This document shows positions 1 through 64,000 of a stretch of 64,000 nt of DNA, piece by piece. Position numbers and translations under genes: made by a program. Position 1 is the stretch's first letter; each line of letters begins with the position of its first letter. The notes under the pieces are model-generated. The model was not told the DNA's origin, made no database searches, and saw only the letters and a program-made list of their open reading frames with translations. Source of the stretch: Rhodopila globiformis (GTDB taxonomy: Bacteria; Pseudomonadota; Alphaproteobacteria; Acetobacterales; Acetobacteraceae); assembly GCF_002937115.1 (NCBI RefSeq), contig NZ_NHRY01000277.1, positions 1-64,000 on the forward strand, in the 5' to 3' direction.

Positions 1-83
1 TCGAGGCCTTCATCGCCTACTTCAACCGCACCCTCGCCAAGCCGTTCAAGTGGACCATGACCGGCAAGCCGCTCGCTGCGTGA
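1..83 (+). CDS. IS630-family transposase, C-terminal tail (partial)
   Basis: The reading frame entering the window from the left (codons from position 3) ends at the TGA at 81-83. It encodes a tail with FIAYFNRTLAKPFKW followed by TGKPLAA. That aromatic/basic ending is typical of the C-terminus of IS630/Tc1-mariner-like transposases with a DDE catalytic domain, which lies upstream of the window. Only about 26 residues are visible, so intactness and the exact IS cannot be judged, and I could not mark an inverted terminal repeat with confidence. A palindromic repeat begins about 44 bp after the stop. Confidence 0.6.
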   Translation, partial: EAFIAYFNRTLAKPFKWTMTGKPLAA

Positions 84-126
84 GCGGCCGTCGAAATGGG
101 GTTCGTTCTTCCGGCGAGGTGTACTA

Positions 127-228
127 GAGCGTTTTCAGCCTGACTGGAAACGCTCCAGCTCATAATTTCACGAGCAATTTCATCGGCCTGAAATCGCTCC
201 GCGATTTCCAGTCAGGCCGATATTGCTC
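127..228. repeat. Double-hairpin dispersed repeat, copy 1
   Basis: This 102-bp unit begins with GAGCG and ends with TTGCTC. It contains one strong hairpin (arms at about 172-190 and 210-228) and a second weaker palindrome at 127-156. A second copy lies at 58585-58685 in the opposite orientation and differs at only a handful of positions. This copy sits between the transposase tail and the 3' end of corA. No coding function is supported. Confidence 0.8.
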
Positions 229-248
229 TATCCTGTTCCAGCCGGGCT

Positions 249-1232
249 TCAGATCCATTTCCGCCAGCGGAACAGCACCAGCGGGATCAGCGTGGTGAGG
301 ATGATCAGCCCCCATCCCCAGGCATAGCCGTAGGCCCAGTCCAGCTCCGGCATCGACTTGAAGTTCATGCCGTAGACGCCGGCGATCAGCACCGGCGGAA
401 TGCCGACCACCGAGGCGACCGCCATGACTTTCATCACGTTGTTCTGGGCGATGTTGATGAAGCCCAGCGTCGCATCCAGCAGGAACTGCAGCTTCTCGTT
501 CAGATGGGTATCGAAGTCGCTGACCGACACGATGTCCTGCCGCAGCGTCTTCAGCCGCGGCGTCAGCTCCTTGGGCAGCCAGTCCCTGATCATCGCCAGC
601 ACATAGGGCACGATCCGGGCAGCGCCGACCTGGGTTTCGCGCACGTGGGAAATCATGTCGCCGATGCGGCCGAGCTCGCCCAGGGTCCGCCGCAGCATGG
701 CGTCCTCGTTCTTGCGGCCGCTGACCGGTCGCGTGCCCATGCCGAAGACGGCGTGGGAGATGGTGTCGAGCTCGCCGCGGACCTGTTCCAGCACGTCGGC
801 CTGGCGGTCGACGATCGCTTCCATCAGGCCAACGAAGATATGGGCGCTGGCGGTGTGATGGTTCGGGCCGCGCGAGGGGTGCAAGGCGTAGGCGTCGATG
901 ATGCGGCTTTCGGCGAAGCGGACGGTGATCAGTCGCTGCGGGGCCAGGATGGACCCGACCGACACACTGCGCGGCCTGTCGCCGCTGACGCTGACCAGGG
1001 GCATGCTGAGATACAGCACGCCGTCCCGCATCGCCAGGCGGCTGGAGGTTTCGATCTCGCTGATATCGGCCTCGGTGGGAATTCGCAGGCCGGTCGCCTG
1101 CTCCACGCGGGCGATGATGTCGGGTGTGGCGGAGACCAGGTCGATCCAGACCGCGTCGCGCAGCCCGTCGGGCGAAACGGCATCCGGCGCGCGATGCAAC
1201 TGGTCGTCGGTGCACAGGAATACGTTCAGCAT
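249..1232 (-). CDS. corA: CorA family magnesium/cobalt transporter
   Basis: A 327-residue protein of normal CorA length. It has a soluble acidic/helical N-terminal domain (about residues 1-260) followed by two C-terminal membrane segments (about 265-285 and 304-322). The hallmark loop motif YGMNF at about 287-291 joins the two helices and forms the mouth of the pentameric Mg2+ channel in this family. The extreme C-terminus is short and basic (RWRKWI), as expected on the cytoplasmic side. The start is supported by a GGAGG-like ribosome site upstream of ATG 1232. It is the last gene on this strand after ilvC, and a terminator-like hairpin separates the two, so it is probably transcribed alone. 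Co2+ or Ni2+ may also be carried. Confidence 0.9.
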   Translation of the reverse strand: MLNVFLCTDDQLHRAPDAVSPDGLRDAVWIDLVSATPDIIARVEQATGLRIPTEADISEIETSSRLAMRDGVLYLSMPLVSVSGDRPRSVSVGSILAPQRLITVRFAESRIIDAYALHPSRGPNHHTASAHIFVGLMEAIVDRQADVLEQVRGELDTISHAVFGMGTRPVSGRKNEDAMLRRTLGELGRIGDMISHVRETQVGAARIVPYVLAMIRDWLPKELTPRLKTLRQDIVSVSDFDTHLNEKLQFLLDATLGFINIAQNNVMKVMAVASVVGIPPVLIAGVYGMNFKSMPELDWAYGYAWGWGLIILTTLIPLVLFRWRKWI

Positions 1233-1297
1233 CGCAAATCATCCTCCGGCTGGCGCGCGGCAACCGGAGATTCACGAATTCCGGGTGAAAAGGCCAT

Positions 1298-1320
1298 CCC
1301 CGGCCGGATGAGGGCCGGGG
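1298..1320 (-). terminator. Candidate intrinsic terminator after ilvC
   Basis: An 8-bp GC-rich stem (CCCCGGCC, 1298-1305, with GGCCGGGG, 1313-1320) with a 7-nt loop lies just beyond the ilvC stop. Read on the minus strand it is followed within a few bases by CCTTTT. The T-run is short, so efficiency is uncertain, but it sits exactly where the ilv transcription unit should end before corA. Confidence 0.5.
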
Positions 1321-1332
1321 GCGGCGCGTTAC

Positions 1333-2391
<1,059 letters not shown>

Positions 2392-2412
2392 TTATGACCG
2401 AAGCCGCGCGGT

Positions 2413-3108
2413 TTATCCAGCCGGCGTTTGTCCGGGCTGCATTGCAGGTGCCGGAGTGTCCGCCGCGGCGGCGATCAGGCGGCGCAGGCCGTCGCGCAGC
2501 TTGCCGAAGCTTGGAGACCGGTTGATATCCGGATTCATCAGCGGGCCGATGCGGTTGGCCCATTCGTGCTTCAGATCGCCAGGCCGGCGGCCTCCAGGTT
2601 TGCGAACGGCGGCCAGTCCGCCCGGGTGGAGCGCATCGGCGAGCATCTCCCAGGTGCCGCAGACCGCATCCTGTTCGTAGCGCTTGAGAACGGCCTTTTT
2701 GGCTCTCGGGTAGGCGGCCTGCAAAGCTTCAGGGTCCCCGAAATACCAGGCTTCGGTTTCCTCGATAGCCAGCCGGAACAGGGTCTTCGCGTCGGCACCG
2801 CGGGATGCGGCAACAGCACGCAGCTCTGCCAGGAAGGTGGCGCAGTCGCGATCGTCGGCGTCCAGCACAACGACCACTGCGTCGATCGACGCCGTTTTGG
2901 CGTGGGCGCGCAACATACCCGGAAGCTTGTTCAGCAGGGTACGCTTGGCCGGGTCACCATCTTTCATGCCTCGGGGAATGTGGCCGACGCAACGGCAGTC
3001 GGTGATCTGCCAGGTGTGAGGTTCGCCATTCCCTCCGATGAGCTTCGGCAGCAGATGTTCCAGCAGCGCCTTGCCGGAGCTGTCCTCGGTGATAACCTCG
3101 ATGTGCAT
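2413..3108 (-). CDS. DUF4276-like TOPRIM-fold protein, partner of the ATPase
   Basis: About 231 residues from the ATG at 3108, which lies 2 bp beyond the upstream ATPase stop; a longer in-frame start at 3141 would overlap the ATPase. The N-terminus ITEDSSGKALLEHLLPKL has the glutamate (E8) and helix typical of TOPRIM-type proteins. VVVVLDADDRDC at about 79-89 supplies the acidic DxD motif, and the later EETEAWYFGD (116-125) matches a conserved DUF4276/DUF3226 block. These acidic residues suggest metal-dependent nuclease-like chemistry; no activity is proven. The near-fused arrangement with an AAA/ABC-type ATPase resembles a split OLD-family pair, so an antiphage or DNA-maintenance role is inferred. 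The cassette lies inside the ilv gene run. Confidence 0.75.
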   Translation of the reverse strand: MHIEVITEDSSGKALLEHLLPKLIGGNGEPHTWQITDCRCVGHIPRGMKDGDPAKRTLLNKLPGMLRAHAKTASIDAVVVVLDADDRDCATFLAELRAVAASRGADAKTLFRLAIEETEAWYFGDPEALQAAYPRAKKAVLKRYEQDAVCGTWEMLADALHPGGLAAVRKPGGRRPGDLKHEWANRIGPLMNPDINRSPSFGKLRDGLRRLIAAAADTPAPAMQPGQTPAG

Positions 3109-3110
3109 CG

Positions 3111-4328
3111 CTATCTCGGATCGAGGTAATCGCTGAACCAAAGCCCGCCCAGCGGCAGGCCCTCGGCGACCATGTTGCGAACGAGTTCGCTGTCCGAGGC
3201 GCGGCGGATCGTGGAGAATCCGTCGGCGCCCTTCTCCAGGATCCAGACTTCCTCGGGCGACAAGGCGTCTACGAAGTATGGCTGGTGCGTGGTGACGATG
3301 ATCTGCGGAGCATTCTCGGCGCCCGTGGCGTGCGCCCGGAATTCCTGCGCAAGGGTTTCCAGCAGCTTTGGATACAGGCCGTTCTCGGGTTCCTCAATGC
3401 AGATCAGCGGCGGTGGCTCGGGATCTTCCAGCAGCAGCATGTAGGCGAACAGCTTCAGGGTGCCGTCGGACATTTGTTGCGCGAAGAACGGATCGACGAA
3501 TCCTCGGTCGTTGAAGCGCAACAGAACGCGATTGTCCTCGGTAACCACCGATGCGATCTTTTCGATCCCGGGAATGCGGTTTGCGATACGGCGCAGAACC
3601 GACTGGAAGCGCGCCTTGTTGTCGCGTTCCATGAACTGGACCACGTTCCCGATGTTGTCGCCGCGCATATTCAGGTGGCGTTGCGGTCCAGCGACAGGCA
3701 GGCCGCGCGCGGCATCCGGCGTGAAGTAGGAAAGATACCAACCTTTCAGAAAGGCGCGAAAGCGGGCGATGTGTGGATGGTCGCGCAGAGCGCCGAGAGT
3801 CGCGACACCGAGCTGGCGCGTGTCGGTAAGTTGGACCGTGAGTAATCTGGCTTCCAGTCCGGACGGGTTGAACCCCGGCAAAACCACACCCTCGCCGCGA
3901 ATTAGCCGCATGAGAGGGAGATACTCCTTACCGTCCTCTGCCAATCCTGGCTGCCAGAAAACCTCGGACTCCACGAAGGGACGGCCTGTTGAGTCGATAT
4001 CAATTGCGAGGTTATAGGAAATCGGCCGCGCGCCGGCGGCTTCCCGATAGCAAACCTCAAAGCGGATCGGCTCCTGCACGCCCTGAGACCGCATGCGTTC
4101 GAAACCGCCACGCTGCTCTTTGTCGCAGGCAGCCTCGACCCCAATCGTCAGGCAATCGGCGAGAAAGCCGAACGCATCGAACAGCGTGCTCTTTCCCGAT
4201 CCATTCTTCCCGATAACAGCGGTCAAAGGCGACAGAGGATCGCCTTCGCCTGCGGGCAGGAGGCGGCCAAGCGTGACGTCCCGAAGCGAGCGGTAGTTCT
4301 GAACCCGGAAACCCTCGATCAGCGCCAC
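3111..4328 (-). CDS. AAA/ABC-type ATPase of OLD-like family
   Basis: A 405-residue ATPase. It begins with a conserved FRVQNYRSLRDV strand and carries Walker A GKNGSGKST at 40-48. A signature-like QQMSDGTLKLFAY lies at about 284-296, Walker B ICIEEPENGLYP at about 309-320, and an H-loop TTHQP at about 346-350. This is the AAA_15/AAA_21 layout seen in RecF/SMC-like ATPases of OLD, Gabija and retron or Septu-type systems. It has no fused TOPRIM domain; the next gene, 2 bp away, appears to supply one. It starts 25 bp after the ilvN stop and is clearly in the same transcription unit. ATP-dependent DNA sensing with the TOPRIM partner is an inference. Confidence 0.85.
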   Translation of the reverse strand: MALIEGFRVQNYRSLRDVTLGRLLPAGEGDPLSPLTAVIGKNGSGKSTLFDAFGFLADCLTIGVEAACDKEQRGGFERMRSQGVQEPIRFEVCYREAAGARPISYNLAIDIDSTGRPFVESEVFWQPGLAEDGKEYLPLMRLIRGEGVVLPGFNPSGLEARLLTVQLTDTRQLGVATLGALRDHPHIARFRAFLKGWYLSYFTPDAARGLPVAGPQRHLNMRGDNIGNVVQFMERDNKARFQSVLRRIANRIPGIEKIASVVTEDNRVLLRFNDRGFVDPFFAQQMSDGTLKLFAYMLLLEDPEPPPLICIEEPENGLYPKLLETLAQEFRAHATGAENAPQIIVTTHQPYFVDALSPEEVWILEKGADGFSTIRRASDSELVRNMVAEGLPLGGLWFSDYLDPR

Positions 4329-4353
4329 GCCCGCTCCTTTCCTCCAGCCCGTC

Positions 4354-4896
4354 CTAGCGGCCGAGTGACGGGGAAGCCTGTATCACCCGCGTGCCGCGGG
4401 CCAGCGCCGCGATGCCGCTGCGCGACACTTCCGACAGGCCGAGATCACGCATCAGCTCGATGAACGCGTCGATCTTGTCGGTAGCGCCGGTCAGCTCGAA
4501 CACGTAGCTGCCCAGCGTGGTGTCCACCACCCGGGCGCGGAAACTGTCGGCGATGCGCATCGCCTCGACCCGCTGCTCGCCGGTGCCGACGACCTTCACC
4601 AGGGCCAGCTCCCGCGCCACGTGCGGGCCTTCCATGGTCAGGTCCGACACGCAGTGCACCGGCACCAGGCGGTCGAGCTGCGCCTTGATCTGCTCGATCA
4701 CCATGGACGTGCCGGACGTCACGATGTTGATGCGGCTGTGCCGCCCCGCGGCATCCACCGGGGCCACGGTCAGGCTGTCGATGTTGTAGCCACGGCCGGA
4801 GAACAGGCCGATGACCCGCGCCAGGACGCCGGATTCATTGTCCACCAGGACCGAGATGGTCGCGCTGCGTTGGGTCGTGTCGGTGAGGCTGGGCAT
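4354..4896 (-). CDS. ilvN: Acetolactate synthase small (regulatory) subunit
   Basis: About 180 residues from the ATG at 4896 (MPSLTDTTQRSATISVLV). A longer frame to 4959 adds a low-complexity stretch that is not conserved in the family. The N-terminal ACT domain (ISVLVDNESGVLARVIGLFS) binds valine for feedback control. The rest is the C-terminal domain that activates the catalytic subunit (LVKVVGTGEQRVEAM onward). It follows ilvB by about 90 bp and precedes the ATPase cassette by 25 bp. The pair forms the enzyme for the first common step of branched-chain amino-acid synthesis. Confidence 0.95.
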   Translation of the reverse strand: MPSLTDTTQRSATISVLVDNESGVLARVIGLFSGRGYNIDSLTVAPVDAAGRHSRINIVTSGTSMVIEQIKAQLDRLVPVHCVSDLTMEGPHVARELALVKVVGTGEQRVEAMRIADSFRARVVDTTLGSYVFELTGATDKIDAFIELMRDLGLSEVSRSGIAALARGTRVIQASPSLGR

Positions 4897-4987
4897 GGGA
4901 AGAACCGGAACAGCAAGAGAAAACGGGAATGCCGGGCGCGCGGGGTCATGCCCCGCCACGCCCGGTGGTGCAAGCGATAAGGTGCGA

Positions 4988-6766
4988 TCAGACCAGGACC
5001 ATGCCCGCGTCGGTCACGCCGGCGCCGGACGGCTCATGGTCCGGACCCAGCAGCATCTCGTTGTGCGCGGCGCCGCTGGGGATCATCGGGAAGCAGTTCT
5101 CCGCCTGATCCACGGCAATGTCGGCGATGACCGCGGTCGGGCAGTCGAGCATGGCATTGATCACGCCATCCAGTTCATCCACCGAGGTCGCCCGCATGCC
5201 GGTGGCATGGAACGACTCCGCCAGCTTGATGAAATCCGGCAGCGCGTTGGAGTAGGTCTCGGAATACCGGCTGCCATGCAGCAATTCCTGCCACTGCCGC
5301 ACCATGCCCATGTACTGGTTGTTCAGGATGAACACCTTCACCGGCAGGCGGTACTGCGCCAGCGTGCCCATCTCCTGGATGTTCATCAGGATGGATGCCT
5401 CGCCGGCGATGTCGATTACCAGCGCGTCGGGATGCGCCAGTTGCACGCCCATCGCCGCCGGCAGGCCATAGCCCATGGTGCCCAGGCCGCCGGAGGTCAT
5501 CCAGCGGTTCGGCTTCTCGAAGCCGAAGTGCTGCGCCGCCCACATCTGGTGCTGGCCGACCTCGGTGGTGATGAAGGTCTCCTTGCCGCGGGCCTTGGTG
5601 ATCTCATACAGGCGCTTGATCGCGTATTGCGGCTTGATGATGCCGCCGGGCCGCATGTCCTGGTTGAACTTCAGGCTGTCCTTGCCCCGCCAGACATCGA
5701 TCTGCCGCCACCACGTCGTCAGCGCCGCCTTGTCCGCCGGGGCATCGCTCGCCTGCCACGCCGCCAGCAGCGCGTTCAGCGCCTTGCCGGCATCCGCGAC
5801 GATCGGCACGTCCACCGGGACGTTCTTGTTGATCGAGGAGCCGTCGATGTCGATGTGGATCTTCTTCGAGCCCTGGCTGAACGCATTCAGCCGCCCAGTG
5901 ACGCGGTCGTCAAACCGCGCGCCGACGGCCAGCATGACGTCGCAGCCATGCATCGCCAGGTTGGCCTCATACGTCCCATGCATGCCCAGCATGCCGAGGA
6001 ACTGCGGGTCGCTGGCCGGGAAGGTGCCCAGCCCCATCAGCGTGTTGGTGATCGGGAAGCCGGTGGCGCGGGCGAACGCGGCCAGCGCCTCCGACGCCTC
6101 CGGCCCGGCGTTCACCACGCCGCCGCCGGCGTAGATGATCGGCCGCTTCGCCTGCTTCAGCATCGCCACCGCCTGGGCGATTGCGCCGGCATCCGGCTCG
6201 GTACGCGGACGGTAGCTGACGTGCTGCACCGTCGGCTCGGTGTACGGCGCCTTGTTGATCACGATGTCCTTCGGCAGGTCGATCACCACCGGGCCGGGAC
6301 GGCCGTGGCTGGCGACGTAGAACGCCTCGTGGACGATGCGCGCCAGGTCTTCCGAGCGCTTGACTAGGTAGTTGTGCTTGGTCGCCGGCCGGGTGATGCC
6401 GGTGGTGTCGGCCTCCTGGAACGCGTCGTTGCCGATGAGGTGCGTCGGCACCTGGCCGGTCAGGCAGACCAGCGGGACGCTGTCCATCAGCGCGTCGAGC
6501 AACCCGGTCACCGCATTGGTGGCGCCGGGGCCGGAGGTCACCAGCACGCAGCCGACGCGGCCGGTGGAGCGGGCATAGCCCTCGGCGGCATGCACCGCCG
6601 CCTGCTCATGCCGGACCAGGATGTGGCGGATGGCGTTCTGCTGGAACAGCGCGTCATAGATCGGGAGTACGGCCCCGCCGGGATAGCCGAAAATAACCTC
6701 TACGCCCTGGTCCTTGAGTGCGCGTAGAAGGATTTCTGCTCCCGTTTGAGTCCATTCCGCCGCCAT
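4988..6766 (-). CDS. ilvB: Acetolactate synthase large (catalytic) subunit
   Basis: A 592-residue thiamine-diphosphate enzyme condensing pyruvate with pyruvate or 2-ketobutyrate. The N-terminal PYR domain contains GYPGGAVLPIYD and the catalytic glutamate in VRHEQAAVHAAEGYA. A central FAD-binding domain follows, then the C-terminal PP domain with the TPP/Mg2+ site AGEASILMNIQEMGT and the Asn pair in FILNNQYMGM. The GEA form of the TPP motif is a normal variant in proteobacterial enzymes. The gene is 55 bp downstream of miaA on the same strand. I saw no leader peptide or attenuator in that gap. Confidence 0.96.
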   Translation of the reverse strand: MAAEWTQTGAEILLRALKDQGVEVIFGYPGGAVLPIYDALFQQNAIRHILVRHEQAAVHAAEGYARSTGRVGCVLVTSGPGATNAVTGLLDALMDSVPLVCLTGQVPTHLIGNDAFQEADTTGITRPATKHNYLVKRSEDLARIVHEAFYVASHGRPGPVVIDLPKDIVINKAPYTEPTVQHVSYRPRTEPDAGAIAQAVAMLKQAKRPIIYAGGGVVNAGPEASEALAAFARATGFPITNTLMGLGTFPASDPQFLGMLGMHGTYEANLAMHGCDVMLAVGARFDDRVTGRLNAFSQGSKKIHIDIDGSSINKNVPVDVPIVADAGKALNALLAAWQASDAPADKAALTTWWRQIDVWRGKDSLKFNQDMRPGGIIKPQYAIKRLYEITKARGKETFITTEVGQHQMWAAQHFGFEKPNRWMTSGGLGTMGYGLPAAMGVQLAHPDALVIDIAGEASILMNIQEMGTLAQYRLPVKVFILNNQYMGMVRQWQELLHGSRYSETYSNALPDFIKLAESFHATGMRATSVDELDGVINAMLDCPTAVIADIAVDQAENCFPMIPSGAAHNEMLLGPDHEPSGAGVTDAGMVLV

Positions 6767-6821
6767 ACCTGGCTCCCGTTACTGAAAGAGGGCGGACGGT
6801 TATGCTGTCTGTACGTCCAGG

Positions 6822-7793
6822 TCAAGCCTCGTTTTCAATAAATGTCAACAAACTGGGGCGTTCTCTTTCCGAAAATTGCGCCAAATTGACAAATCGTGCA
6901 TTAATCTTGCTCGTGCGGGTCTGGGGTGCAAGCACGTGATGACGGAACCACGTTGCCTGGCGCTTGGTGTACTGGCCAGTGACCAGTTCGGTGCGGCGTC
7001 CGGCTTCCTGTAGCGACAATTCGCCGCGCAGATAGCCCGACAGTTCCGGCACGCCATGCGCCCGCATCGCCGGCAGCGCGGGATCGAGGCCAAGCGCCAG
7101 CAACGCCCGCACCTCATCCACCGCGCCCTGCCGGATCATGGCGTCGAACCGGGTGGCGATGGCGGCGCGCAGGGCATCGCGCGGCGGGTCGAGCAGGACG
7201 GCGGCGAACCGCCACGGCGCCGGCGGCGAACGCTCGGCCTGCCAGGCGGCGAGGCCCCGTCCCGTGCCGCGCCAGACCTCCCAGGCGCGGGCGATGCGCT
7301 GGCTGTCCTCGGGGTTCAAACGTGCAGCGGTCGCGGGATCGACCCTGGCGAGGCTGGCATGCAGCGCCGCGGGCCCCTGCTCCGCCAGCAGGCGCCGGGC
7401 CTCGGCACGGGCGTCGGGACCGGGATCGGGGATTTCGGCCAGCCCATCGGTCAACGCCGCGAAATACATCCCCGACCCGCCGGTCAGGATCGGCAGGCGA
7501 CCGGCCGCGCGGGCTTCCGCCATCGCCGCCAGGGCGGTTTCCCGCCACCAGGCGACGCTGCCGGCCTCGGCGGCCGGGCGAATGCCGTAGAGACGGTGCG
7601 GAACGAGAGCTTCTTCCTCTGGCGTCGGGCGGGCCGTCAGGACGCGCAGCTCGCTATACACCTGCATGGAATCGGTATTGATGATCGTCCCGCCCACAAG
7701 CTGCGCGATCGCCAGCGCCAGCGCGGATTTTCCGCTCGCCGTCGGGCCGGCGACGATCAGCGCCCTTGGCAGCCCCCGCGGCCGGTCAGCCAT
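6822..7793 (-). CDS. miaA: tRNA dimethylallyltransferase
   Basis: A 323-residue enzyme that adds a dimethylallyl group to N6 of A37 in tRNAs reading UNN codons. The P-loop GPTASGKSALA lies at 16-26 and the DSMQVYSEL motif at about 41-49, followed by the substrate-binding region (LTGGSGMYFAALTDGLAEIP). The C-terminal Q/R-rich segment QYTKRQATWFRHH is diagnostic for MiaA. It lies 13 bp downstream of a small ribbon-helix-helix-like gene and 55 bp upstream of ilvB, all on the minus strand. Confidence 0.95.
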   Translation of the reverse strand: MADRPRGLPRALIVAGPTASGKSALALAIAQLVGGTIINTDSMQVYSELRVLTARPTPEEEALVPHRLYGIRPAAEAGSVAWWRETALAAMAEARAAGRLPILTGGSGMYFAALTDGLAEIPDPGPDARAEARRLLAEQGPAALHASLARVDPATAARLNPEDSQRIARAWEVWRGTGRGLAAWQAERSPPAPWRFAAVLLDPPRDALRAAIATRFDAMIRQGAVDEVRALLALGLDPALPAMRAHGVPELSGYLRGELSLQEAGRRTELVTGQYTKRQATWFRHHVLAPQTRTSKINARFVNLAQFSERERPSLLTFIENEA

Positions 7794-7806
7794 GGCCGCC
7801 AGACGA

Positions 7807-8088
7807 TCAGAGGAACAGGCGATACGGAATCATCGCGCCGTTCTCGTCGCGGACGAAGAACTGCTTGCCGCTTTCGGTTTCTTCAATCAGCGCTTCGTAC
7901 AGCCGCAGGGCGTTCTTGACGACCTCGGCGTAGGACGACGCTTCCGTCTTCAGCTTCAGCGCGTTGAGCCGTTCCACCGACCGCGGCGGCAGGTCGAACT
8001 GCACGCGGTTCTTCGGCACTTTCGGCCGGGCATCCGGCCGGTCCTCCGCCTGCGCGGCCACGGCGGCGGGGAGTGTCAGAGAGGCCAT
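7807..8088 (-). CDS. Small ribbon-helix-helix-like protein
   Basis: 93 residues from the ATG at 8088, chosen because AAAGGATAC lies just upstream as a good ribosome site; the open frame extends further without support. VQFDLPPRSVERLNALK followed by TEASSYAEVVKNALRLYEAL reads as a beta strand and two helices, like MetJ/Arc-type DNA-binding folds. A short C-terminal tail (FFVRDENGAMIPYRLFL) follows. No toxin partner is adjacent. The start overlaps the end of the upstream membrane-protein gene by 13 bp, suggesting translational coupling. The DNA-binding role is inferred from fold-like pattern only. Confidence 0.7.
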   Translation of the reverse strand: MASLTLPAAVAAQAEDRPDARPKVPKNRVQFDLPPRSVERLNALKLKTEASSYAEVVKNALRLYEALIEETESGKQFFVRDENGAMIPYRLFL

Positions 8089-8372
8089 CGTGTATCCTTT
8101 CCCGCTGAACCAAAGTAATGCGACACCGTCACCCCAAGCATCGGTCCCGCCACCGCCCACACGACCTCGACCGCAAGATAGCTGCCGGTCGCCAGGCCGT
8201 AGGTTCCGGTCACCGCAACCGCACAGCCCGCACCGATGGCGATGGCACGGGACAGGAAGCCGCGGGTCCGGGCGTCGATGACATGGGCTTCCTCAAGCTC
8301 GAAGTCCCGGCCGATGCGTGGCCGGAACCGGGGTTCCGACGTCCGGGATCGTGTCCGTGGCGTATCCCACAT
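8076..8372 (-). CDS. Small two-helix membrane protein, unknown function
   Basis: 98 residues: a charged N-terminal third rich in Arg, then two hydrophobic segments (about 42-62 and 66-86) separated by a short turn. I do not recognise a family. It overlaps the ribbon-helix-helix-like gene by 13 bp and heads the minus-strand run that continues into miaA and ilvB. The 170 bp upstream, shared with the divergent serB gene, is AT-richer than its surroundings and probably holds both promoters. Confidence 0.5.
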   Translation of the reverse strand: MWDTPRTRSRTSEPRFRPRIGRDFELEEAHVIDARTRGFLSRAIAIGAGCAVAVTGTYGLATGSYLAVEVVWAVAGPMLGVTVSHYFGSAGKDTRWPL

Positions 8373-8581
8373 CGCAGCTTGCTCCAGCAGAAGCCGGCGG
8401 CTTAGAGCAGGAGGCTGAACAAGCGGTTAACGGCACGGCGGAATCCCGGCTGCCAAAGCAAAATACTACATCATGAGGCCAATAGCAACCAATATATGAG
8501 GCAATTTTCCTCATATCCCGCAGCGCCCGCTCACGCATTTGCTTGCATGTGCAGCCCCCCGCTGTCAGGTTCCGCCCCGCC

Positions 8582-9457
8582 ATGAACTACGTAACGACCA
8601 TCGTCGCCCGGCGCGACGCTATCACCCTGACGCCCGCCATCATCAATCACATCCGCAACACTCTGCGTGGCGCGCCGCCGGTGATCCTGTCGCCGGGGGA
8701 GGCCGTGGACATCCCGCTCTCCACGCCGCCCGGGCCCGAACAGCTGGAGGCGGCGCTGGAGGGCAGGCCGATCGACGCGATCACGGTCAAGACCCGCGCG
8801 CGGCAGAAGGCGCTGCTGCTCGCCGACATGGACAGCACCATCGTCACCGGCGAGACGCTGGACGAACTCGCGGATTTCGCCGGCCTCGGCGCGCAGATCG
8901 CCGCCATCACCCGCCGCGCCATGAACGGCGAGCTGGACTTCAAGGAGGCGCTGCGGGAACGCGTCTCAATGCTGAAGGGGCTGAAAATCGACGCCCTGGA
9001 AAAAGCCTGGGAGCGCATTCACGTCACCCCCGGCGCGCGGGAACTGGTGGCGACGATGCGGGCGAGGGGCGCCCTGACCGCCCTGGTGTCCGGCGGCTTC
9101 TCCTTCTTCACCGGCAAGGTGGCGGCACAGCTTGGCTTCGAGGTGCACCGCTCGAACGTTCTGCTGGACGACGGCGCGGCGCTGATCGGCACGGTGCGGG
9201 AGCCGATCCTGGACCGCGACGCCAAGCTGTCGGCGCTGCACGAACTGGCCGCGCAACGGGGACTGAAGCTGTCGGCGACCCTGGCGGTCGGCGATGGCGC
9301 CAACGACCTGGACATGATCCGCGACGCCGGCCTCGGCGTGGCGTTCCATGCCAAGCCGATTGTCGCGCAGGCGGCGCGGACGAGGGTGGACCACGCCGAC
9401 TTGCGCGCGCTGCTGTTCGCCCAGGGCTATCCGGCCTCGATCTTCGTCACCGGTTGA
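8582..9457 (+). CDS. serB: Phosphoserine phosphatase
   Basis: About 291 residues from the ATG at 8582 (MNYVTTIVARRD); an upstream in-frame ATG at 8543 is possible. This HAD-superfamily enzyme carries out the last step of serine synthesis. Motif I DMDSTIVTGETLDELA (from about 82) gives the nucleophile Asp and acid Asp. Motif II is the serine in SGGFSFFT, and motif III/IV is VGDGANDLDM with GVAFHAKPIV. The short N-terminal region before residue 70 corresponds to the variable regulatory part of the family. It is divergent from the miaA-ilv run. Confidence 0.93.
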   Translation: MNYVTTIVARRDAITLTPAIINHIRNTLRGAPPVILSPGEAVDIPLSTPPGPEQLEAALEGRPIDAITVKTRARQKALLLADMDSTIVTGETLDELADFAGLGAQIAAITRRAMNGELDFKEALRERVSMLKGLKIDALEKAWERIHVTPGARELVATMRARGALTALVSGGFSFFTGKVAAQLGFEVHRSNVLLDDGAALIGTVREPILDRDAKLSALHELAAQRGLKLSATLAVGDGANDLDMIRDAGLGVAFHAKPIVAQAARTRVDHADLRALLFAQGYPASIFVTG

Positions 9458-9500
9458 GGCCAATCGGCAGGGGGATGCGCCACCTGCGTGACAGGCGGCC

Positions 9501-10271
9501 TCAGCGCGTCGCGACGATGAACAGCCGGGGGAAGGGCAGCAGGACCGAACCGTCTGCCTGCGGCGGATAGGCCAGGGCGATCGCGTCCCGGTACTCCGCC
9601 AGGAAAGCGGCGGCTTCGGCGGTGTCGAGCGGGGCCAGGAATGGCCGCAGCCCGCTGCCCTTGAACCACTCGACCACCGCATCCGGGCCGTCGGCGAGCA
9701 CATGATGATAAGTGGTCAGCCACACATCCACCCGTTCGGCCTGTGGCTTCAGCAGCGCATAGTAGTAAGCGGCGCCGAGCCGGGGCGTGCGCGAGGCGGC
9801 TGCACCGGCCAGCTTCTCCGCCCAGGGACCACGCGCCGCGACCTTCCGCATCAGGCAGTGCGCCGGCTCGTCAAGGTTGTCCGGCATCTGCACGGCCAAA
9901 CAGCCGCCGGCTCCCAGCTTGCCGATCAGCCTTGGCATCAGCGTGCTGTGGCCTGGAACCCACTGCAGGACCGCGTTGGCCAGGATCAGGTCGTACGGAC
10001 CGGGATCATTCCACGTGCTGATGTCGGCCAGATCGAACCGCAGATCCGGCAGCCGCTTGCGCGCGGCCTCGATCATGTCGGGCGAGCTGTCCAGGCCGGC
10101 GATTGCGGCACCCGGAAAGCGGGCGGCCAGCACCTCGGTGGAATTGCCCGGGCCGCACCCCAGGTCCACCATGCGTCCGCACTGCGCCGGGTCCACCGCA
10201 TGCAGCAGGTCGCGGACGGGACGGGTGCGTTCTGCCTCGAACTGCGTGTATTGCCGGGCGGACCAGGTCAT
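9501..10271 (-). CDS. tam: Trans-aconitate 2-methyltransferase
   Basis: 256 residues from the ATG at 10271, chosen for the strong GGAGGAGC site directly before it. This is a class I SAM-dependent methyltransferase with motif [16 protein letters not shown] (about 35-49), an acidic strand end ([12 protein letters not shown]), and [18 protein letters not shown] typical of Tam. Members methylate trans-aconitate, an inhibitor of aconitase. The distal region contains [11 protein letters not shown] and the family-like C-terminus. It is convergent with serB, with about 40 bp between the stops. Confidence 0.88.
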
Positions 10272-10324
10272 TGCTCCTCCGTCACGGGGTGTCTCGGCCA
10301 TCTGCGCTTTAACGGCGGGGGTAG

Positions 10325-10412
10325 ATGGCCGGGACGCGCCCGGCCATGACGGTGAGAGAACGGCCGCGGCGCCAAATCCTTCTCCAGCGGTCGTCCTATC
10401 CTGATACGCATG
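10325..10412. repeat. REP-like palindrome plus half of a composite repeat
   Basis: Positions 10325-10347 form a near-perfect palindrome of the ATGGCCGGG...CCCGGCCAT type. The following stretch (about 10373-10412), with TTCTCCAG then ATCCTGATACG, matches the outer arms of the nested palindrome at 37107-37310. It lies between tam and htrA. Confidence 0.7.
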
Positions 10413-10497
10413 GGGACATGCCCGCCCATGACGAGGGGGCGGGAATCTCGCTCCACCCGCCGATGCCTTGACGCCTGAAGGCCGGTTCCGTCCTTCG

Positions 10498-12033
10498 TTA
10501 ACCCGGCTGCTTGGTCTTCGACAGCGACAGCGGCACGTACTGCGTGCTGCCCTCCCGCTGGATCAGCATCAGCACGAACTTGCGGTCCGCCTTGCGCGCG
10601 GCATCGACCTGCTTCTGGATGTCGGCCGGGCTGGACACGTCACCCTGCTGCACCTCCATGATCACGTCGCCCGGCCGCAGGCCCCGATCCGCCGCCGCGG
10701 TGTTCGGGGCGACGTCGGTGATCACCACGCCCTTCTGGTCCGAATTAAGCTGGAACTTGTCCCGCAGGTCCTGGTTCAGCGGCGCGACCTTCAGCCCGAG
10801 GCCGCTGATGTCCGTCGTCTGCGTCGCATCCGGCTTGGCGCCCGAGTCAACTGCGGCAAGCTGCGTGTCCGCCGGCCGCTCGGCCAGCGTCGCGTCCAGC
10901 GTGATCTGCTTGCCGTCGCGCCACAGCACCACCGGAACCTGCTTGCCGACTTCGGAATCGGCGACGATGCGCGGCAGATTGTGCATCTCCTTCACGTCCT
11001 GGCCGCCGAACTTCAGGATGATGTCGCCGGCGTGGATCTTCGCCTTGTCGGCCGGGCCGCCATCGGTGACGCCGGCGACCATCGCCCCTTCGGCATCCTT
11101 CAGCCCCAGGCTTTCGGCGATATCCGGCGTCACCTGCTGGATCTTCACCCCCAGCCAGCCGCGCCGCGGGTGCCCGTACTCCTTCAACTGCATGACGATG
11201 ATCTTCGCCATGTTCGACGGGATCGAGAAGCCAATGCCGATCGACCCGCCGGACGGCGAGAAGATCGCCGTGTTGATGCCGATGACCTGCCCGTCCATGT
11301 TGAACAGCGGCCCACCGGAGTTGCCGCGGTTGATCGCCGCGTCGGTCTGGATGAAGTCGTCGTACTGGCCCTGGTGGATGTCGCGTCCGCGGGCCGAGAC
11401 GATGCCCGCCGTCACCGTGCCGCCCAGGCCGAACGGATTGCCGATGGCCAGCACCCAGTCGCCGACGCGCGACTGCGAGGAGTCACCGAACGCCACCGTC
11501 GGCAGCGGCTTGTCGGACTTCACCTTCAGCAGGGCGATGTCGCCGCTTTCGTCGCGCCCCACGATCGTGGCCTTCAGGGTGGTGTTGTCCTGCAGCGTGA
11601 CGGAAACCTCGTCGGCGCCTTCGATGACGTGGTTGTTGGTGACGATGTAGCCGGACGGATCAATGATGAAGCCCGATCCGAGGCTCTGCGCCCGCCGCTC
11701 GGGCCGCGGCTGGTCGTTGCCGCCCCCGGGGCCGCCCTGGCCCTGGTGGTTGCGGTTGAGGAAGTCCTTGAAGAACTGCTCGAACGGCGAGCCGGGCGGG
11801 AACATCGGGATTTCCGGGCCGGCGCCGGGGCCGCCGTTCCTGGCGACAATGGTCTGGCTCGAGGAGACGTTGACCACCGCCGGCAGCAGCCTGGCGGCCA
11901 GGTCGGCGAAGCTGTCGGGCGCCGGACGGGCCGCGGCGGCGGGCACCAGCGGCAGGAACGGCAGCGGGGTCACCATCGCGAAGGAGACACCCAGCAAGGC
12001 AGCACGGGCAACGGTCGAGCGGAACAGGCGCAT
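10498..12033 (-). CDS. htrA: Periplasmic Do-family serine protease (HtrA/DegP-like)
   Basis: 511 residues from the ATG at 12033, which has an AGGAAA ribosome site; the longer open frame upstream is not protein-like. An N-terminal signal sequence (about 1-35) is followed by the trypsin-like domain with His in [10 protein letters not shown], Asp in [11 protein letters not shown] and Ser in RGNSGGPLF. Two PDZ domains follow, the first beginning near [10 protein letters not shown] and the second near the GLKVAPLNQ block. An acidic/Pro/Gln-rich insert precedes the protease core. It acts in envelope protein quality control. It is 148 bp downstream of hflC on the same strand, the common hflK-hflC-protease order. 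Confidence 0.93.
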
Positions 12034-12181
12034 GATCAGGTTTCCTGGCGTATGGGCCGCATATGGTCCGGAAGGTCCGGGACGGCAACTTCTCTTGCAA
12101 AAGTCATGAACTGCAAATCTGCGATTCCTGTCGGGCGGCGTCAGGGACCGCACGGCCTGCGCGGCCCCTGCGCGACAGACG

Positions 12182-13060
12182 CTACTTGGGCGCGGCTGCC
12201 GGGGGCGCTTGCAGGTAGTGCAGATAGTCATTGTCCGGCGTCACCACGAGTCTGGCTGAACCGGTAGCAAAGATATCATGATATCCCTGTAAGGTGCGCC
12301 AGATCGAGAAAAATCCGGGGTCCTGGCCGAACGACTGGGCATAGATGCGGGTCGCCTCCGCCTCGCCCTCGCCACGCAGGTTGTCGGCCGTCGCGCGGGC
12401 GTCGGCCAGCAGCACGGTGCGGTCGCGCTCGGCGTCGGCACGGATGCGCAGGGAGGCTTCGGCGCCCTCGGCGCGGGCCTGGGCGGCGATGCGCTGACGC
12501 TCCGACTGCATCCGCGACAGGATCGCGTCCGTGTTCTCCTTCGGCAAATCGGCCCGCCGGATGCGCACGTCGATGATGGAAACGCCGAAGTTCTGCATCT
12601 CGGTGTTCACCTGCCCGCGGATCGCCGCCATGATCCGCTCGCGGTCCGCCGACAGCACGTCGAGCAGCTTGTGGTTGCCCATGACGCGCCGCAGGCTGCC
12701 GGTGACGACCGAGTTCAGCCGCCCGCGGATATTCTCCGAAACCGGGCCGATGGCCTGGTAGAAACGCAGCGGGTCGCTGATGCGGAACACCGTGACGGCA
12801 TCGACGATCAGGCGCCGCTGGTCGCCCAGGATCACCTCCTCGCCGGGTAGCTCGACGGCCTGCAGGCGACGGTCGAAGGGAATGATGTCCTGGATGATGG
12901 GCAGCTTGACGTGCAGGCCGGGCTGCTCAATCGGGCGCACCACCTCGCCGAACTGCACCACCAGCACCTGCTCGGTCTGCGACACCGTGAACAGGCTGCC
13001 GGCGGCGAGGATGATCACGATCACCAGGGCGGCAATGCCGGGGATGATGACGCGGTTCAT
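12182..13060 (-). CDS. hflC: FtsH modulator HflC (SPFH/prohibitin-like)
   Basis: A 292-residue membrane-anchored SPFH protein. It has one N-terminal transmembrane helix (about 7-26), then the band-7 domain (EQVLVVQFGEVVRPIEQPGLHVKLP split across the first strands) and a long Ala/Arg/Glu-rich coiled-coil C-terminus. With HflK it forms a periplasmic cage around the FtsH protease and controls its activity. It overlaps hflK by 4 bp (ATGA), indicating coupled translation. Confidence 0.95.
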   Translation of the reverse strand: MNRVIIPGIAALVIVIILAAGSLFTVSQTEQVLVVQFGEVVRPIEQPGLHVKLPIIQDIIPFDRRLQAVELPGEEVILGDQRRLIVDAVTVFRISDPLRFYQAIGPVSENIRGRLNSVVTGSLRRVMGNHKLLDVLSADRERIMAAIRGQVNTEMQNFGVSIIDVRIRRADLPKENTDAILSRMQSERQRIAAQARAEGAEASLRIRADAERDRTVLLADARATADNLRGEGEAEATRIYAQSFGQDPGFFSIWRTLQGYHDIFATGSARLVVTPDNDYLHYLQAPPAAAPK

Positions 13061-14514
13061 TGAATGCCTCCCGCGCTGGCGGCCGCGGCGGGTGCCGGCG
13101 CTGCGCCGGGTGTTGCCCTGGGCGTGGCCTTGAGCGGGGGCGGAATGCTCAGCGGCAGGAAGGGCACCAGGCCCTTCAGCTTGTCATCCACCACCAGGGT
13201 CTGGCTGTGACTCAGGACATCCTTCATCGTGTCCAGGTACATGCGCCGCAGCGTCACGTCCTTCGCCGTCTCGTAGGCTTTCAGCACGCTGTTGAAGCGC
13301 TGCGTCTCGCCGGTGGCCTGCGCCACCGTGGCGGCCTTGGCGGCCTGGCCTTCGGCGACGACGCGCGCGGCGTCGCCGCGGGCGCGCGGGACGATGTCGT
13401 TGCGGTAGGCCTCGGCCTCGTTGCGCATGCGCTCGGCGTCGGTGTTGGCCCGCTGCACGTCGCGGAAGCTCTCGATGACCGCCGCCGGCGGATCGACCTT
13501 CTGCAACTGCACCTGGGTGATCTCCACGCCGGCCTTGTAGCGGTCGAGGATCTCCTGCGTCTGCTTCCGGACGTCGGATTCGATCTGGGCGCGCAACTGG
13601 GTCAGCGCCGGCTGGATCGGGGTGCGGCCGATGACCTCGCGGATCGAGCTTTCGGCGATGGCGCGGACCAGGCCCTCGGGGTTGGCGGTATTGAACAGGA
13701 AGGCGGCCGCGTCGCTGATCCGCCAGAACACGGTCAGGTCGATGTCGATGATGTTCTCGTCGCCGGTCAGCATCTGGCTTTCGGCCAGCACGTCGCCGCC
13801 GGGTTCGAGCGCAGTGCCGGAGCGGAAGCCGATCTCGGTGCGGTTGATACGGGTGACGGTGGGCTGGGACACGGTTTCGATCGGCCAGGGCAGGTGCCAG
13901 TGCAGGCCGGGGGGCGTCCAGTAGCTGTAGGCGCCGAAGCGCATTACCACGCCTTCCTCGTCGGGCTGCACGAGATAGAAGCCGCTGCCCACCCAAAGGG
14001 CGGCGAGCAGCAGCAGGATCAGGCCGATGCCGCGTCCGCTGACGAAGTACCCGAACAGTCCGCCGGGCCCGCCACCCGGGGAGCCGCCGCGGCCGCCGCC
14101 GAACCCGCCGCCCAGGATGCCACGGATGAATGCCTGCGCCTGGTCGATCAGCTTGTCGAGGTCGGGTCCGCCGCCGGGCCCGCCGCCGAACGGGCCGCCG
14201 GGACCACTGCCGAAGGGGCCGCCGCCGAACGGTCCGCCACCGAACGGCCCGCCGCCGCCCTGGCCGCCGCCCCCTTGGCCGCCGCCTCCTTGGCTGCCTA
14301 CTTGGCTGCCTGGCCGCTGGTCGCGCTCGGGCCCGCCGTCCGATGAGCCGCCCGATTGCCCGCCTGATTGCTCGCCTGGCCTGCGCGACCCGCGATCATC
14401 GCCGCTGCCCCAGGGACCCGGGATTGGCTTGCCGGATGGCTTGTTGTCGCCGTCGCCGCCTGAAGACCCTGGCGGATTGCCCCATGGACCGGAACCGCCG
14501 CTATTCCAAGGCAT
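13057..14514 (-). CDS. hflK: FtsH modulator HflK with long Gly/Pro-rich N-terminus
   Basis: 485 residues. The N-terminal ~125 residues are a strongly biased Gly/Ser/Pro/Gln tract with repeated GGGPFGGG-like units, longer than usual for HflK. A transmembrane helix follows (about 167-187), then the band-7 domain starting at YLVQPDEEGVVMRFG and the heptad-rich C-terminal region. The C-terminus is again Pro/Ala-rich. It pairs with HflC in a membrane cage around FtsH. The gene is divergent from apbC/mrp; the 148-bp gap holds both promoters. Confidence 0.93.
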   Translation of the reverse strand: MPWNSGGSGPWGNPPGSSGGDGDNKPSGKPIPGPWGSGDDRGSRRPGEQSGGQSGGSSDGGPERDQRPGSQVGSQGGGGQGGGGQGGGGPFGGGPFGGGPFGSGPGGPFGGGPGGGPDLDKLIDQAQAFIRGILGGGFGGGRGGSPGGGPGGLFGYFVSGRGIGLILLLLAALWVGSGFYLVQPDEEGVVMRFGAYSYWTPPGLHWHLPWPIETVSQPTVTRINRTEIGFRSGTALEPGGDVLAESQMLTGDENIIDIDLTVFWRISDAAAFLFNTANPEGLVRAIAESSIREVIGRTPIQPALTQLRAQIESDVRKQTQEILDRYKAGVEITQVQLQKVDPPAAVIESFRDVQRANTDAERMRNEAEAYRNDIVPRARGDAARVVAEGQAAKAATVAQATGETQRFNSVLKAYETAKDVTLRRMYLDTMKDVLSHSQTLVVDDKLKGLVPFLPLSIPPPLKATPRATPGAAPAPAAAASAGGIQ

Positions 14515-14662
14515 GCTGAACGAAGGCTCCTGTAAAACCGCCCGGCGCGCGAGCCGTTGGCGGAAGCGGTGTTATGCGCCATATCCGTCTGGACAGGCGC
14601 TCGCGACGTGGTGCTTATCCGCTGGCCGTGTCATCTTTGCAAGATAAAGGGTTTGTTCAACC

Positions 14663-15784
14663 ATGGCCGAGATTTCACAGGAAGCCCTGCGCGCGGCATT
14701 GTGCGCGGTCAAGGACCCGGCCTCCGGACAGGACATCGTGTCCGCCGGCCTGCTGGAGAGCATCGAGGTGCGGGACAGCCTGGTACAGGCGACCCTGCTG
14801 ACCGATCGCGCCCACGCCGCGGCCATGGAGCCGGTGCGGCGTGAAGCCGAGGCCGTGCTGTGTGGCCAGCCGGGCGTGACCAACGCCACCGTGATCCTGA
14901 CCGCGCACCGGCCGCAACCGGCGGCGCCCGCCGCGGGTCGTGGTCCTGCCGCGCCGGCGGCGAAACATGCGCCTGCCGCGAAGCCGGCGCTGCTGCCGGA
15001 GGTGAAGGCGATCGTCGCCGTGGCATCGGGCAAGGGCGGCGTCGGCAAATCCACCGTTGCGGTGAACCTGGCGGTGTCGCTGGCCCGCCAGGGCCACACC
15101 GTCGGCTTGCTCGACGCCGACATCTACGGTCCCAGCCTGCCGCGGATGCTCGGTCTGAACCGCAAGCCGGAGGTGCGCGGCGACCGGATGATCCCGCTGC
15201 AGGCCTGGGGCCTGTCCTGCATGTCCATCGGCTTCCTGGTGGACGAGGAGACGCCGATGATCTGGCGCGGCCCGATGGTGATGGGCGCGCTGGAGCAGAT
15301 GATGGGGCAGGTGGCCTGGGGAAAGCTGGACATCCTGGTGGTGGACATGCCGCCCGGCACCGGCGACGCGCAGCTGACCATGGCGCAGCGGGTGGCGCTG
15401 ACCGGCGCGGTGATCGTCTCCACGCCGCAGGACATCGCCCTGATCGACGCCCGCCGCGGCGTGCGGATGTTCGAGAAGACCCAGGTGCCGGTGCTGGGCC
15501 TGGTGGAGAACATGAGCTTCTTCTGCTGCCCGAACTGCGGCCACCGCTCCGACATCTTCGGCCACGGCGGGGCGAAGGCCGAGGCGGCGCGGCTGGGCAC
15601 CGAGTTCCTGGGCGAGATCCCCCTGCTGCTGGATATCCGCACGGCCGCCGACGCCGGCCAGCCGATCGCCGCCGCGGCGCCGGACAGCGAGGCGGCGAAA
15701 GCCTATGACGCGCTGGCCAGGCGGGTGTGGGACAAAGTGTCCGGCGCGGCGGTGCGCAGCGGGCCGCGGATTGTCATCGAGTGA
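14663..15784 (+). CDS. apbC: Mrp/ApbC family iron-sulfur cluster carrier ATPase
   Basis: 373 residues. An N-terminal MIP18/DUF59-like domain (about 1-80) is followed by an Ala/Pro-rich linker, then the deviant Walker A GKGGVGKSTVAVN at about 123-135. Switch-like segments (LDADIYGPSLPRML, VVDMPPGTGDAQLT) follow. The CxxC pair in FFCCPNCGHRSD binds the Fe-S cluster shared across the dimer. It delivers Fe-S clusters to apo-proteins. The DUF29 gene begins right after its stop. Confidence 0.94.
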   Translation: MAEISQEALRAALCAVKDPASGQDIVSAGLLESIEVRDSLVQATLLTDRAHAAAMEPVRREAEAVLCGQPGVTNATVILTAHRPQPAAPAAGRGPAAPAAKHAPAAKPALLPEVKAIVAVASGKGGVGKSTVAVNLAVSLARQGHTVGLLDADIYGPSLPRMLGLNRKPEVRGDRMIPLQAWGLSCMSIGFLVDEETPMIWRGPMVMGALEQMMGQVAWGKLDILVVDMPPGTGDAQLTMAQRVALTGAVIVSTPQDIALIDARRGVRMFEKTQVPVLGLVENMSFFCCPNCGHRSDIFGHGGAKAEAARLGTEFLGEIPLLLDIRTAADAGQPIAAAAPDSEAAKAYDALARRVWDKVSGAAVRSGPRIVIE

Positions 15785-15813
15785 TCGCCGCGCCTGTGGT
15801 ATCTGTTCAGGTC

Positions 15814-16335
15814 ATGCCAGACGATCCGGATTCGGGCCAGTACAAGCGGGACTTCATCACCTGGGCCATGAGCCAGGCCCAGGCGCTGCGGGCGATGCGC
15901 GGCGTGACGCTGAACCGCGAGGAGCGCTCGACCGACCTGCTGCGCGCGATCGACTGGGACCATCTGGCGGCCGAGATCGAAGGCCTCGCCCACAGGCAGC
16001 GCCAGGACCTGGCGCATGGCCTGGGCGTCGTCGTCGAGCACCTCGTCCGGCTTGAGTTCAGCCCGGCGTGGGAGCCGCGCGCCGATTGGATCGCCACGCT
16101 GCGGGCGGAGCGCGATCGCGCGGCAGCGATCCTGCGCCAGAGCCCGTCGCTGCGGCCGGAGGTGGCGGCCATGATGCAGACCGGCAATGATGAGGCCGTC
16201 AGCGTTGCCGCCGACTGGCTGGAACGGCAGGGCGCCACGGCCGAGGCGATGGAGGCCCGGATGCGGCGCTTCGGCACGGGTTATCATCCGGATCAGGTGC
16301 TTGGCGCCTGGATCCCGATCCCGTCGGCGGGCTAG
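15814..16335 (+). CDS. DUF29 family protein
   Basis: About 173 residues from the ATG at 15814; a GTG at 15781 overlapping the apbC stop is an in-frame alternative. The helical pattern YKRDFITWAMSQAQALRAM, then LAAEIEGLAHRQRQDLAHGL and the LEFSPAWEPRADWIATLRAER block, matches DUF29. These are small helical proteins common in alphaproteobacteria and cyanobacteria, with no established function. It may be co-transcribed with apbC. Confidence 0.8.
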   Translation: MPDDPDSGQYKRDFITWAMSQAQALRAMRGVTLNREERSTDLLRAIDWDHLAAEIEGLAHRQRQDLAHGLGVVVEHLVRLEFSPAWEPRADWIATLRAERDRAAAILRQSPSLRPEVAAMMQTGNDEAVSVAADWLERQGATAEAMEARMRRFGTGYHPDQVLGAWIPIPSAG

Positions 16336-16498
16336 AACTGCCCATCAGAGATTCAGCCTCCGTTCCCCCCAGCCATTGCGAATCTTGGCAGGCCGAAAGG
16401 CAAAGGACGCTGCGTAACGGTCTGGTGGGGTCGCGTCTGCCAGCGAGCGGTGGCTGGGTTGAAAGCAGTGCAAGGCGGGTCAAGGCGACGGCGGCGTG

Positions 16499-16586
16499 TG
16501 GATTGGCTACCGGCTTTAGCACGGAGTGAACGAAGGACCGCCGAGGGCCACGAAGGGTGTGAACGAGTCAGGAGATGAAACGCCGC
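16499..16586. repeat. GxxExxY-associated flank, copy 1
   Basis: This stretch (GGATTGGCTACCGG, then GAAGGACC, then GGGTGTGAACGAG, then GATGAAACGCCGC) is repeated in inverse orientation at 37770-37859. Here it covers the 3' end and downstream side of the GxxExxY pseudogene. The second copy is therefore probably the scar of another GxxExxY locus. Confidence 0.6.
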
Positions 16587-16961
16587 AGGCCGTCCTGCGG
16601 GCGGGTAGCGTTGAAATCCATCAGCAGCCCAATGCGGATGTAGCTCATGCGCAGGTAAGTCAGGACCCGGGCGTCGTGCGCCGGCAGCAGCGTGGCGGCG
16701 GACAAGGCAGCGCTAAGGCGTGCTTCAATGAAGCCCAATGCCCTGAGAACGAACACCGGCGTCCGCTACCAGGATGCCGGCGCGGAAGCCGAGCGACAGC
16801 GGCTGGCCTTGATACATCACAGGCAGCCCGGCCTCCCGCTGGAACGGAATGCCGGCTTGCGCCAGTTCATCGCACAGGCGGGCGGCATACGCAGATCCGA
16901 GCAGGCCCAGGCCGATGGTGCGATGAACATCAATCGCCAGCCCAATGACGCGGCTGGTCAT
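16568..16961 (-). pseudogene. GxxExxY family protein, broken, with foreign 73-bp patch
   Basis: The N-terminal half (MTSRVIGLAIDVHRTIGLGL onward, to GFRAGILVAD) and the C-terminal half (LLPAHDARVLTYLRMS to DGLRRFIS) both match GxxExxY proteins but lie in different frames. Between them, 16692-16764 is not GxxExxY sequence. It matches the epimerase stump at 20542-20614 at about 62 of 73 positions by hand count, and the peptide ALGFIEARLSAALSAAT mirrors ASGFIGARLDAALSAAT. The conserved Glu of the name motif is also lost (GLLGSAY). The gene is therefore dead, with a short tract swapped in from an epimerase gene. Confidence 0.75.
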
Positions 16962-16979
16962 GTCCCGGGATGCCAGCAA

Positions 16980-17303
16980 GGTCCGGTCTCCGTGGTCCTT
17001 TGTGGCCCTCCGCTTTCTCCGTGTTAAAAATTACGGAAGGACGAACAGGCACGGACGGTGCCGGGTGGCGTCGGTCCACACGCCGCAGACAGCCCCCATC
17101 CCCCAGCCCATGCCAACCGCGGCGCCCCGAAAGACAGAAGGCCTTTCCCCACGTCCAATAGCAGCGGCAATCCCGGCGACCGATACTGGTGGGTCACTTG
17201 GCTCGGAACAAGCCATACTGTGCCCGGCTGCTCGCTTCCCGCAGTTGCCGCCGGGACATCAATTGCCTCAACCAGGCTGGCACAGTCCAAGCCAGGTGAC
17301 CCG
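16980..17303. other. Intergenic stretch, no gene recognised
   Basis: This stretch lies between the GxxExxY pseudogene and the ExeA-like ATPase gene. Near 16980-17030 it carries a TCCGTGGTCCTTTGTGG-type tract of the kind found beside GxxExxY genes. The remainder has only short unsupported frames and no obvious hairpin. Confidence 0.5.
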
Positions 17304-18665
17304 CTAGCGGTCCTTGTCCGCACCTCGCCTCTCGGCGCGCCTGGTCAGCGCCTCGGCTTGCGCGTCGCCAAGCACCGCAGACTTCTGGTACCACGCCATT
17401 GCCCGGGCCAGATCGGGCCTTACGCCCTGCGCCGCGCCGAGCGAGAGGTATTCGGGATCGTAGGTCCGTCCCATCGCCAGCGCGGCGCGTGCGCTGCCTG
17501 CCTCGGCGGCGCGCTGGAACAGTAGCCGCGCGGCGGCGAGGTCGCCTAGCGCGACGAACTCCTCGCCGCGTTTCAGCAGGGCCGCCATCACGTCGGGCGG
17601 CAGGGTTTCCGGCGTCCTGGCCCGCGGCGGAGGCGCCGCTGCCGACGCATGCGTGCCGGGCGACGCCGGTGGCTGCACCTGCGCCGGTGAGGGCGTCGCC
17701 GCCGGCTGACCGTGGCGGTCGGACAGGGCCTTGAACAGGAACGTCGCCATGCCGACGGCAAGCAGCGCGATGGCGACGGCAGACAGGATACGCGCTGCGA
17801 GGCTGGCCTGGACCGCCGCCGCTGGCCTGGGCTGGTGGCCAATGGGCCTGGCGGTGGCGGCAACGGTCCTGGCGGTGATGCGGACATCGCCGCGCACGAA
17901 GCCGGCGGTGAACGCCGCCTCCATCTGGCGATTGATGGCGCCGGGCAGGCCACCTGACCGGGCGATGATCTGCCGCAACGCATCTGGCGCGATCAGCCGA
18001 CGGGTCGTCCCACCGGACATCCACAGCAGCCGCTCGATATACTGCCGGGACTCCGACAAGCCGATCGGCGACAGCCGCACCGAGGTCCGTGCGAGGCCGG
18101 CAAGTTCGCCGAACTCCGGCCGCGGCGGCGCCGCGGCAATGTCGGCCGTGCTGGTCGCGACGACGGCAATGCCGCTTGCCTCGGTGGAGGGCTGCAGCAG
18201 CCGCAGCAGCAATTGCAGGGCGTCCGGCGGCAGCAGGTCGACGTCGTCGAGCAGCAAAGCCTTGCGCGGCGGTGACAGGATGGCGTGAACCGGCTCGACG
18301 GCTGTCGCCTCCGGATCGGCCCCGCCGGGCAGCGCCGCGGTGAAAGCCGCAAGCGTCACCCGGCCGTTTGGCGGGCGCATGACCCGGATCACCGGCATGC
18401 CCGATTCGGCGGCGACGTCGCCGGCGGCACGCAGCGTCTCGGTCTTGCCGACGCCCTCCGCGCCAAGCAGCAGGATAAGGCCGCTGCCGTTCATCATATG
18501 GTCGACCAGCAACTCGAAGCAGCGCCGGTGGGACGCGAACAGGATATAATTGGCGGCGTCGGCGTCCTTGCCGAAGGGCGGCTTCGACAGTCCATACAGG
18601 TCGAGATAGCTCGCCGGCGCAGCCGCATCGGTGGGCGGGGCTGCCGCCTTCGGCGCGGCTGTCAT
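17304..18665 (-). CDS. ExeA-like AAA ATPase with C-terminal Sel1/TPR repeats
   Basis: About 453 residues from the ATG at 18665; in-frame starts at 18686 and 18722 are possible. It opens with YLDLYGLSKPPFGK, the signature of ExeA/GspA-type ATPases. Walker A GAEGVGKTE and Walker B LLLDDVDLLP follow, then the AAA lid. One transmembrane helix (ILSAVAIALLAVGMATFLF) is followed by Pro/Ala-rich sequence and at least one Sel1-like repeat (DLARAMAWYQKSAVLGDAQAE). Such ATPases accompany polysaccharide-export/exosortase loci, which fits its place at the downstream end of this exopolysaccharide cluster. Peptidoglycan binding or energising of assembly is inferred. Confidence 0.8.
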   Translation of the reverse strand: MTAAPKAAAPPTDAAAPASYLDLYGLSKPPFGKDADAANYILFASHRRCFELLVDHMMNGSGLILLLGAEGVGKTETLRAAGDVAAESGMPVIRVMRPPNGRVTLAAFTAALPGGADPEATAVEPVHAILSPPRKALLLDDVDLLPPDALQLLLRLLQPSTEASGIAVVATSTADIAAAPPRPEFGELAGLARTSVRLSPIGLSESRQYIERLLWMSGGTTRRLIAPDALRQIIARSGGLPGAINRQMEAAFTAGFVRGDVRITARTVAATARPIGHQPRPAAAVQASLAARILSAVAIALLAVGMATFLFKALSDRHGQPAATPSPAQVQPPASPGTHASAAAPPPRARTPETLPPDVMAALLKRGEEFVALGDLAAARLLFQRAAEAGSARAALAMGRTYDPEYLSLGAAQGVRPDLARAMAWYQKSAVLGDAQAEALTRRAERRGADKDR

Positions 18666-18770
18666 CAAACCTGATGGTCGGCGCATATCACAACCTGCGT
18701 AGCTGTGCGGTCTTGAGCACAAATCCGCACTGCTGGCAGCCTGTCAGCTTAATGATCACGCCGACGTGAA

Positions 18771-19080
18771 TTAGCGGAAGGCGACACGCCGGCCGATGCG
18801 GTGCCCGCCATAGGCGCCGTCCCGCCGCACCACCGCCTCGATGCCGATCTGGTTTGGTGCCAGCACCAGGCTTGCCGTCCCGCGCTCGGCCAGGCGGCCG
18901 CGTTCAGCCCGTGCCGCCGCCTGACACGCGGGGCCGATCGGTATCCGGCGGGCTGTGCAGGGCAGGATTGACGACCTCGCCCTGGTTCAGCGCCTGCACC
19001 GCGTCGTCGGGTTCCGGGCCGCCGGGTTCGAGCGACCGGATGCTCCTGCCGCAGCGTGCCAGTCGCAGCGCGAGGCTCAT
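18771..19080 (-). pseudogene. Frameshifted small ORF, unidentified
   Basis: One frame runs from an ATG at 19080 (MSLALRLARCG to VVNPALHSPPDTDRP) and stops. A second frame continues as CQAAARAERGRLAERG and ends with IGIEAVVRRDGAYGGHRI and a stop at 18771. Both halves look protein-like (balanced composition, strand-helix pattern), so one gene with a frameshift is likely. I cannot name the family. It lies between the GT4 gene and the ExeA-like ATPase. Confidence 0.35.
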
Positions 19081-19140
19081 GCCGGCCCGCCGCCGGCGAT
19101 GCGGACGTCCGCCCGCAGCGCGGCGCTCTGAGCGACGTCG

Positions 19141-20289
19141 TCAGCGCTGTCGATTATCGCGTGCCTCCCGGACGGGCGGCCAGGCCGGCGCGCCCGGGCT
19201 GGCATCCCGCGGCGCCAGCGTCGCATACAGCGATCCGATCGAGCGCGCGAACGCCTCCATGGTGAAAAGCCGCTCATACAAAGCGGAGCCCGCAGCGGCG
19301 ATGCGGCGGCCGGTGGCGGGCTGGTCGATCAATTCCACGATCGCCGCGGCAATGCCGCTGACGTCACCGGGCGAAACGAACAGCGCGGTTTCGTGATCGG
19401 CCAGCACTTCCGGAATCGAGCCGACGGGCGTGCAGATCACCGGCGTGGCGGAGGCCAGCGCCTCCAGGATGACCAGCGGCAGGCCCTCGTCATAGGCCGG
19501 CAGGATCAGCGCGTCGGCATTGACCATCAGGTCGCGGGCTGCCTCCTGGCTGACCCAGCCGGTGAACCGAAGCCGATCGGCGATGCCGAGTTGCTGCGCG
19601 AGGGCGCGGCACTGCTCGACGGGGCCGCCGCCGGCCATCGTCAGCTCGATGTTGCGGGACCGAAGCGACGGCGTGGCGAACGCCTGCAGCAGGTCCTTCA
19701 CGCCCTTCCGTTCCAGCAGGTTGCCGACGAACAGCAGGCGGAACCGCCCATCCCTTGGCACCGTTCGCGGCCGCGGCGCCGTGGCCGGGACGCCATTGTA
19801 GATCACGCTGATGCGGTTCGCCCTGATATCGAAGGTATCCGCCACCCAGCGGCGCCAGACCTCTCCCAGGACAACGCAATGATCCGCCGCGTGGAACATC
19901 CAGCGCATCAGCATTCTTCTTGCCGGTCCCACCGAGGCGTGGAACTGCACGATCTGCGCCGCATGCAGGTGCAGCAGCACGCGCCCGCCGGAAAGTTTGG
20001 CTACCGCCAGCAGCACGGCCTTGCGATAGACGCTGCCGCGTTCGGCCAGGTTCAGATGCACGACCGCCAGGCGTCCGCGCATGGCCTCCAGGACAATGCG
20101 CCCGACCGCGGCGGCCAGGAACAGCGGCGAGAAGGCGATATGGCCGCCGCCGCGCGACTCCAGCCGCTTGAGGTCGAAACGATCCAGCGGATCGTGTTGC
20201 TGCGAGGCGAGATAGTCCATGATGCTGCCCATGCCGCCGCCAATCTGGCCATAGGGGCAGACAAGGAAGACTGTCCGGCGGTTGCTCAT
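19141..20289 (-). CDS. GT4-family glycosyltransferase
   Basis: 382 residues from the ATG at 20289, which overlaps the preceding epimerase stump's stop (ATGA); the open frame further upstream is spurious. A GT-B fold is indicated by the N-terminal glycine loop VCPYGQIGGGMGSIMDY, a helix with HLHAAQIVQF, and the GT1/GT4 C-terminal block LLFVGNLLERKGVKDLL. The donor-site motif ALILPAYDEGLPLVILEALA carries the E-x7-E pattern. It would add a sugar to the lipid-linked exopolysaccharide repeat unit. Acceptor and donor are unknown. Confidence 0.88.
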   Translation of the reverse strand: MSNRRTVFLVCPYGQIGGGMGSIMDYLASQQHDPLDRFDLKRLESRGGGHIAFSPLFLAAAVGRIVLEAMRGRLAVVHLNLAERGSVYRKAVLLAVAKLSGGRVLLHLHAAQIVQFHASVGPARRMLMRWMFHAADHCVVLGEVWRRWVADTFDIRANRISVIYNGVPATAPRPRTVPRDGRFRLLFVGNLLERKGVKDLLQAFATPSLRSRNIELTMAGGGPVEQCRALAQQLGIADRLRFTGWVSQEAARDLMVNADALILPAYDEGLPLVILEALASATPVICTPVGSIPEVLADHETALFVSPGDVSGIAAAIVELIDQPATGRRIAAAGSALYERLFTMEAFARSIGSLYATLAPRDASPGAPAWPPVREARDNRQR

Positions 20290-20639
20290 GCCAGGCTGAA
20301 CTCCGCATGCGGCTGGGATCGGGCGCCGCCGCGCAGCCAGCGCGCCGCGGCCGCGATCATCGCATCCGGCCGCCTCCGCGGCATCGCCGGCGCCTGGACC
20401 ATGGTCCTGTCGCTGCCGGCCGTGCCGGTCACCACATGATCGAGGTCGCGCAAGGCTGCCCGCAACGCGGTCGGATCGATCGCATTCCAGGCGATGCCGT
20501 TCGCGCCGGGACGGCGGCATGCGGCAACTGGCCGACAGGTGGTGGCGGCGGACAAGGCAGCGTCAAGGCGTGCTCCGATAAAGCCCGATGCTCCGGGAAC
20601 GAGCACCGGCTTCCGGGAGGAGTCGAGCGAATCGGCCAT
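20286..20639 (-). pseudogene. NAD-dependent epimerase, truncated stump
   Basis: 117 residues starting MADSLDSSRKPVLVPGASGF with the Rossmann GxxGxxG (GASGFIG) and a helix. Epimerase-like sequence (NAIDPTALRAALRDLDHVV) continues to about residue 85, after which the frame loses similarity. In another frame, EAAGC-like epimerase sequence continues briefly. A full enzyme would need about 200 more residues. Its stop overlaps the GT4 start (ATGA), so its translation may still serve to couple the next gene. Part of it (20542-20614) is duplicated inside the GxxExxY pseudogene. Confidence 0.6.
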
Positions 20640-20828
20640 GGATTATCCAGGTGCTGGAAGCGTGGAAACAGGGCGCCTGAAGCGAAGGCGGAGAAGTCAA
20701 GGCTATTCGATGGCAGAATGAAAAATCCGGCCAACAATCCCGCTAAAGAACCGGCACAGTATAATCGTCACCACCGCACCAGCGGCATCAAAAGCGATCG
20801 ATCGGGCGCACAGGAACCCGTGGAGCGG

Positions 20829-20852
20829 AACGATCGGGATGATCCGATCGTT
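20829..20852. repeat. Perfect palindrome between GumC and epimerase stump
   Basis: AACGATCGG and CCGATCGTT form a 9-bp perfect stem around a 6-nt loop within the 276-bp gene-free gap at 20640-20915. There is no T-run on either side, so a protein-binding site or mRNA-processing hairpin is as likely as a terminator. Confidence 0.5.
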
Positions 20853-20915
20853 CGCGAAGATCCAGACGGGATACGCCCGCCTGGCATGGCCCCGGGGTTG
20901 CCCATTGGGCTGGGC

Positions 20916-22442
20916 TCACGCCGGAACCACCAGCACGGAACCCGACGATTTCCCAAGCGCCCGCATCTCCGGCACCGACGCCAGCACGGTCAGGCCGGTA
21001 TCCATCTCCAGAGCTTCCGGCCGCAGGTAGATGGCGCGGAAGAAATGCGAGGCAAGGACCGAGCCGATGGACAGCAGCATGCTGACGACAAGCCCGGCGA
21101 GCAGGATCAGCCGCCGCGTCGGCTGCGGCAGCGCCGGCACGCGCGGTGGCTCGATCACCCGGATCGAGGATTGCTGGTTGGCTTCGACAGTCTCGACCAC
21201 CTGCCGCTCGTCGAGGATCTTCGAGACAGCGCGGTAATTATCCTCCAGGATCGCGCGGTTGCGCTCCAGCTCATGCAGTTTCATTTCGTCCGCGTCCAGG
21301 CCGGCGACCTGCTTGTTCAGCGCCGCCAACTGGGCCGCGATCGCATCATGCCCGGCCAGGCTGGCCCGCAGGTCCGCCATGGTCTTGTTGCGGTCCGCCT
21401 GCACGCCGTACGCCTGGGTGGCCTGCATGCGGGCGATGTCGGTTTCCCGCTCCAGCATCTGGCGGCGGGCCTCGTCGACCGCGGGCGAGCCGCGGTAATG
21501 CGTCGCGGCATCCTCCTCACGCTGGTGATAGGCCCGCACCATGCTTTGCAGCGCCGCCGCCGCGTTCGCCCGGCCCTTCTTGCCGCCGGCGACGGTGTCA
21601 AGCTGCTGGTTGAGCTGCGTCAGCCGCGCCGTCTGCTCGGCAACCATGCTCTCCGACTTCGCCAGCGCGATCTCGAGCTCGCCCTGTTGCTTCAGCAGGA
21701 TCTGCCTGCGCTCGCCGAAATTGCTGATGTCGTGCTGCTGCTTGAACGCCTGCAACGCGGCGTCCGCGGCGTCGAGCTGCTTGCCGATGGCGTCATGCTG
21801 CACCTGGACAATCGGCGCCTGCACGTCGCCGTACAGCTTCTTCCGGAGCTCGAGGTACTGAACCTCGAGCACGCGCAGCGCCTCGGCCGACAGGACCTTG
21901 TTCGGGTTGGTGAAATCCAGCCCGATGACGCTGGACTTCTTGTCCACCGTGACGGTCAGGTTGCGGGCGAACTGCTCGACGGCCCGCACCATCGGGTCGA
22001 TCGCGCCCCCCTCGGTGGATTTGTCGGTGAGGCCCAGCGTATCCGTGATGAACTGCTTGACGTCCGTCTTCCACTTCTCGAACGCGGTCGGCTTCTGCAC
22101 CAGTTTTGGATACAGCTTCGCGAGGCCGATTTCCCGGATGACGGTCCGGTGCAGGTCGTCGCTGCCAATGATGCTGGCTTCCGTGCGCAGCACCTGCTCC
22201 ACATCGACGCCGCCGGTGTTCAGCATCTGCTGGCCGGCGGTGGAGCGGAAGGTATGTTCCGATCCCAGAAGCACCAGCAGGCTGGACTTCGCCTTGTAGT
22301 CGGGCGTTACCATCAGCGCGATCGCAATGCTCAGTGCCGTGACGCAGAAGAAAATCAGGAAGATCCGGCCCTTCTGCGTGAATACGGTCAGCAGCAGGTC
22401 GCGCATCACCAGGCGTGGTGGCAGGGCAAGAGATTCGTTCAT
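20916..22442 (-). CDS. Wzz/GumC-type polysaccharide chain-length regulator
   Basis: 508 residues with a transmembrane helix near each end (IFLIFFCVTALSIAIALMV at about 27-45; LILLAGLVVSMLLSIGSVLA at about 455-475). A long coiled-coil periplasmic domain lies between them, with many heptads around residues 170-400. The Pro-rich segment before the second helix (RVIEPPRVPALPQPTRRL) is the classic PxxP motif. These proteins form octameric inner-membrane cages controlling chain length and linking to the outer-membrane exporter. No cytoplasmic kinase domain is fused; the kinase-like protein is encoded separately upstream. The start overlaps the ligase stop by 4 bp. Confidence 0.9.
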   Translation of the reverse strand: MNESLALPPRLVMRDLLLTVFTQKGRIFLIFFCVTALSIAIALMVTPDYKAKSSLLVLLGSEHTFRSTAGQQMLNTGGVDVEQVLRTEASIIGSDDLHRTVIREIGLAKLYPKLVQKPTAFEKWKTDVKQFITDTLGLTDKSTEGGAIDPMVRAVEQFARNLTVTVDKKSSVIGLDFTNPNKVLSAEALRVLEVQYLELRKKLYGDVQAPIVQVQHDAIGKQLDAADAALQAFKQQHDISNFGERRQILLKQQGELEIALAKSESMVAEQTARLTQLNQQLDTVAGGKKGRANAAAALQSMVRAYHQREEDAATHYRGSPAVDEARRQMLERETDIARMQATQAYGVQADRNKTMADLRASLAGHDAIAAQLAALNKQVAGLDADEMKLHELERNRAILEDNYRAVSKILDERQVVETVEANQQSSIRVIEPPRVPALPQPTRRLILLAGLVVSMLLSIGSVLASHFFRAIYLRPEALEMDTGLTVLASVPEMRALGKSSGSVLVVPA

Positions 22443-23872
22443 GGTTTGAATCCGGCTAGTTTAACAGGTGACGGTCGCAGGCCGGCATGTTCGGCCGTTC
22501 GGCTTCGGCCCAGCGGCGGTGGCCGCGGAGCAGGCTGGGTAGCTGGCGCAGTTCTCGGGTAACCGGTCAGGGCGATCATGCAGGCCGTCATTAAGAACAG
22601 ATCGGAGCCTTTGCGGCCAAGCGAATTAGCGGTCGAGTCGATCAGGATAGCCGCAAGCAGCAGAAGCCAGCCCAGCGGATGGTTCGCTCTCCGTCCCAGG
22701 TGGATGATGAACAACCCGAACGCGACCAGAAAGACGGCAAAGCCGATGATGCCGAGATTGAGGAACATCAGCAGCCAGAAATTCTCGATATCGGTGTTCT
22801 TCGCTGCGAGTCCGATCTGATATTTCAGTACTTCCTCACGGACGGGCGATACGCCAAACAGCACGTCTTTCAGGTTCAGATGGTTCAGCACCAGCCACTG
22901 CATGTTTCGGACTTCGGCGCTGTCATCCATATACATATGCGTCAGAGCACGTTCACCGATGTCGGTGCTGCTGACCAGCACGATCAGCAACGGCAGCAAG
23001 ATCACGATCCCGGCGAACAATGCCCCGAGAAACCCCAGGCTCAGATCACGGCGCGCCAGGCCGCGCACCAACTGCACGACAGCGACCATAGTGACGAGGA
23101 TTACCGTCGTCACCAGCGCCGCGCGGCCGCTGAAGCTCAGCAGGCCAATCAGCATGCTCGTGAACAGGGCGGCCTTCAGCAGCCCATTCATGCGCATGCG
23201 CAGCAGCAGGAATGTCGCCATCGACGTCATAAGCGCCCCACCCAGCGGGTGGCCGAACAGACCGGCGCCTCGGAAATCCGAGGCGTCATCGATAACTTGC
23301 TGCGCGGCGGCTTCCGCGTCATCGCTGACCTCATGCGGAATGAGGTGCGTTTGTGTGATCGTCTCGCCAACCGAAATGACGATGCTGACGAGGCACAAGG
23401 CAATGATCCACCAGGCCAGTATGCGCTTCTGACGATCACTGGCGTCTTCCATGGCGACGCATAGCATGGCGGCGGAAAGATAGCTCTCCACATAGACTGC
23501 CGCACCGCTGAAGCCGACATTGAGAATCGAGTAGAATGCACAGAACAGAATCAGCACGGCATAGGTCGCCAACGCCGGCTTGGTCCGGAACAGCCGTACG
23601 AGGCCGCTGCCGGCCGGGCGCGTCAGGAACAGCATCATGCAGCACGCGATCCCGACGAGGTAGGTTGCGGGATGCAGCTTGAACACCGGGTTGCCGCCGA
23701 CGGTGGCATAGGGAATGCCCATCACATCCAGCGAGCGCCCGGACACGAGCAGATGCAGGATCACCGAGAACAGGGCGATGTTGAACGCCGCATTGCGGAT
23801 CCGCGCATTACCGGCGGCGGAGCGGACGTCGGTCAACCGCACCGGCGCCAGCGTGCGCAAGGTCCGAATCAT
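22439..23872 (-). CDS. O-antigen ligase/Wzy-like polymerase membrane protein
   Basis: 477 residues from the ATG at 23872, which overlaps the GT26 stop by 4 bp; the longer frame upstream is spurious. There are about ten to twelve hydrophobic helices. A large loop before the last helices contains DIGERALTHMYMDDSAEVR and NMQWLVLNHLNLKDVLFG, matching the Wzy_C/RfaL region. The tail is Pro-rich and soluble. It polymerises or ligates undecaprenyl-linked repeat units at the periplasmic face. Polymerase and ligase cannot be told apart from sequence alone. The DNA is somewhat less GC-rich than its neighbours. Confidence 0.85.
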   Translation of the reverse strand: MIRTLRTLAPVRLTDVRSAAGNARIRNAAFNIALFSVILHLLVSGRSLDVMGIPYATVGGNPVFKLHPATYLVGIACCMMLFLTRPAGSGLVRLFRTKPALATYAVLILFCAFYSILNVGFSGAAVYVESYLSAAMLCVAMEDASDRQKRILAWWIIALCLVSIVISVGETITQTHLIPHEVSDDAEAAAQQVIDDASDFRGAGLFGHPLGGALMTSMATFLLLRMRMNGLLKAALFTSMLIGLLSFSGRAALVTTVILVTMVAVVQLVRGLARRDLSLGFLGALFAGIVILLPLLIVLVSSTDIGERALTHMYMDDSAEVRNMQWLVLNHLNLKDVLFGVSPVREEVLKYQIGLAAKNTDIENFWLLMFLNLGIIGFAVFLVAFGLFIIHLGRRANHPLGWLLLLAAILIDSTANSLGRKGSDLFLMTACMIALTGYPRTAPATQPAPRPPPLGRSRTAEHAGLRPSPVKLAGFKP

Positions 23873-24648
23873 TGGCCGCTTCCGAAGTTGCGCAGGCCGC
23901 CGCGCATCTGGTCCTCGATCACCGCGGCGCCAAAGCCGATCGTCGCTTTGGCATAACGTTTCGTCAACCGCGCGGGTTCCTGCCGCACGCGCCAAAGCCA
24001 TTCCAGGCCGGCGGACTGCCAACGCGACGACGCGCGCTGCACCAGGCCGAGTTCGATCTTCACCGCCTGGCCGACGCAGAACGCCCAGCAGGGGGGCAGC
24101 AGCGCCCGATTGGTGTCGACGAATATTTCGCTGCGCGGCGCGCCAACGGCCATCACCAGGACGGTCGTGCCATGCGCCGCGATCGCGCGCGCCATGGCGG
24201 CGCAAGCGGCGGCGTCACGTTCGAAGCCGAACGGCGGGATCGTGGTTTCGCAGGCATCCGCCAGCCCGTTGCTGGCCGCCCATGCGCGCACCGCCCGTGC
24301 GGTCGTTTCGGTGTCAACGACAAAGAAGAACCGCTGCCACGACGGGTAGGGCGCCAGCCGCATCAACTCGGCAGTGATCTCGCAGCCGGTGACGCGGGCA
24401 CGACGCTCCCCGCACAGCCGCGCATAAAGCTGCACCGGCCAGCCGTCGCAGACAATGCGGGCGGCGTTGCGGTAAGCCCTGGCCATCGCGGTCGACCGCC
24501 GGATAATCGCGATATGGTCGATGTTCGGCGTGACCACCAGCGCCACGCCATGCGCCGGCTGGCGCCGATCGCAAATCGCCGCGTGGACGATTTCCCGCGC
24601 CGAGTCCGTGCTGAGGGTCAGGCCGAAGGGGCGCTTGCGGAAGGCCAT
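23869..24648 (-). CDS. WecB/TagA/CpsF family glycosyltransferase (GT26)
   Basis: 259 residues with family landmarks: VVTPNIDHIAIIRRS, DGWPVQLYARLCG and RVTGCEITAEL, then FFFVVDTETTARAV and the VLVMAVGAPRSEIFVDTNR block. The C-terminal basic tail with EWLWRVRQEPARLTKRY is diagnostic. These enzymes transfer N-acetylmannosamine(uronate), glucose or similar sugars to undecaprenyl-linked acceptors at the membrane. A Cys-rich patch (PPCWAFCVG) replaces the usual GVGAAFD segment, so substrate specificity may differ. It sits 2 bp downstream of a GT4 gene. Confidence 0.92.
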   Translation of the reverse strand: MAFRKRPFGLTLSTDSAREIVHAAICDRRQPAHGVALVVTPNIDHIAIIRRSTAMARAYRNAARIVCDGWPVQLYARLCGERRARVTGCEITAELMRLAPYPSWQRFFFVVDTETTARAVRAWAASNGLADACETTIPPFGFERDAAACAAMARAIAAHGTTVLVMAVGAPRSEIFVDTNRALLPPCWAFCVGQAVKIELGLVQRASSRWQSAGLEWLWRVRQEPARLTKRYAKATIGFGAAVIEDQMRGGLRNFGSGQ

Positions 24649-24650
24649 GC

Positions 24651-25853
24651 TTACGCCGCCCAGGCCCGGTTGGGTGCCAGCGCGCTGAACAGCGCCACGT
24701 AACGGGATGCGCAGGCGGCATAGCTGTAGTCAAAGGCACGCTGCCGCAGAAATTCGGCAGGAAAACGTTCGCGCAATGTGGCAACCTGATTCATCGCTGC
24801 GGCCATGGTCTCCGGATTGTGTGGTTCCACCAGGACGCCGAAGCGTCCATCATCCAGGATTTCGGCCGGGCCATGTTCGCAGCGCGTGGATATGACGGGT
24901 GTCCCGCATCCCAGCGCCTCGACGATGACATTGCCGAACCCTTCGTAAAGGGAGCTCAGGAGGAACGCGTCGGCCTGGCGGAAGAAGGGCAGGACATTGC
25001 CGTGGAAGCCCTGGAAATCGACCACGGCGCCCAGGCCAAGCCGATCCACAAGGCACTTCAGCGCCGTCTCCATCGGGCCGGTGCCGAGGATGATCAGACG
25101 GCTGTCACAGCTCCGGCGATGGATCGCCAGGGCCTGCAGCATGGTTTCGTGGTCCTTCAGGGCAACCAGGCGTCCGGCGGTCACGAAGACCGGATGGCCG
25201 GGCTGGCCGAACCAGCGATGCTCGAGCGGCTCCTCGCAGCGCGCCCGAAAATCAGGCCCGATCACCGGATTGTTGATGGTTACCACACGCTCGCGCGGGA
25301 TGGCGCCGACGGTCACCAGGTCATTCGCCACACCGGCCGAGACCGCAACAGCCCGTTCGATCAGTGGCCGAAGCAGCCGATAAGCCGTCCCAACGTAGCG
25401 GTACGTCCAGTCTGTCCCGAGGAACGGCCCTGCGGCGATCGGGTTGTGCTGGCAGATGACGATCCTGGTCCTGGAGAAGGCGAACGCCTTGGCCAGCAGC
25501 GCGGCGACATTGTTCAGATCGACGTTGGCGAGCAGAATGTCGGGCTGCTCGGCCCGCAGGAAACGCGCCAGCCGCGGCACGTCGTGCAGGGTTCGCGGGC
25601 TCGCGAGATCGATCACCCGCAGGCCGGCAGGCAGTTGGCACAGCAACGGGCCGCGCAGGCGATGCACCACCAGCGTGATGTCGGCGCCACGCTGGCGGAA
25701 TTCCTCCGCAATAATCAGGCTTTGCCGCTCGACCCCACCACCCGAGAGGTCGTGCATGTAGATCGCGACGGAGATTGCGCGCGGCGCGCCCGGCACGACC
25801 GGACTGATGCCCGCAAGAGTCTTGTCGGCTGAAGTCAGAACCCATCCGGACAT
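24651..25853 (-). CDS. GT4-family glycosyltransferase
   Basis: 400 residues from the ATG at 25853, 2 bp after the stop of the GINT1-like gene; the longer frame is spurious. N-terminal GGGVERQSLIIAEEFRQRG is the typical GT4 glycine loop. The C-terminal domain has VTAGRLVALKDHETML, then AFLLSSLYEGFGNVIVEALG, the nucleotide-sugar site with the E-x7-E pattern. It is expected to extend the exopolysaccharide repeat unit in the cytoplasm. The sequence does not reveal the donor. Confidence 0.92.
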   Translation of the reverse strand: MSGWVLTSADKTLAGISPVVPGAPRAISVAIYMHDLSGGGVERQSLIIAEEFRQRGADITLVVHRLRGPLLCQLPAGLRVIDLASPRTLHDVPRLARFLRAEQPDILLANVDLNNVAALLAKAFAFSRTRIVICQHNPIAAGPFLGTDWTYRYVGTAYRLLRPLIERAVAVSAGVANDLVTVGAIPRERVVTINNPVIGPDFRARCEEPLEHRWFGQPGHPVFVTAGRLVALKDHETMLQALAIHRRSCDSRLIILGTGPMETALKCLVDRLGLGAVVDFQGFHGNVLPFFRQADAFLLSSLYEGFGNVIVEALGCGTPVISTRCEHGPAEILDDGRFGVLVEPHNPETMAAAMNQVATLRERFPAEFLRQRAFDYSYAACASRYVALFSALAPNRAWAA

Positions 25854-25855
25854 GG

Positions 25856-27220
25856 TCAACCTAACCTTGCTCTGAACAACAACCGGGACGCCCGGGCGGC
25901 AAGCTTGTGCAGCAGCGCGCCACGATCCAGCACGTAGCGCTTCCCATCCACCCAGAACTGCTCCCCATCGTGGGTCAGCGTATGCAGTCCGTGCGGGAAT
26001 GGGCCGGCCTTGTCCGGCCGCAGAACCGTTACCAGCGCCTCCTGGAATTCCGTTTCGCTCAACGCCAGGATCTCGTGTACGGCGACGGCCGCGCCATAGG
26101 TGGCGGCACAATCCTGGCCTGGCCGAAACAACCTGCCGTTGACGTCGAACAGCATGCCGGCGCAGCGTGCGCCACGCACGTCGATCTTCACCGGCCAGCG
26201 GGCGTGCGGCACCCAGGGGCCGGTCAGCGCCTCGGCGTGCAGCAGGCACAGATTATCGTGCTCGCCCAGGTCAAGGTCGGTGCAGCCAAGCCAGTAGCGG
26301 CCGTTCCAACGGAACAAGGTGGGATCGGCAAGCCGGGAATGCGGTGCCACGTCACAAACCGGGGCCAGGCTGCCGTCGTCAGCCAGGCGGTGGATGCGGG
26401 TGGCGCCGCGCTGCGGCGCTTCGGGGACGCAATACACCGTGTCGCCTTCAAGGAAAGTGCACGGATAGGAATGGTGATGCCCGTCATCCAGAATGACGGC
26501 TTGCTCCGACAGCCCGACGCCAGATTGCGAAACAGCAATGATCCGGCCAACCCCTTCGGATGTCGGCATGTCCTCGCACAGGATGCGGTTGGTTCCCGGC
26601 CACGGGAACGGGTCCGCGAGGTAGCTGCGGCCCGGGGCCGGCGCATACCACCGGATATCTTTCAGGCCGCTGCCGTCGAATACGGCCTGCATCGGAACGG
26701 ACGTGCTGCCGAGGCTCCACCACTCCGTCATGAACCGGCTGTGCCAGCGCTGGCCCAAATGATCCAGCCAACCGGGCAGGCCGTGGGCGCGCGGCACCGG
26801 CGGGACACAGGCCGGCCCGCGCGCGCGTCCCAGTGCGGCGTCGCGGACGAAGCGCATCGCCAGGCGATCGACCGCGGCAAGGAACGCCGCACGCGATCCG
26901 CGGGTACCGATGGTGCCTTCATCAAGAACGTCGGGCGTCGCGCTGCCGGATGCGTACTGGACCAGCCGCACCGTCAGGGCATAGGGACGCCGATGCCAGT
27001 ACCGGTGCAGCAAGGCCGCGTGGTCGAGACTGTCGCCATTTGCCGTTTCCAGGCGCCACAGCAACGCATCGCACGGCGCGGAACAACCGGGCTCCAGCCG
27101 CAGTACCACCGCCTCACACAGGGCCGTGTCCGTCAACGCGGCATCGACGATTTCGGATGTATCAATACCGGCGAGGACGACGACCATGGGTGATCTGCGC
27201 ATCTGGGGCAGGAGGGTCAC
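25856..27220 (-). CDS. GINT1-like (glucosamine IPC transferase N-terminal family) protein
   Basis: 454 residues. The start is uncertain: GTG 27220, or ATG 27202 or 27187, none with a strong ribosome site. From about residue 175 it shows a five-bladed propeller-like pattern with RSYLADPFPW, ILCEDM, GRIIAVS, HHHSYPCTF and VYCVPEAP. LADPTLFRWNGRYWL and RLFRPGQDC then YGAAV follow. This matches the bacterial GINT1_N family that recurs in exopolysaccharide operons. The N-terminal 150 residues resemble the acyl/formyltransferase-like leader that accompanies it. Biochemistry in bacteria is unsettled; glycan modification is inferred from context. Confidence 0.7.
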   Translation of the reverse strand: MTLLPQMRRSPMVVVLAGIDTSEIVDAALTDTALCEAVVLRLEPGCSAPCDALLWRLETANGDSLDHAALLHRYWHRRPYALTVRLVQYASGSATPDVLDEGTIGTRGSRAAFLAAVDRLAMRFVRDAALGRARGPACVPPVPRAHGLPGWLDHLGQRWHSRFMTEWWSLGSTSVPMQAVFDGSGLKDIRWYAPAPGRSYLADPFPWPGTNRILCEDMPTSEGVGRIIAVSQSGVGLSEQAVILDDGHHHSYPCTFLEGDTVYCVPEAPQRGATRIHRLADDGSLAPVCDVAPHSRLADPTLFRWNGRYWLGCTDLDLGEHDNLCLLHAEALTGPWVPHARWPVKIDVRGARCAGMLFDVNGRLFRPGQDCAATYGAAVAVHEILALSETEFQEALVTVLRPDKAGPFPHGLHTLTHDGEQFWVDGKRYVLDRGALLHKLAARASRLLFRARLG

Positions 27221-27260
27221 GTTGGCTCAACGCCTGGGCATGGCGGGGACAATTTTCATT

Positions 27261-27992
27261 TCAACTCCGGCCGAGCCAACGCGGCAGGATGGTTCTCTCC
27301 CGGTTCAGCACGACGCCCACTGTTTGTCCGCCGAGACGTTCCAGCAGCGCCTTGGCATTTTCGATTTCCCACTGCCTGGTGCGCCCGGCGGCGACGACCA
27401 GGACGGAACCGTCGCAATAGCGCGAGACCGCCGCCGCCTCCGGTGCCTCGGTCGGCGGCGTATCCAGGACGATGACCGGATGGCTGGCGCGCAGCATATC
27501 GAGCATCGATTGCAGACGGTCGCCGCCCAGCGCCAGCAACGGACGCTCGCCGGGGCCCAGCTTCGCCCACATCAGGTTCTTGGCGTCGCGCGCGGGCACG
27601 ATGGCGTCGGCCAGCGGGAGGCCCCGGCGCAGGGCATCGAACAGTGTCGGCCGGTCCGCGTTCGGCCCGTGCCCACGGGATTTCATAGGCACGCCGTTGC
27701 AGTCGACGTACAGCACGGGCTGCGCGCAGTCGTCCGCCGCGACGCGGGCATAGCCCGACGCCACGGTGCTTGCCCCGGTTTCCGACGTCGGTGAAGTGAA
27801 CTGCACGACCAGCGGCATGGCGCTGGTCCGTCTCGCCTCGATGGCGTAATAAAGCTGCACGAAGGACGGGTGATGCCGGGATATCGCGCCGATGCCGATC
27901 CGCACCGGCGCGAGCGCCTGCTCGTCGTTCGATCCGGTCGCGGGCGCCGCTTTACGAAGGATCGTCAGCTCGGGGGTCGATAGCCTGTTCAC
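27261..27992 (-). CDS. CpsD/CapB-like BY-kinase homologue with degenerate P-loop
   Basis: 243 residues. The Walker A' segment VLYVDCN (about 93-99) and Walker B VIVLDTPPT are present, with the family ending VGVVLNRE. The expected P-loop (GEGKST) reads SPTSETGASTVASG at about 67-80, so the catalytic lysine is missing. There is no C-terminal tyrosine cluster, so autophosphorylation of the usual kind is unlikely. It probably acts as a non-catalytic partner of the Wzz/GumC protein, or binds nucleotide in a modified way. It lies between the initiating transferase and the GINT1-like gene. Confidence 0.8.
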   Translation of the reverse strand: MNRLSTPELTILRKAAPATGSNDEQALAPVRIGIGAISRHHPSFVQLYYAIEARRTSAMPLVVQFTSPTSETGASTVASGYARVAADDCAQPVLYVDCNGVPMKSRGHGPNADRPTLFDALRRGLPLADAIVPARDAKNLMWAKLGPGERPLLALGGDRLQSMLDMLRASHPVIVLDTPPTEAPEAAAVSRYCDGSVLVVAAGRTRQWEIENAKALLERLGGQTVGVVLNRERTILPRWLGRS

Positions 27993-28106
27993 GAGGGCAT
28001 CTCCAAAATCACAGACCCGGCTTCAATCGAAATGACCGCCGCCAGACATGACATTTTGCCGGTGGTTAGGGCCGCCAAAGTATGGGGTATTGCACAATTG
28101 GCGAAA

Positions 28107-29648
28107 TCAAAACGCATTGTCATCGGCAAAAACCAGCCTGACGGTCTGCCACAAAATCTTGATGTCAAGACCAAGCGACCAGTTCTCGATATAGTACAAG
28201 TCATGGTTGACGCGATGAACGATCTTCTCGACGCTGTCCAATGCGCCGCGGTGCCCATTGACCTGTGCCCAACCGGTTATTCCAGGCTTTACACGGTGAC
28301 GTGAGGAATAGATCGGTACTGCCTCTTCCAGAGCCAGGCCGCCCGCCGTGGTCGCCAGCGCATGCGGACGCGGTCCGACCAGCGACATGTCGCCCTTCAG
28401 CACATTGATCAATTGAGGCAGTTCATCAAGGCTGGTCCGCCGCAGCCATGCGCCCAGGGGAGTCACTCGCTTGTCGCCTCGGAATGCCTGCTGCCTGGCA
28501 TCCGCATCCGACAGATGCGTGTACATCGAGCGGAACTTCAAGACCTCGATGACATGGTTGTTATAGCCGACACGCCGCTGCCGGAAGAACACCGGTCCTT
28601 TCGAGGTCGATTTCACTCCGATGGCGATCGCCAGCATGACCGGCGAAATGAAGGTCAGAAGCCCGAGGGACAGCACGATGTCCTCGGCCCGCTTGAGGCT
28701 GCCGCGCCAGCCGTTGATCGGCCGGTTGCACGCCATCAGCAGCGGCAGGTCGAACGGCGCGCCGGTCCGGTGCAGCGGCATGTCCAGCGACTTCATGCCG
28801 GCATAGATATAGACGTCGATCGGCGCCAGGGAGATGCGCCGGACGATTGCCTGCGCGGTGTCGCCGGCCGCCCACGGCAGCGCGACCAGGACCGTGTCGA
28901 CCGCATCCTGGCGGATCATCCGCTCCAGCGCGTCGATGCCGCTGAACGCCGGCAGGCCGCGGAAGCTGCGCCGCGCCTTGCACGCCTGGGTGCCGGCAGC
29001 GCCGTGCTCGACCACGCCGATGATGTCGAAGGCGCGTTGGTGACCGGTGCCGATGCGCATCAGCAGATCATGGACGCAGTCATGCTCGCCGATGATCACC
29101 GTCCGGTTCAGCGTTGCCGGGCCGCCGTGGGCCCGGATGCGCAGGAGGCGGGCTGCCAGCAGCGGGAAGATCCCCGCTGCCAGCAATGTCGGCACGAACG
29201 GGCCGGCCAGCATGGCGATCATGCCGCTCAGAGCCGGCAGGCCGACGTCGTTTGCCGCCGAGGCCAGGCAGAACGTCAGCAACGTGCCGGTCGCGACCGC
29301 CTGCACCCAGGCCAGAACCAGCTTGCGCGCGTGCAGTTGGCGGCTCATGACCGCCTCGGCGGTGTAGAGGCCCCGCTCGAAGAAGCTCAGGATCGTGCAC
29401 AAGATCAGGCAGGCCATTGCCACAATGGCCGATGGGACGCGCACGCCGTGCAACGGATTGAAGAGCCCGTAGCAAAACGCAGCCATGCACACCGTGACGA
29501 TGGCGTCTTGCAGGATCAGGGCCAATGCGCGGACCGCAAGCCGGGGACGGGGTGGGAACAGATGTCCCGGTTCGTCGGTGGCGCCAGGCAGAGGCTCAGT
29601 CGGGGCGGCGATATCCAAAGCCATATCCGGTTCGGCCACACCTGGCAT
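28107..29648 (-). CDS. Exopolysaccharide-initiating sugar-phosphate transferase (WcaJ/GumD type)
   Basis: 513 residues: four to five N-terminal membrane helices, a Rossmann-like CoA-binding-like domain (VIIGEHDCVHDLLMRIG) and a C-terminal bacterial sugar transferase domain (about 315-510). The latter has KRAEDIVLSL, FFRQRRVGYNN, LKFRSMYTH, RTSLDELPQLINVLKGDMSL and VGPRPHA. It transfers hexose-1-phosphate to undecaprenyl phosphate and so commits the first sugar. It is the first gene of the minus-strand exopolysaccharide operon; the 500-bp gap upstream probably holds the promoter. A 114-bp gap separates it from the kinase-like gene. Confidence 0.94.
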   Translation of the reverse strand: MPGVAEPDMALDIAAPTEPLPGATDEPGHLFPPRPRLAVRALALILQDAIVTVCMAAFCYGLFNPLHGVRVPSAIVAMACLILCTILSFFERGLYTAEAVMSRQLHARKLVLAWVQAVATGTLLTFCLASAANDVGLPALSGMIAMLAGPFVPTLLAAGIFPLLAARLLRIRAHGGPATLNRTVIIGEHDCVHDLLMRIGTGHQRAFDIIGVVEHGAAGTQACKARRSFRGLPAFSGIDALERMIRQDAVDTVLVALPWAAGDTAQAIVRRISLAPIDVYIYAGMKSLDMPLHRTGAPFDLPLLMACNRPINGWRGSLKRAEDIVLSLGLLTFISPVMLAIAIGVKSTSKGPVFFRQRRVGYNNHVIEVLKFRSMYTHLSDADARQQAFRGDKRVTPLGAWLRRTSLDELPQLINVLKGDMSLVGPRPHALATTAGGLALEEAVPIYSSRHRVKPGITGWAQVNGHRGALDSVEKIVHRVNHDLYYIENWSLGLDIKILWQTVRLVFADDNAF

Positions 29649-30150
29649 CAGCCTGTTCCTGTTGCTGTTGACTCGTGATAGCCATTACGAGCCCGCATAG
29701 TTTAACGGGCCGGCGGCGTCGTGCCGCGGCTTAAATTTTTTATAGGATCACGCAGTTGAGAAGCGTCTGAAACCTGGCCAAGGACAGTACCCTGCGGCTC
29801 GGCCGGACGGGCAGCCCAATCGACGCCGGCAAATTAACCCGGCTTGAACGGGGAGCGAAACCAAACTCTGCGTGTACGACATCAGGGTGGAATGTTCCGA
29901 GACACTTTCGATCTGCTGTCCGCCATCGATCAGAATCCGGCGGAATGTGGCGAAACAGTGGCGGCAATTAAAGCTTCTGCGGAAGAAATTGCCGCTCGTT
30001 ACCGAATCCGGCTGTCTTTTGCGCAACTCCGCCGCGCTGCGCAAGCACGAAAATGCCGGCGTAATCTCCAAACGACACCAAAACAAATCGATGTCGGCCG
30101 CAATTAGTCCGGTCCCCGTTCTGTTCCAGGCTCCGCTATAGCCGATACAA
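29649..30150. other. Gene-free leader region of the exopolysaccharide operon
   Basis: About 500 bp, noticeably less GC-rich than the rest, with an A/T-rich tract near 29735-29750. It is likely to carry the operon promoter and a long 5' leader. A plus-strand frame at 29844-30107 exists but has no ribosome site or family resemblance. I could not fix -35/-10 boxes. Confidence 0.4.
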
Positions 30151-31305
30151 TCACGCCTTGGTTCCACCACCGTCCTGGCCGCCGCCGTCCTGGCCGCTAA
30201 GGAATGTCAGCAACAGATCAATGACCCGGCCGTGCTGTTCCTGCTGAACCCAGTGCCCCGCCCCATCCAACAAATGACAGCCACGCACGTCCCTGCCGGC
30301 ACGGTTCTGCATCCGCTCGATTGCGCCAGGCGCCTGATAAACGCCCCAGTCACAAACACCCGCAATGAACATTAAGGGGATGTCGATGGTACGACCATGA
30401 AAAACCTGCAACTCCTGATGGCCAATACCCTGAGTGCGGCATCGGTACCACTGTAAACCGCCCTGAAAGCCGGTACGGTTGTATTCATCACTGTAAACAC
30501 GCAACTCGTGATCCGGCAGCCAGGTACAGGCCGCCTCCGCAGGTGGCATCTCGGCCGCCACGGTCTGCGCCATGTCCTGTTCAAGGTCCATGATGTAATA
30601 AGTGGGCATGCGCGCCAGTTCAGATGCGGTCCATGCTGCCAGCCGGATCGGCCGGTTGCCGGGCCAGTCGGCACTCTTGTAATGGTAGTAGGCCCGCAGA
30701 AAGGCATGCACGCCCTGCCGGCAGCGCATCATGTCGTCGTTGGCCAGCCGTGTCGAATAGTACCATTGGTAATGCTTGCGCGGACGGTCGAGTGCCGCCA
30801 GGGCCTGGTGGATCGTCTCGGTACCGGGTTGAGGCGAATCGAGGCCGGGCGGCCCGGGAAACGGCGCGCTCATGAGTGTGACGCTGCGGAAGATATCCGG
30901 GCGCAGCAGCGCGCACCAGGCGGCAACCGCGGCGCCGAAATCATGTCCCACGACGGCTGCGACGGAGGTGCGGCCAAGGGCCGCGACCAGCCCGACCATG
31001 TCGCGGACAAGATTGAAGATACGAAACGATGCCAGGTCCCCGTCATAGTCCGGGTCCCAGCCGCTGGTGCGGCCATAACCGCGCTGGTCCGGGGCCACCA
31101 CGTAATAGCCGGCCTGTGCCAGGGCCGGCATCACTTTGCGCCACGAGTAGGCGAGTTCCGGAAATCCGTGCAGCAGCAGCACGCACCGCTGCCCGGGCCG
31201 ATCCATGCCGGCCTCGAGCACGTGCATGGTCAGGCCGTTCACGTTCTGTATGAAGCGGGATCTCATGCCCGCCGGAAGCAGGCCGGCGTCCAGTGGCGCA
31301 ATCAT
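30151..31305 (-). CDS. Alpha/beta-hydrolase, epoxide hydrolase type
   Basis: 384 residues. The oxyanion motif HGFPE lies at 46-50. The nucleophile elbow VVGHDFGAAVAAW (about 118-130) carries Asp instead of Ser, as in epoxide hydrolases and haloalkane dehalogenases. The cap region has the Tyr residues used for epoxide opening (HYQWYYST, FLRAYYHY). The catalytic His lies in DGAGHWVQQEQ near the C-terminus. Expected reaction: hydrolysis of an epoxide to a vicinal diol in the cytoplasm. A 5-unit 16-bp tandem repeat lies just upstream of its start. Substrate is unknown; proximity to a ferredoxin pair hints at oxidative metabolism. Confidence 0.85.
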   Translation of the reverse strand: MIAPLDAGLLPAGMRSRFIQNVNGLTMHVLEAGMDRPGQRCVLLLHGFPELAYSWRKVMPALAQAGYYVVAPDQRGYGRTSGWDPDYDGDLASFRIFNLVRDMVGLVAALGRTSVAAVVGHDFGAAVAAWCALLRPDIFRSVTLMSAPFPGPPGLDSPQPGTETIHQALAALDRPRKHYQWYYSTRLANDDMMRCRQGVHAFLRAYYHYKSADWPGNRPIRLAAWTASELARMPTYYIMDLEQDMAQTVAAEMPPAEAACTWLPDHELRVYSDEYNRTGFQGGLQWYRCRTQGIGHQELQVFHGRTIDIPLMFIAGVCDWGVYQAPGAIERMQNRAGRDVRGCHLLDGAGHWVQQEQHGRVIDLLLTFLSGQDGGGQDGGGTKA

Positions 31306-31839
31306 GCCGGGTTCGCGCTCTCAGTTGGCTGATGCCTCAATTGGCAGATGGCTTGGTCGGCTGGTGCCTCGATTGGTCGATGCCTCAATTGGCCGGTGCC
31401 GTGGTAACGTCTGGCTATATACGCCTCGACTTGCTCATCAGTTCGATCACAGACAAGCGCCTCGCGGTTTCGTTCCACAAAGTGACGCGCACATTCCAGC
31501 CGGCAATCAAGGGTGCAACAACATGACCTGCGCGCGCCGGACGGATGATCCTGCCGGCAGTTTCGATGAGGAATGAGACGATTCCATGACTGGACCGACC
31601 CTTCATCACAATCAAGGGAAGAAAAACCGCATGACGGCTTCGTTATCGGCGGCGCGCGTCATAGCGTAATGAATTCATGGCGATCAATCCAGGGCGGCGA
31701 AATTCCGCAGCGGCCCCTGACGCCGGGCCAGAATGCACAGGCGCACACCGGGCGCCTGCCGCCGCGTCCAGTGCGTCCGATGCGCCCGCGCTTGCCCCGA
31801 CGCGTTCGCGCAGGCCATGCGGGCGCCAATGCAGACCCT
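31306..31839. other. Intergenic region with tandem repeat, otherwise empty
   Basis: Apart from the 16-bp tandem repeat at 31325-31404, I see only short, unsupported frames (for example 31415-31615 on the minus strand). Base composition is lower in GC than the flanking genes, suggesting degenerate or regulatory DNA. Confidence 0.4.
31325..31404. repeat. Five tandem 16-bp units
   Basis: Five consecutive 16-mers fit the pattern TTGGCNGATGCCTCAA, with one to six changes per unit. Units start at 31325, 31341, 31357, 31373 and 31389. The first and fourth are nearly identical. They lie about 20 bp upstream of the epoxide hydrolase start. Confidence 0.8.
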
Positions 31840-32166
31840 CTAGTGCTGACCCTCCGGCATCCGCACGACCAGGCCATCCAGCGCCTCGGTCACCTTGATC
31901 TGGCAGGACAGCCGCGAATCCGGCTGGGTCACCGCGGCGAAACTCAGCATGCTGGCCTCCTGCGAGCCAACCGGCGGCAGGCCGGTTTTGTCGAGCCAGG
32001 CGGCATCGACGTAGACATGGCAGGTGGCGCAGGCGCATTCACCGCCGCAGTCGGCGTCGATCCCGGGAATGTTGTTCTCGACGGCTCCCTGCATCACCGA
32101 CTTGCCAACCGGAACCTCAACCACGTGCTCGGTTCCATTATGTTCAACGTACGTTATGCTTGGCAT
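31840..32166 (-). CDS. [2Fe-2S] ferredoxin, putidaredoxin/adrenodoxin type
   Basis: 108 residues from the ATG at 32166, preceded by GGAAGGGAAA. Cluster ligands are Cys40, Cys46, Cys49 (C-x5-C-x2-C in [15 protein letters not shown]) and Cys88 (LSCQI). [12 protein letters not shown] is the usual helix before the fourth ligand. Proteins of this type carry electrons from an NADH-dependent FAD reductase to P450s or other oxygenases. The reductase gene is 28 bp upstream on the same strand, so the two form a ready redox pair. No P450 gene lies in the window. Confidence 0.95.
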
Positions 32167-32194
32167 GGCGTTTCCCTTCCTGGCCGCCACCAGT

Positions 32195-33427
32195 CTAAGC
32201 GGCGAGTTCCTGCATCGAAACTGACATATCCTCTATGCGCCTGCGGCTGAGGCGCTTGCCGCGCGCGATGATGCGCCGCCCGCCCATGAACTCGGTCGAG
32301 GCATTCACCGCCTCGACCGCCCGCACCGTGCCGTCCGCCGCCAGGTGGAACAGCGCGAATTTCGCGCCCGGGATGTCGCCGCGCACCACGGTCTCGGTGG
32401 CGTCGAACGGCAGGCCGGCGATCTGCAGGCGCAGGTCGTACTGGTCGGACCAGAACCACGGCACCTCCGGCGCCGGCGGCGGCTTGCCGCAGATCTGGCT
32501 GGCCGCTTGCCTGGCCTGCTCCAGTGCGTTCGGCACGCTTTCCAGGCGCGCCATGCGACCATAGAGCGGCAGCGGGCGGTTGGTGCAATCGCCGACGGCG
32601 AAGATCGCCGGATCGTCTGTGCGGGCGGCAAGGTCCACAATGATGCCGTTGTCGCAGCCGAGGCCCGCATCCCGCGCCAGAGCCTCGTTCGCCACCACGC
32701 CCACGCCGATCAGGGTGGCGTCGCACGGGATCACGCGCCCGTCGCCCAGGCGCACGCCGGCCACGGTGCCGTCCGCCGCGTCCAGTTCGATCACCTGCGC
32801 GTCGGTTTCGATCGCGACGCCCTGGCCGCGGTGGTAGTCCTGGAAGAAGTTCGACAGGATCGGGCCGGCGACGCGGGCCAGCACGCGGCTCTCCCGCTCG
32901 ATGACGACCACCTCCGCGCCCAGCGCGCGCGCCGAGGCCGCCGCTTCCAGCCCGATATAGCCGCCGCCGATGACCGCCAGGCGCGCGTCCGGATGCAGCA
33001 CGGCCTTCAATTGATCCGCGTCGGCGACCGTCCGCAGTTCCAGCACGCGGCCCAGGTCGCGGCCGGGCAGGGGCAGGCGCCGGGCACGGGCGCCGAGCGC
33101 CAGGATCAGGAAGTCGTACGACAGGGCCGCGCCATCCGACAGCGTGACCGCCTTCGCCGCGCGATCGATCGCAGTCACCCGCGTGCCAGGCCTCAGGTCG
33201 ATGCCGGCGTCCGGATAGAAGTGCGCCGGGCGCAGCAGCAGGCTTTCCGTCGTGGCCTCGCCTTTCAGCCACGCCTTCGACAGCGGCGGCCGCTGGTAGG
33301 GCGGGATCGGCTCCTCCCCGACCAGGGTGATCGCGCCCTGCCAGCCAAGCTGGCGCAGCATGGCGGCGGCGGACCCGCCAGCGTGTCCCGCCCCGGCGAT
33401 GACGACATGTCGGCTGTCCTGGCTCAA
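32195..33427 (-). CDS. NAD(P)H:ferredoxin reductase, FAD-dependent
   Basis: About 410 residues if TTG 33427 is used; it has a GGAGCGGAG site just upstream and places the FAD motif near the N-terminus. A longer frame begins at TTG 33532. FAD-binding [20 protein letters not shown] comes first, then [13 protein letters not shown]. The NAD-binding [20 protein letters not shown] and the FAD-ribityl motif [11 protein letters not shown] follow. The C-terminal reductase domain starts near [19 protein letters not shown]. This is the putidaredoxin-reductase family, matching the ferredoxin gene downstream. The 3' end is 28 bp from it. Confidence 0.93.
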
Positions 33428-33661
33428 CGCTCCGCTCCCGTTTTCTGCTGTGCCGATAGGAGCAGCGGACGCGCGAATCGGCAAGCCGGTGGGAGCCGGG
33501 GTTGCCGGGGCGGCTTGGAAAACAGAAAACAAGTTTATACCAGATGCCGTGTGAAGAAAGTTATTCTTATTTCAATTCAGCTATTGCGCATTTGGGCAAA
33601 AATATCCTCTTATCACGCCCACACCGGTTTTCCTGACCTTCAAATCCGAAAGAATCAGCTC

Positions 33662-33862
33662 ATGCTGCAGTCTCATGTCATCGACGTTGATGGCGCTTTC
33701 GTCGGCGCCGCCGTACGGCTGGACAAGGGCTATCGCTTCATCGCTACCGACATGAAGCTGGACGACCTGGATGGATCGATCTGGCCGACATTGGCGGATG
33801 TCCAGCGGCTGGCACGCCGCGTCTACCTTGGCGGCCGCCTGGCCACGTCCCGCACACATTAA
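33662..33862 (+). CDS. Small conserved-looking orphan protein, 66 residues
   Basis: Starts ATG 33662 (MLQSHVIDVDGAFVGAAVRL) and continues with KGYRFIATDMKLDDLDGSIWPTLADVQRLARRVYLGG in two beta strands and a helix. I recall similar short proteins in Acetobacteraceae-type genomes, but know no function. It is divergent from the ferredoxin reductase; the AT-richer stretch at 33530-33660 probably holds both promoters. A palindromic repeat follows its stop. Confidence 0.6.
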   Translation: MLQSHVIDVDGAFVGAAVRLDKGYRFIATDMKLDDLDGSIWPTLADVQRLARRVYLGGRLATSRTH

Positions 33863-33940
33863 TAGAGTGGGGCCCAGGGCTGTCAGACTCCGCGCCTACA
33901 GCAGACCGCAGGTCGGTTGGGACACTGAGGCCCCCTGTCC

Positions 33941-34028
33941 TCATCGTCATGGCCCGGCTCGTCCGGGCCACCTATCGCGGCACATGTGCTGGAACAGGTG
34001 GCCCGGACGAGCCGGGCCATGACGATGA
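33941..34028. repeat. REP-like palindrome, 33-bp arms
   Basis: A perfect or near-perfect inverted repeat: arms 33941-33973 and 33996-34028 around a 22-nt centre, built on TCATGGCCCGGCTCGTCC. The same family occurs at 37156-37237 and 48723-48804, with a shorter variant at 44163-44250. It lies between convergent genes and may act as a transcription barrier. Confidence 0.85.
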
Positions 34029-34048
34029 GGGAGCGCCGTCGCCCTGTC

Positions 34049-35617
34049 TCAAGCGACCTGCGGCCTGCTGTAGTCCCGGATTGCGCCCAGCACCGATGCC
34101 GGACGAGACCCCAGCGCCTCCGGCGTCCAGGCTTGGCGCATCGTGAACAGCGCGACCAGCGCGGCCGCATCCTGGTCGCGGTCCAGCGCGACGGCCGCGG
34201 CGACGTGCCCGTCCTTGACGTAGTAGGCGATGAATTCCGGCTTCTCCAGGTCGCCGTGCACGACGACGTCGTCCCAGTCCTCGGCATGGCCAATGGTGTC
34301 CAGCCGCTTCAGGTACTGGATCGTCCAGAACACCGGCACGGCCTCGTACCGCACGGCGCGGCCCAGCATGGCGAGTGCCGCCACGCGGCCGTGCTGCTCG
34401 GCGACGCGCCAGTGTTCGACGCGTATCGGCGGGCCGTCGCCGCGCAGCGGGAAGCGGGCAACGTCACCCCCGGCGAACAGCCCGTCGGCGACGCGCAGGG
34501 AGGCGTCGACGGTCAGGCTGCCGTCCTGGTTGCGATCGACCCCGTGCAGGAAATCCGTCACCGGCCGTATGCCGAAGCCGATGACGACGAAATCCGCCTC
34601 CAGCCGTTCGCCGGAGGCCAGGACGACGGTCCCGCCGTCCTCGATCGCCGCCGCTTCCTGTCCGAACCGGAACGCGACGCCGTGCCTCTCGTGCAGCCTG
34701 GTGAAGACGCCGCCGATGCGCGCGCCCAGTTGCTTTTCGAACGGCGCCTGCTGCTGCGCCACCACGGTGATGTCCAGGCCGCGTTCCCGCAGGCTGGCCG
34801 CCACCTCCATGCCGATGAAGCTGGCGCCCAGCACCACCGCGCGTTCGCTGCGCTCGGCTCGCGCCAGGATCGCCTCGGCGTCGGCGCGGTTCCGCAGCAG
34901 GAACACGTCCGGCCCGTCGGCGCCGGGCAGGGAAGGCCGCTTCGGCGCGCCGCCGGTGGCGACAAACGCGGCATCGTAGCGCAGCACGCGCCCGTCGGCG
35001 CAGGTGATGCGGCGCTCGGCGGCATCGAGCCGGGTGACCTCGGCCGTCAGCCGCTCGATCCCGAGCCGGCGATAGAACGACTGCGCCTGCAGCGGCGATT
35101 TTTCCCCTCCCTGCTGGCCCGAGAGGACGTACTTGCTCAGCAGGGTGCGGTCGTACGGCACCCGGTTCTCGCGGTCCAGGATGACGATCCGGCCGGCAAA
35201 TCCCTCCTCCCGCAGGGTCTGCGCCGCCAGCGCGCCGGCGCCGCCGCCGCCGATGATGGCGAAGCAGCGCGAATCGGCCGCGGCCGGCGCTTCCGGCGCC
35301 TGTGCGGGAGCACTCAACAGAATACGGTCGTTTTCGACCCGCGCGGCGAAGCGCTGCAGGCCGTCAACCGCCGGCGGCTCCAGCAGCGCGCCGGTGCGGA
35401 CGCAGAACGTGGCCTTGTGCCACGGGCAGATGATCCGGCCGGCATGGTAGACCCCCTGCGCCAGGGGCCCGCCGGCGTGCGGGCAGGTGGCGGCAACGGC
35501 ATGAACCGTGTCCCCCTCGCGAACCAGGAGCACCGGCGTGCCGTCGGCCTCCACCTGGCGAACGGTCTGGTCCTGCCATCCGCTGAACGACCCGGCATCA
35601 TGGCCGCGTTGAGGCAT
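34049..35617 (-). CDS. Rieske-domain FAD oxidoreductase (AIFM3/AIF-like)
   Basis: 522 residues from the ATG at 35617, with GGGGGA upstream. The N-terminal Rieske [2Fe-2S] domain has ligands C45-P-H47 and C64-PW-H67 (CPHAGG and CPWHKATF). A pyridine nucleotide-disulfide oxidoreductase follows, with FAD motif FAIIGGGGAGALAAQTLREE and an NAD motif near AVVLGASFIGMEVAASL. The FAD-ribityl motif DGLFAGGDVARFPL is present, with a C-terminal reductase-like domain. Such fusions resemble apoptosis-inducing-factor-like and benzoate/biphenyl dioxygenase reductases; electron acceptor unknown. It is divergent from the F420-type gene. Confidence 0.9.
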   Translation of the reverse strand: MPQRGHDAGSFSGWQDQTVRQVEADGTPVLLVREGDTVHAVAATCPHAGGPLAQGVYHAGRIICPWHKATFCVRTGALLEPPAVDGLQRFAARVENDRILLSAPAQAPEAPAAADSRCFAIIGGGGAGALAAQTLREEGFAGRIVILDRENRVPYDRTLLSKYVLSGQQGGEKSPLQAQSFYRRLGIERLTAEVTRLDAAERRITCADGRVLRYDAAFVATGGAPKRPSLPGADGPDVFLLRNRADAEAILARAERSERAVVLGASFIGMEVAASLRERGLDITVVAQQQAPFEKQLGARIGGVFTRLHERHGVAFRFGQEAAAIEDGGTVVLASGERLEADFVVIGFGIRPVTDFLHGVDRNQDGSLTVDASLRVADGLFAGGDVARFPLRGDGPPIRVEHWRVAEQHGRVAALAMLGRAVRYEAVPVFWTIQYLKRLDTIGHAEDWDDVVVHGDLEKPEFIAYYVKDGHVAAAVALDRDQDAAALVALFTMRQAWTPEALGSRPASVLGAIRDYSRPQVA

Positions 35618-35761
35618 GACGTATCCCCCGCTGTGTCCGGAAGGGATAAGCGTGGCGACAAGCGTCGGTTCACCGTGTGTTGCAACTCGTGATGACAGGG
35701 CCGGGCATGGGAACCCGGGCAAGGCTCGCCCGTTGCTGGCGGAACCTTTCTGGAGAACGCC

Positions 35762-36886
35762 ATGTCATCGGAACCCGCATTATCCCCGGACCGGCGCAGC
35801 CTGTTGTTCTGGACGACGATGATGGCCGGCGCGGCGAGCCTTGGGGCATCCCCGGCACGGGCGCAGCCGGACGGGCATTCCGGGCCGCAGGAGATCGGCG
35901 GCCTGCGCAAGGGCATGTTCAGCTTCATGTTGGCGCATGAGCAGTTCCCGGTCACGGAACTGGTGCAGCTTGGCGCCCTGGCCTCGAAGTCGGGCTTCCA
36001 GGTGCTGTCCACCAGCGATCATTTCCAACCGTGGCAGGCGAACGAGGGCCATGTCGGCCAGGCCTGGGTCACGCTGGGCGCGCTGGGCGGGCAGTCGCAC
36101 AGCTGGATGGGCACGACCGTGACCTGCCCGACCCTGCGCTATAATCCCGCCGTCGTGGCCGAGGCGTTCGCCACGCTCGACCAGCTCTATCCGGGCCGCA
36201 TCTTCCTGGGCGTCGGCTCCGGCGAGGCGCTGAACGAAGAGGCTGCGACCGGCGCCTGGCCGAAATGGCCGGAGCGGTGGGAGCGGCTGATCGAGGCGAT
36301 CGCCGTCATCCGGCAGCTCTGGACCGGCGAGCACGTCTCGTTCAAGGGCAAGTATTATACGGTCGACGCGAAGCTGTACGATGCCCCGGCGAAGCCGATT
36401 CCGCTGCTGACGGCGGCGAACGGGAAGAAGTCCATGCGCCTGGCCGGCCAGCACGGCGACGGCCTGATCAGCGATCCGGTCAGCTGGAAGAAATGGAAGT
36501 CCGAATGGGAAGCGGGCGCCCGCGAGGCCGGCAAGAACCCGGCGGACATGCCGGTGCTGATCGAGCACTACGCCGTCGTCGGCGGCCAGGAAGCGGCGAA
36601 ACAGGCCGCCGAGCTATGGCGCTTTGGGCCGAAGGCGTGGCATTCGCTGTTCGACGTGCCCAGCCCGGCCGCGATCCAGCAGCAGGCCGAGCAGCAGGTT
36701 CCGATCGAACAGGTACTGAAATCCTGGGCCGTCGGCACCGATCCCGAGGTGCACATCAACGCCGTCAAGGAGCTGTTCGACAGCGGTGCCACCATCGTCA
36801 ACATCCACTCCGGCCAACCGGACCAGAGGAAGGTGATTGAATTCTATGCCTCCCACGTCCTGCCGAAGTTCAGGCAGCCAGCGTAA
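35762..36886 (+). CDS. Tat-exported F420-type luciferase-like oxidoreductase
   Basis: 374 residues. The N-terminus DRRSLLFWTTMMAGAASLGA, ending ARAQ at about 32-35, looks like a twin-arginine signal and cleavage site. The mature part is a TIM-barrel LLM enzyme with TSDHFQPWQANEGHVGQAW and the LYPGRIFLGVGSGEALNE motif. TAANGKKSMRLAGQHGDGL is typical of F420-dependent glucose-6-phosphate dehydrogenase/hydroxymycolate dehydrogenase relatives. Cofactor F420 is inferred from family; FMN cannot be excluded. A Pro-rich peptide gene follows 12 bp later. Ribosome site GGAG precedes the ATG. Confidence 0.88.
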   Translation: MSSEPALSPDRRSLLFWTTMMAGAASLGASPARAQPDGHSGPQEIGGLRKGMFSFMLAHEQFPVTELVQLGALASKSGFQVLSTSDHFQPWQANEGHVGQAWVTLGALGGQSHSWMGTTVTCPTLRYNPAVVAEAFATLDQLYPGRIFLGVGSGEALNEEAATGAWPKWPERWERLIEAIAVIRQLWTGEHVSFKGKYYTVDAKLYDAPAKPIPLLTAANGKKSMRLAGQHGDGLISDPVSWKKWKSEWEAGAREAGKNPADMPVLIEHYAVVGGQEAAKQAAELWRFGPKAWHSLFDVPSPAAIQQQAEQQVPIEQVLKSWAVGTDPEVHINAVKELFDSGATIVNIHSGQPDQRKVIEFYASHVLPKFRQPA

Positions 36887-36898
36887 CGGAGAGCCACT

Positions 36899-37090
36899 GT
36901 GCGCGTCACGAGAACGTTCGCCGCCCAGACCATCCCCGGTGGTCCTGGCCCGGACCTGCCCGAACCGACGACACCGCCGGGTCCCGACATCCCGCCGCCG
37001 GCGCCGGACACGCCTTTGCCCGGGCCAGGGCCTGACATTCCGCCGGCGTCGCCGCCGGGGCCGGGAGAGATCCCGTCGCCAGGCTTCTGA
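36899..37090 (+). CDS. Pro/Gly-rich small protein, unknown
   Basis: 63 residues from a GTG at 36899 with GGAGAG upstream, 12 bp after the F420-type gene and so probably co-transcribed. After RVTRTFAAQT the sequence is almost entirely Pro, Gly, Asp and Ser in PGPD-like units and ends at a clear stop. There is no catalytic domain. It could be a disordered linker-like or secreted peptide; the GC-rich composition means a chance frame is possible. Confidence 0.45.
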   Translation: MRVTRTFAAQTIPGGPGPDLPEPTTPPGPDIPPPAPDTPLPGPGPDIPPASPPGPGEIPSPGF

Positions 37091-37106
37091 AACGGCCGGG
37101 CGTGTC

Positions 37107-37310
37107 CCAATGCGTATCAGGATAAGGCGGTGGCTGGAGAACGGCCTTTCCCTGATCGTCATGGCCCGGCTTGTCCGGACCACCTATTCCAGCACGTGTG
37201 CCGCGACAGGTGGCCCGGACAAGCCGGGCCATGACGAGGGAGAAACGGCACGCGCCGCCGAACCTTTCTCCAGTCGCCAGCTTATCCTGATACGTATGGG
37301 GCGTGTCCCG
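37107..37310. repeat. Nested composite palindrome
   Basis: Inner arms 37156-37185 and 37208-37237 are the TCATGGCCCGGCTTGTCC palindrome. Outer arms (about 37107-37145 and 37265-37303) carry GTATCAGGATAAG and CTGGAGAA in inverse orientation. Half of the outer unit recurs at 10373-10412. The structure is a palindrome inside a larger imperfect palindrome. Confidence 0.75.
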
Positions 37311-37333
37311 GCCATCCACCCCCGCCGTGTGCG

Positions 37334-37542
37334 GCCACGATCGGTTCAAACCGGATAGCCTGCGTGACCGGACAGAACTGCCGGAACCGCAGAAGGAACA
37401 TTAGTGTTCATCTGTGTTTCCCCCTTATCCCGGAGAACAGACAACCGCGCTGCATCCCGGTCGGCACGCCGGCGCCCGGTTCGTGCCGCGCTGAGAGTGC
37501 CGGATTCTGGAAACACAGATGAGCACGGATGCACACAGATGA
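37334..37542. repeat. 209-bp dispersed repeat, copy A
   Basis: Begins GCCACGATCGGTTCA, passes through CATCTGTGTTTCC, a GC-rich core with AACCGCGC then GCATCCCGG, and ends in AAACACAGATG units. The last part is inverse to the first (an internal inverted repeat). A homologous copy in the same orientation lies at 46947-47152. Confidence 0.75.
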
Positions 37543-37769
37543 GGTCGGTGCGACTACACCCGGCGTGCCACCAGGCCGGCGCCGCCGGAGCGAGGCATTG
37601 ATCGCCGATGTGTCGCCGGCGGCATGATCCACTGACGCCGATTGGTCGGCCGGAACCGGTCAATGGATCAGGCCGCTGGCATAGGCAGGCACAAGGCGGG
37701 AGCCCGTTTCAGCACGAGACAGGGGGCGGGGGACGCATAAGGGCAGGGCTGTTCCCCTTGCTTTCGGGG

Positions 37770-37859
37770 CGGCGTTTCATCGCCTGGCTCGTTCACACCC
37801 TTTAGTGGTCCTTCGCGGTTTCCGTGTTGAAAGCGGTAGCCAATCCAAACCCCGCCGCT
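37770..37859. repeat. GxxExxY-associated flank, copy 2
   Basis: Inverse match to 16499-16586, including GGCGTTTCAT, GTTCACACCC, GGTCCTTCG and TAGCCAATCC. No GxxExxY coding sequence remains next to it, so it looks like a scar. Confidence 0.6.
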
Positions 37860-37966
37860 TCGGATGCCCGCCCACCACTGTGCACCGATTCACATCGCCG
37901 CCACGGGCATGGCCTCAGGATACGCGACTGCGGCCACAGCCGGCCGCAACCAACCGTGGAGGCAAA

Positions 37967-38137
37967 ATGAACGCTCGCTCATCAAAGGACGTGCAGCCTG
38001 GAGTCAGGCTGACCGAGGCTGAACTGGACGCAGTGTCAGGCGGCCTGAACCCGCAGCCGCTGCCTCCCGGCCTCCGGGAGGAGTCTTTTCAGGCGTCACG
38101 GGACGCGCCTGTGAACCCCGATCCCGTGCCGTGGTGA
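37967..38137 (+). CDS. Double-glycine leader peptide with NPQPLPP core
   Basis: 56 residues from the ATG at 37967, preceded by a perfect GGAGG. Residues 15-26 read LTEAELDAVSGG, a classic double-glycine leader as used by bacteriocin/RiPP peptides and cleaved by C39 peptidases. The 30-residue remainder begins LNPQPLPPG and contains eight prolines and a C-terminal Trp. NPQPLPP-type small proteins recur in proteobacteria with no assigned function. No C39-peptidase transporter or modifying enzyme lies in the window. Toxic, signalling or structural roles are all open. Confidence 0.65.
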   Translation: MNARSSKDVQPGVRLTEAELDAVSGGLNPQPLPPGLREESFQASRDAPVNPDPVPW

Positions 38138-38270
38138 GAGCATAGCCTCGGGGCGTCGGCAGGCATGCCGGCGCCCTTCCAACTGCCAGCATCGCGAATC
38201 TCAGCGAGCGGAACGGCTCCGGCGTCTCCAGAAGGCACATAAGGGCAGGCGTCCGCGGCCTCCACCCCGC

Positions 38271-38459
38271 CTAATGATAGCCGCTGTCGTAACCCGGCGG
38301 CGGCCTGTAGTCGTAGCCCTGCGGCGGCGGGGGCGGTGGCTGTCCGCGATCGTAGCCGGGCGGCGGAGGCGGCGGCGGGTGCCGATGATAGTCCACGACG
38401 ACGCAGCCGGTCAGCCCAAGCAACGCAACCGCCATCAGGCCAGTGCCCGCGAGCCGCAT
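38271..38459 (-). CDS. Small Pro/Tyr/Gly-rich lipoprotein
   Basis: 62 residues from the ATG at 38459, with an ideal AAGGAG site. Signal peptide MRLAGTGLMAVALLG is followed by lipobox LTGC (Cys19). After a short YHRHP segment the mature part is runs of Pro, Gly and Tyr-Asp. It is probably an outer-membrane or periplasmic lipoprotein, disordered in solution. It lies downstream of ftsK on the same strand, 155 bp after the ftsK stop. Function unknown. Confidence 0.7.
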   Translation of the reverse strand: MRLAGTGLMAVALLGLTGCVVVDYHRHPPPPPPPGYDRGQPPPPPPQGYDYRPPPGYDSGYH

Positions 38460-38614
38460 GCAAGACTCCTTTCCATCTCCCCCCGCGCCCAGGTCTGGCA
38501 TCCCGCCGCGCGCAGCGAGACGTTCAACGCCGTGCCGGGCAGGAAAGTTCCACCTCCGGCGCCCGTTGTTGCCGCCGGGCACCGGTTCGCCGTGCCGCCG
38601 GGGCAGAGGATACG

Positions 38615-41071
38615 TCAATCCGTCTCGTCCTGAACCCGCCGCACCAGGATCTCCCGCTTGCCGACATGGTTCGCCGGCCCGACGATGCCTTCCTTCTCCA
38701 TCTGCTCGATCAGCTTCGCCGCTTTGTTGTAGCCGATGTTCAGGTGCCGCTGGATGAACGAGGTCGATGCCTTGCCCTCCCGCGCCACCACGTCCACCGC
38801 CTGGTCGAACAGGCTCTTGTCGCTGTCGCCGCCGCCGGAAATGCCGCCCACGCCCGACTCGGAGTCGCCGGACCCATCCAGCGCCTCGGTCACCTCGTCC
38901 AGGTAGACCGGCTCGCCCTGCTCGCGCAGGAACGCCACCACCTTCTCGACCTCGCCATCCGAGACGAACGGCCCGTGCACGCGGGTGATGCGGCCACCGC
39001 CCTGCATGTACAGCATGTCGCCCATGCCCAGCAGCTGCTCCGCCCCCTGCTCGCCCAGGATAGTGCGGCTGTCGAACTTGCTGATCACCTGGAAGCTGAT
39101 GCGGGTCGGGAAGTTGGCCTTGATGGTGCCGGTGATCACGTCCACCGACGGCCGCTGCGTCGCCATGATCACGTGGATGCCGGCGGCGCGCGCCATCTGC
39201 GCCAGGCGCTGCACCGCCTGCTCGATCTCCTTGCCGGCGACCATCATCAGGTCGGCCATCTCGTCCACCACCACGACGATGAACGGCAGCGGCTCCAGCG
39301 CCAGCGGCTGCTCCTCGTGAGTCGGACGGCCGGTGTCGGGGTCGAAGCCGGTCTGCACCTTGCGGGTCAGCACCTCGCCTCGGGCGTGGGCGTCGGCGAC
39401 CCGTTCGTTGAAGCCGCCGATGTTGCGCACGCCCAGTTGGCTCATGGCGCGGTAGCGGCGCTCCATCTCCCGCACCACCCACTTCAGCGCCATTACCGCC
39501 TTGGCCGGCTCGGTCACGACCGGCGCCATCAAGTGCGGGATGCCTTCATAGGTGGACAGTTCCAGCATCTTCGGATCGATCAGGATCAGCCGGCACTGGT
39601 CGGGCGACATGCGGTACAGCAGCGACAGGATCATCGCGTTGACGCCCACCGACTTGCCCGAGCCGGTGGTGCCGGCGATCATCAGGTGCGGCATGCGGGC
39701 CAGATCGGCGAAGATCGCCCGGCCGCTGATGTCCTTGCCCAGCGCCAGGGACAGGCGGCTCTGGTTGCGCTGGTAGTCCTCGCTGCCGAGGATCTCGCTC
39801 AGGAACACCGTCTCGCGCTTGCTGTTCGGCACCTCGATGCCGATGACGTTGCGGCCCGGGACGGTGGCGATGCGCACCGCGGTGACCGACAGGCTGCGCG
39901 CCACGTCGTCCGCCAGGCCGATGACGCGGGCGCTGCGGATGCCGGGGGCGGGCACCAGCTCATACAGCGTGACCACCGGGCCGGGGCGGATCTCGACGAT
40001 CTCGCCCTGCACGCCGTAGTCGGACAGCACGGTTTCCAGCAGCCGGGCGTTGGCCTGCAGCGCCTCCTCGCTCGGACCGCTGGTGGCGCGGGCCGGCGGC
40101 TCCTTCAGCAGGCTCAGGGGCGGAAATTGCCAGGTGCCCTCGCCCAGCGGCAGGCTGGACTGCAGCGCCTTGCGCGGCGGCGGCGCCGGCGGTTTGACGC
40201 TGCGGACCGGCGGAATGGCGAATTCGGTGATCTGGACGGGCTCGGCCGGCGGCGCCACCCGGGGCTGCGGCGGCGGTTCGACGCTGCGCTCGGGCTGGCG
40301 CACCACGGGGCGCGGCCGCGCGGGTGGCTCCTCGGGTTCCTCCGGTTCGTCCTCCGGTTCCAGGCCCGGGCCACGGTTGACCAGATGGACCAGCCAGCCC
40401 GACGCGCTGCTCATGCCATCCACCGCGCCGCGCCCGCCGGAGACCGAATAGCGCGCCGCGACTCCGATGACCCGCCCGGCGCCGCGCCAGTCCGACCAGG
40501 ACAGCCCCAGCGACATCAGCCCCAGCAGGACCGCGAGCGCCGTGCCGAGCAGCCAGATACAGGCTTGGCCGACCAGACCGAACAGCGAGTCGCCGGCGTG
40601 AAGCCCGGCGGCGCCGACGATCTGCCCGATGGAGCCGCCGAGCCCCGCCATCACCGGCCAGTGGGTTCCATGCGGCATCGGGATCGTGGCCAGCACGGCC
40701 GCCAGCAGCGGCATGCCGATCAGCAGGGCGATCAGCCGCAGGGTGAAGCTGCTCAGGCCCCGCCGGGAGGCGAGGCGCCAGCACCAGGTCAGCATCGCCA
40801 GCCCCGGCAGGACGCCGACGATGCCGAACCCCTGCAGCAGGAAGTCCGCCAGGATCGCCCCGCCCGGTCCGGCCAGGTTGTGGACATGGCGCGAGGTCGC
40901 GGTGTTCAGCGACGGGTCGCGCGGGTCATAGGTCGCCAGGGCGACCAGCACCGCCAGCCCCAGCAGGCCCAGCAGCAGCCCGCCGAACTCCGCCGCGCGC
41001 TGGCTCATCAACGCTTTCATGGCGGGGGAGGCGATGCGTCGGGGTTCCATCGTGGGGGATCGCGCGGCCAT
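38615..41071 (-). CDS. ftsK: DNA translocase FtsK
   Basis: About 818 residues from the ATG at 41071 (MAARSPTMEPRRIASP). Four or so N-terminal membrane helices anchor it to the septum. A Pro/Glu-rich linker (about 250-330) is followed by the motor domain with Walker A AGTTGSGKSVGVNAM and Walker B-like FIVVVVDEMADLMMV. The C-terminal winged-helix gamma domain (AVDVVAREGKASTSFIQRHL onward) recognises KOPS sites. It pumps chromosome-dimer DNA toward dif and activates XerCD at division. It is divergent from tkt. Confidence 0.96.
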   Translation of the reverse strand: MAARSPTMEPRRIASPAMKALMSQRAAEFGGLLLGLLGLAVLVALATYDPRDPSLNTATSRHVHNLAGPGGAILADFLLQGFGIVGVLPGLAMLTWCWRLASRRGLSSFTLRLIALLIGMPLLAAVLATIPMPHGTHWPVMAGLGGSIGQIVGAAGLHAGDSLFGLVGQACIWLLGTALAVLLGLMSLGLSWSDWRGAGRVIGVAARYSVSGGRGAVDGMSSASGWLVHLVNRGPGLEPEDEPEEPEEPPARPRPVVRQPERSVEPPPQPRVAPPAEPVQITEFAIPPVRSVKPPAPPPRKALQSSLPLGEGTWQFPPLSLLKEPPARATSGPSEEALQANARLLETVLSDYGVQGEIVEIRPGPVVTLYELVPAPGIRSARVIGLADDVARSLSVTAVRIATVPGRNVIGIEVPNSKRETVFLSEILGSEDYQRNQSRLSLALGKDISGRAIFADLARMPHLMIAGTTGSGKSVGVNAMILSLLYRMSPDQCRLILIDPKMLELSTYEGIPHLMAPVVTEPAKAVMALKWVVREMERRYRAMSQLGVRNIGGFNERVADAHARGEVLTRKVQTGFDPDTGRPTHEEQPLALEPLPFIVVVVDEMADLMMVAGKEIEQAVQRLAQMARAAGIHVIMATQRPSVDVITGTIKANFPTRISFQVISKFDSRTILGEQGAEQLLGMGDMLYMQGGGRITRVHGPFVSDGEVEKVVAFLREQGEPVYLDEVTEALDGSGDSESGVGGISGGGDSDKSLFDQAVDVVAREGKASTSFIQRHLNIGYNKAAKLIEQMEKEGIVGPANHVGKREILVRRVQDETD

Positions 41072-41280
41072 GAATGCGGTGCACCTATATCTGCGAGTCT
41101 TGCAACAGAGCATGAACTATAACCGCGAAGGTACTGATTAATGAAGCCCGATCGGCAAACGCGTCGTTGCCTGCGCATTGACTCTTCCGTGTGCCGCGGC
41201 GCGTGCTAAAAGCCCATCTTCCACCGCGACCGGCTGCATCTCCGGTTACACCAACGCAACCACTACGAACGGGAAGGGAA

Positions 41281-43290
<2,010 letters not shown>

Positions 43291-43308
43291 GACCGCTTCC
43301 CTCGATCA

Positions 43309-43343
43309 CGCCCTGTTCGACGTCACCGGCGGCGAACAGGGCG
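43309..43343. terminator. Strong hairpin between tkt and the toxin pseudogene
   Basis: CGCCCTGTTCG (43309-43319) pairs perfectly with CGAACAGGGCG (43333-43343) around a 13-nt loop. It lies between convergent transcription units, about 20 bp after the tkt stop. There is no clear T-run, so it may be a Rho-helped or bidirectional terminator. Confidence 0.4.
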
Positions 43344-43374
43344 TGTCCCGGACGTCGTCTCTGCCCCCGCCGGA

Positions 43375-43696
43375 TCACTCGAACAGATCGGCGTGTGTCC
43401 CGGCCCGGACGAACACGACCATCGCGGCGCCGGTGAGCCGGTAGATCAACAGGAAGTCGCCGCCCGATGTGGCACTCCCGGTGGTCCGCCCAGTTGCCGG
43501 TCGGTGCGTGGTCGCGCCATGCGGGTGGTAGTGGGCCATCATTGGCGATCAGCAGCATCATGGCTTCCTTGAGCTGCCGCATGTTGTATCGGCCCGAATG
43601 TGTCAGCCGCTTCCAGTCCTTCAGGAATGCCGCGGTGTAATCCGAGGCGCGCGGGGGACTTGCCCGCTTGCCGTCACTCTCCTTTGGAGAGCGCAT
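43375..43696 (-). pseudogene. YafQ/RelE-type toxin, frameshifted
   Basis: The first frame gives YTAAFLKDWKRLTHSGRYNM and LPPAWRDHAPTGNWADHREC HIG, typical of YafQ toxins. Then a single extra base in a GGG run (about 43459-43466) throws the frame off. The correct ending GDFLLIYRLTGAAMVVFVRA then THADLFE sits in the next frame with its own stop at 43375. The catalytic C-terminal part is therefore lost unless the base is a sequencing error. The start overlaps the antitoxin gene end by 23 bp. Confidence 0.8.
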
Positions 43697-43934
43697 CGAA
43701 CAGCGCCTCCGGGGTTTCGTAGCGCGCCTGGCCCAGCGTGCGGGCCTCCTCCATCGCGGCCCGTGTCGCCGCGTTCGGAACCTTGATGGCGAACGGGATC
43801 GCCTGCTCGATCGCCACCCGGTGCAGGAACAGGCGCACGGCCTCGGAAACGGACAGGCCCATCAGTTCCAGAGCCGCGGACGCCCGCGCCTTGATCTCCT
43901 CATCCACCCGTACGTGGAGCATCTCCGTGGCCAT
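43674..43934 (-). CDS. RelB/DinJ family antitoxin
   Basis: 86 residues: an N-terminal ribbon-helix-helix (MLHVRVDEEIKARASAALEL, then LSVSEAVRLFLHRVAIEQAI) and a C-terminal toxin-binding tail (TLGQARYETPEALFDALS). These proteins bind YafQ/RelE-type toxins and repress their own promoter. It is the first gene of the pair, overlapping the toxin start. The promoter should lie just upstream at about 43940-43985, where the DNA is AT-richer. Confidence 0.9.
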   Translation of the reverse strand: MATEMLHVRVDEEIKARASAALELMGLSVSEAVRLFLHRVAIEQAIPFAIKVPNAATRAAMEEARTLGQARYETPEALFDALSKGE

Positions 43935-44274
43935 GAGGGCCTCCTGTGAAACCGCCGCGCATCTTGTATCTCAAATGAGATACAGCAGCAATTGCTGGCT
44001 TCAACGAGAGCGAGCATTGGGCGAAAAACTCTACCCTACCGGACCGGGGCGCCGCTCCGCTCGCTGATCCGATCGGCGCGCGGGTGCGCGGAACGAGGAC
44101 GTCTCTCTATCGTCATGGCCGGGCGTATCCCCTGGCTTTCAGGATGGAGCAAGGTCTTCTCCCTCACCGTCATGGCCGGGCGTGTCCCGGCCATCCACCC
44201 CTCGCCGTCGAAGCGCAGATGGCCGGGACACGCCCGGCCATGACGGTGAGAGAACGGGCCGCGCCCGCTTCCGG
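43935..44274. other. Intergenic region with REP-like palindrome
   Basis: No gene seen. It contains the antitoxin promoter region (AT-richer near 43970-43995, with ATCTCAAATGAGAT as a short palindrome that could be an operator) and the repeat at 44163-44250, preceded by a single repeat arm at about 44113. Confidence 0.5.
44163..44250. repeat. REP-like palindrome, GGCCGGGCGTGTCC variant
   Basis: Arms 44163-44195 and 44218-44250 are inverted copies built on CTCACCGTCATGGCCGGG, around a loop of about 22 nt. It is the same family as the short palindrome at 10325-10347. It lies downstream of the LLM oxidoreductase. Confidence 0.85.
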
Positions 44275-45297
<1,023 letters not shown>

Positions 45298-45332
45298 ATA
45301 GGGCAGGACCCGCCCAGCACGAAGGTTTCCGC

Positions 45333-46802
45333 ATGTCCGTCCGCATCCCGTTCGACAACAGCTACGCCCGCCTGCCGGATCGCTTCTACGCCCGCCTCGA
45401 CCCAACGCCGGTCGAGGCGCCGCGCCTGGTGAAGCTGAACGCCGGCCTCGCCGCGGAACTGGGCATCGATCCGGACGAGCTGGCCAGCCCGGATGGCGTC
45501 GCTGTCCTGGCCGGCAGCCAGGTGCCGCCGGGCGCCGAGCCGATGGCGCTGGCCTATGCCGGGCACCAGTTCGGCTATTTCGTGCCGCAGCTCGGCGATG
45601 GCCGCGCCTGCCTGCTGGGCGAGGTCGTCGGGCGCGACGGCATCCGCCGCGACATCCAGCTCAAGGGCTCCGGGCAGACGCCGTTTTCCCGCGCCGGAGA
45701 CGGACGGGCGGCGCTGGGGCCGGTGCTGCGTGAATACCTGATCAGCGAGGCCATGGCGGCACTGGGCATCAGGACCACCCGCACGCTGGCCGCGGTGACG
45801 ACGGGGGAGTCTGTGTGGCGGGAGACACGGCTGCCCGGCGCGGTGCTGACCCGCGTCGCCGCCAGCCACATCCGCGTCGGCACCTTCCAGTATTTCGCCG
45901 CGCGCGGCGACGCCGAGGCGGTGCGGATGCTGGCCGACTACGCCATCGCCCGGCACTACCCGGATGCCGCCCGGGCGGACAACCGGTATCTGGCGTTCCT
46001 CGATGCCGTCGTCGCGGCCCAGGCCGATCTGGTGGCGCGCTGGCTGGCGGTGGGGTTCATCCATGGGGTGATGAACACCGACAACTGCTCGATCACCGGC
46101 GAGACGATCGACTACGGCCCGTGCGCCTTCATGGACGCTTATGACCCGGCGACGGTGTTCAGCTCGATCGACCATGCCGGGCGCTACGCCTACGGCAACC
46201 AGCCGCGCATCGCGCAGTGGAACCTGGCACGCCTGGCCGAGACCCTGTTGCCGCTGCTGGGCGATGGCGAGGCCGCGGCGCTGGAGGCGGCGAAGGACTC
46301 CCTGACGGCGTTCGCCCCGCGCTTCCAGGACGCCTACCTCGCCGGCCTGCGCCGGAAGATCGGCCTGGCCACGGCGCGGGAGGGCGACGAGGCGCTGGTG
46401 CAGGATTTCCTGACCCGCCTGGCCGAGGACGGCGTCGATTTCACCCTGGCGTTCCGCGCCCTGGCCGACGCCATGCAGGACGATGCCGCATTGGTGGCAC
46501 TGTTCGCCGACAGGGCCGCGCTCGACGCCTGGCTCGCGCGATGGCGGTCACGGCTGGCCGCAGAGCCCGGGGCGCCAGAGACGGCACGGGCCTTGATGCA
46601 GGCGGCAAACCCGGCGTTCATCCCCCGCAACCATCTGGTGGAGGCCGCCCTGGCAGCCGCCGTGGAGCATCAGGACTACGGACCGTTCGAAACGCTGCTG
46701 AGCGTGCTGTCGCGCCCCTGGCACGACGACCCGGCCCTGGCGGCCTACGCCCGTGCCCCGCGGGAGGAGGAGCGTGTGCAGCAGACCTTCTGCGGCACAT
46801 AG
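45333..46802 (+). CDS. selO: Protein adenylyltransferase SelO (YdiU/UPF0061)
   Basis: 489 residues of a pseudokinase that AMPylates Ser/Thr/Tyr on redox-related proteins. Landmarks are [18 protein letters not shown], the Lys in [20 protein letters not shown], then [34 protein letters not shown] (metal-binding Asn/Asp) and [11 protein letters not shown]. The C-terminus ends [11 protein letters not shown], with Cys where eukaryotic SelO has selenocysteine. Length and motifs look intact. The start is close to the divergent LLM gene. Confidence 0.93.
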
Positions 46803-47244
46803 GGCAACACCAGCCTCGGCCGCGATCCAACCCGGCATCGCTCGCGGCCTGCGAACCATGGCGTTTCCGGCGAGCGTGGAAGCTGTCGGGCGCTGTCAGC
46901 CTGTTGTGCCAGCGGCCTGGACCGGTGACCCCTCTCGCCTCGCGCCGCCACGATCGGTTCATGCGGCACGGTCGGCGTGACCGGACCGAGCCGCCGGAAC
47001 CACAGACCATCTGTGTGCATCTGTGTTTCCCCTTATTTCGTAGAATGGACAAACCGCGCCGCATCCCGGCCCGAGCGCCCGCGGTTGTTCCATGCCGTGC
47101 CGAGAGAGCGTGGATGGGGAAACACAGATGCACACGGATGCACACAGATGATGGCCGTGGGAACAGGCAGCCGTCGTGCCACGTCACCCGTTCCACGGGT
47201 GGAGATTTGCCGCAGGAACCCGTCAGTGGGCTATGCCGCCGGTA
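46803..47244. other. Intergenic region with 209-bp repeat copy
   Basis: No gene recognised. It is dominated by the repeat at 46947-47152. The remainder shows only frames that are shadows of that repeat. Confidence 0.5.
46947..47152. repeat. 209-bp dispersed repeat, copy B
   Basis: Homologous to 37334-37542 in the same orientation: GCCACGATCGGTTCA, CATCTGTGTTTCC, a conserved GCATCCCGG core and terminal ACACAGATG units forming an internal inverted repeat. The cores differ more than the ends. Confidence 0.75.
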
Positions 47245-47880
47245 TCAGCACCGCGCCGGGCGGCGTCGGCGCAGGAGCCGGAGAGCCGCCAGGGCACCCA
47301 TGAAAACAGCCAGCGATGACGGCTCCGGAACCGGCTTCCGGCCGCTTTGCGACGGCGCGGGAACCGGCGCGGGGTCGCTGGGCGTCTGCACGACGGTCGG
47401 GGCCGCCGGGTCGGCGAAGGCAACCGGAACGTCGGGAAGCGGGGCTGCCAGGGTCAGTCCGGCGACCTCAGGCGGCGGCAGCGGGTCCTGGACCGGGTCA
47501 TAGGCGGACCCCGGCGCGAAAGCCGCGGCGAAACCCGGCGGAAGCAGCAGCAGCGGAAGGCCAGGATCCGTCTGCACCGGTTGCGTCGCGAGTTCGGGCT
47601 GGGGGATCGTTGCCAACGGTGGGGAGGGCGGCAGGGGGGCGGCGGGAATGCTGGCGGCGATCAGCAGCGGCGCGGCCCGGCAGGCTGCGCCCACGATGAG
47701 CCTGGGATGCCTGAGCGCTGTGCGGACCCCGTGGTGAACGTCATGCAGGGCGTGCCGATGGATCTGCGGCAGCGTATGCCTGACCCCGTGCGACAGGCCG
47801 TGGACCGCCGGCGGTGTCGTCGATGGAGCCAAAGGCTCGCAAGGATGCGGGAGAAGCACGTCGAATATCCTTGCCCACAT
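47245..47880 (-). CDS. PEP-CTERM sorting-domain protein
   Basis: 211 residues. The C-terminus VPEPSSLAVFMGALAALRL followed by LRRRRPARC is a textbook PEP-CTERM signal: a VPEP motif, one hydrophobic helix and a basic tail, processed by exosortase at the inner membrane. The rest is His-rich (about 25-60), then a hydrophobic stretch and long Pro/Ala/Leu-rich low-complexity sequence. No folded domain is seen. An exosortase gene is not in the window, but the exopolysaccharide locus with its ExeA-like ATPase is the usual partner of this system. The start ATG 47880 lacks a strong ribosome site. Confidence 0.75.
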   Translation of the reverse strand: MWARIFDVLLPHPCEPLAPSTTPPAVHGLSHGVRHTLPQIHRHALHDVHHGVRTALRHPRLIVGAACRAAPLLIAASIPAAPLPPSPPLATIPQPELATQPVQTDPGLPLLLLPPGFAAAFAPGSAYDPVQDPLPPPEVAGLTLAAPLPDVPVAFADPAAPTVVQTPSDPAPVPAPSQSGRKPVPEPSSLAVFMGALAALRLLRRRRPARC

Positions 47881-48383
47881 GCCCGGGGCACGCGGGTACT
47901 AAGTAACGAATCCGTTCTGGATATCTGACGGCTCAAATTACGTCAGAAATTATCAGAATGTCCACGAAAATGCTTATTTTTCTGTATATTTCAGGGCGAT
48001 CGTCTCGATATACGCATTTCCTTTGGCCTGCAGTCTGAATGTCTGCTGGCCACACAGAAAATTAGAAGCCCAGCATTGGACATGTTGGCAGCCGCCAGAT
48101 CAGGGCACCAGGCATTCGGCATGCGTCTCCAGGCATCGACCGCGCCCGAGGCGAGCCCGCGCGGCCACACGGTGAACCGCGACCGAGGCGGGTGTCCGCC
48201 GGCAGCACGGCCCGGTGCGAAACCAAAAGCAACGATTAATGGGATATTTTTGCCCGTGTCCCCGATCAGGGCCGGCAATCGGGGTCGAGCGCCGGGATCA
48301 GCAGATGCGCGAATGGCCCCGGCTGGCAGGGCATATGATCAAGGCTGGATGGATTGCCAGGCATGACTGCCGGATCTCACCGC
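47881..48383. other. Intergenic region, no gene recognised
   Basis: About 500 bp between the PEP-CTERM gene and the tRNA, with an AT-rich part near 47930-48060 that may carry the PEP-CTERM gene's promoter. Short frames present show no family resemblance or ribosome sites. Confidence 0.4.
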
Positions 48384-48459
48384 TGGTGGAGCCGAGGGGA
48401 ATCGAACCCCTGACCTCCTGAATGCCATTCAGGCGCTCTCCCAACTGAGCTACGGCCCC
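48384..48459 (-). tRNA. tRNA-Ala (anticodon GGC)
   Basis: On the minus strand a 76-nt cloverleaf runs from GGGGCCG to CGGCTCC-A-CCA. The acceptor stem pairs 7/7 with one G-U. The D-arm has AGCTCAGTTGGGAGAGC, and the anticodon stem CCTGA/TCAGG encloses loop ATGGCAT. The T-arm has GGTTCGATTCC. The anticodon GGC reads GCC/GCU alanine codons. CCA is encoded. Confidence 0.97.
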
Positions 48460-48722
48460 GACCGGTGAGGCGCGCGGTATACCCACCCCGCCTGACCGGA
48501 TCAAGGGCCAAAATTCGAAAATCGCACGCAATCCACGCAGAAAACCACGCGGGCCCGGATGCTACCCGAGGATACGCGTCGATCCCGGCAGGAAACGCGC
48601 GGCTTGCGGTCGTTCTCGTCGGCATGGCCCTTCCACGCCCTACGCAATGCACACATCCTGGAAACGAGTCGGAAATGACCGTAAAATCAAGTGCTTGCCT
48701 GGGCGCCAAGAGCGTTCCACCA

Positions 48723-48804
48723 TCGTCATGGCCCGGCTTGTCCGGGCCACCTATTCCAGCACTTGTGCCGCGACAGGTGGCCCGGACAAGCCGGGCCATG
48801 ACGA
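48723..48804. repeat. REP-like palindrome
   Basis: Arms 48723-48752 and 48775-48804 are inverted copies built on TCGTCATGGCCCGGCTTG, with centre TATTCCAGCACTTGTGCCG. Nearly identical to the inner palindrome at 37156-37237 and related to 33941-34028. Confidence 0.85.
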
Positions 48805-48980
48805 AAGAGAAACGCAGCGGCGGACCGTTTCCGAGATGTGTGCATCCCGTAGCTCCACGCCATGGTGGGCGCAGGTCCACTATCCACGCCTTGCGGTGCT
48901 GGTCTCGGTAAAGGCGTGCATGGCGGGCCCTGCCGCCGCCATAACGGTTGAGCCGTCCGTGCGACAAGTGGAGCGGTTAT

Positions 48981-49082
48981 GCGGTTTCCGGGAAGCATTG
49001 CCGGTTTCGTCGCTCCCTAGGCCAACGCAGGCCGCACCAGGAGTCGCGGGAAAGCGGCCAAATTTCCTGAGAACCGTATGAC
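48981..49082. repeat. 102-bp direct repeat, copy 1
   Basis: Contains TCGTCGCTCC, GGCCAACGC, AGTCGCGGGAAA and AACCGTAT; matches 49297-49398 in the same orientation along its whole length with scattered substitutions. Confidence 0.75.
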
Positions 49083-49122
49083 AGGCCGCCACCCGGCTGA
49101 ACGGCGACGGGTGCCCCGGTAT

Positions 49123-49250
49123 CTTGGCGTCTTGGCGTCTTGGCGTTGAACGGGAACGGCGCCGCCGCACCCGGCGATGATAGGTACGCAACACCGGTGG
49201 CCGGCGGGGTTGGTTGCACTGCTAAAACGCCAAGACGCCAAGACGCCAAG
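49123..49250. repeat. Inverted octamer trains (CTTGGCGT x3 ... ACGCCAAG x3)
   Basis: Three exact tandem CTTGGCGT units at 49123-49146 face three exact ACGCCAAG units at 49227-49250, separated by 80 bp. Together they can form a 24-bp stem. The structure sits between the two 102-bp direct repeats. Confidence 0.85.
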
Positions 49251-49296
49251 TTCATGGCTCGCAGGCCGCCGCCTGCCGCGATCGAGGGCATGGATA

Positions 49297-49398
49297 CGGT
49301 TCGCGGGGAAGATTGCCGGATCCGTCGCTCCGCAGGCCAACGCGGGCCGTACCGACAGTCGCGGGAAAACGACCGAAATTTCTCGGAAACCGTATTAC
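49297..49398. repeat. 102-bp direct repeat, copy 2
   Basis: Second copy of 48981-49082, with CCGTCGCTCC, GGCCAACGC, AGTCGCGGGAAA and AACCGTAT in the same order. Confidence 0.75.
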
Positions 49399-49618
49399 AC
49401 CGCATCAGGCCCTTGGACCGGGCACGCATCCGGACCATCCGTTCATGCACGTGTGCCGCGACAGGCGGCCCGCACAAGCCGGACCATGGCGCAATGGCAA
49501 CGGCCAGGCCGTCAACCCGCCATGTCGGCGCCTGCGCGGACGAGCCGGACCATGCCGAGCAAGGACAAACCCCCAAAGCCCGTGCCTCAGGCCAGAGCGG
49601 TTCCGAGGATGCCGGCGC

Positions 49619-50365
49619 TCAGCGCCGCACGAACGTCCAGTACAGCGGCTGCCGCCCCGCCCGCAGCGCCTTCGCCTCATACCGTGTCGGCGGCCATCCC
49701 TCCAGCCGCGTCGCCACCGGCTCGTCGCCCTCGAACAGCGTCTGCGCGGCCATCACGTCGCGCACCCAGGCCTGGTAGGTCGGGTCATCGCTCGCCACCC
49801 GCCATTCCGCCCCGGGCTTCAGCACCCGCGCCAGCAGCGGCAGCATGCCGGGATGCACGAAGCGGCGCTTGGCATGGCGCGCCTTCGGCCAGGGATCGGG
49901 AAACATCAGGAACAGCCGATCGAGGCTGGCATCCGGCAGCGCCCGCAGCAGGATCCGCGCATCGTCGGTGTAGAGGCGCAGGTTCGGCGGCAGCGGCGCC
50001 GTCGCCTCCTCTCCCTCGGGCACCAGCGCCGACAGCAATGAGCAGATGCCGTTCTCGAATACCTCGCAGGCGATCAGCGCCGCTTCCAGGTGCGCGCGCG
50101 CCTGTGCGATCGCGTGCTCGCCGCCGCCGAAGCCGACTTCCAGCCAAAGCTGATCGTAGGTGCCCGAAAAAGCCCGCCCCGGCTCTGCCGCGTCCGCTTC
50201 GCGGAACAGCATCCGGGGCAGGGTGACAGCCAGCAGGACTTCCTGGCGCAGCCGCAGCTTATGCCCGCGACTGCGCCCGTAAAGCCGTTCGGCCAGGGGC
50301 TTTACCCGCGGCGTTACCGGCCGAACGAGGCCTTCAGCACCGGCACCAGGTCCGTCTTTTCCCAC
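49619..50365 (-). CDS. trmB: tRNA (guanine-N7-)-methyltransferase
   Basis: About 248 residues if GTG 50365 is used. No ATG lies near the expected N-terminus ([18 protein letters not shown]), so the start is uncertain and overlaps the metK end by about 50 bp. The enzyme methylates G46 in the tRNA variable loop. Motifs are [17 protein letters not shown] (SAM site), [33 protein letters not shown] and the C-terminal [20 protein letters not shown]. It follows metK on the same strand, so the supplier and a user of SAM are adjacent. Confidence 0.9.
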
Positions 50366-51501
50366 GTGAACGTGCCCTTCTCTTCGTCCGGCTCCCGCCC
50401 GAAATGGCCATAGGCGGAGGTGGGCACGTAGATCGGCCGGTTGAGGTGCAGATGCTCGCGGATGCCGCGTGGCGACAGATTCATCACGTCGCGCAGCACC
50501 TTCTCCAGCTTCGTCTCGTCGACGTCCTTGCCGGTGCCTTGCAGGTCCACATAGACCGACAGCGGACGCGACACGCCAATGGCATAGCTGATCTGCAGCG
50601 TGCAACGGTCCGCCAGGCCCGCGGCCACCACGTTCTTCGCCAGGTAGCGGCAGGCATAGGCGGCCGAGCGGTCAACCTTCGTCGGGTCCTTGCCGCTGAA
50701 CGCGCCGCCGCCATGCGGGGCCGCGCCGCCGTAGGTGTCGACGATGATCTTGCGCCCGGTCAGGCCGCAGTCGCCGTCCGGTCCGCCGATGACGAAATTG
50801 CCGGTGGGGTTCACATGGAACTCCGCCTCCGGGCACATCCAGCCCTTCGGCAGGGTCGCCTCGACCAGCGGCCACAGCAGGCGCTTGATGTCCGACTGCT
50901 CCATACCCGCCTCGTGCTGGGTGGAGACCACCACCGAGGTCGCGCCGATCGGCTTGCCGTCGACATAGCGCAGCGTCACCTGGCTCTTGGCGTCCGGCAG
51001 CAGCCCGGCCACCGAGCGGTCGGCCGCCTTGCGCAGGTCGCGGATCGTCCGCAGGATCTCGTGCGCGTAGTACAGCGGCGCCGGCATCAGCGTCTCGGTC
51101 TCGCGGCAGGCATAGCCGAACATGATGCCCTGGTCGCCGGCGCCTTCGTCCTTGTTGCCGGCGCTGTCCACGCCCTGGGCGATGTCGGCGGACTGGGAGT
51201 GCAGGTGCACGGCGATGTCGGCGTTGGCCCAGTGGAAGCCGTCCTGCTCATAGCCGATGTCGCGGATCGCCAGCCGGGCGTTATGCGCCAGCAGTTCCGG
51301 CGTGATCGTTCCCGGGCCGCGGGTCTCACCGGCCAGCACGACGCGGTTGGTGGTGACGAGCGTTTCGCAGGCGACTCGGGAATACGGGTCCGCCGCCAGG
51401 AAGGTGTCCAGCACCGTGTCGCTGATCCGGTCGGCGACCTTGTCCGGATGGCCTTCGGAGACCGACTCCGAGGTAAAGAGGAACTCGCCCGTGTCGCGCA
51501 T
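50314..51501 (-). CDS. metK: S-adenosylmethionine synthetase
   Basis: 395 residues. It makes SAM from Met and ATP. Motifs are [20 protein letters not shown] at the N-terminus, [12 protein letters not shown] (hexapeptide-like ATP motif), then [20 protein letters not shown]-like residues and the P-loop-like [17 protein letters not shown]-terminal [20 protein letters not shown] is typical. dapB lies 123 bp upstream on the same strand. I looked for a SAM riboswitch in that gap and did not find convincing core motifs. Confidence 0.97.
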
Positions 51502-51624
51502 TGGGTACTATCTCGCGTCGCGATGGTTGGGGGCCAGCCAAAAGGCCGCCTTCGGCAGGATGCCAGATGGAATGATAATCCGAGGCTGTGTGGCGGAAAC
51601 CGCCGTTGGGGTCAAGGCGCGGCG

Positions 51625-52392
51625 TCATGCCATGCCGAGAACGTCCATCATTGTATAAAGACGAGGCGGTTGCGACACGACCCAGTGCGCCGCCCGCACC
51701 GCGCCGGTGGCAAATGTCCGCCGGTCGAAGGCGCGATGGGTCAGCACGATGTGCTCGGTCCCCGATGCGAAGATCAGGCTGTGCTCGCCCACTACCTGGC
51801 CGCCGCGTAACGCGGCGAAGCCGATGGCGCCGGTCCTGCGGGCGCCGGTATGGCCGTGGCGGCCGCTTTCCATGACGTCGTCCAGCAGCACCCCGCGGCC
51901 CTTCGCCACTGCCCGGCCCATGGCCACGGCCGTGCCGGACGGCGCGTCCACCTTCTGCCGGTGGTGCATCTCGATGATTTCCGCGTCATAGGTCTCGGCC
52001 GGCAGAGTGGCGCCCATGCGCTCGGCCAGCGCCAGCACCAGGTTCACGCCGGCCGAGAAGTTCGAGGCATAGACCACCGGGATGCGCGCCGCGGCGGCTG
52101 CGACGGCGGCCTCGTCGGCGGCGGACAGGCCCGTGGTGCCCACGACCCAGGCCTTGCCGCAGGCGGCCATGGCGGCGGCATGCGCCTGTGCTGTCGAGGC
52201 ATGGGTGAAGTCAATCACCACGTCGGCGGCGGCGGCCATGGCGGCGATGTCGGGAAACAGGGGAACGCCGAGCCCTTCCGGCGCATCGAGGGCGATCCCG
52301 CCGATCAGATCGGCGCCGGCGGCGCGCGCCTCCTCGGCCAGAAGCTGGCCCATCCGGCCGGTGATGCCGGCGATGCCGATGCGTATGGTCAT
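51625..52392 (-). CDS. dapB: 4-hydroxy-tetrahydrodipicolinate reductase
   Basis: 255 residues in the lysine/meso-diaminopimelate pathway. The N-terminal NAD(P)H motif is IAGITGRMGQLLAEEA (about 7-22). VIDFTHASTAQAHAAAM and GTTGLSAADE are family blocks. The substrate site EIIEMHHRQKVDAPSGTAVA carries the catalytic His pair and Lys, and the GEHSLIFASGTEHIVLTHRA block follows. It is the first gene of a dapB-metK-trmB run. Confidence 0.96.
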   Translation of the reverse strand: MTIRIGIAGITGRMGQLLAEEARAAGADLIGGIALDAPEGLGVPLFPDIAAMAAAADVVIDFTHASTAQAHAAAMAACGKAWVVGTTGLSAADEAAVAAAAARIPVVYASNFSAGVNLVLALAERMGATLPAETYDAEIIEMHHRQKVDAPSGTAVAMGRAVAKGRGVLLDDVMESGRHGHTGARRTGAIGFAALRGGQVVGEHSLIFASGTEHIVLTHRAFDRRTFATGAVRAAHWVVSQPPRLYTMMDVLGMA

Positions 52393-52705
52393 GGTTGGCT
52401 GTCCATTCTACAGGTTTCGGATCTTAACCATTGATCGAAGTCCGGCGGCGACGCCAGACGCCGGGCCATGCGAACGGCGCCCACTCATACCAGGCGCCGG
52501 AAATTCCGACACGTTGGCACCGGCCTTCCATCGTCATGCCGGCTTGCGTCGGCCATGACGGGTGGGCCACCGTGCCGAGATGCCAGAAATTCTGGCGCCT
52601 GGCATCAGATCATCGATTCTGCGCGTCTCACATTGATTTCCGGCTCAGGTCACGCTACATGGCCGTTGGAGGCTTTGTGGAGCGAATGCTTTGCATTGCC
52701 TTTTT
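52393..52705. other. Intergenic region with nested inverted repeat
   Basis: 313 bp between dapB and the DUF3800 gene; no gene seen. It holds the palindrome at 52490-52602. The upstream 90 bp probably include the dapB promoter. Confidence 0.5.
52490..52602. repeat. Nested imperfect inverted repeat
   Basis: Outer arms (CCAGGCGCCGGAAATTCC from 52490 and AGAAATTCTGGCGCCTGG ending 52602) enclose an inner REP-like palindrome around ATCGTCATGCCGGC and GGCCATGACG. The architecture resembles 37107-37310 with different outer arms. Confidence 0.7.
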
Positions 52706-53626
52706 TTATTGCGGATCAATGTCCTCGAGCTTCTCGACGCCGGTGCGCAGATCGGTAATGTGAGCAATGCTCCATACCGCGAACGCACCCTCCTTGTCAG
52801 GCGCCCGCCGATCGGCACGGTATCGCAGCCGGGCGATCTGTTTCGCATATCCGGCTAGCTCCGGGCGGGCCGGTTTGATCATGCGGCTCGTCCGAAACCC
52901 CCACGATATGCAGTAGGCCGCCAGATCCGCGATCTGCACGCCGGTTGTAAGGTCGCTGTGCACAAAAAACGGTTCTGGCACGACCAGGCTGGCCCTTCGG
53001 CGTCCGGTGGCCGTGTCCTTGAAATAGCGATGTGTCTGGTCGATCAGCAGATGGCTTTTCGTCTTCTCAAGCTCGTCGAAGACAATGATCCCATGTTCGG
53101 CCGGAGCGTGGCCGGCCGATGGCTGGGGAGAGTTGTAATCCTCCAGGAAGTAGAAGAACCGTTCGAACAGATAGGCGTAATCCTTGCGCGGGCCGCCGCT
53201 CGCGGTTGAAGGCGCATCTATTTCGACGACGCTCGCGAAAATCCGGCAAAAGTACTTTTCGCACAGGCTGAACAGCGCCTCCACGTAGCGCAGCTTGGCG
53301 AAGGCAAGGCCCTTCAGTTCCTTGACCCCTGCGTTGGCCCCGTCATCGAGCGCCGATCTGGCAAGCAACGGAATGTCGTCGTCGTTCACCGGAACGTTCA
53401 GGCCGGCATGCTGGAAGACCTTCTTCTTGAGGATCTTGGTTCCTTTGAGCTCATCGTTTCCGGCGCTGTACCGCCGGCCGAACAGTGCGAGTTCAGTGGT
53501 ATGGAGCTCTTTCACCAGGCTCCACAAGAACCGATCCTGGATGGCAACGCCGGCCAGGACCTCGTACGGGGACGCTTTGCGATCATGACCGCTTTCGTCG
53601 ATGAACAGAAACCATGCCATGCCCAT
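52706..53626 (-). CDS. DUF3800 domain protein
   Basis: 306 residues (ATG 53626 or 53620). The start AWFLFIDESGHDRK carries the DUF3800 signature FIDESG. Acidic residues later (IIVFDELEKTKSHLLID) and the C-terminal GVQIADLAAYCISWG block complete the family pattern, an RNase H-like arrangement of acidic residues. DUF3800 proteins occur near phage-defence and mobile genes, but no biochemical role is settled. It stands alone here. A TATAAT box only 4-10 bp before the start codons and absence of a ribosome site suggest a leaderless mRNA. Upstream DNA is strikingly AT-rich. Confidence 0.85.
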   Translation of the reverse strand: MGMAWFLFIDESGHDRKASPYEVLAGVAIQDRFLWSLVKELHTTELALFGRRYSAGNDELKGTKILKKKVFQHAGLNVPVNDDDIPLLARSALDDGANAGVKELKGLAFAKLRYVEALFSLCEKYFCRIFASVVEIDAPSTASGGPRKDYAYLFERFFYFLEDYNSPQPSAGHAPAEHGIIVFDELEKTKSHLLIDQTHRYFKDTATGRRRASLVVPEPFFVHSDLTTGVQIADLAAYCISWGFRTSRMIKPARPELAGYAKQIARLRYRADRRAPDKEGAFAVWSIAHITDLRTGVEKLEDIDPQ

Positions 53627-53629
53627 AAT

Positions 53630-53646
53630 ATTATAGATACCGGTAT
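53630..53646 (-). promoter_or_regulatory. Candidate -10 box and palindromic site of the DUF3800 gene
   Basis: On the minus strand TATAAT occupies 53635-53630. Immediately upstream is the perfect palindrome ATACCGGTAT (53637-53646). The spacing would put the transcription start at or within a few bases of the ATG at 53620. The palindrome could be an operator. No good -35 box was found. Confidence 0.35.
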
Positions 53647-53855
53647 GATATGATAGGCCGTTCGGGCACCTGTCCCGTGTGGTGACGTGCGCTTCCCCCG
53701 GTGTCGAACAGGGTGGTTCAACTGGCCTCGACGGTTGAACACCGCGTGCGGTTCACGCGACTGATGGGGCGGATTGCCCCGGCTGCTGGCATCCATCCGC
53801 CCAGGCATCGAAAAACCCATGACCGTATCGCTCCGGTCGAGTAAAGGCTACCAGC

Positions 53856-54831
53856 ATGAAGCGTTTCGCCATCGCCATTGCGGCGCTTGCGGTTCTGGCC
53901 GGCGGCTGGTTCAGCTTTCAGCGTCTGTTCCCGGGCACGCCCCCGGGCATCCTGTACGGCAACGTCGAGATCCGCCAGGTGGACCTCGCCTTCAACAGCG
54001 AAGGCACCGTGACCTCCATGCCCCGGCAGGAGGGGGATCCGGTCAAGGCCGGCGAGGCGATCGCCAGGCTCGACGACGCGACCTACCGCAGCGCCGTGGC
54101 CGTGGCCGCGGCGCGGCGCGACAGCGCGAAGGCGCAACTGGACAAGCTGGTGAAACGGCACCCGGCCCGAGGACATCGCCCAGGCCCGCGCCAACCTCGC
54201 CAACGCCAAGGCGATCCTGGTGAACGCCCAGATAAGCTACAACCGCCAGACGGGGCTTGCCGCCAGGAACGCCACCACCCGGCAACTGGTGGATGACGCC
54301 AGGCGAACCTTCGACACAGCGCAAGCCCAGGTGGCGCTGACCCAGGCGCAACTGGACGAGGCGGTCAACGGCCCGCGCGTCGAGGACATCGCCGCCGCCC
54401 GCGCCCAACTGAGGGAATCGGAAGCCGCGCTCGACCTGGCGCGGACCCAGCTGGATCGTACGGTGCTGAAGGCGCCCTCGGACGGCATCGTCATGACGCG
54501 CGTCATCGAGCCGGGCACCGTGGTCCTGCCCGGCTCGACCGTCTATTCCGTCGCCATCACCGGCGAGGTCTGGGTCCGCGCCTTCGTCCCCGAGCCGATG
54601 CTTTCCCGGGTGGCGCCCGGCACCACGGTGCTGGTGTTCACCGACGGCCGCCCGAACCAGCCCTATCACGGCCGCATCGGCTACGTCTCGCCGGCCGCGG
54701 AGTTCACCCCGAAGACGGTGGAAACGCCGGAACTGCGCACCCAGCTGGTGTACCGCATCCGGGTGCGCATCATCGACCCCGACAGCGGAATCCGCCAGGG
54801 CCAGCCCGTCACCATCCGGCTGCCCGGCTGA
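53856..54831 (+). pseudogene. HlyD/YbhG-type membrane-fusion protein, frameshifted
   Basis: The frame begins MKRFAIAIAALAVLAGGWFS (N-terminal membrane anchor), continues with GNVEIRQVDLAFNSEGTV, and breaks after LDKLVK. One extra A in the AAA run at 54153-54155 is enough to restore NGTRPEDIAQARANLANAKA in the next frame. That frame then runs intact through the coiled-coil hairpin and AAEFTPKTVETPELRTQLVY to PVTIRLPG. Only this one change separates it from a full ~325-residue adaptor of a tripartite ABC exporter. The stop overlaps the ABC gene start (TGATG). Confidence 0.85.
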
Positions 54832-56555
54832 TGCCCGAGCCCCTGGCGCGGATCGAGGGCCTGAGCCACGGCTTCGCCGGCCGCCCCGCCCTGCGCGACA
54901 TCACCGCGACGATCGAGCCAGGAATCGTCACCGGGCTGATCGGCCCCGACGCCGCCGGCAAGACCACGCTGCTGCGCCTGCTGGCCGGCCTGCTGCGGAT
55001 ACAGGACGGACGGATCGTCGTCCTCGGCCACGACATGGCGACGGAGGCGGCGCGCGCGCATGCCGCCATCGGCTACATGCCGCAGCGCTTCGGCCTGTAC
55101 GAAGATCTGAGCGTCGCCGAGAACCTGGACCTGTTCGCCGACTTGCACGGGCTGCCGCCGGCGCTGCGCGATGAGCGCACCGAGCGGCTGCTGCATTTCA
55201 CCGGCCTCGCCCGGTTCAAGCCGCGGCTGGCCGGGCAGTTGTCGGGCGGGATGAAGCAGAAGCTCGGCCTGGCCTGCGCGCTGCTGGCGCGGCCCCGCCT
55301 GCTGCTGCTGGACGAACCGTCGGTGGGCGTCGATCCGGCCTCGCGCCGCGAGCTTTGGTCCATCGTCACGGCGATGCTGGCGGAAGGCCGCGCCGACGGG
55401 ATGGGCGTGGTCTGGGCCACCGCCTACCTGGACGAGGCGGCCCGCTGCGGGCGGGTGCTGCTGCTGCACGAGGGCCGGCTGCTGGCCGACGGGCCGCCGG
55501 ACGGCCTGACCGCGCCGTTGCAGGGACGCGTGTTCCGCCTGACGGTGCCGGACGGCACGCGCCGGGCGGTTGCCACGAAAGCGGCCGCCGACGCCGGCGT
55601 GCTGGATGCGGTGGTCGAGGGCGACGCCGTCCGCCTGGTGATGCGGCCGGACACGCCACCACCCGACCCGGCGCGCCTGGGCGGCCTGGCGCTGTCGCCG
55701 TTGCCGCCGCGTTTCGAGGATGGGTTCGTCGCGCGCCTGGACGTGCCGCCCCGGCCTGCGCCGCCGGCACTCGCGACCCGTCCGCGGACCATGACCGGCC
55801 CGGCGATCGAGGTGGGCGCCCTGGTGCGCCGCTTCGGCGATTTCGTCGCGGTCGACCAGGTCAACTTCGAGGTGGCCCAGGGCGAGATCTTCGGCCTGCT
55901 GGGCCCCAACGGCGCCGGCAAGTCCACCACCTTCCGCATGCTGTGCGGGCTGTTGCGCCCGAGCGCCGGCAGCGCCCGGGTGGCCGGGCAGGATCTGCTG
56001 AAGGCCTCCGCCGCCGCGCGGTCCCGCATCGGCTACATGGCGCAACGCTTCTCGCTGTATGCGGAACTCTCGGTGCGGGAGAATCTGCGCTTCTTCGCCC
56101 GCGTCTATGGCCTGGACCGCCAGGCATGCGCCGCGGCGATCGCCCAGGCGCTGGAGCGGTTCGAGCTGCAGGCGATGGCCGACAGCGTCGCCGGCGCGCT
56201 GCCGCTCGGGGTCAAGCAGCGCCTGGCGCTGGCGGCGGCCCTGCTGCACGGGCCGGATATCCTGTTCCTGGACGAGCCGACATCCGGCGTCGATCCGGTG
56301 ACGCGGCGGGCCTTCTGGGCGCGGATCGGGGCTTTGGCGGATTCCGGCGTGGCGGTGCTGGTGACCAGCCACTTCATGGACGAGGCGGAATACTGCGACC
56401 GCCTGGGCATCATCAGCGACGGCCGGCTGATCGCCACCGGCACCCCCGCCGGGCTGCGCGCCCGGGTGCGCACCGCGGCGCTGCCGGAACCGACGCTGGA
56501 GGACGCGTTCATCGCCCTGGTCCAGGCCGCGCAGGCGCGGGCCAGGGCGGCATGA
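54831..56555 (+). CDS. Tandem-NBD ABC transporter ATPase (YbhF-like), orphaned
   Basis: 574 residues with two complete nucleotide-binding domains. The first has Walker A GPDAAGKTT, signature LSGGMKQKLG and Walker B LLLLDEPSVGVDP. The second has GPNGAGKST, signature LPLGVKQRLA (a divergent LSGGQ) and LFLDEPTSGVDP. Each D-loop/H-loop region is present (SHFMDEAEYCDR in the second). The partner should be two ABC-2 permeases as in the paralogous locus at 59.9-63.9 kb, but none follows; the next 370 bp are non-coding. With the frameshifted adaptor upstream, the system is probably non-functional. Confidence 0.93.
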   Translation: MPEPLARIEGLSHGFAGRPALRDITATIEPGIVTGLIGPDAAGKTTLLRLLAGLLRIQDGRIVVLGHDMATEAARAHAAIGYMPQRFGLYEDLSVAENLDLFADLHGLPPALRDERTERLLHFTGLARFKPRLAGQLSGGMKQKLGLACALLARPRLLLLDEPSVGVDPASRRELWSIVTAMLAEGRADGMGVVWATAYLDEAARCGRVLLLHEGRLLADGPPDGLTAPLQGRVFRLTVPDGTRRAVATKAAADAGVLDAVVEGDAVRLVMRPDTPPPDPARLGGLALSPLPPRFEDGFVARLDVPPRPAPPALATRPRTMTGPAIEVGALVRRFGDFVAVDQVNFEVAQGEIFGLLGPNGAGKSTTFRMLCGLLRPSAGSARVAGQDLLKASAAARSRIGYMAQRFSLYAELSVRENLRFFARVYGLDRQACAAAIAQALERFELQAMADSVAGALPLGVKQRLALAAALLHGPDILFLDEPTSGVDPVTRRAFWARIGALADSGVAVLVTSHFMDEAEYCDRLGIISDGRLIATGTPAGLRARVRTAALPEPTLEDAFIALVQAAQARARAA

Positions 56556-56594
56556 TGTGGGGCGGCATGATGCGGGGCGGCATCATGAGCAGGG
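56550..56594 (+). repeat. Three tandem 15-bp units at the ABC gene end
   Basis: GCATGATGTGGGGCG, GCATGATGCGGGGCG and a decayed third unit start at 56550, 56565 and 56580, spanning the ABC stop codon. They mark the point where permease genes would be expected to begin. Confidence 0.6.
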
Positions 56595-56931
56595 CTACCG
56601 CGACCGCCTGTGGCAGGCCATGCCGTTCCGCTCTCCATCGCCGTCAGGTTCGGCGCAAGCTCCGTTGCCCCTCGGTGATGGCCGGGCGTGGCAAACAGCC
56701 CCGTCGTCATGGTGGCTACCCGGGACAAGCCCGGGCACAGGCTCCAGGCCGCCATCCACGCCTTTTCTGGTAGCGGCACCGCAAGGCGTGGACGCCGGGC
56801 CTTCGCCCAGCATGACGATAGCCGCTGGCCGCTCTTTGGCCGTCTCCTTGGTAAGACGACCGAAATTTTTTGGTTGCACAATTATCAGTCTCGGCGCATA
56901 AATGCGTCAAAGCGCACAAGCGGGTATAAGC
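56556..56931. other. Gene-free junction where permeases are missing
   Basis: Contains the end of the 15-bp repeat, degenerate REP-like tracts (near 56679-56745) and AT-rich sequence before arsR. No permease remnant is recognisable on either strand. Confidence 0.5.
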
Positions 56932-57225
56932 ATGGATATCAGTGGACTGATGAGTGCCCTGTCCGAGCCGACGCGGCTCGCGGCCATCCGGATCCTCTGG
57001 GACGGCGATGAGCACTGCGTCTGCGAACTGATGCGGGTCCTGGGGGCCACGCAATCGCGCATGTCGCGGCACATGGCGGCCTTGAAGGTGGCCGGGCTGG
57101 TCATCGACCGCCGGGACGCCCAATGGGTCCGGTACCGGCGCAATCCGGCCCTGCCGCCGACGGTCGCGGCGATCGTGAATGCCGTCCTGGCCGCCTTGCC
57201 TGACGAGGAAAGGAAAGCGGCATGA
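56932..57225 (+). CDS. ArsR/SmtB-family metalloregulator
   Basis: 97 residues from ATG 56932 (MDISGLMSALSEPTRLAAIR); an in-frame ATG at 56902 is possible. The winged helix has LSEPTRLAAIRILWDGDEHC, with the CVCELM metal(loid)-binding box at the start of the recognition helix region, then LGATQSRMSRHMAALKVAGL. The Cys pair fits arsenite or similar thiophilic ligands. It overlaps the permease gene by 4 bp (ATGA) and likely represses arsR-permease-thioredoxin. The operator should lie in the AT-rich 56860-56930. Confidence 0.9.
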   Translation: MDISGLMSALSEPTRLAAIRILWDGDEHCVCELMRVLGATQSRMSRHMAALKVAGLVIDRRDAQWVRYRRNPALPPTVAAIVNAVLAALPDEERKAA

Positions 57226-58277
57226 GCACACCCATCGCGATAACCCGGACCCGCCATGCCAACTCCCCGGTCGTCTGGGTCAGCTTCACGCTGGCGGCTC
57301 TGGCCGCCTGGATCGGCGCCTGGATGCTGTTGGTGCCGTTCACCGGCCGCGTCATGTCCATCCTGCCGGTTGTACCCGGCAGCCGCCTGGGCGAGGCTGC
57401 CGCGTTCTTCGCCTACGAAGTCCCGAAGGTGCTCCTGCTGCTGACGCTGATCGTCTTCGGCATGGGCATCGTGCGCAGCTTCTTCTCGGTCGAGCGGACG
57501 CGGGCGCTGCTGGCGGGCAAGCGGGAAGGCGCGGGCAATGTCGCCGCGGCTTCGCTCGGCATCGTCACCCCGTTCTGCTCATGCTCGGCGGTGCCGCTGT
57601 TCATCGGCTTCGTCTCCGCGGGCGTGCCGCTTGGCGTGACGTTCAGCTTCCTGATTGCCGCCCCGATGGTGAACGAGGTCGCGCTCGGCCTGCTGTTCGG
57701 CCTGGTGGGCTGGCAGGTGGCGGTGACCTACCTCGTGTTCGGCCTGGGCGTGGCGATCATCTGCGGCTGGGTCATCGGTCGCCTGCATCTGGAAGGCTGG
57801 CTTGAGGACTGGGTCCGCAACGTGCGCGCCGGCACGGTGCCGATACCACTCACCCGGATCACCGTGGTTGACCGCATCCGGGCGGGTGTGGACGCGCTGC
57901 GTGACATCGTCGGCAGGGTCTGGATCTGGGTCATCGTTGGCGTCGCCTCGGGTGCCGCCATCCATGGCTATGTCCCCACCGAGCTGCTCGGCTCCATCAT
58001 GAGCAAGGGAAACTGGTGGTCCGTGCCCGCTGTGGTGCTGCTTGGCATCCCGATGTACTCAAACGCCGCCGGGATGATTCCCGTGGTCGAGGCGCTGCTC
58101 GGCAAGGGCGCCGCGCTCGGCACCGTGCTGGCCTTCATGATGGCGGTCACCGCGCTGTCGTTCCCCGAGTGGATCATTCTGCGGAAAGTCATGACCGTCC
58201 GTCTGATCGCCGTGTTCGCCGGGGTGGTCACCTGCGGGATTCTCGCTGTCGGCTTCCTGTTCAACGCATTGTTCTGA
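57222..58277 (+). CDS. arsP: ArsP-like (SO_0444/DUF318) permease
   Basis: 351 residues with eight to ten membrane helices. The hallmark TPFCSCSAVPLFIGFVSAGV carries the conserved Cys pair used by ArsP to export trivalent organoarsenicals. Family blocks FSFLIAAPMVNEVALGLLFG and VLLGIPMYSNAAGMIPVVEA follow. It sits between ArsR and a small thioredoxin-like protein, the common arrangement of this permease. Methylarsenite export is inferred; other thiophilic substrates are possible. Confidence 0.9.
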   Translation: MSTPIAITRTRHANSPVVWVSFTLAALAAWIGAWMLLVPFTGRVMSILPVVPGSRLGEAAAFFAYEVPKVLLLLTLIVFGMGIVRSFFSVERTRALLAGKREGAGNVAAASLGIVTPFCSCSAVPLFIGFVSAGVPLGVTFSFLIAAPMVNEVALGLLFGLVGWQVAVTYLVFGLGVAIICGWVIGRLHLEGWLEDWVRNVRAGTVPIPLTRITVVDRIRAGVDALRDIVGRVWIWVIVGVASGAAIHGYVPTELLGSIMSKGNWWSVPAVVLLGIPMYSNAAGMIPVVEALLGKGAALGTVLAFMMAVTALSFPEWIILRKVMTVRLIAVFAGVVTCGILAVGFLFNALF

Positions 58278-58292
58278 CGAAGGAGTTCTCCC

Positions 58293-58529
58293 ATGAAAGA
58301 CGTGAAGGTTCTGGGTTCGGGTTGTAAGCGCTGTGTGGCCACGGCCGAGATGATCGAATCGGAAGCCGCCAGGCTCGGCCTTGCTGTCCACGTCGAGAAG
58401 GTGACCGACTATGCGGCCATTGCAGGCTACGGCATCGCCTCGACACCGGGCATCGTCATCGACGGCAAGGTCGTGCACGCGGGCGGGCTGCCCAAAGCTG
58501 GCGACGTCGCGCGCTGGCTGTCGGCCTGA
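58293..58529 (+). CDS. Small thioredoxin-fold redox protein (CxxC, CKRC)
   Basis: 78 residues: KVLGSGCKRCVATAEMIESE with a CKRC active site at about 11-14, the cis-Pro segment GIASTPGIVIDGKVVHAG and a C-terminal helix. It matches the redox-active disulfide protein 2 family (TIGR00412-type) that accompanies ArsP-like permeases. It may reduce or deliver the thiol-bound metalloid to the pump. It is 15 bp downstream of the permease gene, with GAAGGAG before the ATG. Confidence 0.9.
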   Translation: MKDVKVLGSGCKRCVATAEMIESEAARLGLAVHVEKVTDYAAIAGYGIASTPGIVIDGKVVHAGGLPKAGDVARWLSA

Positions 58530-58584
58530 ACGCCTGCAGGTCCGAGAGGACGCGGGCCGGACCACAGGCGGCATTGCGCCGACA

Positions 58585-58685
58585 GAGCAATATCGGCCTG
58601 ACCGGAAATCGCGAAGCGCTTTCAGGCCGATGAAATTGCTCGGGAAATATGGGCTGGAGCGTGGCCAGTCGGGCTGAACACGCTC
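58585..58685. repeat. Double-hairpin dispersed repeat, copy 2
   Basis: Inverse-orientation copy of 127-228; GAGCAATATCGGCCTGACC at its left end corresponds to the right end of copy 1. Its main hairpin spans about 58585-58641. It lies between the arsR-type operon and the second efflux operon. Confidence 0.8.
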
Positions 58686-58811
58686 TGGCGTCCGCATCGA
58701 GCGTACTTGCGCCAGATCAAGGCCATCCCGGGGTTGGCGGCCGAAGATGACGCTCGTCGCGCCGGTGTTGTGCCCACTCCCATCGAGCAGCTCATTGAAA
58801 GGCTGGTTTTG

Positions 58812-59930
58812 ATGTCTGGTCAATCGGCACTGCCAAGGGAATCGCCTCTTCCTGGTGTGATCGCGCCTGCCCCTGTGGTGCGCGGCCGGCGGCGGCTGCG
58901 GCCGATCCTGGCGGTGGTGGTGGTCATGCTGCTCGGTGGCGCGGGCGTTGCCTGGTGGCTGACACAGCCGCCGGCCGTCACGGCCTTTGTGCATGTATAT
59001 GGCACGATCGACGTTCGCCAGTCGCAGCTTGCCTTCAACAACAACGACCGCATCGCCCGCATCCTGGTGCAGGAGGGCGACGGCGTGAAGCGCGGACAGT
59101 TGCTCGCCGAACTGGATACGACGCGCCTGCAGGCCAACGCCGACAAGGCCGCGGCCGACGTGGAGGCGGCGCGCTACACCCTCACCCGCCTGCGCAACGG
59201 CAGCCGCCCCGAGGAGATCGTCCAGGCCCGCGCCGCGCTCGCCGCCGCCCGGGCGACCGAGGCGAATGACCGGCTCACCTACACCCGCTATGCCAAGCTG
59301 GCCCGCGCCAACGCCGAGTCACAACTCAATCGCGACACGGCCGAACAAGCTTTGAAGGTCGCCACCGCCAACCGCGAGTCCGCCGGGCAGGCGCTGGCGT
59401 TGGCGCTGGAGGGGCCACGCTGGGAAGACATCAAGGTCGCCGAAGCCCAGCTTCAAGCCGCCGAGGCCGCGCTGGCCTTCGCCCGCCGGCAGCTTGCCGA
59501 TGCGCAGCTCGATGCGCCCGCCGACGGCGTCATCGAGGACCGCATCCTGGAACCGGGCGACATGGCCAGCCCTGACCGGCCGGTGCTGACGCTCGATCTG
59601 ACGAACCCGATCTATGCCCGCGTCTATCTGCCGGAACGGGAACTGGGCCAAGTGCGGCCCGGCATGCGCGCCTACCTGGAAACCGACGCCTTCCCCGGCG
59701 AGCGGTTCCCGGCCTGGATCGGCTTCATCTCGAGCACCGCCGAGTTCACCCCCAAGACGGTCGAGACGACCGAGGTGCGCGCCGAACTGGTCTATCGAAT
59801 GCACGTCTATGCCTGCAATCCGGACGGGCGGCTGCGGCTGGGGGCGCCGGTGACGGTGGTGATCCCGCGCAAGGGCAATACCCCGGGGGACAATGCCCCC
59901 GCGGCACGCGGGGCGCAGCCCTGTGGCTGA
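58812..59930 (+). CDS. HlyD/YbhG-type membrane-fusion protein
   Basis: 372 residues from ATG 58812. The N-terminal transmembrane helix (PILAVVVVMLLGGAGVAWWL) is followed by VYGTIDVRQSQLAFNNNDRI and the lipoyl half-motif. A long coiled-coil hairpin (about 90-215) precedes the second lipoyl half LDAPADGVIEDRILEPGDM. The beta-barrel block AEFTPKTVETTEVRAELVYR is shared almost exactly with the frameshifted paralogue at 54.7 kb. As the periplasmic adaptor it links the ABC-2 exporter to an outer-membrane channel. It overlaps the next gene. Confidence 0.93.
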   Translation: MSGQSALPRESPLPGVIAPAPVVRGRRRLRPILAVVVVMLLGGAGVAWWLTQPPAVTAFVHVYGTIDVRQSQLAFNNNDRIARILVQEGDGVKRGQLLAELDTTRLQANADKAAADVEAARYTLTRLRNGSRPEEIVQARAALAAARATEANDRLTYTRYAKLARANAESQLNRDTAEQALKVATANRESAGQALALALEGPRWEDIKVAEAQLQAAEAALAFARRQLADAQLDAPADGVIEDRILEPGDMASPDRPVLTLDLTNPIYARVYLPERELGQVRPGMRAYLETDAFPGERFPAWIGFISSTAEFTPKTVETTEVRAELVYRMHVYACNPDGRLRLGAPVTVVIPRKGNTPGDNAPAARGAQPCG

Positions 59931-61665
59931 GCCCGGCCATCCTCCGGCCCTGCGCTTCGCCGCGGTCGGCAAGCGGTTCGGCAGCGGTGCGCGGCAGGTG
60001 GCGGCGCTCAGCGACCTGACGCTGTCCATCCCGGCGGGCCGCATCACCGGCCTGCTTGGTCCTGACGCAGCGGGCAAGACCACGCTGCTGCGGCTGGCCG
60101 CTGGGCTGCTGCGGCCGGATGCCGGACGGCTCGACGTGCTGGGGCTGGATGCTGCCCGGGACGCCGCGCGCATCCAGGCCCGCATCGGCTACATGCCGCA
60201 ACGCTTTGGCCTGTATGAGGATCTCTCGGTCCAGGAGAACCTGGATCTGTATGCCCAGCTTCAGGGACTCACACCGGCGGAGCGTCCCGCCCGCTATGCC
60301 GAGCTGCTGCGGCTGACGGCGCTCGGCCCGTTCGGCCACCGCCGCGCCGGCGCGCTGTCGGGCGGCATGAAGCAGAAGCTCGGCCTTGCCTGCACCCTGC
60401 TGCGGGTGCCGGAACTGCTGCTGCTCGACGAGCCGACGGTGGGCGTAGACCCGATCTCGCGGCGCGAGCTGTGGGCCATCATCGCCAATCTGCGCACCCG
60501 GGGCGTCACGGTGCTGGTCTCCACCTCCTACCTCGACGAGGCGGAACGCTGCGACCAGGTGGTACTGATGGATGCCGGGCGCCTGCTTGTCCAGGGACAG
60601 CCGCACCAGCTTGCCGCCGACCTGCAAGGGCGCTGCTTCGCGGTGCGCCACGTCACGCTCGACCGCCGCGTGTTGCAGCAGCGCCTGCTGACCGCGCCCG
60701 GCGTTACCGATGTGCGGCTGGAGGGAACAGGGGTGCGGGCGCTGCTCGCCGCGGCCGCCGTCCCGCCGCCGCTGGAGGGGAGCACGTGGCAACCGGCCAC
60801 GCCGGAGTTCGCCGACGTGTTCGTGGACCGTTTGCAGGCGCGCCAGGCGCGCCGGGTAGCACTCCAGGTCGCGCAGGCCGCGGCAACAGATAAGACAGAT
60901 AAGGATGTCGTGCTGCATGTGGCCAGGCTGAACCGCTTCTTCGACCAGTTCCACGCGGTCAACGACGTGAGCTTCGACGTGGTGCGCGGCGAGGTGTTCG
61001 GCCTGCTGGGGGCCAACGGCGCGGGCAAGACCACGACGTTCCGCATGCTGTGCGGCCTGCTGCCTGCTTCCTCCGGCGAATTGCGCGTCGTGGGGCAGGA
61101 CCTGCGCACGGCGCCCGCCGAGGCGCGCCGACAGATCGGCTATGTGGCGCAGAAATTCGCGCTGTATGGCAATCTCAGCGTGGCGCAGAACCTGGCGTTC
61201 TTCGCCGCCGCCTACGGGCTGCGTAAGGCGCGGCTGCGCGCGCGGCTCGACTGGGCGCTGGCGGAGTTCGAGCTCGGCCCGTACCTCGACAGGAATGCCG
61301 GGGACATTCCTCTCGGCTACAAGCAACGTCTCGCGCTCGCCTGCGCGCTGCTGCACGAGCCGCCAATCCTGTTCCTGGATGAACCGACATCGGGCGTGGA
61401 TCCGCTGGCCCGCTCGGAGTTCTGGCAGCGCATCAACCAGTATGCCGCTGCCGGAACCACGGTACTGATCACCACGCACTTCATGGACGAGGCCGAGTAT
61501 TGCGACCGGCTGGTGCTGATGTCGCAGGGCAGCGTTCTGGCCTCCGGCACGCCCGCCGACATCCGCGCCCGCGCGGCCAGTCCGGATGTGCCGAATCCCA
61601 CCATGGAGGACGCCTTCATCAGCCTGATCGCGGCGCATGAAGCCAACCTCCGGCGGGCGGCATGA
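59893..61665 (+). CDS. Tandem-NBD ABC transporter ATPase (YbhF-like)
   Basis: 590 residues if ATG 59893 (GGGGGACA upstream) is used, overlapping the adaptor end by 38 bp; GTG 59923 is the alternative. There are two nucleotide-binding domains: GPDAAGKTT, LSGGMKQKLG and LLLLDEPTVGVDP in the first; GANGAGKTT, IPLGYKQRLA (degenerate signature) and LFLDEPTSGVDP in the second, with THFMDEAEYCDR. It is closely related to the orphan at 54.8 kb. It energises export with the two permeases that follow. Confidence 0.93.
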   Translation: MPPRHAGRSPVAEPGHPPALRFAAVGKRFGSGARQVAALSDLTLSIPAGRITGLLGPDAAGKTTLLRLAAGLLRPDAGRLDVLGLDAARDAARIQARIGYMPQRFGLYEDLSVQENLDLYAQLQGLTPAERPARYAELLRLTALGPFGHRRAGALSGGMKQKLGLACTLLRVPELLLLDEPTVGVDPISRRELWAIIANLRTRGVTVLVSTSYLDEAERCDQVVLMDAGRLLVQGQPHQLAADLQGRCFAVRHVTLDRRVLQQRLLTAPGVTDVRLEGTGVRALLAAAAVPPPLEGSTWQPATPEFADVFVDRLQARQARRVALQVAQAAATDKTDKDVVLHVARLNRFFDQFHAVNDVSFDVVRGEVFGLLGANGAGKTTTFRMLCGLLPASSGELRVVGQDLRTAPAEARRQIGYVAQKFALYGNLSVAQNLAFFAAAYGLRKARLRARLDWALAEFELGPYLDRNAGDIPLGYKQRLALACALLHEPPILFLDEPTSGVDPLARSEFWQRINQYAAAGTTVLITTHFMDEAEYCDRLVLMSQGSVLASGTPADIRARAASPDVPNPTMEDAFISLIAAHEANLRRAA

Positions 61666-62777
61666 ACCTGGGGCGGCTGCGCGGGCTGATCTGGAAGGAA
61701 TCGGTGCAGATCCTGCGCGATCCATCGGCGCTGGCGATCGCCTTCGTGCTGCCGCTGTTCTTGCTGCTGCTGTTCGGCTACGGCGTCTCGCTGAACGCCG
61801 AGCACGTGCCGATCGGCGTGGTGGCCGAGCACCCGAACCCGCAGACCGAGACGTTCGTCGGCACGCTCCGGCACTCGCGCTACTTCGATGTCCATGAACT
61901 GCCCAGCCTCGCCGCCGCGGGGGCGGCCATGGCGCAGCACGAGATCAGGGGCTTCGTCTGGATGCGCAGCGACTTCGCCCGCCAGACGCTCGGGCCGGGG
62001 CCGGGGACCATCGGCGTGGCGCTCAACGGCGTCGATGCCAACACGGCCCGGCTGGTGCAGGGCTACCTGACGCAATCCTGGCAGATCTGGCTTGCGCAGC
62101 AACAGCAGGAGCAGGGTGCGGCCCCGGCCCTGCCGGTGGCCGCGCAGACGCGCATCTGGTTCAATCCGGCGCTGCGTAGCCGGGACTACCTGGTGCCCGG
62201 CCTGATCGCCGTCATCATGACGCTGATTGGTGCGCTGCTGACCGCGCTGGTTGTCGCGCGCGAGTGGGAGCGCGGGACGATGGAAGCCCTGATGGCCTCG
62301 CCGGTCACCATGGCGGAGATCCTTGTCGGCAAGCTGTTGCCGTATTTCGTGCTGGGCATGGGCGGCATGGCGCTGTCCGTGGGCCTCGCGGTGACGCTGT
62401 TCGCCGTGCCGCTGCGGGGCAGCCTGCTTGTGCTGGCCGGTGCCTCGGCGTTGTTCCTGCTGGTGGCGCTGGGCATGGGCTTGCTGATTTCCTCGCTGGC
62501 GCGCAACCAGTTCGTCGCTGGCCAGATCTCGATCGTCGTCACCTTCCTGCCAGCTTTCATTCTCTCCGGCTTCATTTTCGACATCCGCTCGATGCCGACG
62601 GTGATCCAGGGGATCACGCATATCCTGCCAGCGCGGTACTTCGTCTCGATCCTCCAGACGGTGTTCCTGGCGGGCGATGTCTGGGCGGTGATCCTGCCCG
62701 ATGCCGGGGCGCTGGCGATGATGGCGGTGTTCTTTCTCGGCGTTACCCTGCTGCGCTCACGCAAGAGGCTGGACTGA
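61662..62777 (+). CDS. ABC-2 type permease (YbhS/YbhR-like)
   Basis: 371 residues. One N-terminal helix (LAIAFVLPLFLLLLFGYGVS) is followed by a large periplasmic domain (about 50-180) and five C-terminal helices with VAREWERGTMEALMASPVTM, the ABC-2 signature EERGTxExLxxxP. FILSGFIFDIRSMPTVIQ and the ARYFVSILQ block follow. Start overlaps the ATPase stop by 4 bp. Substrates of such systems include drugs and cations; the one here is unknown. Confidence 0.92.
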   Translation: MNLGRLRGLIWKESVQILRDPSALAIAFVLPLFLLLLFGYGVSLNAEHVPIGVVAEHPNPQTETFVGTLRHSRYFDVHELPSLAAAGAAMAQHEIRGFVWMRSDFARQTLGPGPGTIGVALNGVDANTARLVQGYLTQSWQIWLAQQQQEQGAAPALPVAAQTRIWFNPALRSRDYLVPGLIAVIMTLIGALLTALVVAREWERGTMEALMASPVTMAEILVGKLLPYFVLGMGGMALSVGLAVTLFAVPLRGSLLVLAGASALFLLVALGMGLLISSLARNQFVAGQISIVVTFLPAFILSGFIFDIRSMPTVIQGITHILPARYFVSILQTVFLAGDVWAVILPDAGALAMMAVFFLGVTLLRSRKRLD

Positions 62778-62778
62778 C

Positions 62779-63885
62779 ATGGCGCGCCTGCTGGCCCTGA
62801 TCCGCAAGGAGTTCCTCGCCCTGTTGCGCGACAAGGCGAGCCGGATGGTGCTCATCGGCCCGCCGCTGATCCAGCTTCTGGTGTTCAGCTACGCGGCGAC
62901 GTTCGATCTGAACAACATCCCGTTCGTGGTCATCAATGAGGATCCCGGCCTCGCCGGGCGCGAGATGGTGGCGCGCTTCGAAGGCTCGCCGAGCTTCCGC
63001 CAGGTCGCGGCGCTGCCGTCCACGGCGGGCATGGCGGACCTGATCGACCACCGCGCGGCGCTGCTGGCCATCCATGTGGGCCGTGACTTCAGCCGCGACC
63101 TGATGATCGGCCGCCCGGCGCCGTTGCAGATCGTGATCGACGGGCGCAACTCCAATACCGCCGCGATCGCGCTGAGCTACGCGAGCGAAATCGTGCTCGG
63201 CTTCGATGCCGACTGGGCCGCGGCGCACGGCGGCAGGGCCGCTCCGGCGACATTGGAGGTACGGGCGTGGTACAACCCCAACCTGCTGTCGCGCTGGTTC
63301 GTCGTGCCCGGCATCGTCGGCCTGCTGACGTTCGTGGTGACGATGCTGGTGAGCGGCCTGTCGGTCGTGCGCGAGCGCGAGGCGGGCACCTTCGACCAGC
63401 TTCTGGTGACGCCCTACCGGCCCTGGGAGATCCTGCTCGGCAAGGCCGCGCCTGGGTTGCTGATTGGCGCCGCCGAGGCATCGGTGATCGTGGTGGTGGC
63501 AGTGACCTGGTTCGGCGTGCCGCTGATCGGCAGTGTTGTTGCCCTTGCCCTCGGCCTTGCGCTGTTCCTGGTTTCGGCGATCGGGATCGGGCTGATGATT
63601 TCCTCGCTCGCCGCCACGCAGCAGCAGGGGTTGCTCGGGGCTTTCCTGTTCCTGGTGCCGGCGATCATTCTCTCCGGTTTCGCCACGCCGATTGAGAACA
63701 TGCCGCGGCTGGTGCAGTACGTGACCTATCTCAACCCGATGCGCTACCTGATGGTGATCCTGCGGGGTACGTTCCTGGAAGGGGACGGCTTCGTCGCGCT
63801 GCTGGGGCAGTACTGGCCGCTCGCCTTGCTCGGTGCTGCCAGCATGACCGCGGCGACCGCCCTCGCGCGGCGGCGGATGGGGTGA
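62779..63885 (+). CDS. ABC-2 type permease, second subunit
   Basis: 368 residues, same topology as the first permease: N-terminal helix in LIRKEFLALLRDKASRMVLI, then a periplasmic domain and C-terminal helices. The signature is VVREREAGTFDQLLVTPYRP, and LSGFATPIENMPRLVQYVTY and MRYLMVILRGTF complete the pattern. It starts 1 bp after the first permease stop and closes the operon; the two permeases probably form a heterodimer. The remaining 115 bp of the window hold no gene. Confidence 0.92.
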   Translation: MARLLALIRKEFLALLRDKASRMVLIGPPLIQLLVFSYAATFDLNNIPFVVINEDPGLAGREMVARFEGSPSFRQVAALPSTAGMADLIDHRAALLAIHVGRDFSRDLMIGRPAPLQIVIDGRNSNTAAIALSYASEIVLGFDADWAAAHGGRAAPATLEVRAWYNPNLLSRWFVVPGIVGLLTFVVTMLVSGLSVVREREAGTFDQLLVTPYRPWEILLGKAAPGLLIGAAEASVIVVVAVTWFGVPLIGSVVALALGLALFLVSAIGIGLMISSLAATQQQGLLGAFLFLVPAIILSGFATPIENMPRLVQYVTYLNPMRYLMVILRGTFLEGDGFVALLGQYWPLALLGAASMTAATALARRRMG

Positions 63886-64000
63886 GCGGCCGGAGATCCC
63901 GGCACCAGCCATATTGCCGGGCCCGGGAACGGTGCGCCAGCGGCGAGGTGGAGCGCGCTGGGGCTACCTGCGGCCACGTCCGGCCGCCACTATCCGTGAA

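Follow-up and report, generated by a model that had tools for sequence, protein, structure and literature searches.

Between ilvN and ilvC, in the branched-chain amino acid operon of Rhodopila globiformis, sits a pair of genes that belongs to HEC-01, a candidate "embedded" system already named in PADLOC. We consider the pair to be probably a defense module seated within ilvBNC and moved in and out of the operon by recombination, for which an antiviral role is the candidate function. The system itself is known as a candidate, and the interesting part of the finding is the location of the pair and its turnover.

Genomes, Loci, and Searches

The window, by which we mean the whole 64,000-nucleotide stretch that was analyzed (positions 1 to 64,000 of contig NZ_NHRY01000277.1), carries the ilv operon region on its minus strand. 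Its own genome is denoted G000, other genomes of the genus are given G numbers, and individual loci are given L numbers. Gene A refers to the HEC-01A-type ATPase and gene B to the HEC-01B-type DUF4276 protein. The genus sample comprised 33 genomes, and the ilvN-ilvC site was treated as readable where both edges of the gap lay on one contig, which was the case in 30 of the 33; the site was unreadable in G016, G017, and G029, and no match to B was found in these three genomes. The class survey drew 385 genomes, own genome included. A survey of thiE loci found a match in 31 of the 33 genus genomes, and 30 loci were examined, that of the own genome being left out. Conservation was scored on alignments of 22 homologue rows for A and 23 for B; the structure models were likewise built from 22 and 23 rows, respectively, and the profile with which the PDB was searched for A from 25. 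Searches of the genes neighboring the relatives' pairs left out L058, L066, L068/L086, L082, and L090. For hhalign comparisons of B, the OLD set held 11 of 14 OLD-type loci (L105, L106, and L107 were left out as short or weak matches) and the DUF4435 set six of seven (L115 was left out).

Organization of the Locus

On the minus strand the genes run in the order ilvB (4988..6766, the first ilv gene here), ilvN (4354..4896), A (3111..4328), B (2413..3108), and ilvC (1333..2352), flanked on one side by a CorA-like gene (249-1232) and on the other by an IPP transferase gene (6822-7793), both assigned by Pfam. The ilv names are supported by counterparts in the genus and by Pfam, with KARI_N and KARI_C in ilvC, ALS_ss_C and an AHAS ACT domain in ilvN, and three TPP_enzyme domains in ilvB. 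Gene A begins with GTG at 4328 and encodes 405 amino acids, and gene B begins with ATG at 3108 and encodes 231. The initial annotation had described two genes 2 bp apart between ilvN and ilvC, and the open reading frame coordinates bear this out: the stop of A is separated from the start of B by 2 bp (3109..3110), the ilvN stop from A by 25 bp, and the B stop from ilvC by 60 bp. The 2-bp gap recurs in the other eight intact copies of the genus and in L065, a relative from the Comamonadaceae, and it makes translational coupling of A and B likely. In eight further genomes of the genus neither open reading frame at this position is disrupted, which, together with the Pfam matches to both proteins, indicates that the pair is more than a chance arrangement. 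PADLOC models searched at 1e-5 matched none of the seven neighboring genes, so the window itself is no defense locus, and no methyltransferase was found among the seven.

The initial annotation had tied expression of the pair to amino acid synthesis through its position, which is a possibility: no Rfam leader at gathering score was found in the window and no promoter-like match in positions 1-7000. In the latter interval four terminator-like sites were found against 4.0 expected in shuffles. One of the terminator-like features, a hairpin followed by a T run and of uncertain function, lies between B and ilvC (2386..2408, minus strand). Its region folds no better than shuffles, its T run is kept only in G000, G006, G008, and G025, and, with site count and folding both at the level of shuffles, it was set aside as an argument. 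Just before ilvC (2353-2425, minus strand), seven genomes (G000, G006, G008, G010, G013, G025, and G032) share TGGAT and CATAA separated by 18 bases, a motif that is kept in G010 and G032 too, although it does not overlap the reading frame of B there. This could be a putative private promoter of ilvC, which, if real, would explain why gain and loss of the pair are tolerated. Farther away in the window, ARAGORN finds a single tRNA, a tRNA-Ala (GGC) at 48384-48459 on the minus strand, and no other Rfam family reaches its gathering score in the window.

Identity and Conservation of the Two Proteins

The profile search proposed with the initial annotation assigned A to Pfam AAA_21 (2.6e-38) and to the PADLOC model HEC-01A (PDLC04182; 1.3e-177, residues 1-403 of 405), and B to DUF4276 (2.2e-9), the sole Pfam family found in it, and to HEC-01B (PDLC04205; 6.6e-81, residues 1-209). 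The two genes are adjacent and co-oriented (2 bp apart on the same strand), lie in the order A then B, and encode proteins that match their models over almost their full length. The gene order had not been recognized as that of a named defense system; with these matches the notion of an unnamed new system is rejected. Ten proteins from five pairs were also run through PADLOC, and the best match of all ten was a HEC-01 model. Several relatives of the pair are, like it, embedded in other operons, while the window pair departs from HEC-01 in lying in ilvBNC and not in a defense locus (none of its seven neighbors matches PADLOC).

The name HEC stands for Hma-embedded candidate; several HECs, including HEC-06, are reported as active in assays, and HEC-01 is not named in that part of the source (PMC12988326), which cites a preprint on HECs (doi 10.1101/2024.01.29.577857). 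HEC-01 is listed as found in Desulfovibrio piger in a passage of PMC12724379. The literature searched yielded no experimental test of HEC-01, and a search for DUF4276 yielded no paper.

Protein A belongs with the ABC-type ATPases of the OLD/PtuA/Rad50 kind, and its motifs are conserved. All of the motifs ascribed to it at the outset were found, with key residues invariant in 22/22 homologue rows: Walker A, GKNGSGKST, at residues 40-48 (4185..4211, minus strand; lysine invariant); the SDG signature within MSDGT (S287-G289; 3462..3470, minus strand; S287 and G289 invariant); the EE of Walker B within CIEEPEN (E312 and E313; 3390..3395, minus strand); and the H-loop histidine within TTHQP (H348; 3285..3287, minus strand). 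A search of the PDB with the profile of A placed TsOLD (6p74) at the top with 4.5e-12, followed by PtuA, retron ATPases, and AriA (9.2e-6), among 35 sequences. The model of A (pLDDT 87) gave 165 Foldseek matches at E ≤ 0.001, with PtuA, OLD (7.4e-12), and Rad50 first, and heads of Rad50 and SMC proteins turned up as relatives in the profile and the fold search alike.

In protein B, invariant acidic residues fall at two positions of interest. E8 (3085..3087, minus strand) directly follows the first strand of the model (residues 2-7), and D83 and D85 of a DxD motif (2854..2862, minus strand) stand at the end of the third (77-83), all three being invariant in 23/23 rows; a further motif, E116-E119 (2752..2763, minus strand), follows the fourth strand, with E116 and E117 invariant in 23/23 and E119 conserved in at least 90%. 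The model (pLDDT 82) has the order b1-a-b2-a-b3-a-b4. TOPRIM domains share this strand-helix order and are marked by a glutamate after b1 and a DxD after b3, both of which B has in conserved form. Searches for a homologous fold returned little: Foldseek of the B model had no hit at E ≤ 0.001 in either the PDB or BFVD (lumazine synthases came out best in the PDB), the better of two hits in the PDB profile search had an E value of 0.15, and no NCBIfam model matched at E up to 1. Alignment by hhalign with OLD-type TOPRIMs aligned the Glu motif within 40 columns at a probability of 1.3%, which is not significant, and with DUF4435 the probability was 0.5%. Since no significant TOPRIM match was obtained by fold or profile, we infer the TOPRIM-like nature of B from motif and topology. 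The reading of the locus as a two-gene combination of an ABC-type ATPase and a TOPRIM-like protein is supported; of the TOPRIM-type Glu and DADD motifs ascribed to B, the residues E8, D83, and D85 proved conserved in homologues, and the last aspartate of DADD, D86, did not.

Comparison With Known Systems

The pair had been read as an OLD/Gabija-type nuclease split in two, of which the kinship of A with OLD-type ATPases stands and membership in either group does not. With class 1 OLD proteins, as represented by TsOLD, the pair shares this kinship, by both profile and Foldseek, and a Glu and DxD in the partner protein. OLD proteins have both domains in one chain, however, whereas the window pair consists of two, and the OLD-like_TOPRIM profile (PF20469) had no match anywhere in the own genome. 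With Gabija (GajA/GajB) the pair shares the theme of an ATPase and a TOPRIM. GajA is one fused chain, and GajB is a helicase. PMC10822852 describes GajA as an OLD-type protein and GajB as an SF1 protein. The window locus has neither such a fusion nor a downstream GajB-type partner gene, ilvC coming after the pair, and membership in Gabija was rejected.

PARIS is alike in having separate genes for an ABC ATPase (AriA, which A resembles) and a TOPRIM-type effector (AriB), and unlike in the family of the effector, which is DUF4435 in AriB (PMC9122126) and DUF4276 in B. DUF4435 had no match in the own genome and DUF4276 was the only family found in B, which excludes membership. According to PMC12409363, AriB is kept in a hexamer of AriA until the latter senses phage proteins, and cuts tRNA once released; a review mentions a proposal, made for PARIS, to count ATPase and TOPRIM encoded by separate genes as a fourth class of OLD (PMC10568477). 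The resemblance of A and B to PARIS would be a likeness in working and not a membership. MADS was rejected as well: A scores 95.8 bits against the NCBIfam model of MAD3, a likeness that misses the curated cut-off of 420 bits, and the neighborhood is unlike that of MADS in that the seven neighboring genes examined include no methyltransferase.

Settings of Relatives and Other HEC-01 Pairs

The relative from the Comamonadaceae (L065; 68% identity in A, 58% in B) lies directly after ResIII, KilA-N, and N6_N4_Mtase genes, a type III-like restriction-modification (RM) arrangement, with no match to ilvN or ilvC within its 8.9 kb. Type I RM genes surround others: in L081 the order is HsdM, HsdS, pair, HsdR; in L087 the pair adjoins HsdR; and in L089 it follows HsdM and HsdS. 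On a Meiothermus plasmid (L085) the run is annotated as a DNA methyltransferase, DUF262, restriction subunit S, DUF4433, macro domain, AAA, DUF4276, and type I subunit R, such that the DUF4433 and macro-domain genes and a HEC-01-like pair are nested together within a type I RM run (L085:1-10644); we take the DUF4433 and macro-domain couple to be DarTG-like. Mobile settings are also represented. On a Rahnella plasmid (L083) the pair lies among phage genes of a prophage, between an antitermination gene and lysis genes, and L079 encodes the same B; in L080, likewise a prophage setting, it lies between phage GPA and portal/terminase genes; and on the conjugative plasmid of L084 it is flanked by genes for type IV secretion and by mobF. 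Some relatives adjoin metabolic genes, with the pair of L055 and L056 following thiE, and in five loci (L054, L055, L056, L057, and L088) no defense gene was found among the one to three neighbors searched in each.

The own genome holds a second HEC-01 pair (L054; G000:C272:84284-86103), beside a NIPSNAP gene, with about 40% identity to the window pair in A and about 36% in B. Downstream of thiE, a HEC-01 pair different from that of the window was found at three of the 30 genus loci (L120 in G005, L117 in G020, and L119 in G021, where the A gene runs off the contig). The other 27 had no match to A within 336-1530 bp downstream, including the locus of G018, despite 95% identity between its ThiE and the ThiE of G020.

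Distribution in the Genus and Class

The genus does not carry the pair as a fixed housekeeping element. Comparison of the ilvN-ilvC interval across relatives, suggested with the initial annotation, showed that it is far from universal: the 30 readable sites comprise nine intact pairs (G000, G001, G008, G009, G010, G013, G025, G027, and G032; A of 399-413 amino acids and B of 215-231), one out-of-frame remnant, and 20 sites without either gene, at which the gap between the ilvN and ilvC matches is at most 368 bp. The remnant, in G006, retains residues 1-147 of A followed in another frame by residues 48-231 of B, and its ilvC is of full length. All ten matches to B with at least 58% identity in the genus sit at the ilvN-ilvC site and none elsewhere in the 33 genomes, and in the class survey B was matched in eight of the 385 genomes drawn, own genome included. 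On an ilvBNC tree of the 30 genomes, the distribution requires at least six gains or losses; 33 of 1000 shuffles reached or beat this number, so presence is somewhat clustered by kinship. Apart from this, the ilvC of G005 (L050; G005:C112:74548-75824) was matched in two pieces with a gap and is either broken or misassembled.

Movement, Divergence, and Selection

A closely similar pair of operons, one with and one without the genes, is provided by G027 and G011, which are 95.5% identical over 3228 bp before the site and 97.7% identical over 1042 bp after it, with the pair only in G027. The gap in G011 consists of the ilvN stop and 22 bp identical to those that immediately precede ilvC in G027, and the extra segment of G027 is 2112 bp long. 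No direct or inverted repeat shared between its two ends is longer than 8 bases, a length that shuffled sequence reaches as well. It had been thought that the pair would be hard to lose without damaging ilvC, an expectation that is contradicted by this clean junction 22 bp before the gene and by G006, where the pair has decayed and ilvC is of full length.

The last 150 bp of ilvN differ between G011 and G027 by 13 mismatches, whereas the 13 preceding 150-bp windows have 0-4 apiece, a pattern that points to recombination ending inside ilvN. The signal is patchy, because divergence rises again far upstream (110 of 146 upstream mismatches lie within the first 900 bp), and the pattern may reflect either gain or loss. 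A search for a donor of the divergent ilvN end of G027 found none, the closest match to the last 60 bp being G011 itself, with 13 mismatches (the G008 row, being out of register, was excluded).

Between G008 and G025, protein identity is 98% in IlvB, 92% in IlvN, and 97% in IlvC, against 75% in A and 74% in B. Synonymous divergence follows suit, dS being 0.99 for A and 0.53 for B, compared with 0.28 (ilvB), 0.34 (ilvN), and 0.19 (ilvC). Across ten chosen comparisons within the genus, dS was always higher in A than in any of the three ilv genes, and dS of B exceeded that of the ilv genes in nine, narrowly in G000-G025 and G001-G009; the exception was G000-G008, with 0.46 in B against 0.54 in ilvN. 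These values are in keeping with older alleles having been exchanged at the site, above all in the case of A, with the reservation that codon bias in the ilv genes may partly lower their dS. In comparisons with finite dS, dN/dS of A and B was about 0.05-0.35, which indicates that both are under purifying selection and kept functional.

The 70 bp preceding ilvC were compared among seven carriers in 21 pairings, each against 300 shuffles. The six pairings among G000, G010, G013, and G032 beat all 300 (one was reached by a single shuffle), and we take at least these four to derive from one insertion, judging by their spacers. The spacers of G000, G010, and G013 are not alike with those of G001, G009, or G027, but the G032-G027 and G009-G027 spacers are alike (0/300 shuffles), and these cross-resemblances mean that there are no two clean spacer groups. 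Phylogenetically, the Comamonadaceae copy falls within a group of 100% support with G001, G009, G027, G032, and G013; support for the inner nodes is 46-55%, and the root is placed by distant outgroups, so that transfer may have run in either direction.

Discussion

A scheme modeled on AriA and AriB of PARIS suggests how the two proteins might work. Protein A would form an ATP-dependent complex that keeps B inactive and senses infection, and B would be a metal-dependent nuclease of TOPRIM type, set free upon infection, which would cut nucleic acid, either host tRNA or DNA, and thereby stop the infected cell. The ilv operon would supply a steady promoter and would not be a functional partner, and its genes would act as homology arms for exchange. 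Antiviral activity is the candidate function of the pair.

The same arrangement of two co-oriented genes 2 bp apart, with mobile settings among the relatives and a patchy distribution, would also suit a selfish module resembling a toxin-antitoxin system, in which B is a toxic nuclease and A an ATPase antitoxin and the pair is kept by addiction instead of protection from phages; AriA of PARIS is itself called an antitoxin by the depositors of 8v45. We consider this unlikely, though deserving of some weight, since absence of the pair is tolerated, empty sites being frequent and G006 retaining a full-length ilvC after the loss of the greater part of A and of the beginning of B, and since the repeated RM neighborhood points to defense. 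Toxin-antitoxin systems and abortive defense overlap, and in part the distinction is a difference of emphasis. The out-of-frame remnant of G006 speaks for a neutral passenger simply decaying at the site, but nine copies are intact and the dN/dS values speak for proteins kept by selection, which makes this reading very improbable.

The constancy of the position, with all ten genus copies co-oriented between ilvN and ilvC and none of at least 58% identity elsewhere in the 33 genomes, could be taken to mean that the pair belongs in the operon as a conserved factor assisting branched-chain amino acid synthesis, perhaps by regulating IlvC or IlvBN or by acting together with them. That 20 of the 30 readable sites lack it, that L065 follows RM-type genes away from any ilvN or ilvC match in its 8.9 kb, and that other relatives occupy prophage, plasmid, and RM loci renders this very improbable. 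We give just as little credence to a role in DNA repair or recombination outside defense, as a RecF/Rad50-like ATPase with a nuclease: the profile and fold searches do both place Rad50 and SMC heads near A, but the top rank goes to OLD in the former and to PtuA in the latter, and the sporadic presence and the RM, prophage, and plasmid settings are unlike those of core repair genes. A HEC-01 defense module exchanged at the ilv operon is the reading that we prefer.

More broadly, and tentatively, housekeeping biosynthetic loci of Rhodopila may serve as recurrent, scarless landing places for HEC-01-type pairs, at which a host promoter is borrowed, the flanks act as homology arms that swap alleles between species, and loss is as clean as gain. 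Two subfamilies would be involved, one between ilvN and ilvC (ten of 30 sites, one of them a remnant) and one at thiE (three of 30). Defense genes are usually sought in defense islands, prophages, and integration hotspots. The turnover of a candidate pair within a core amino acid operon suggests that immunity genes may be exchanged at small sites within essential operons, and that searches built around islands would miss pairs seated in this way. The operons of G011 and G027, closely similar and differing in the presence of the pair, offer a good natural comparison for the function of HEC-01.
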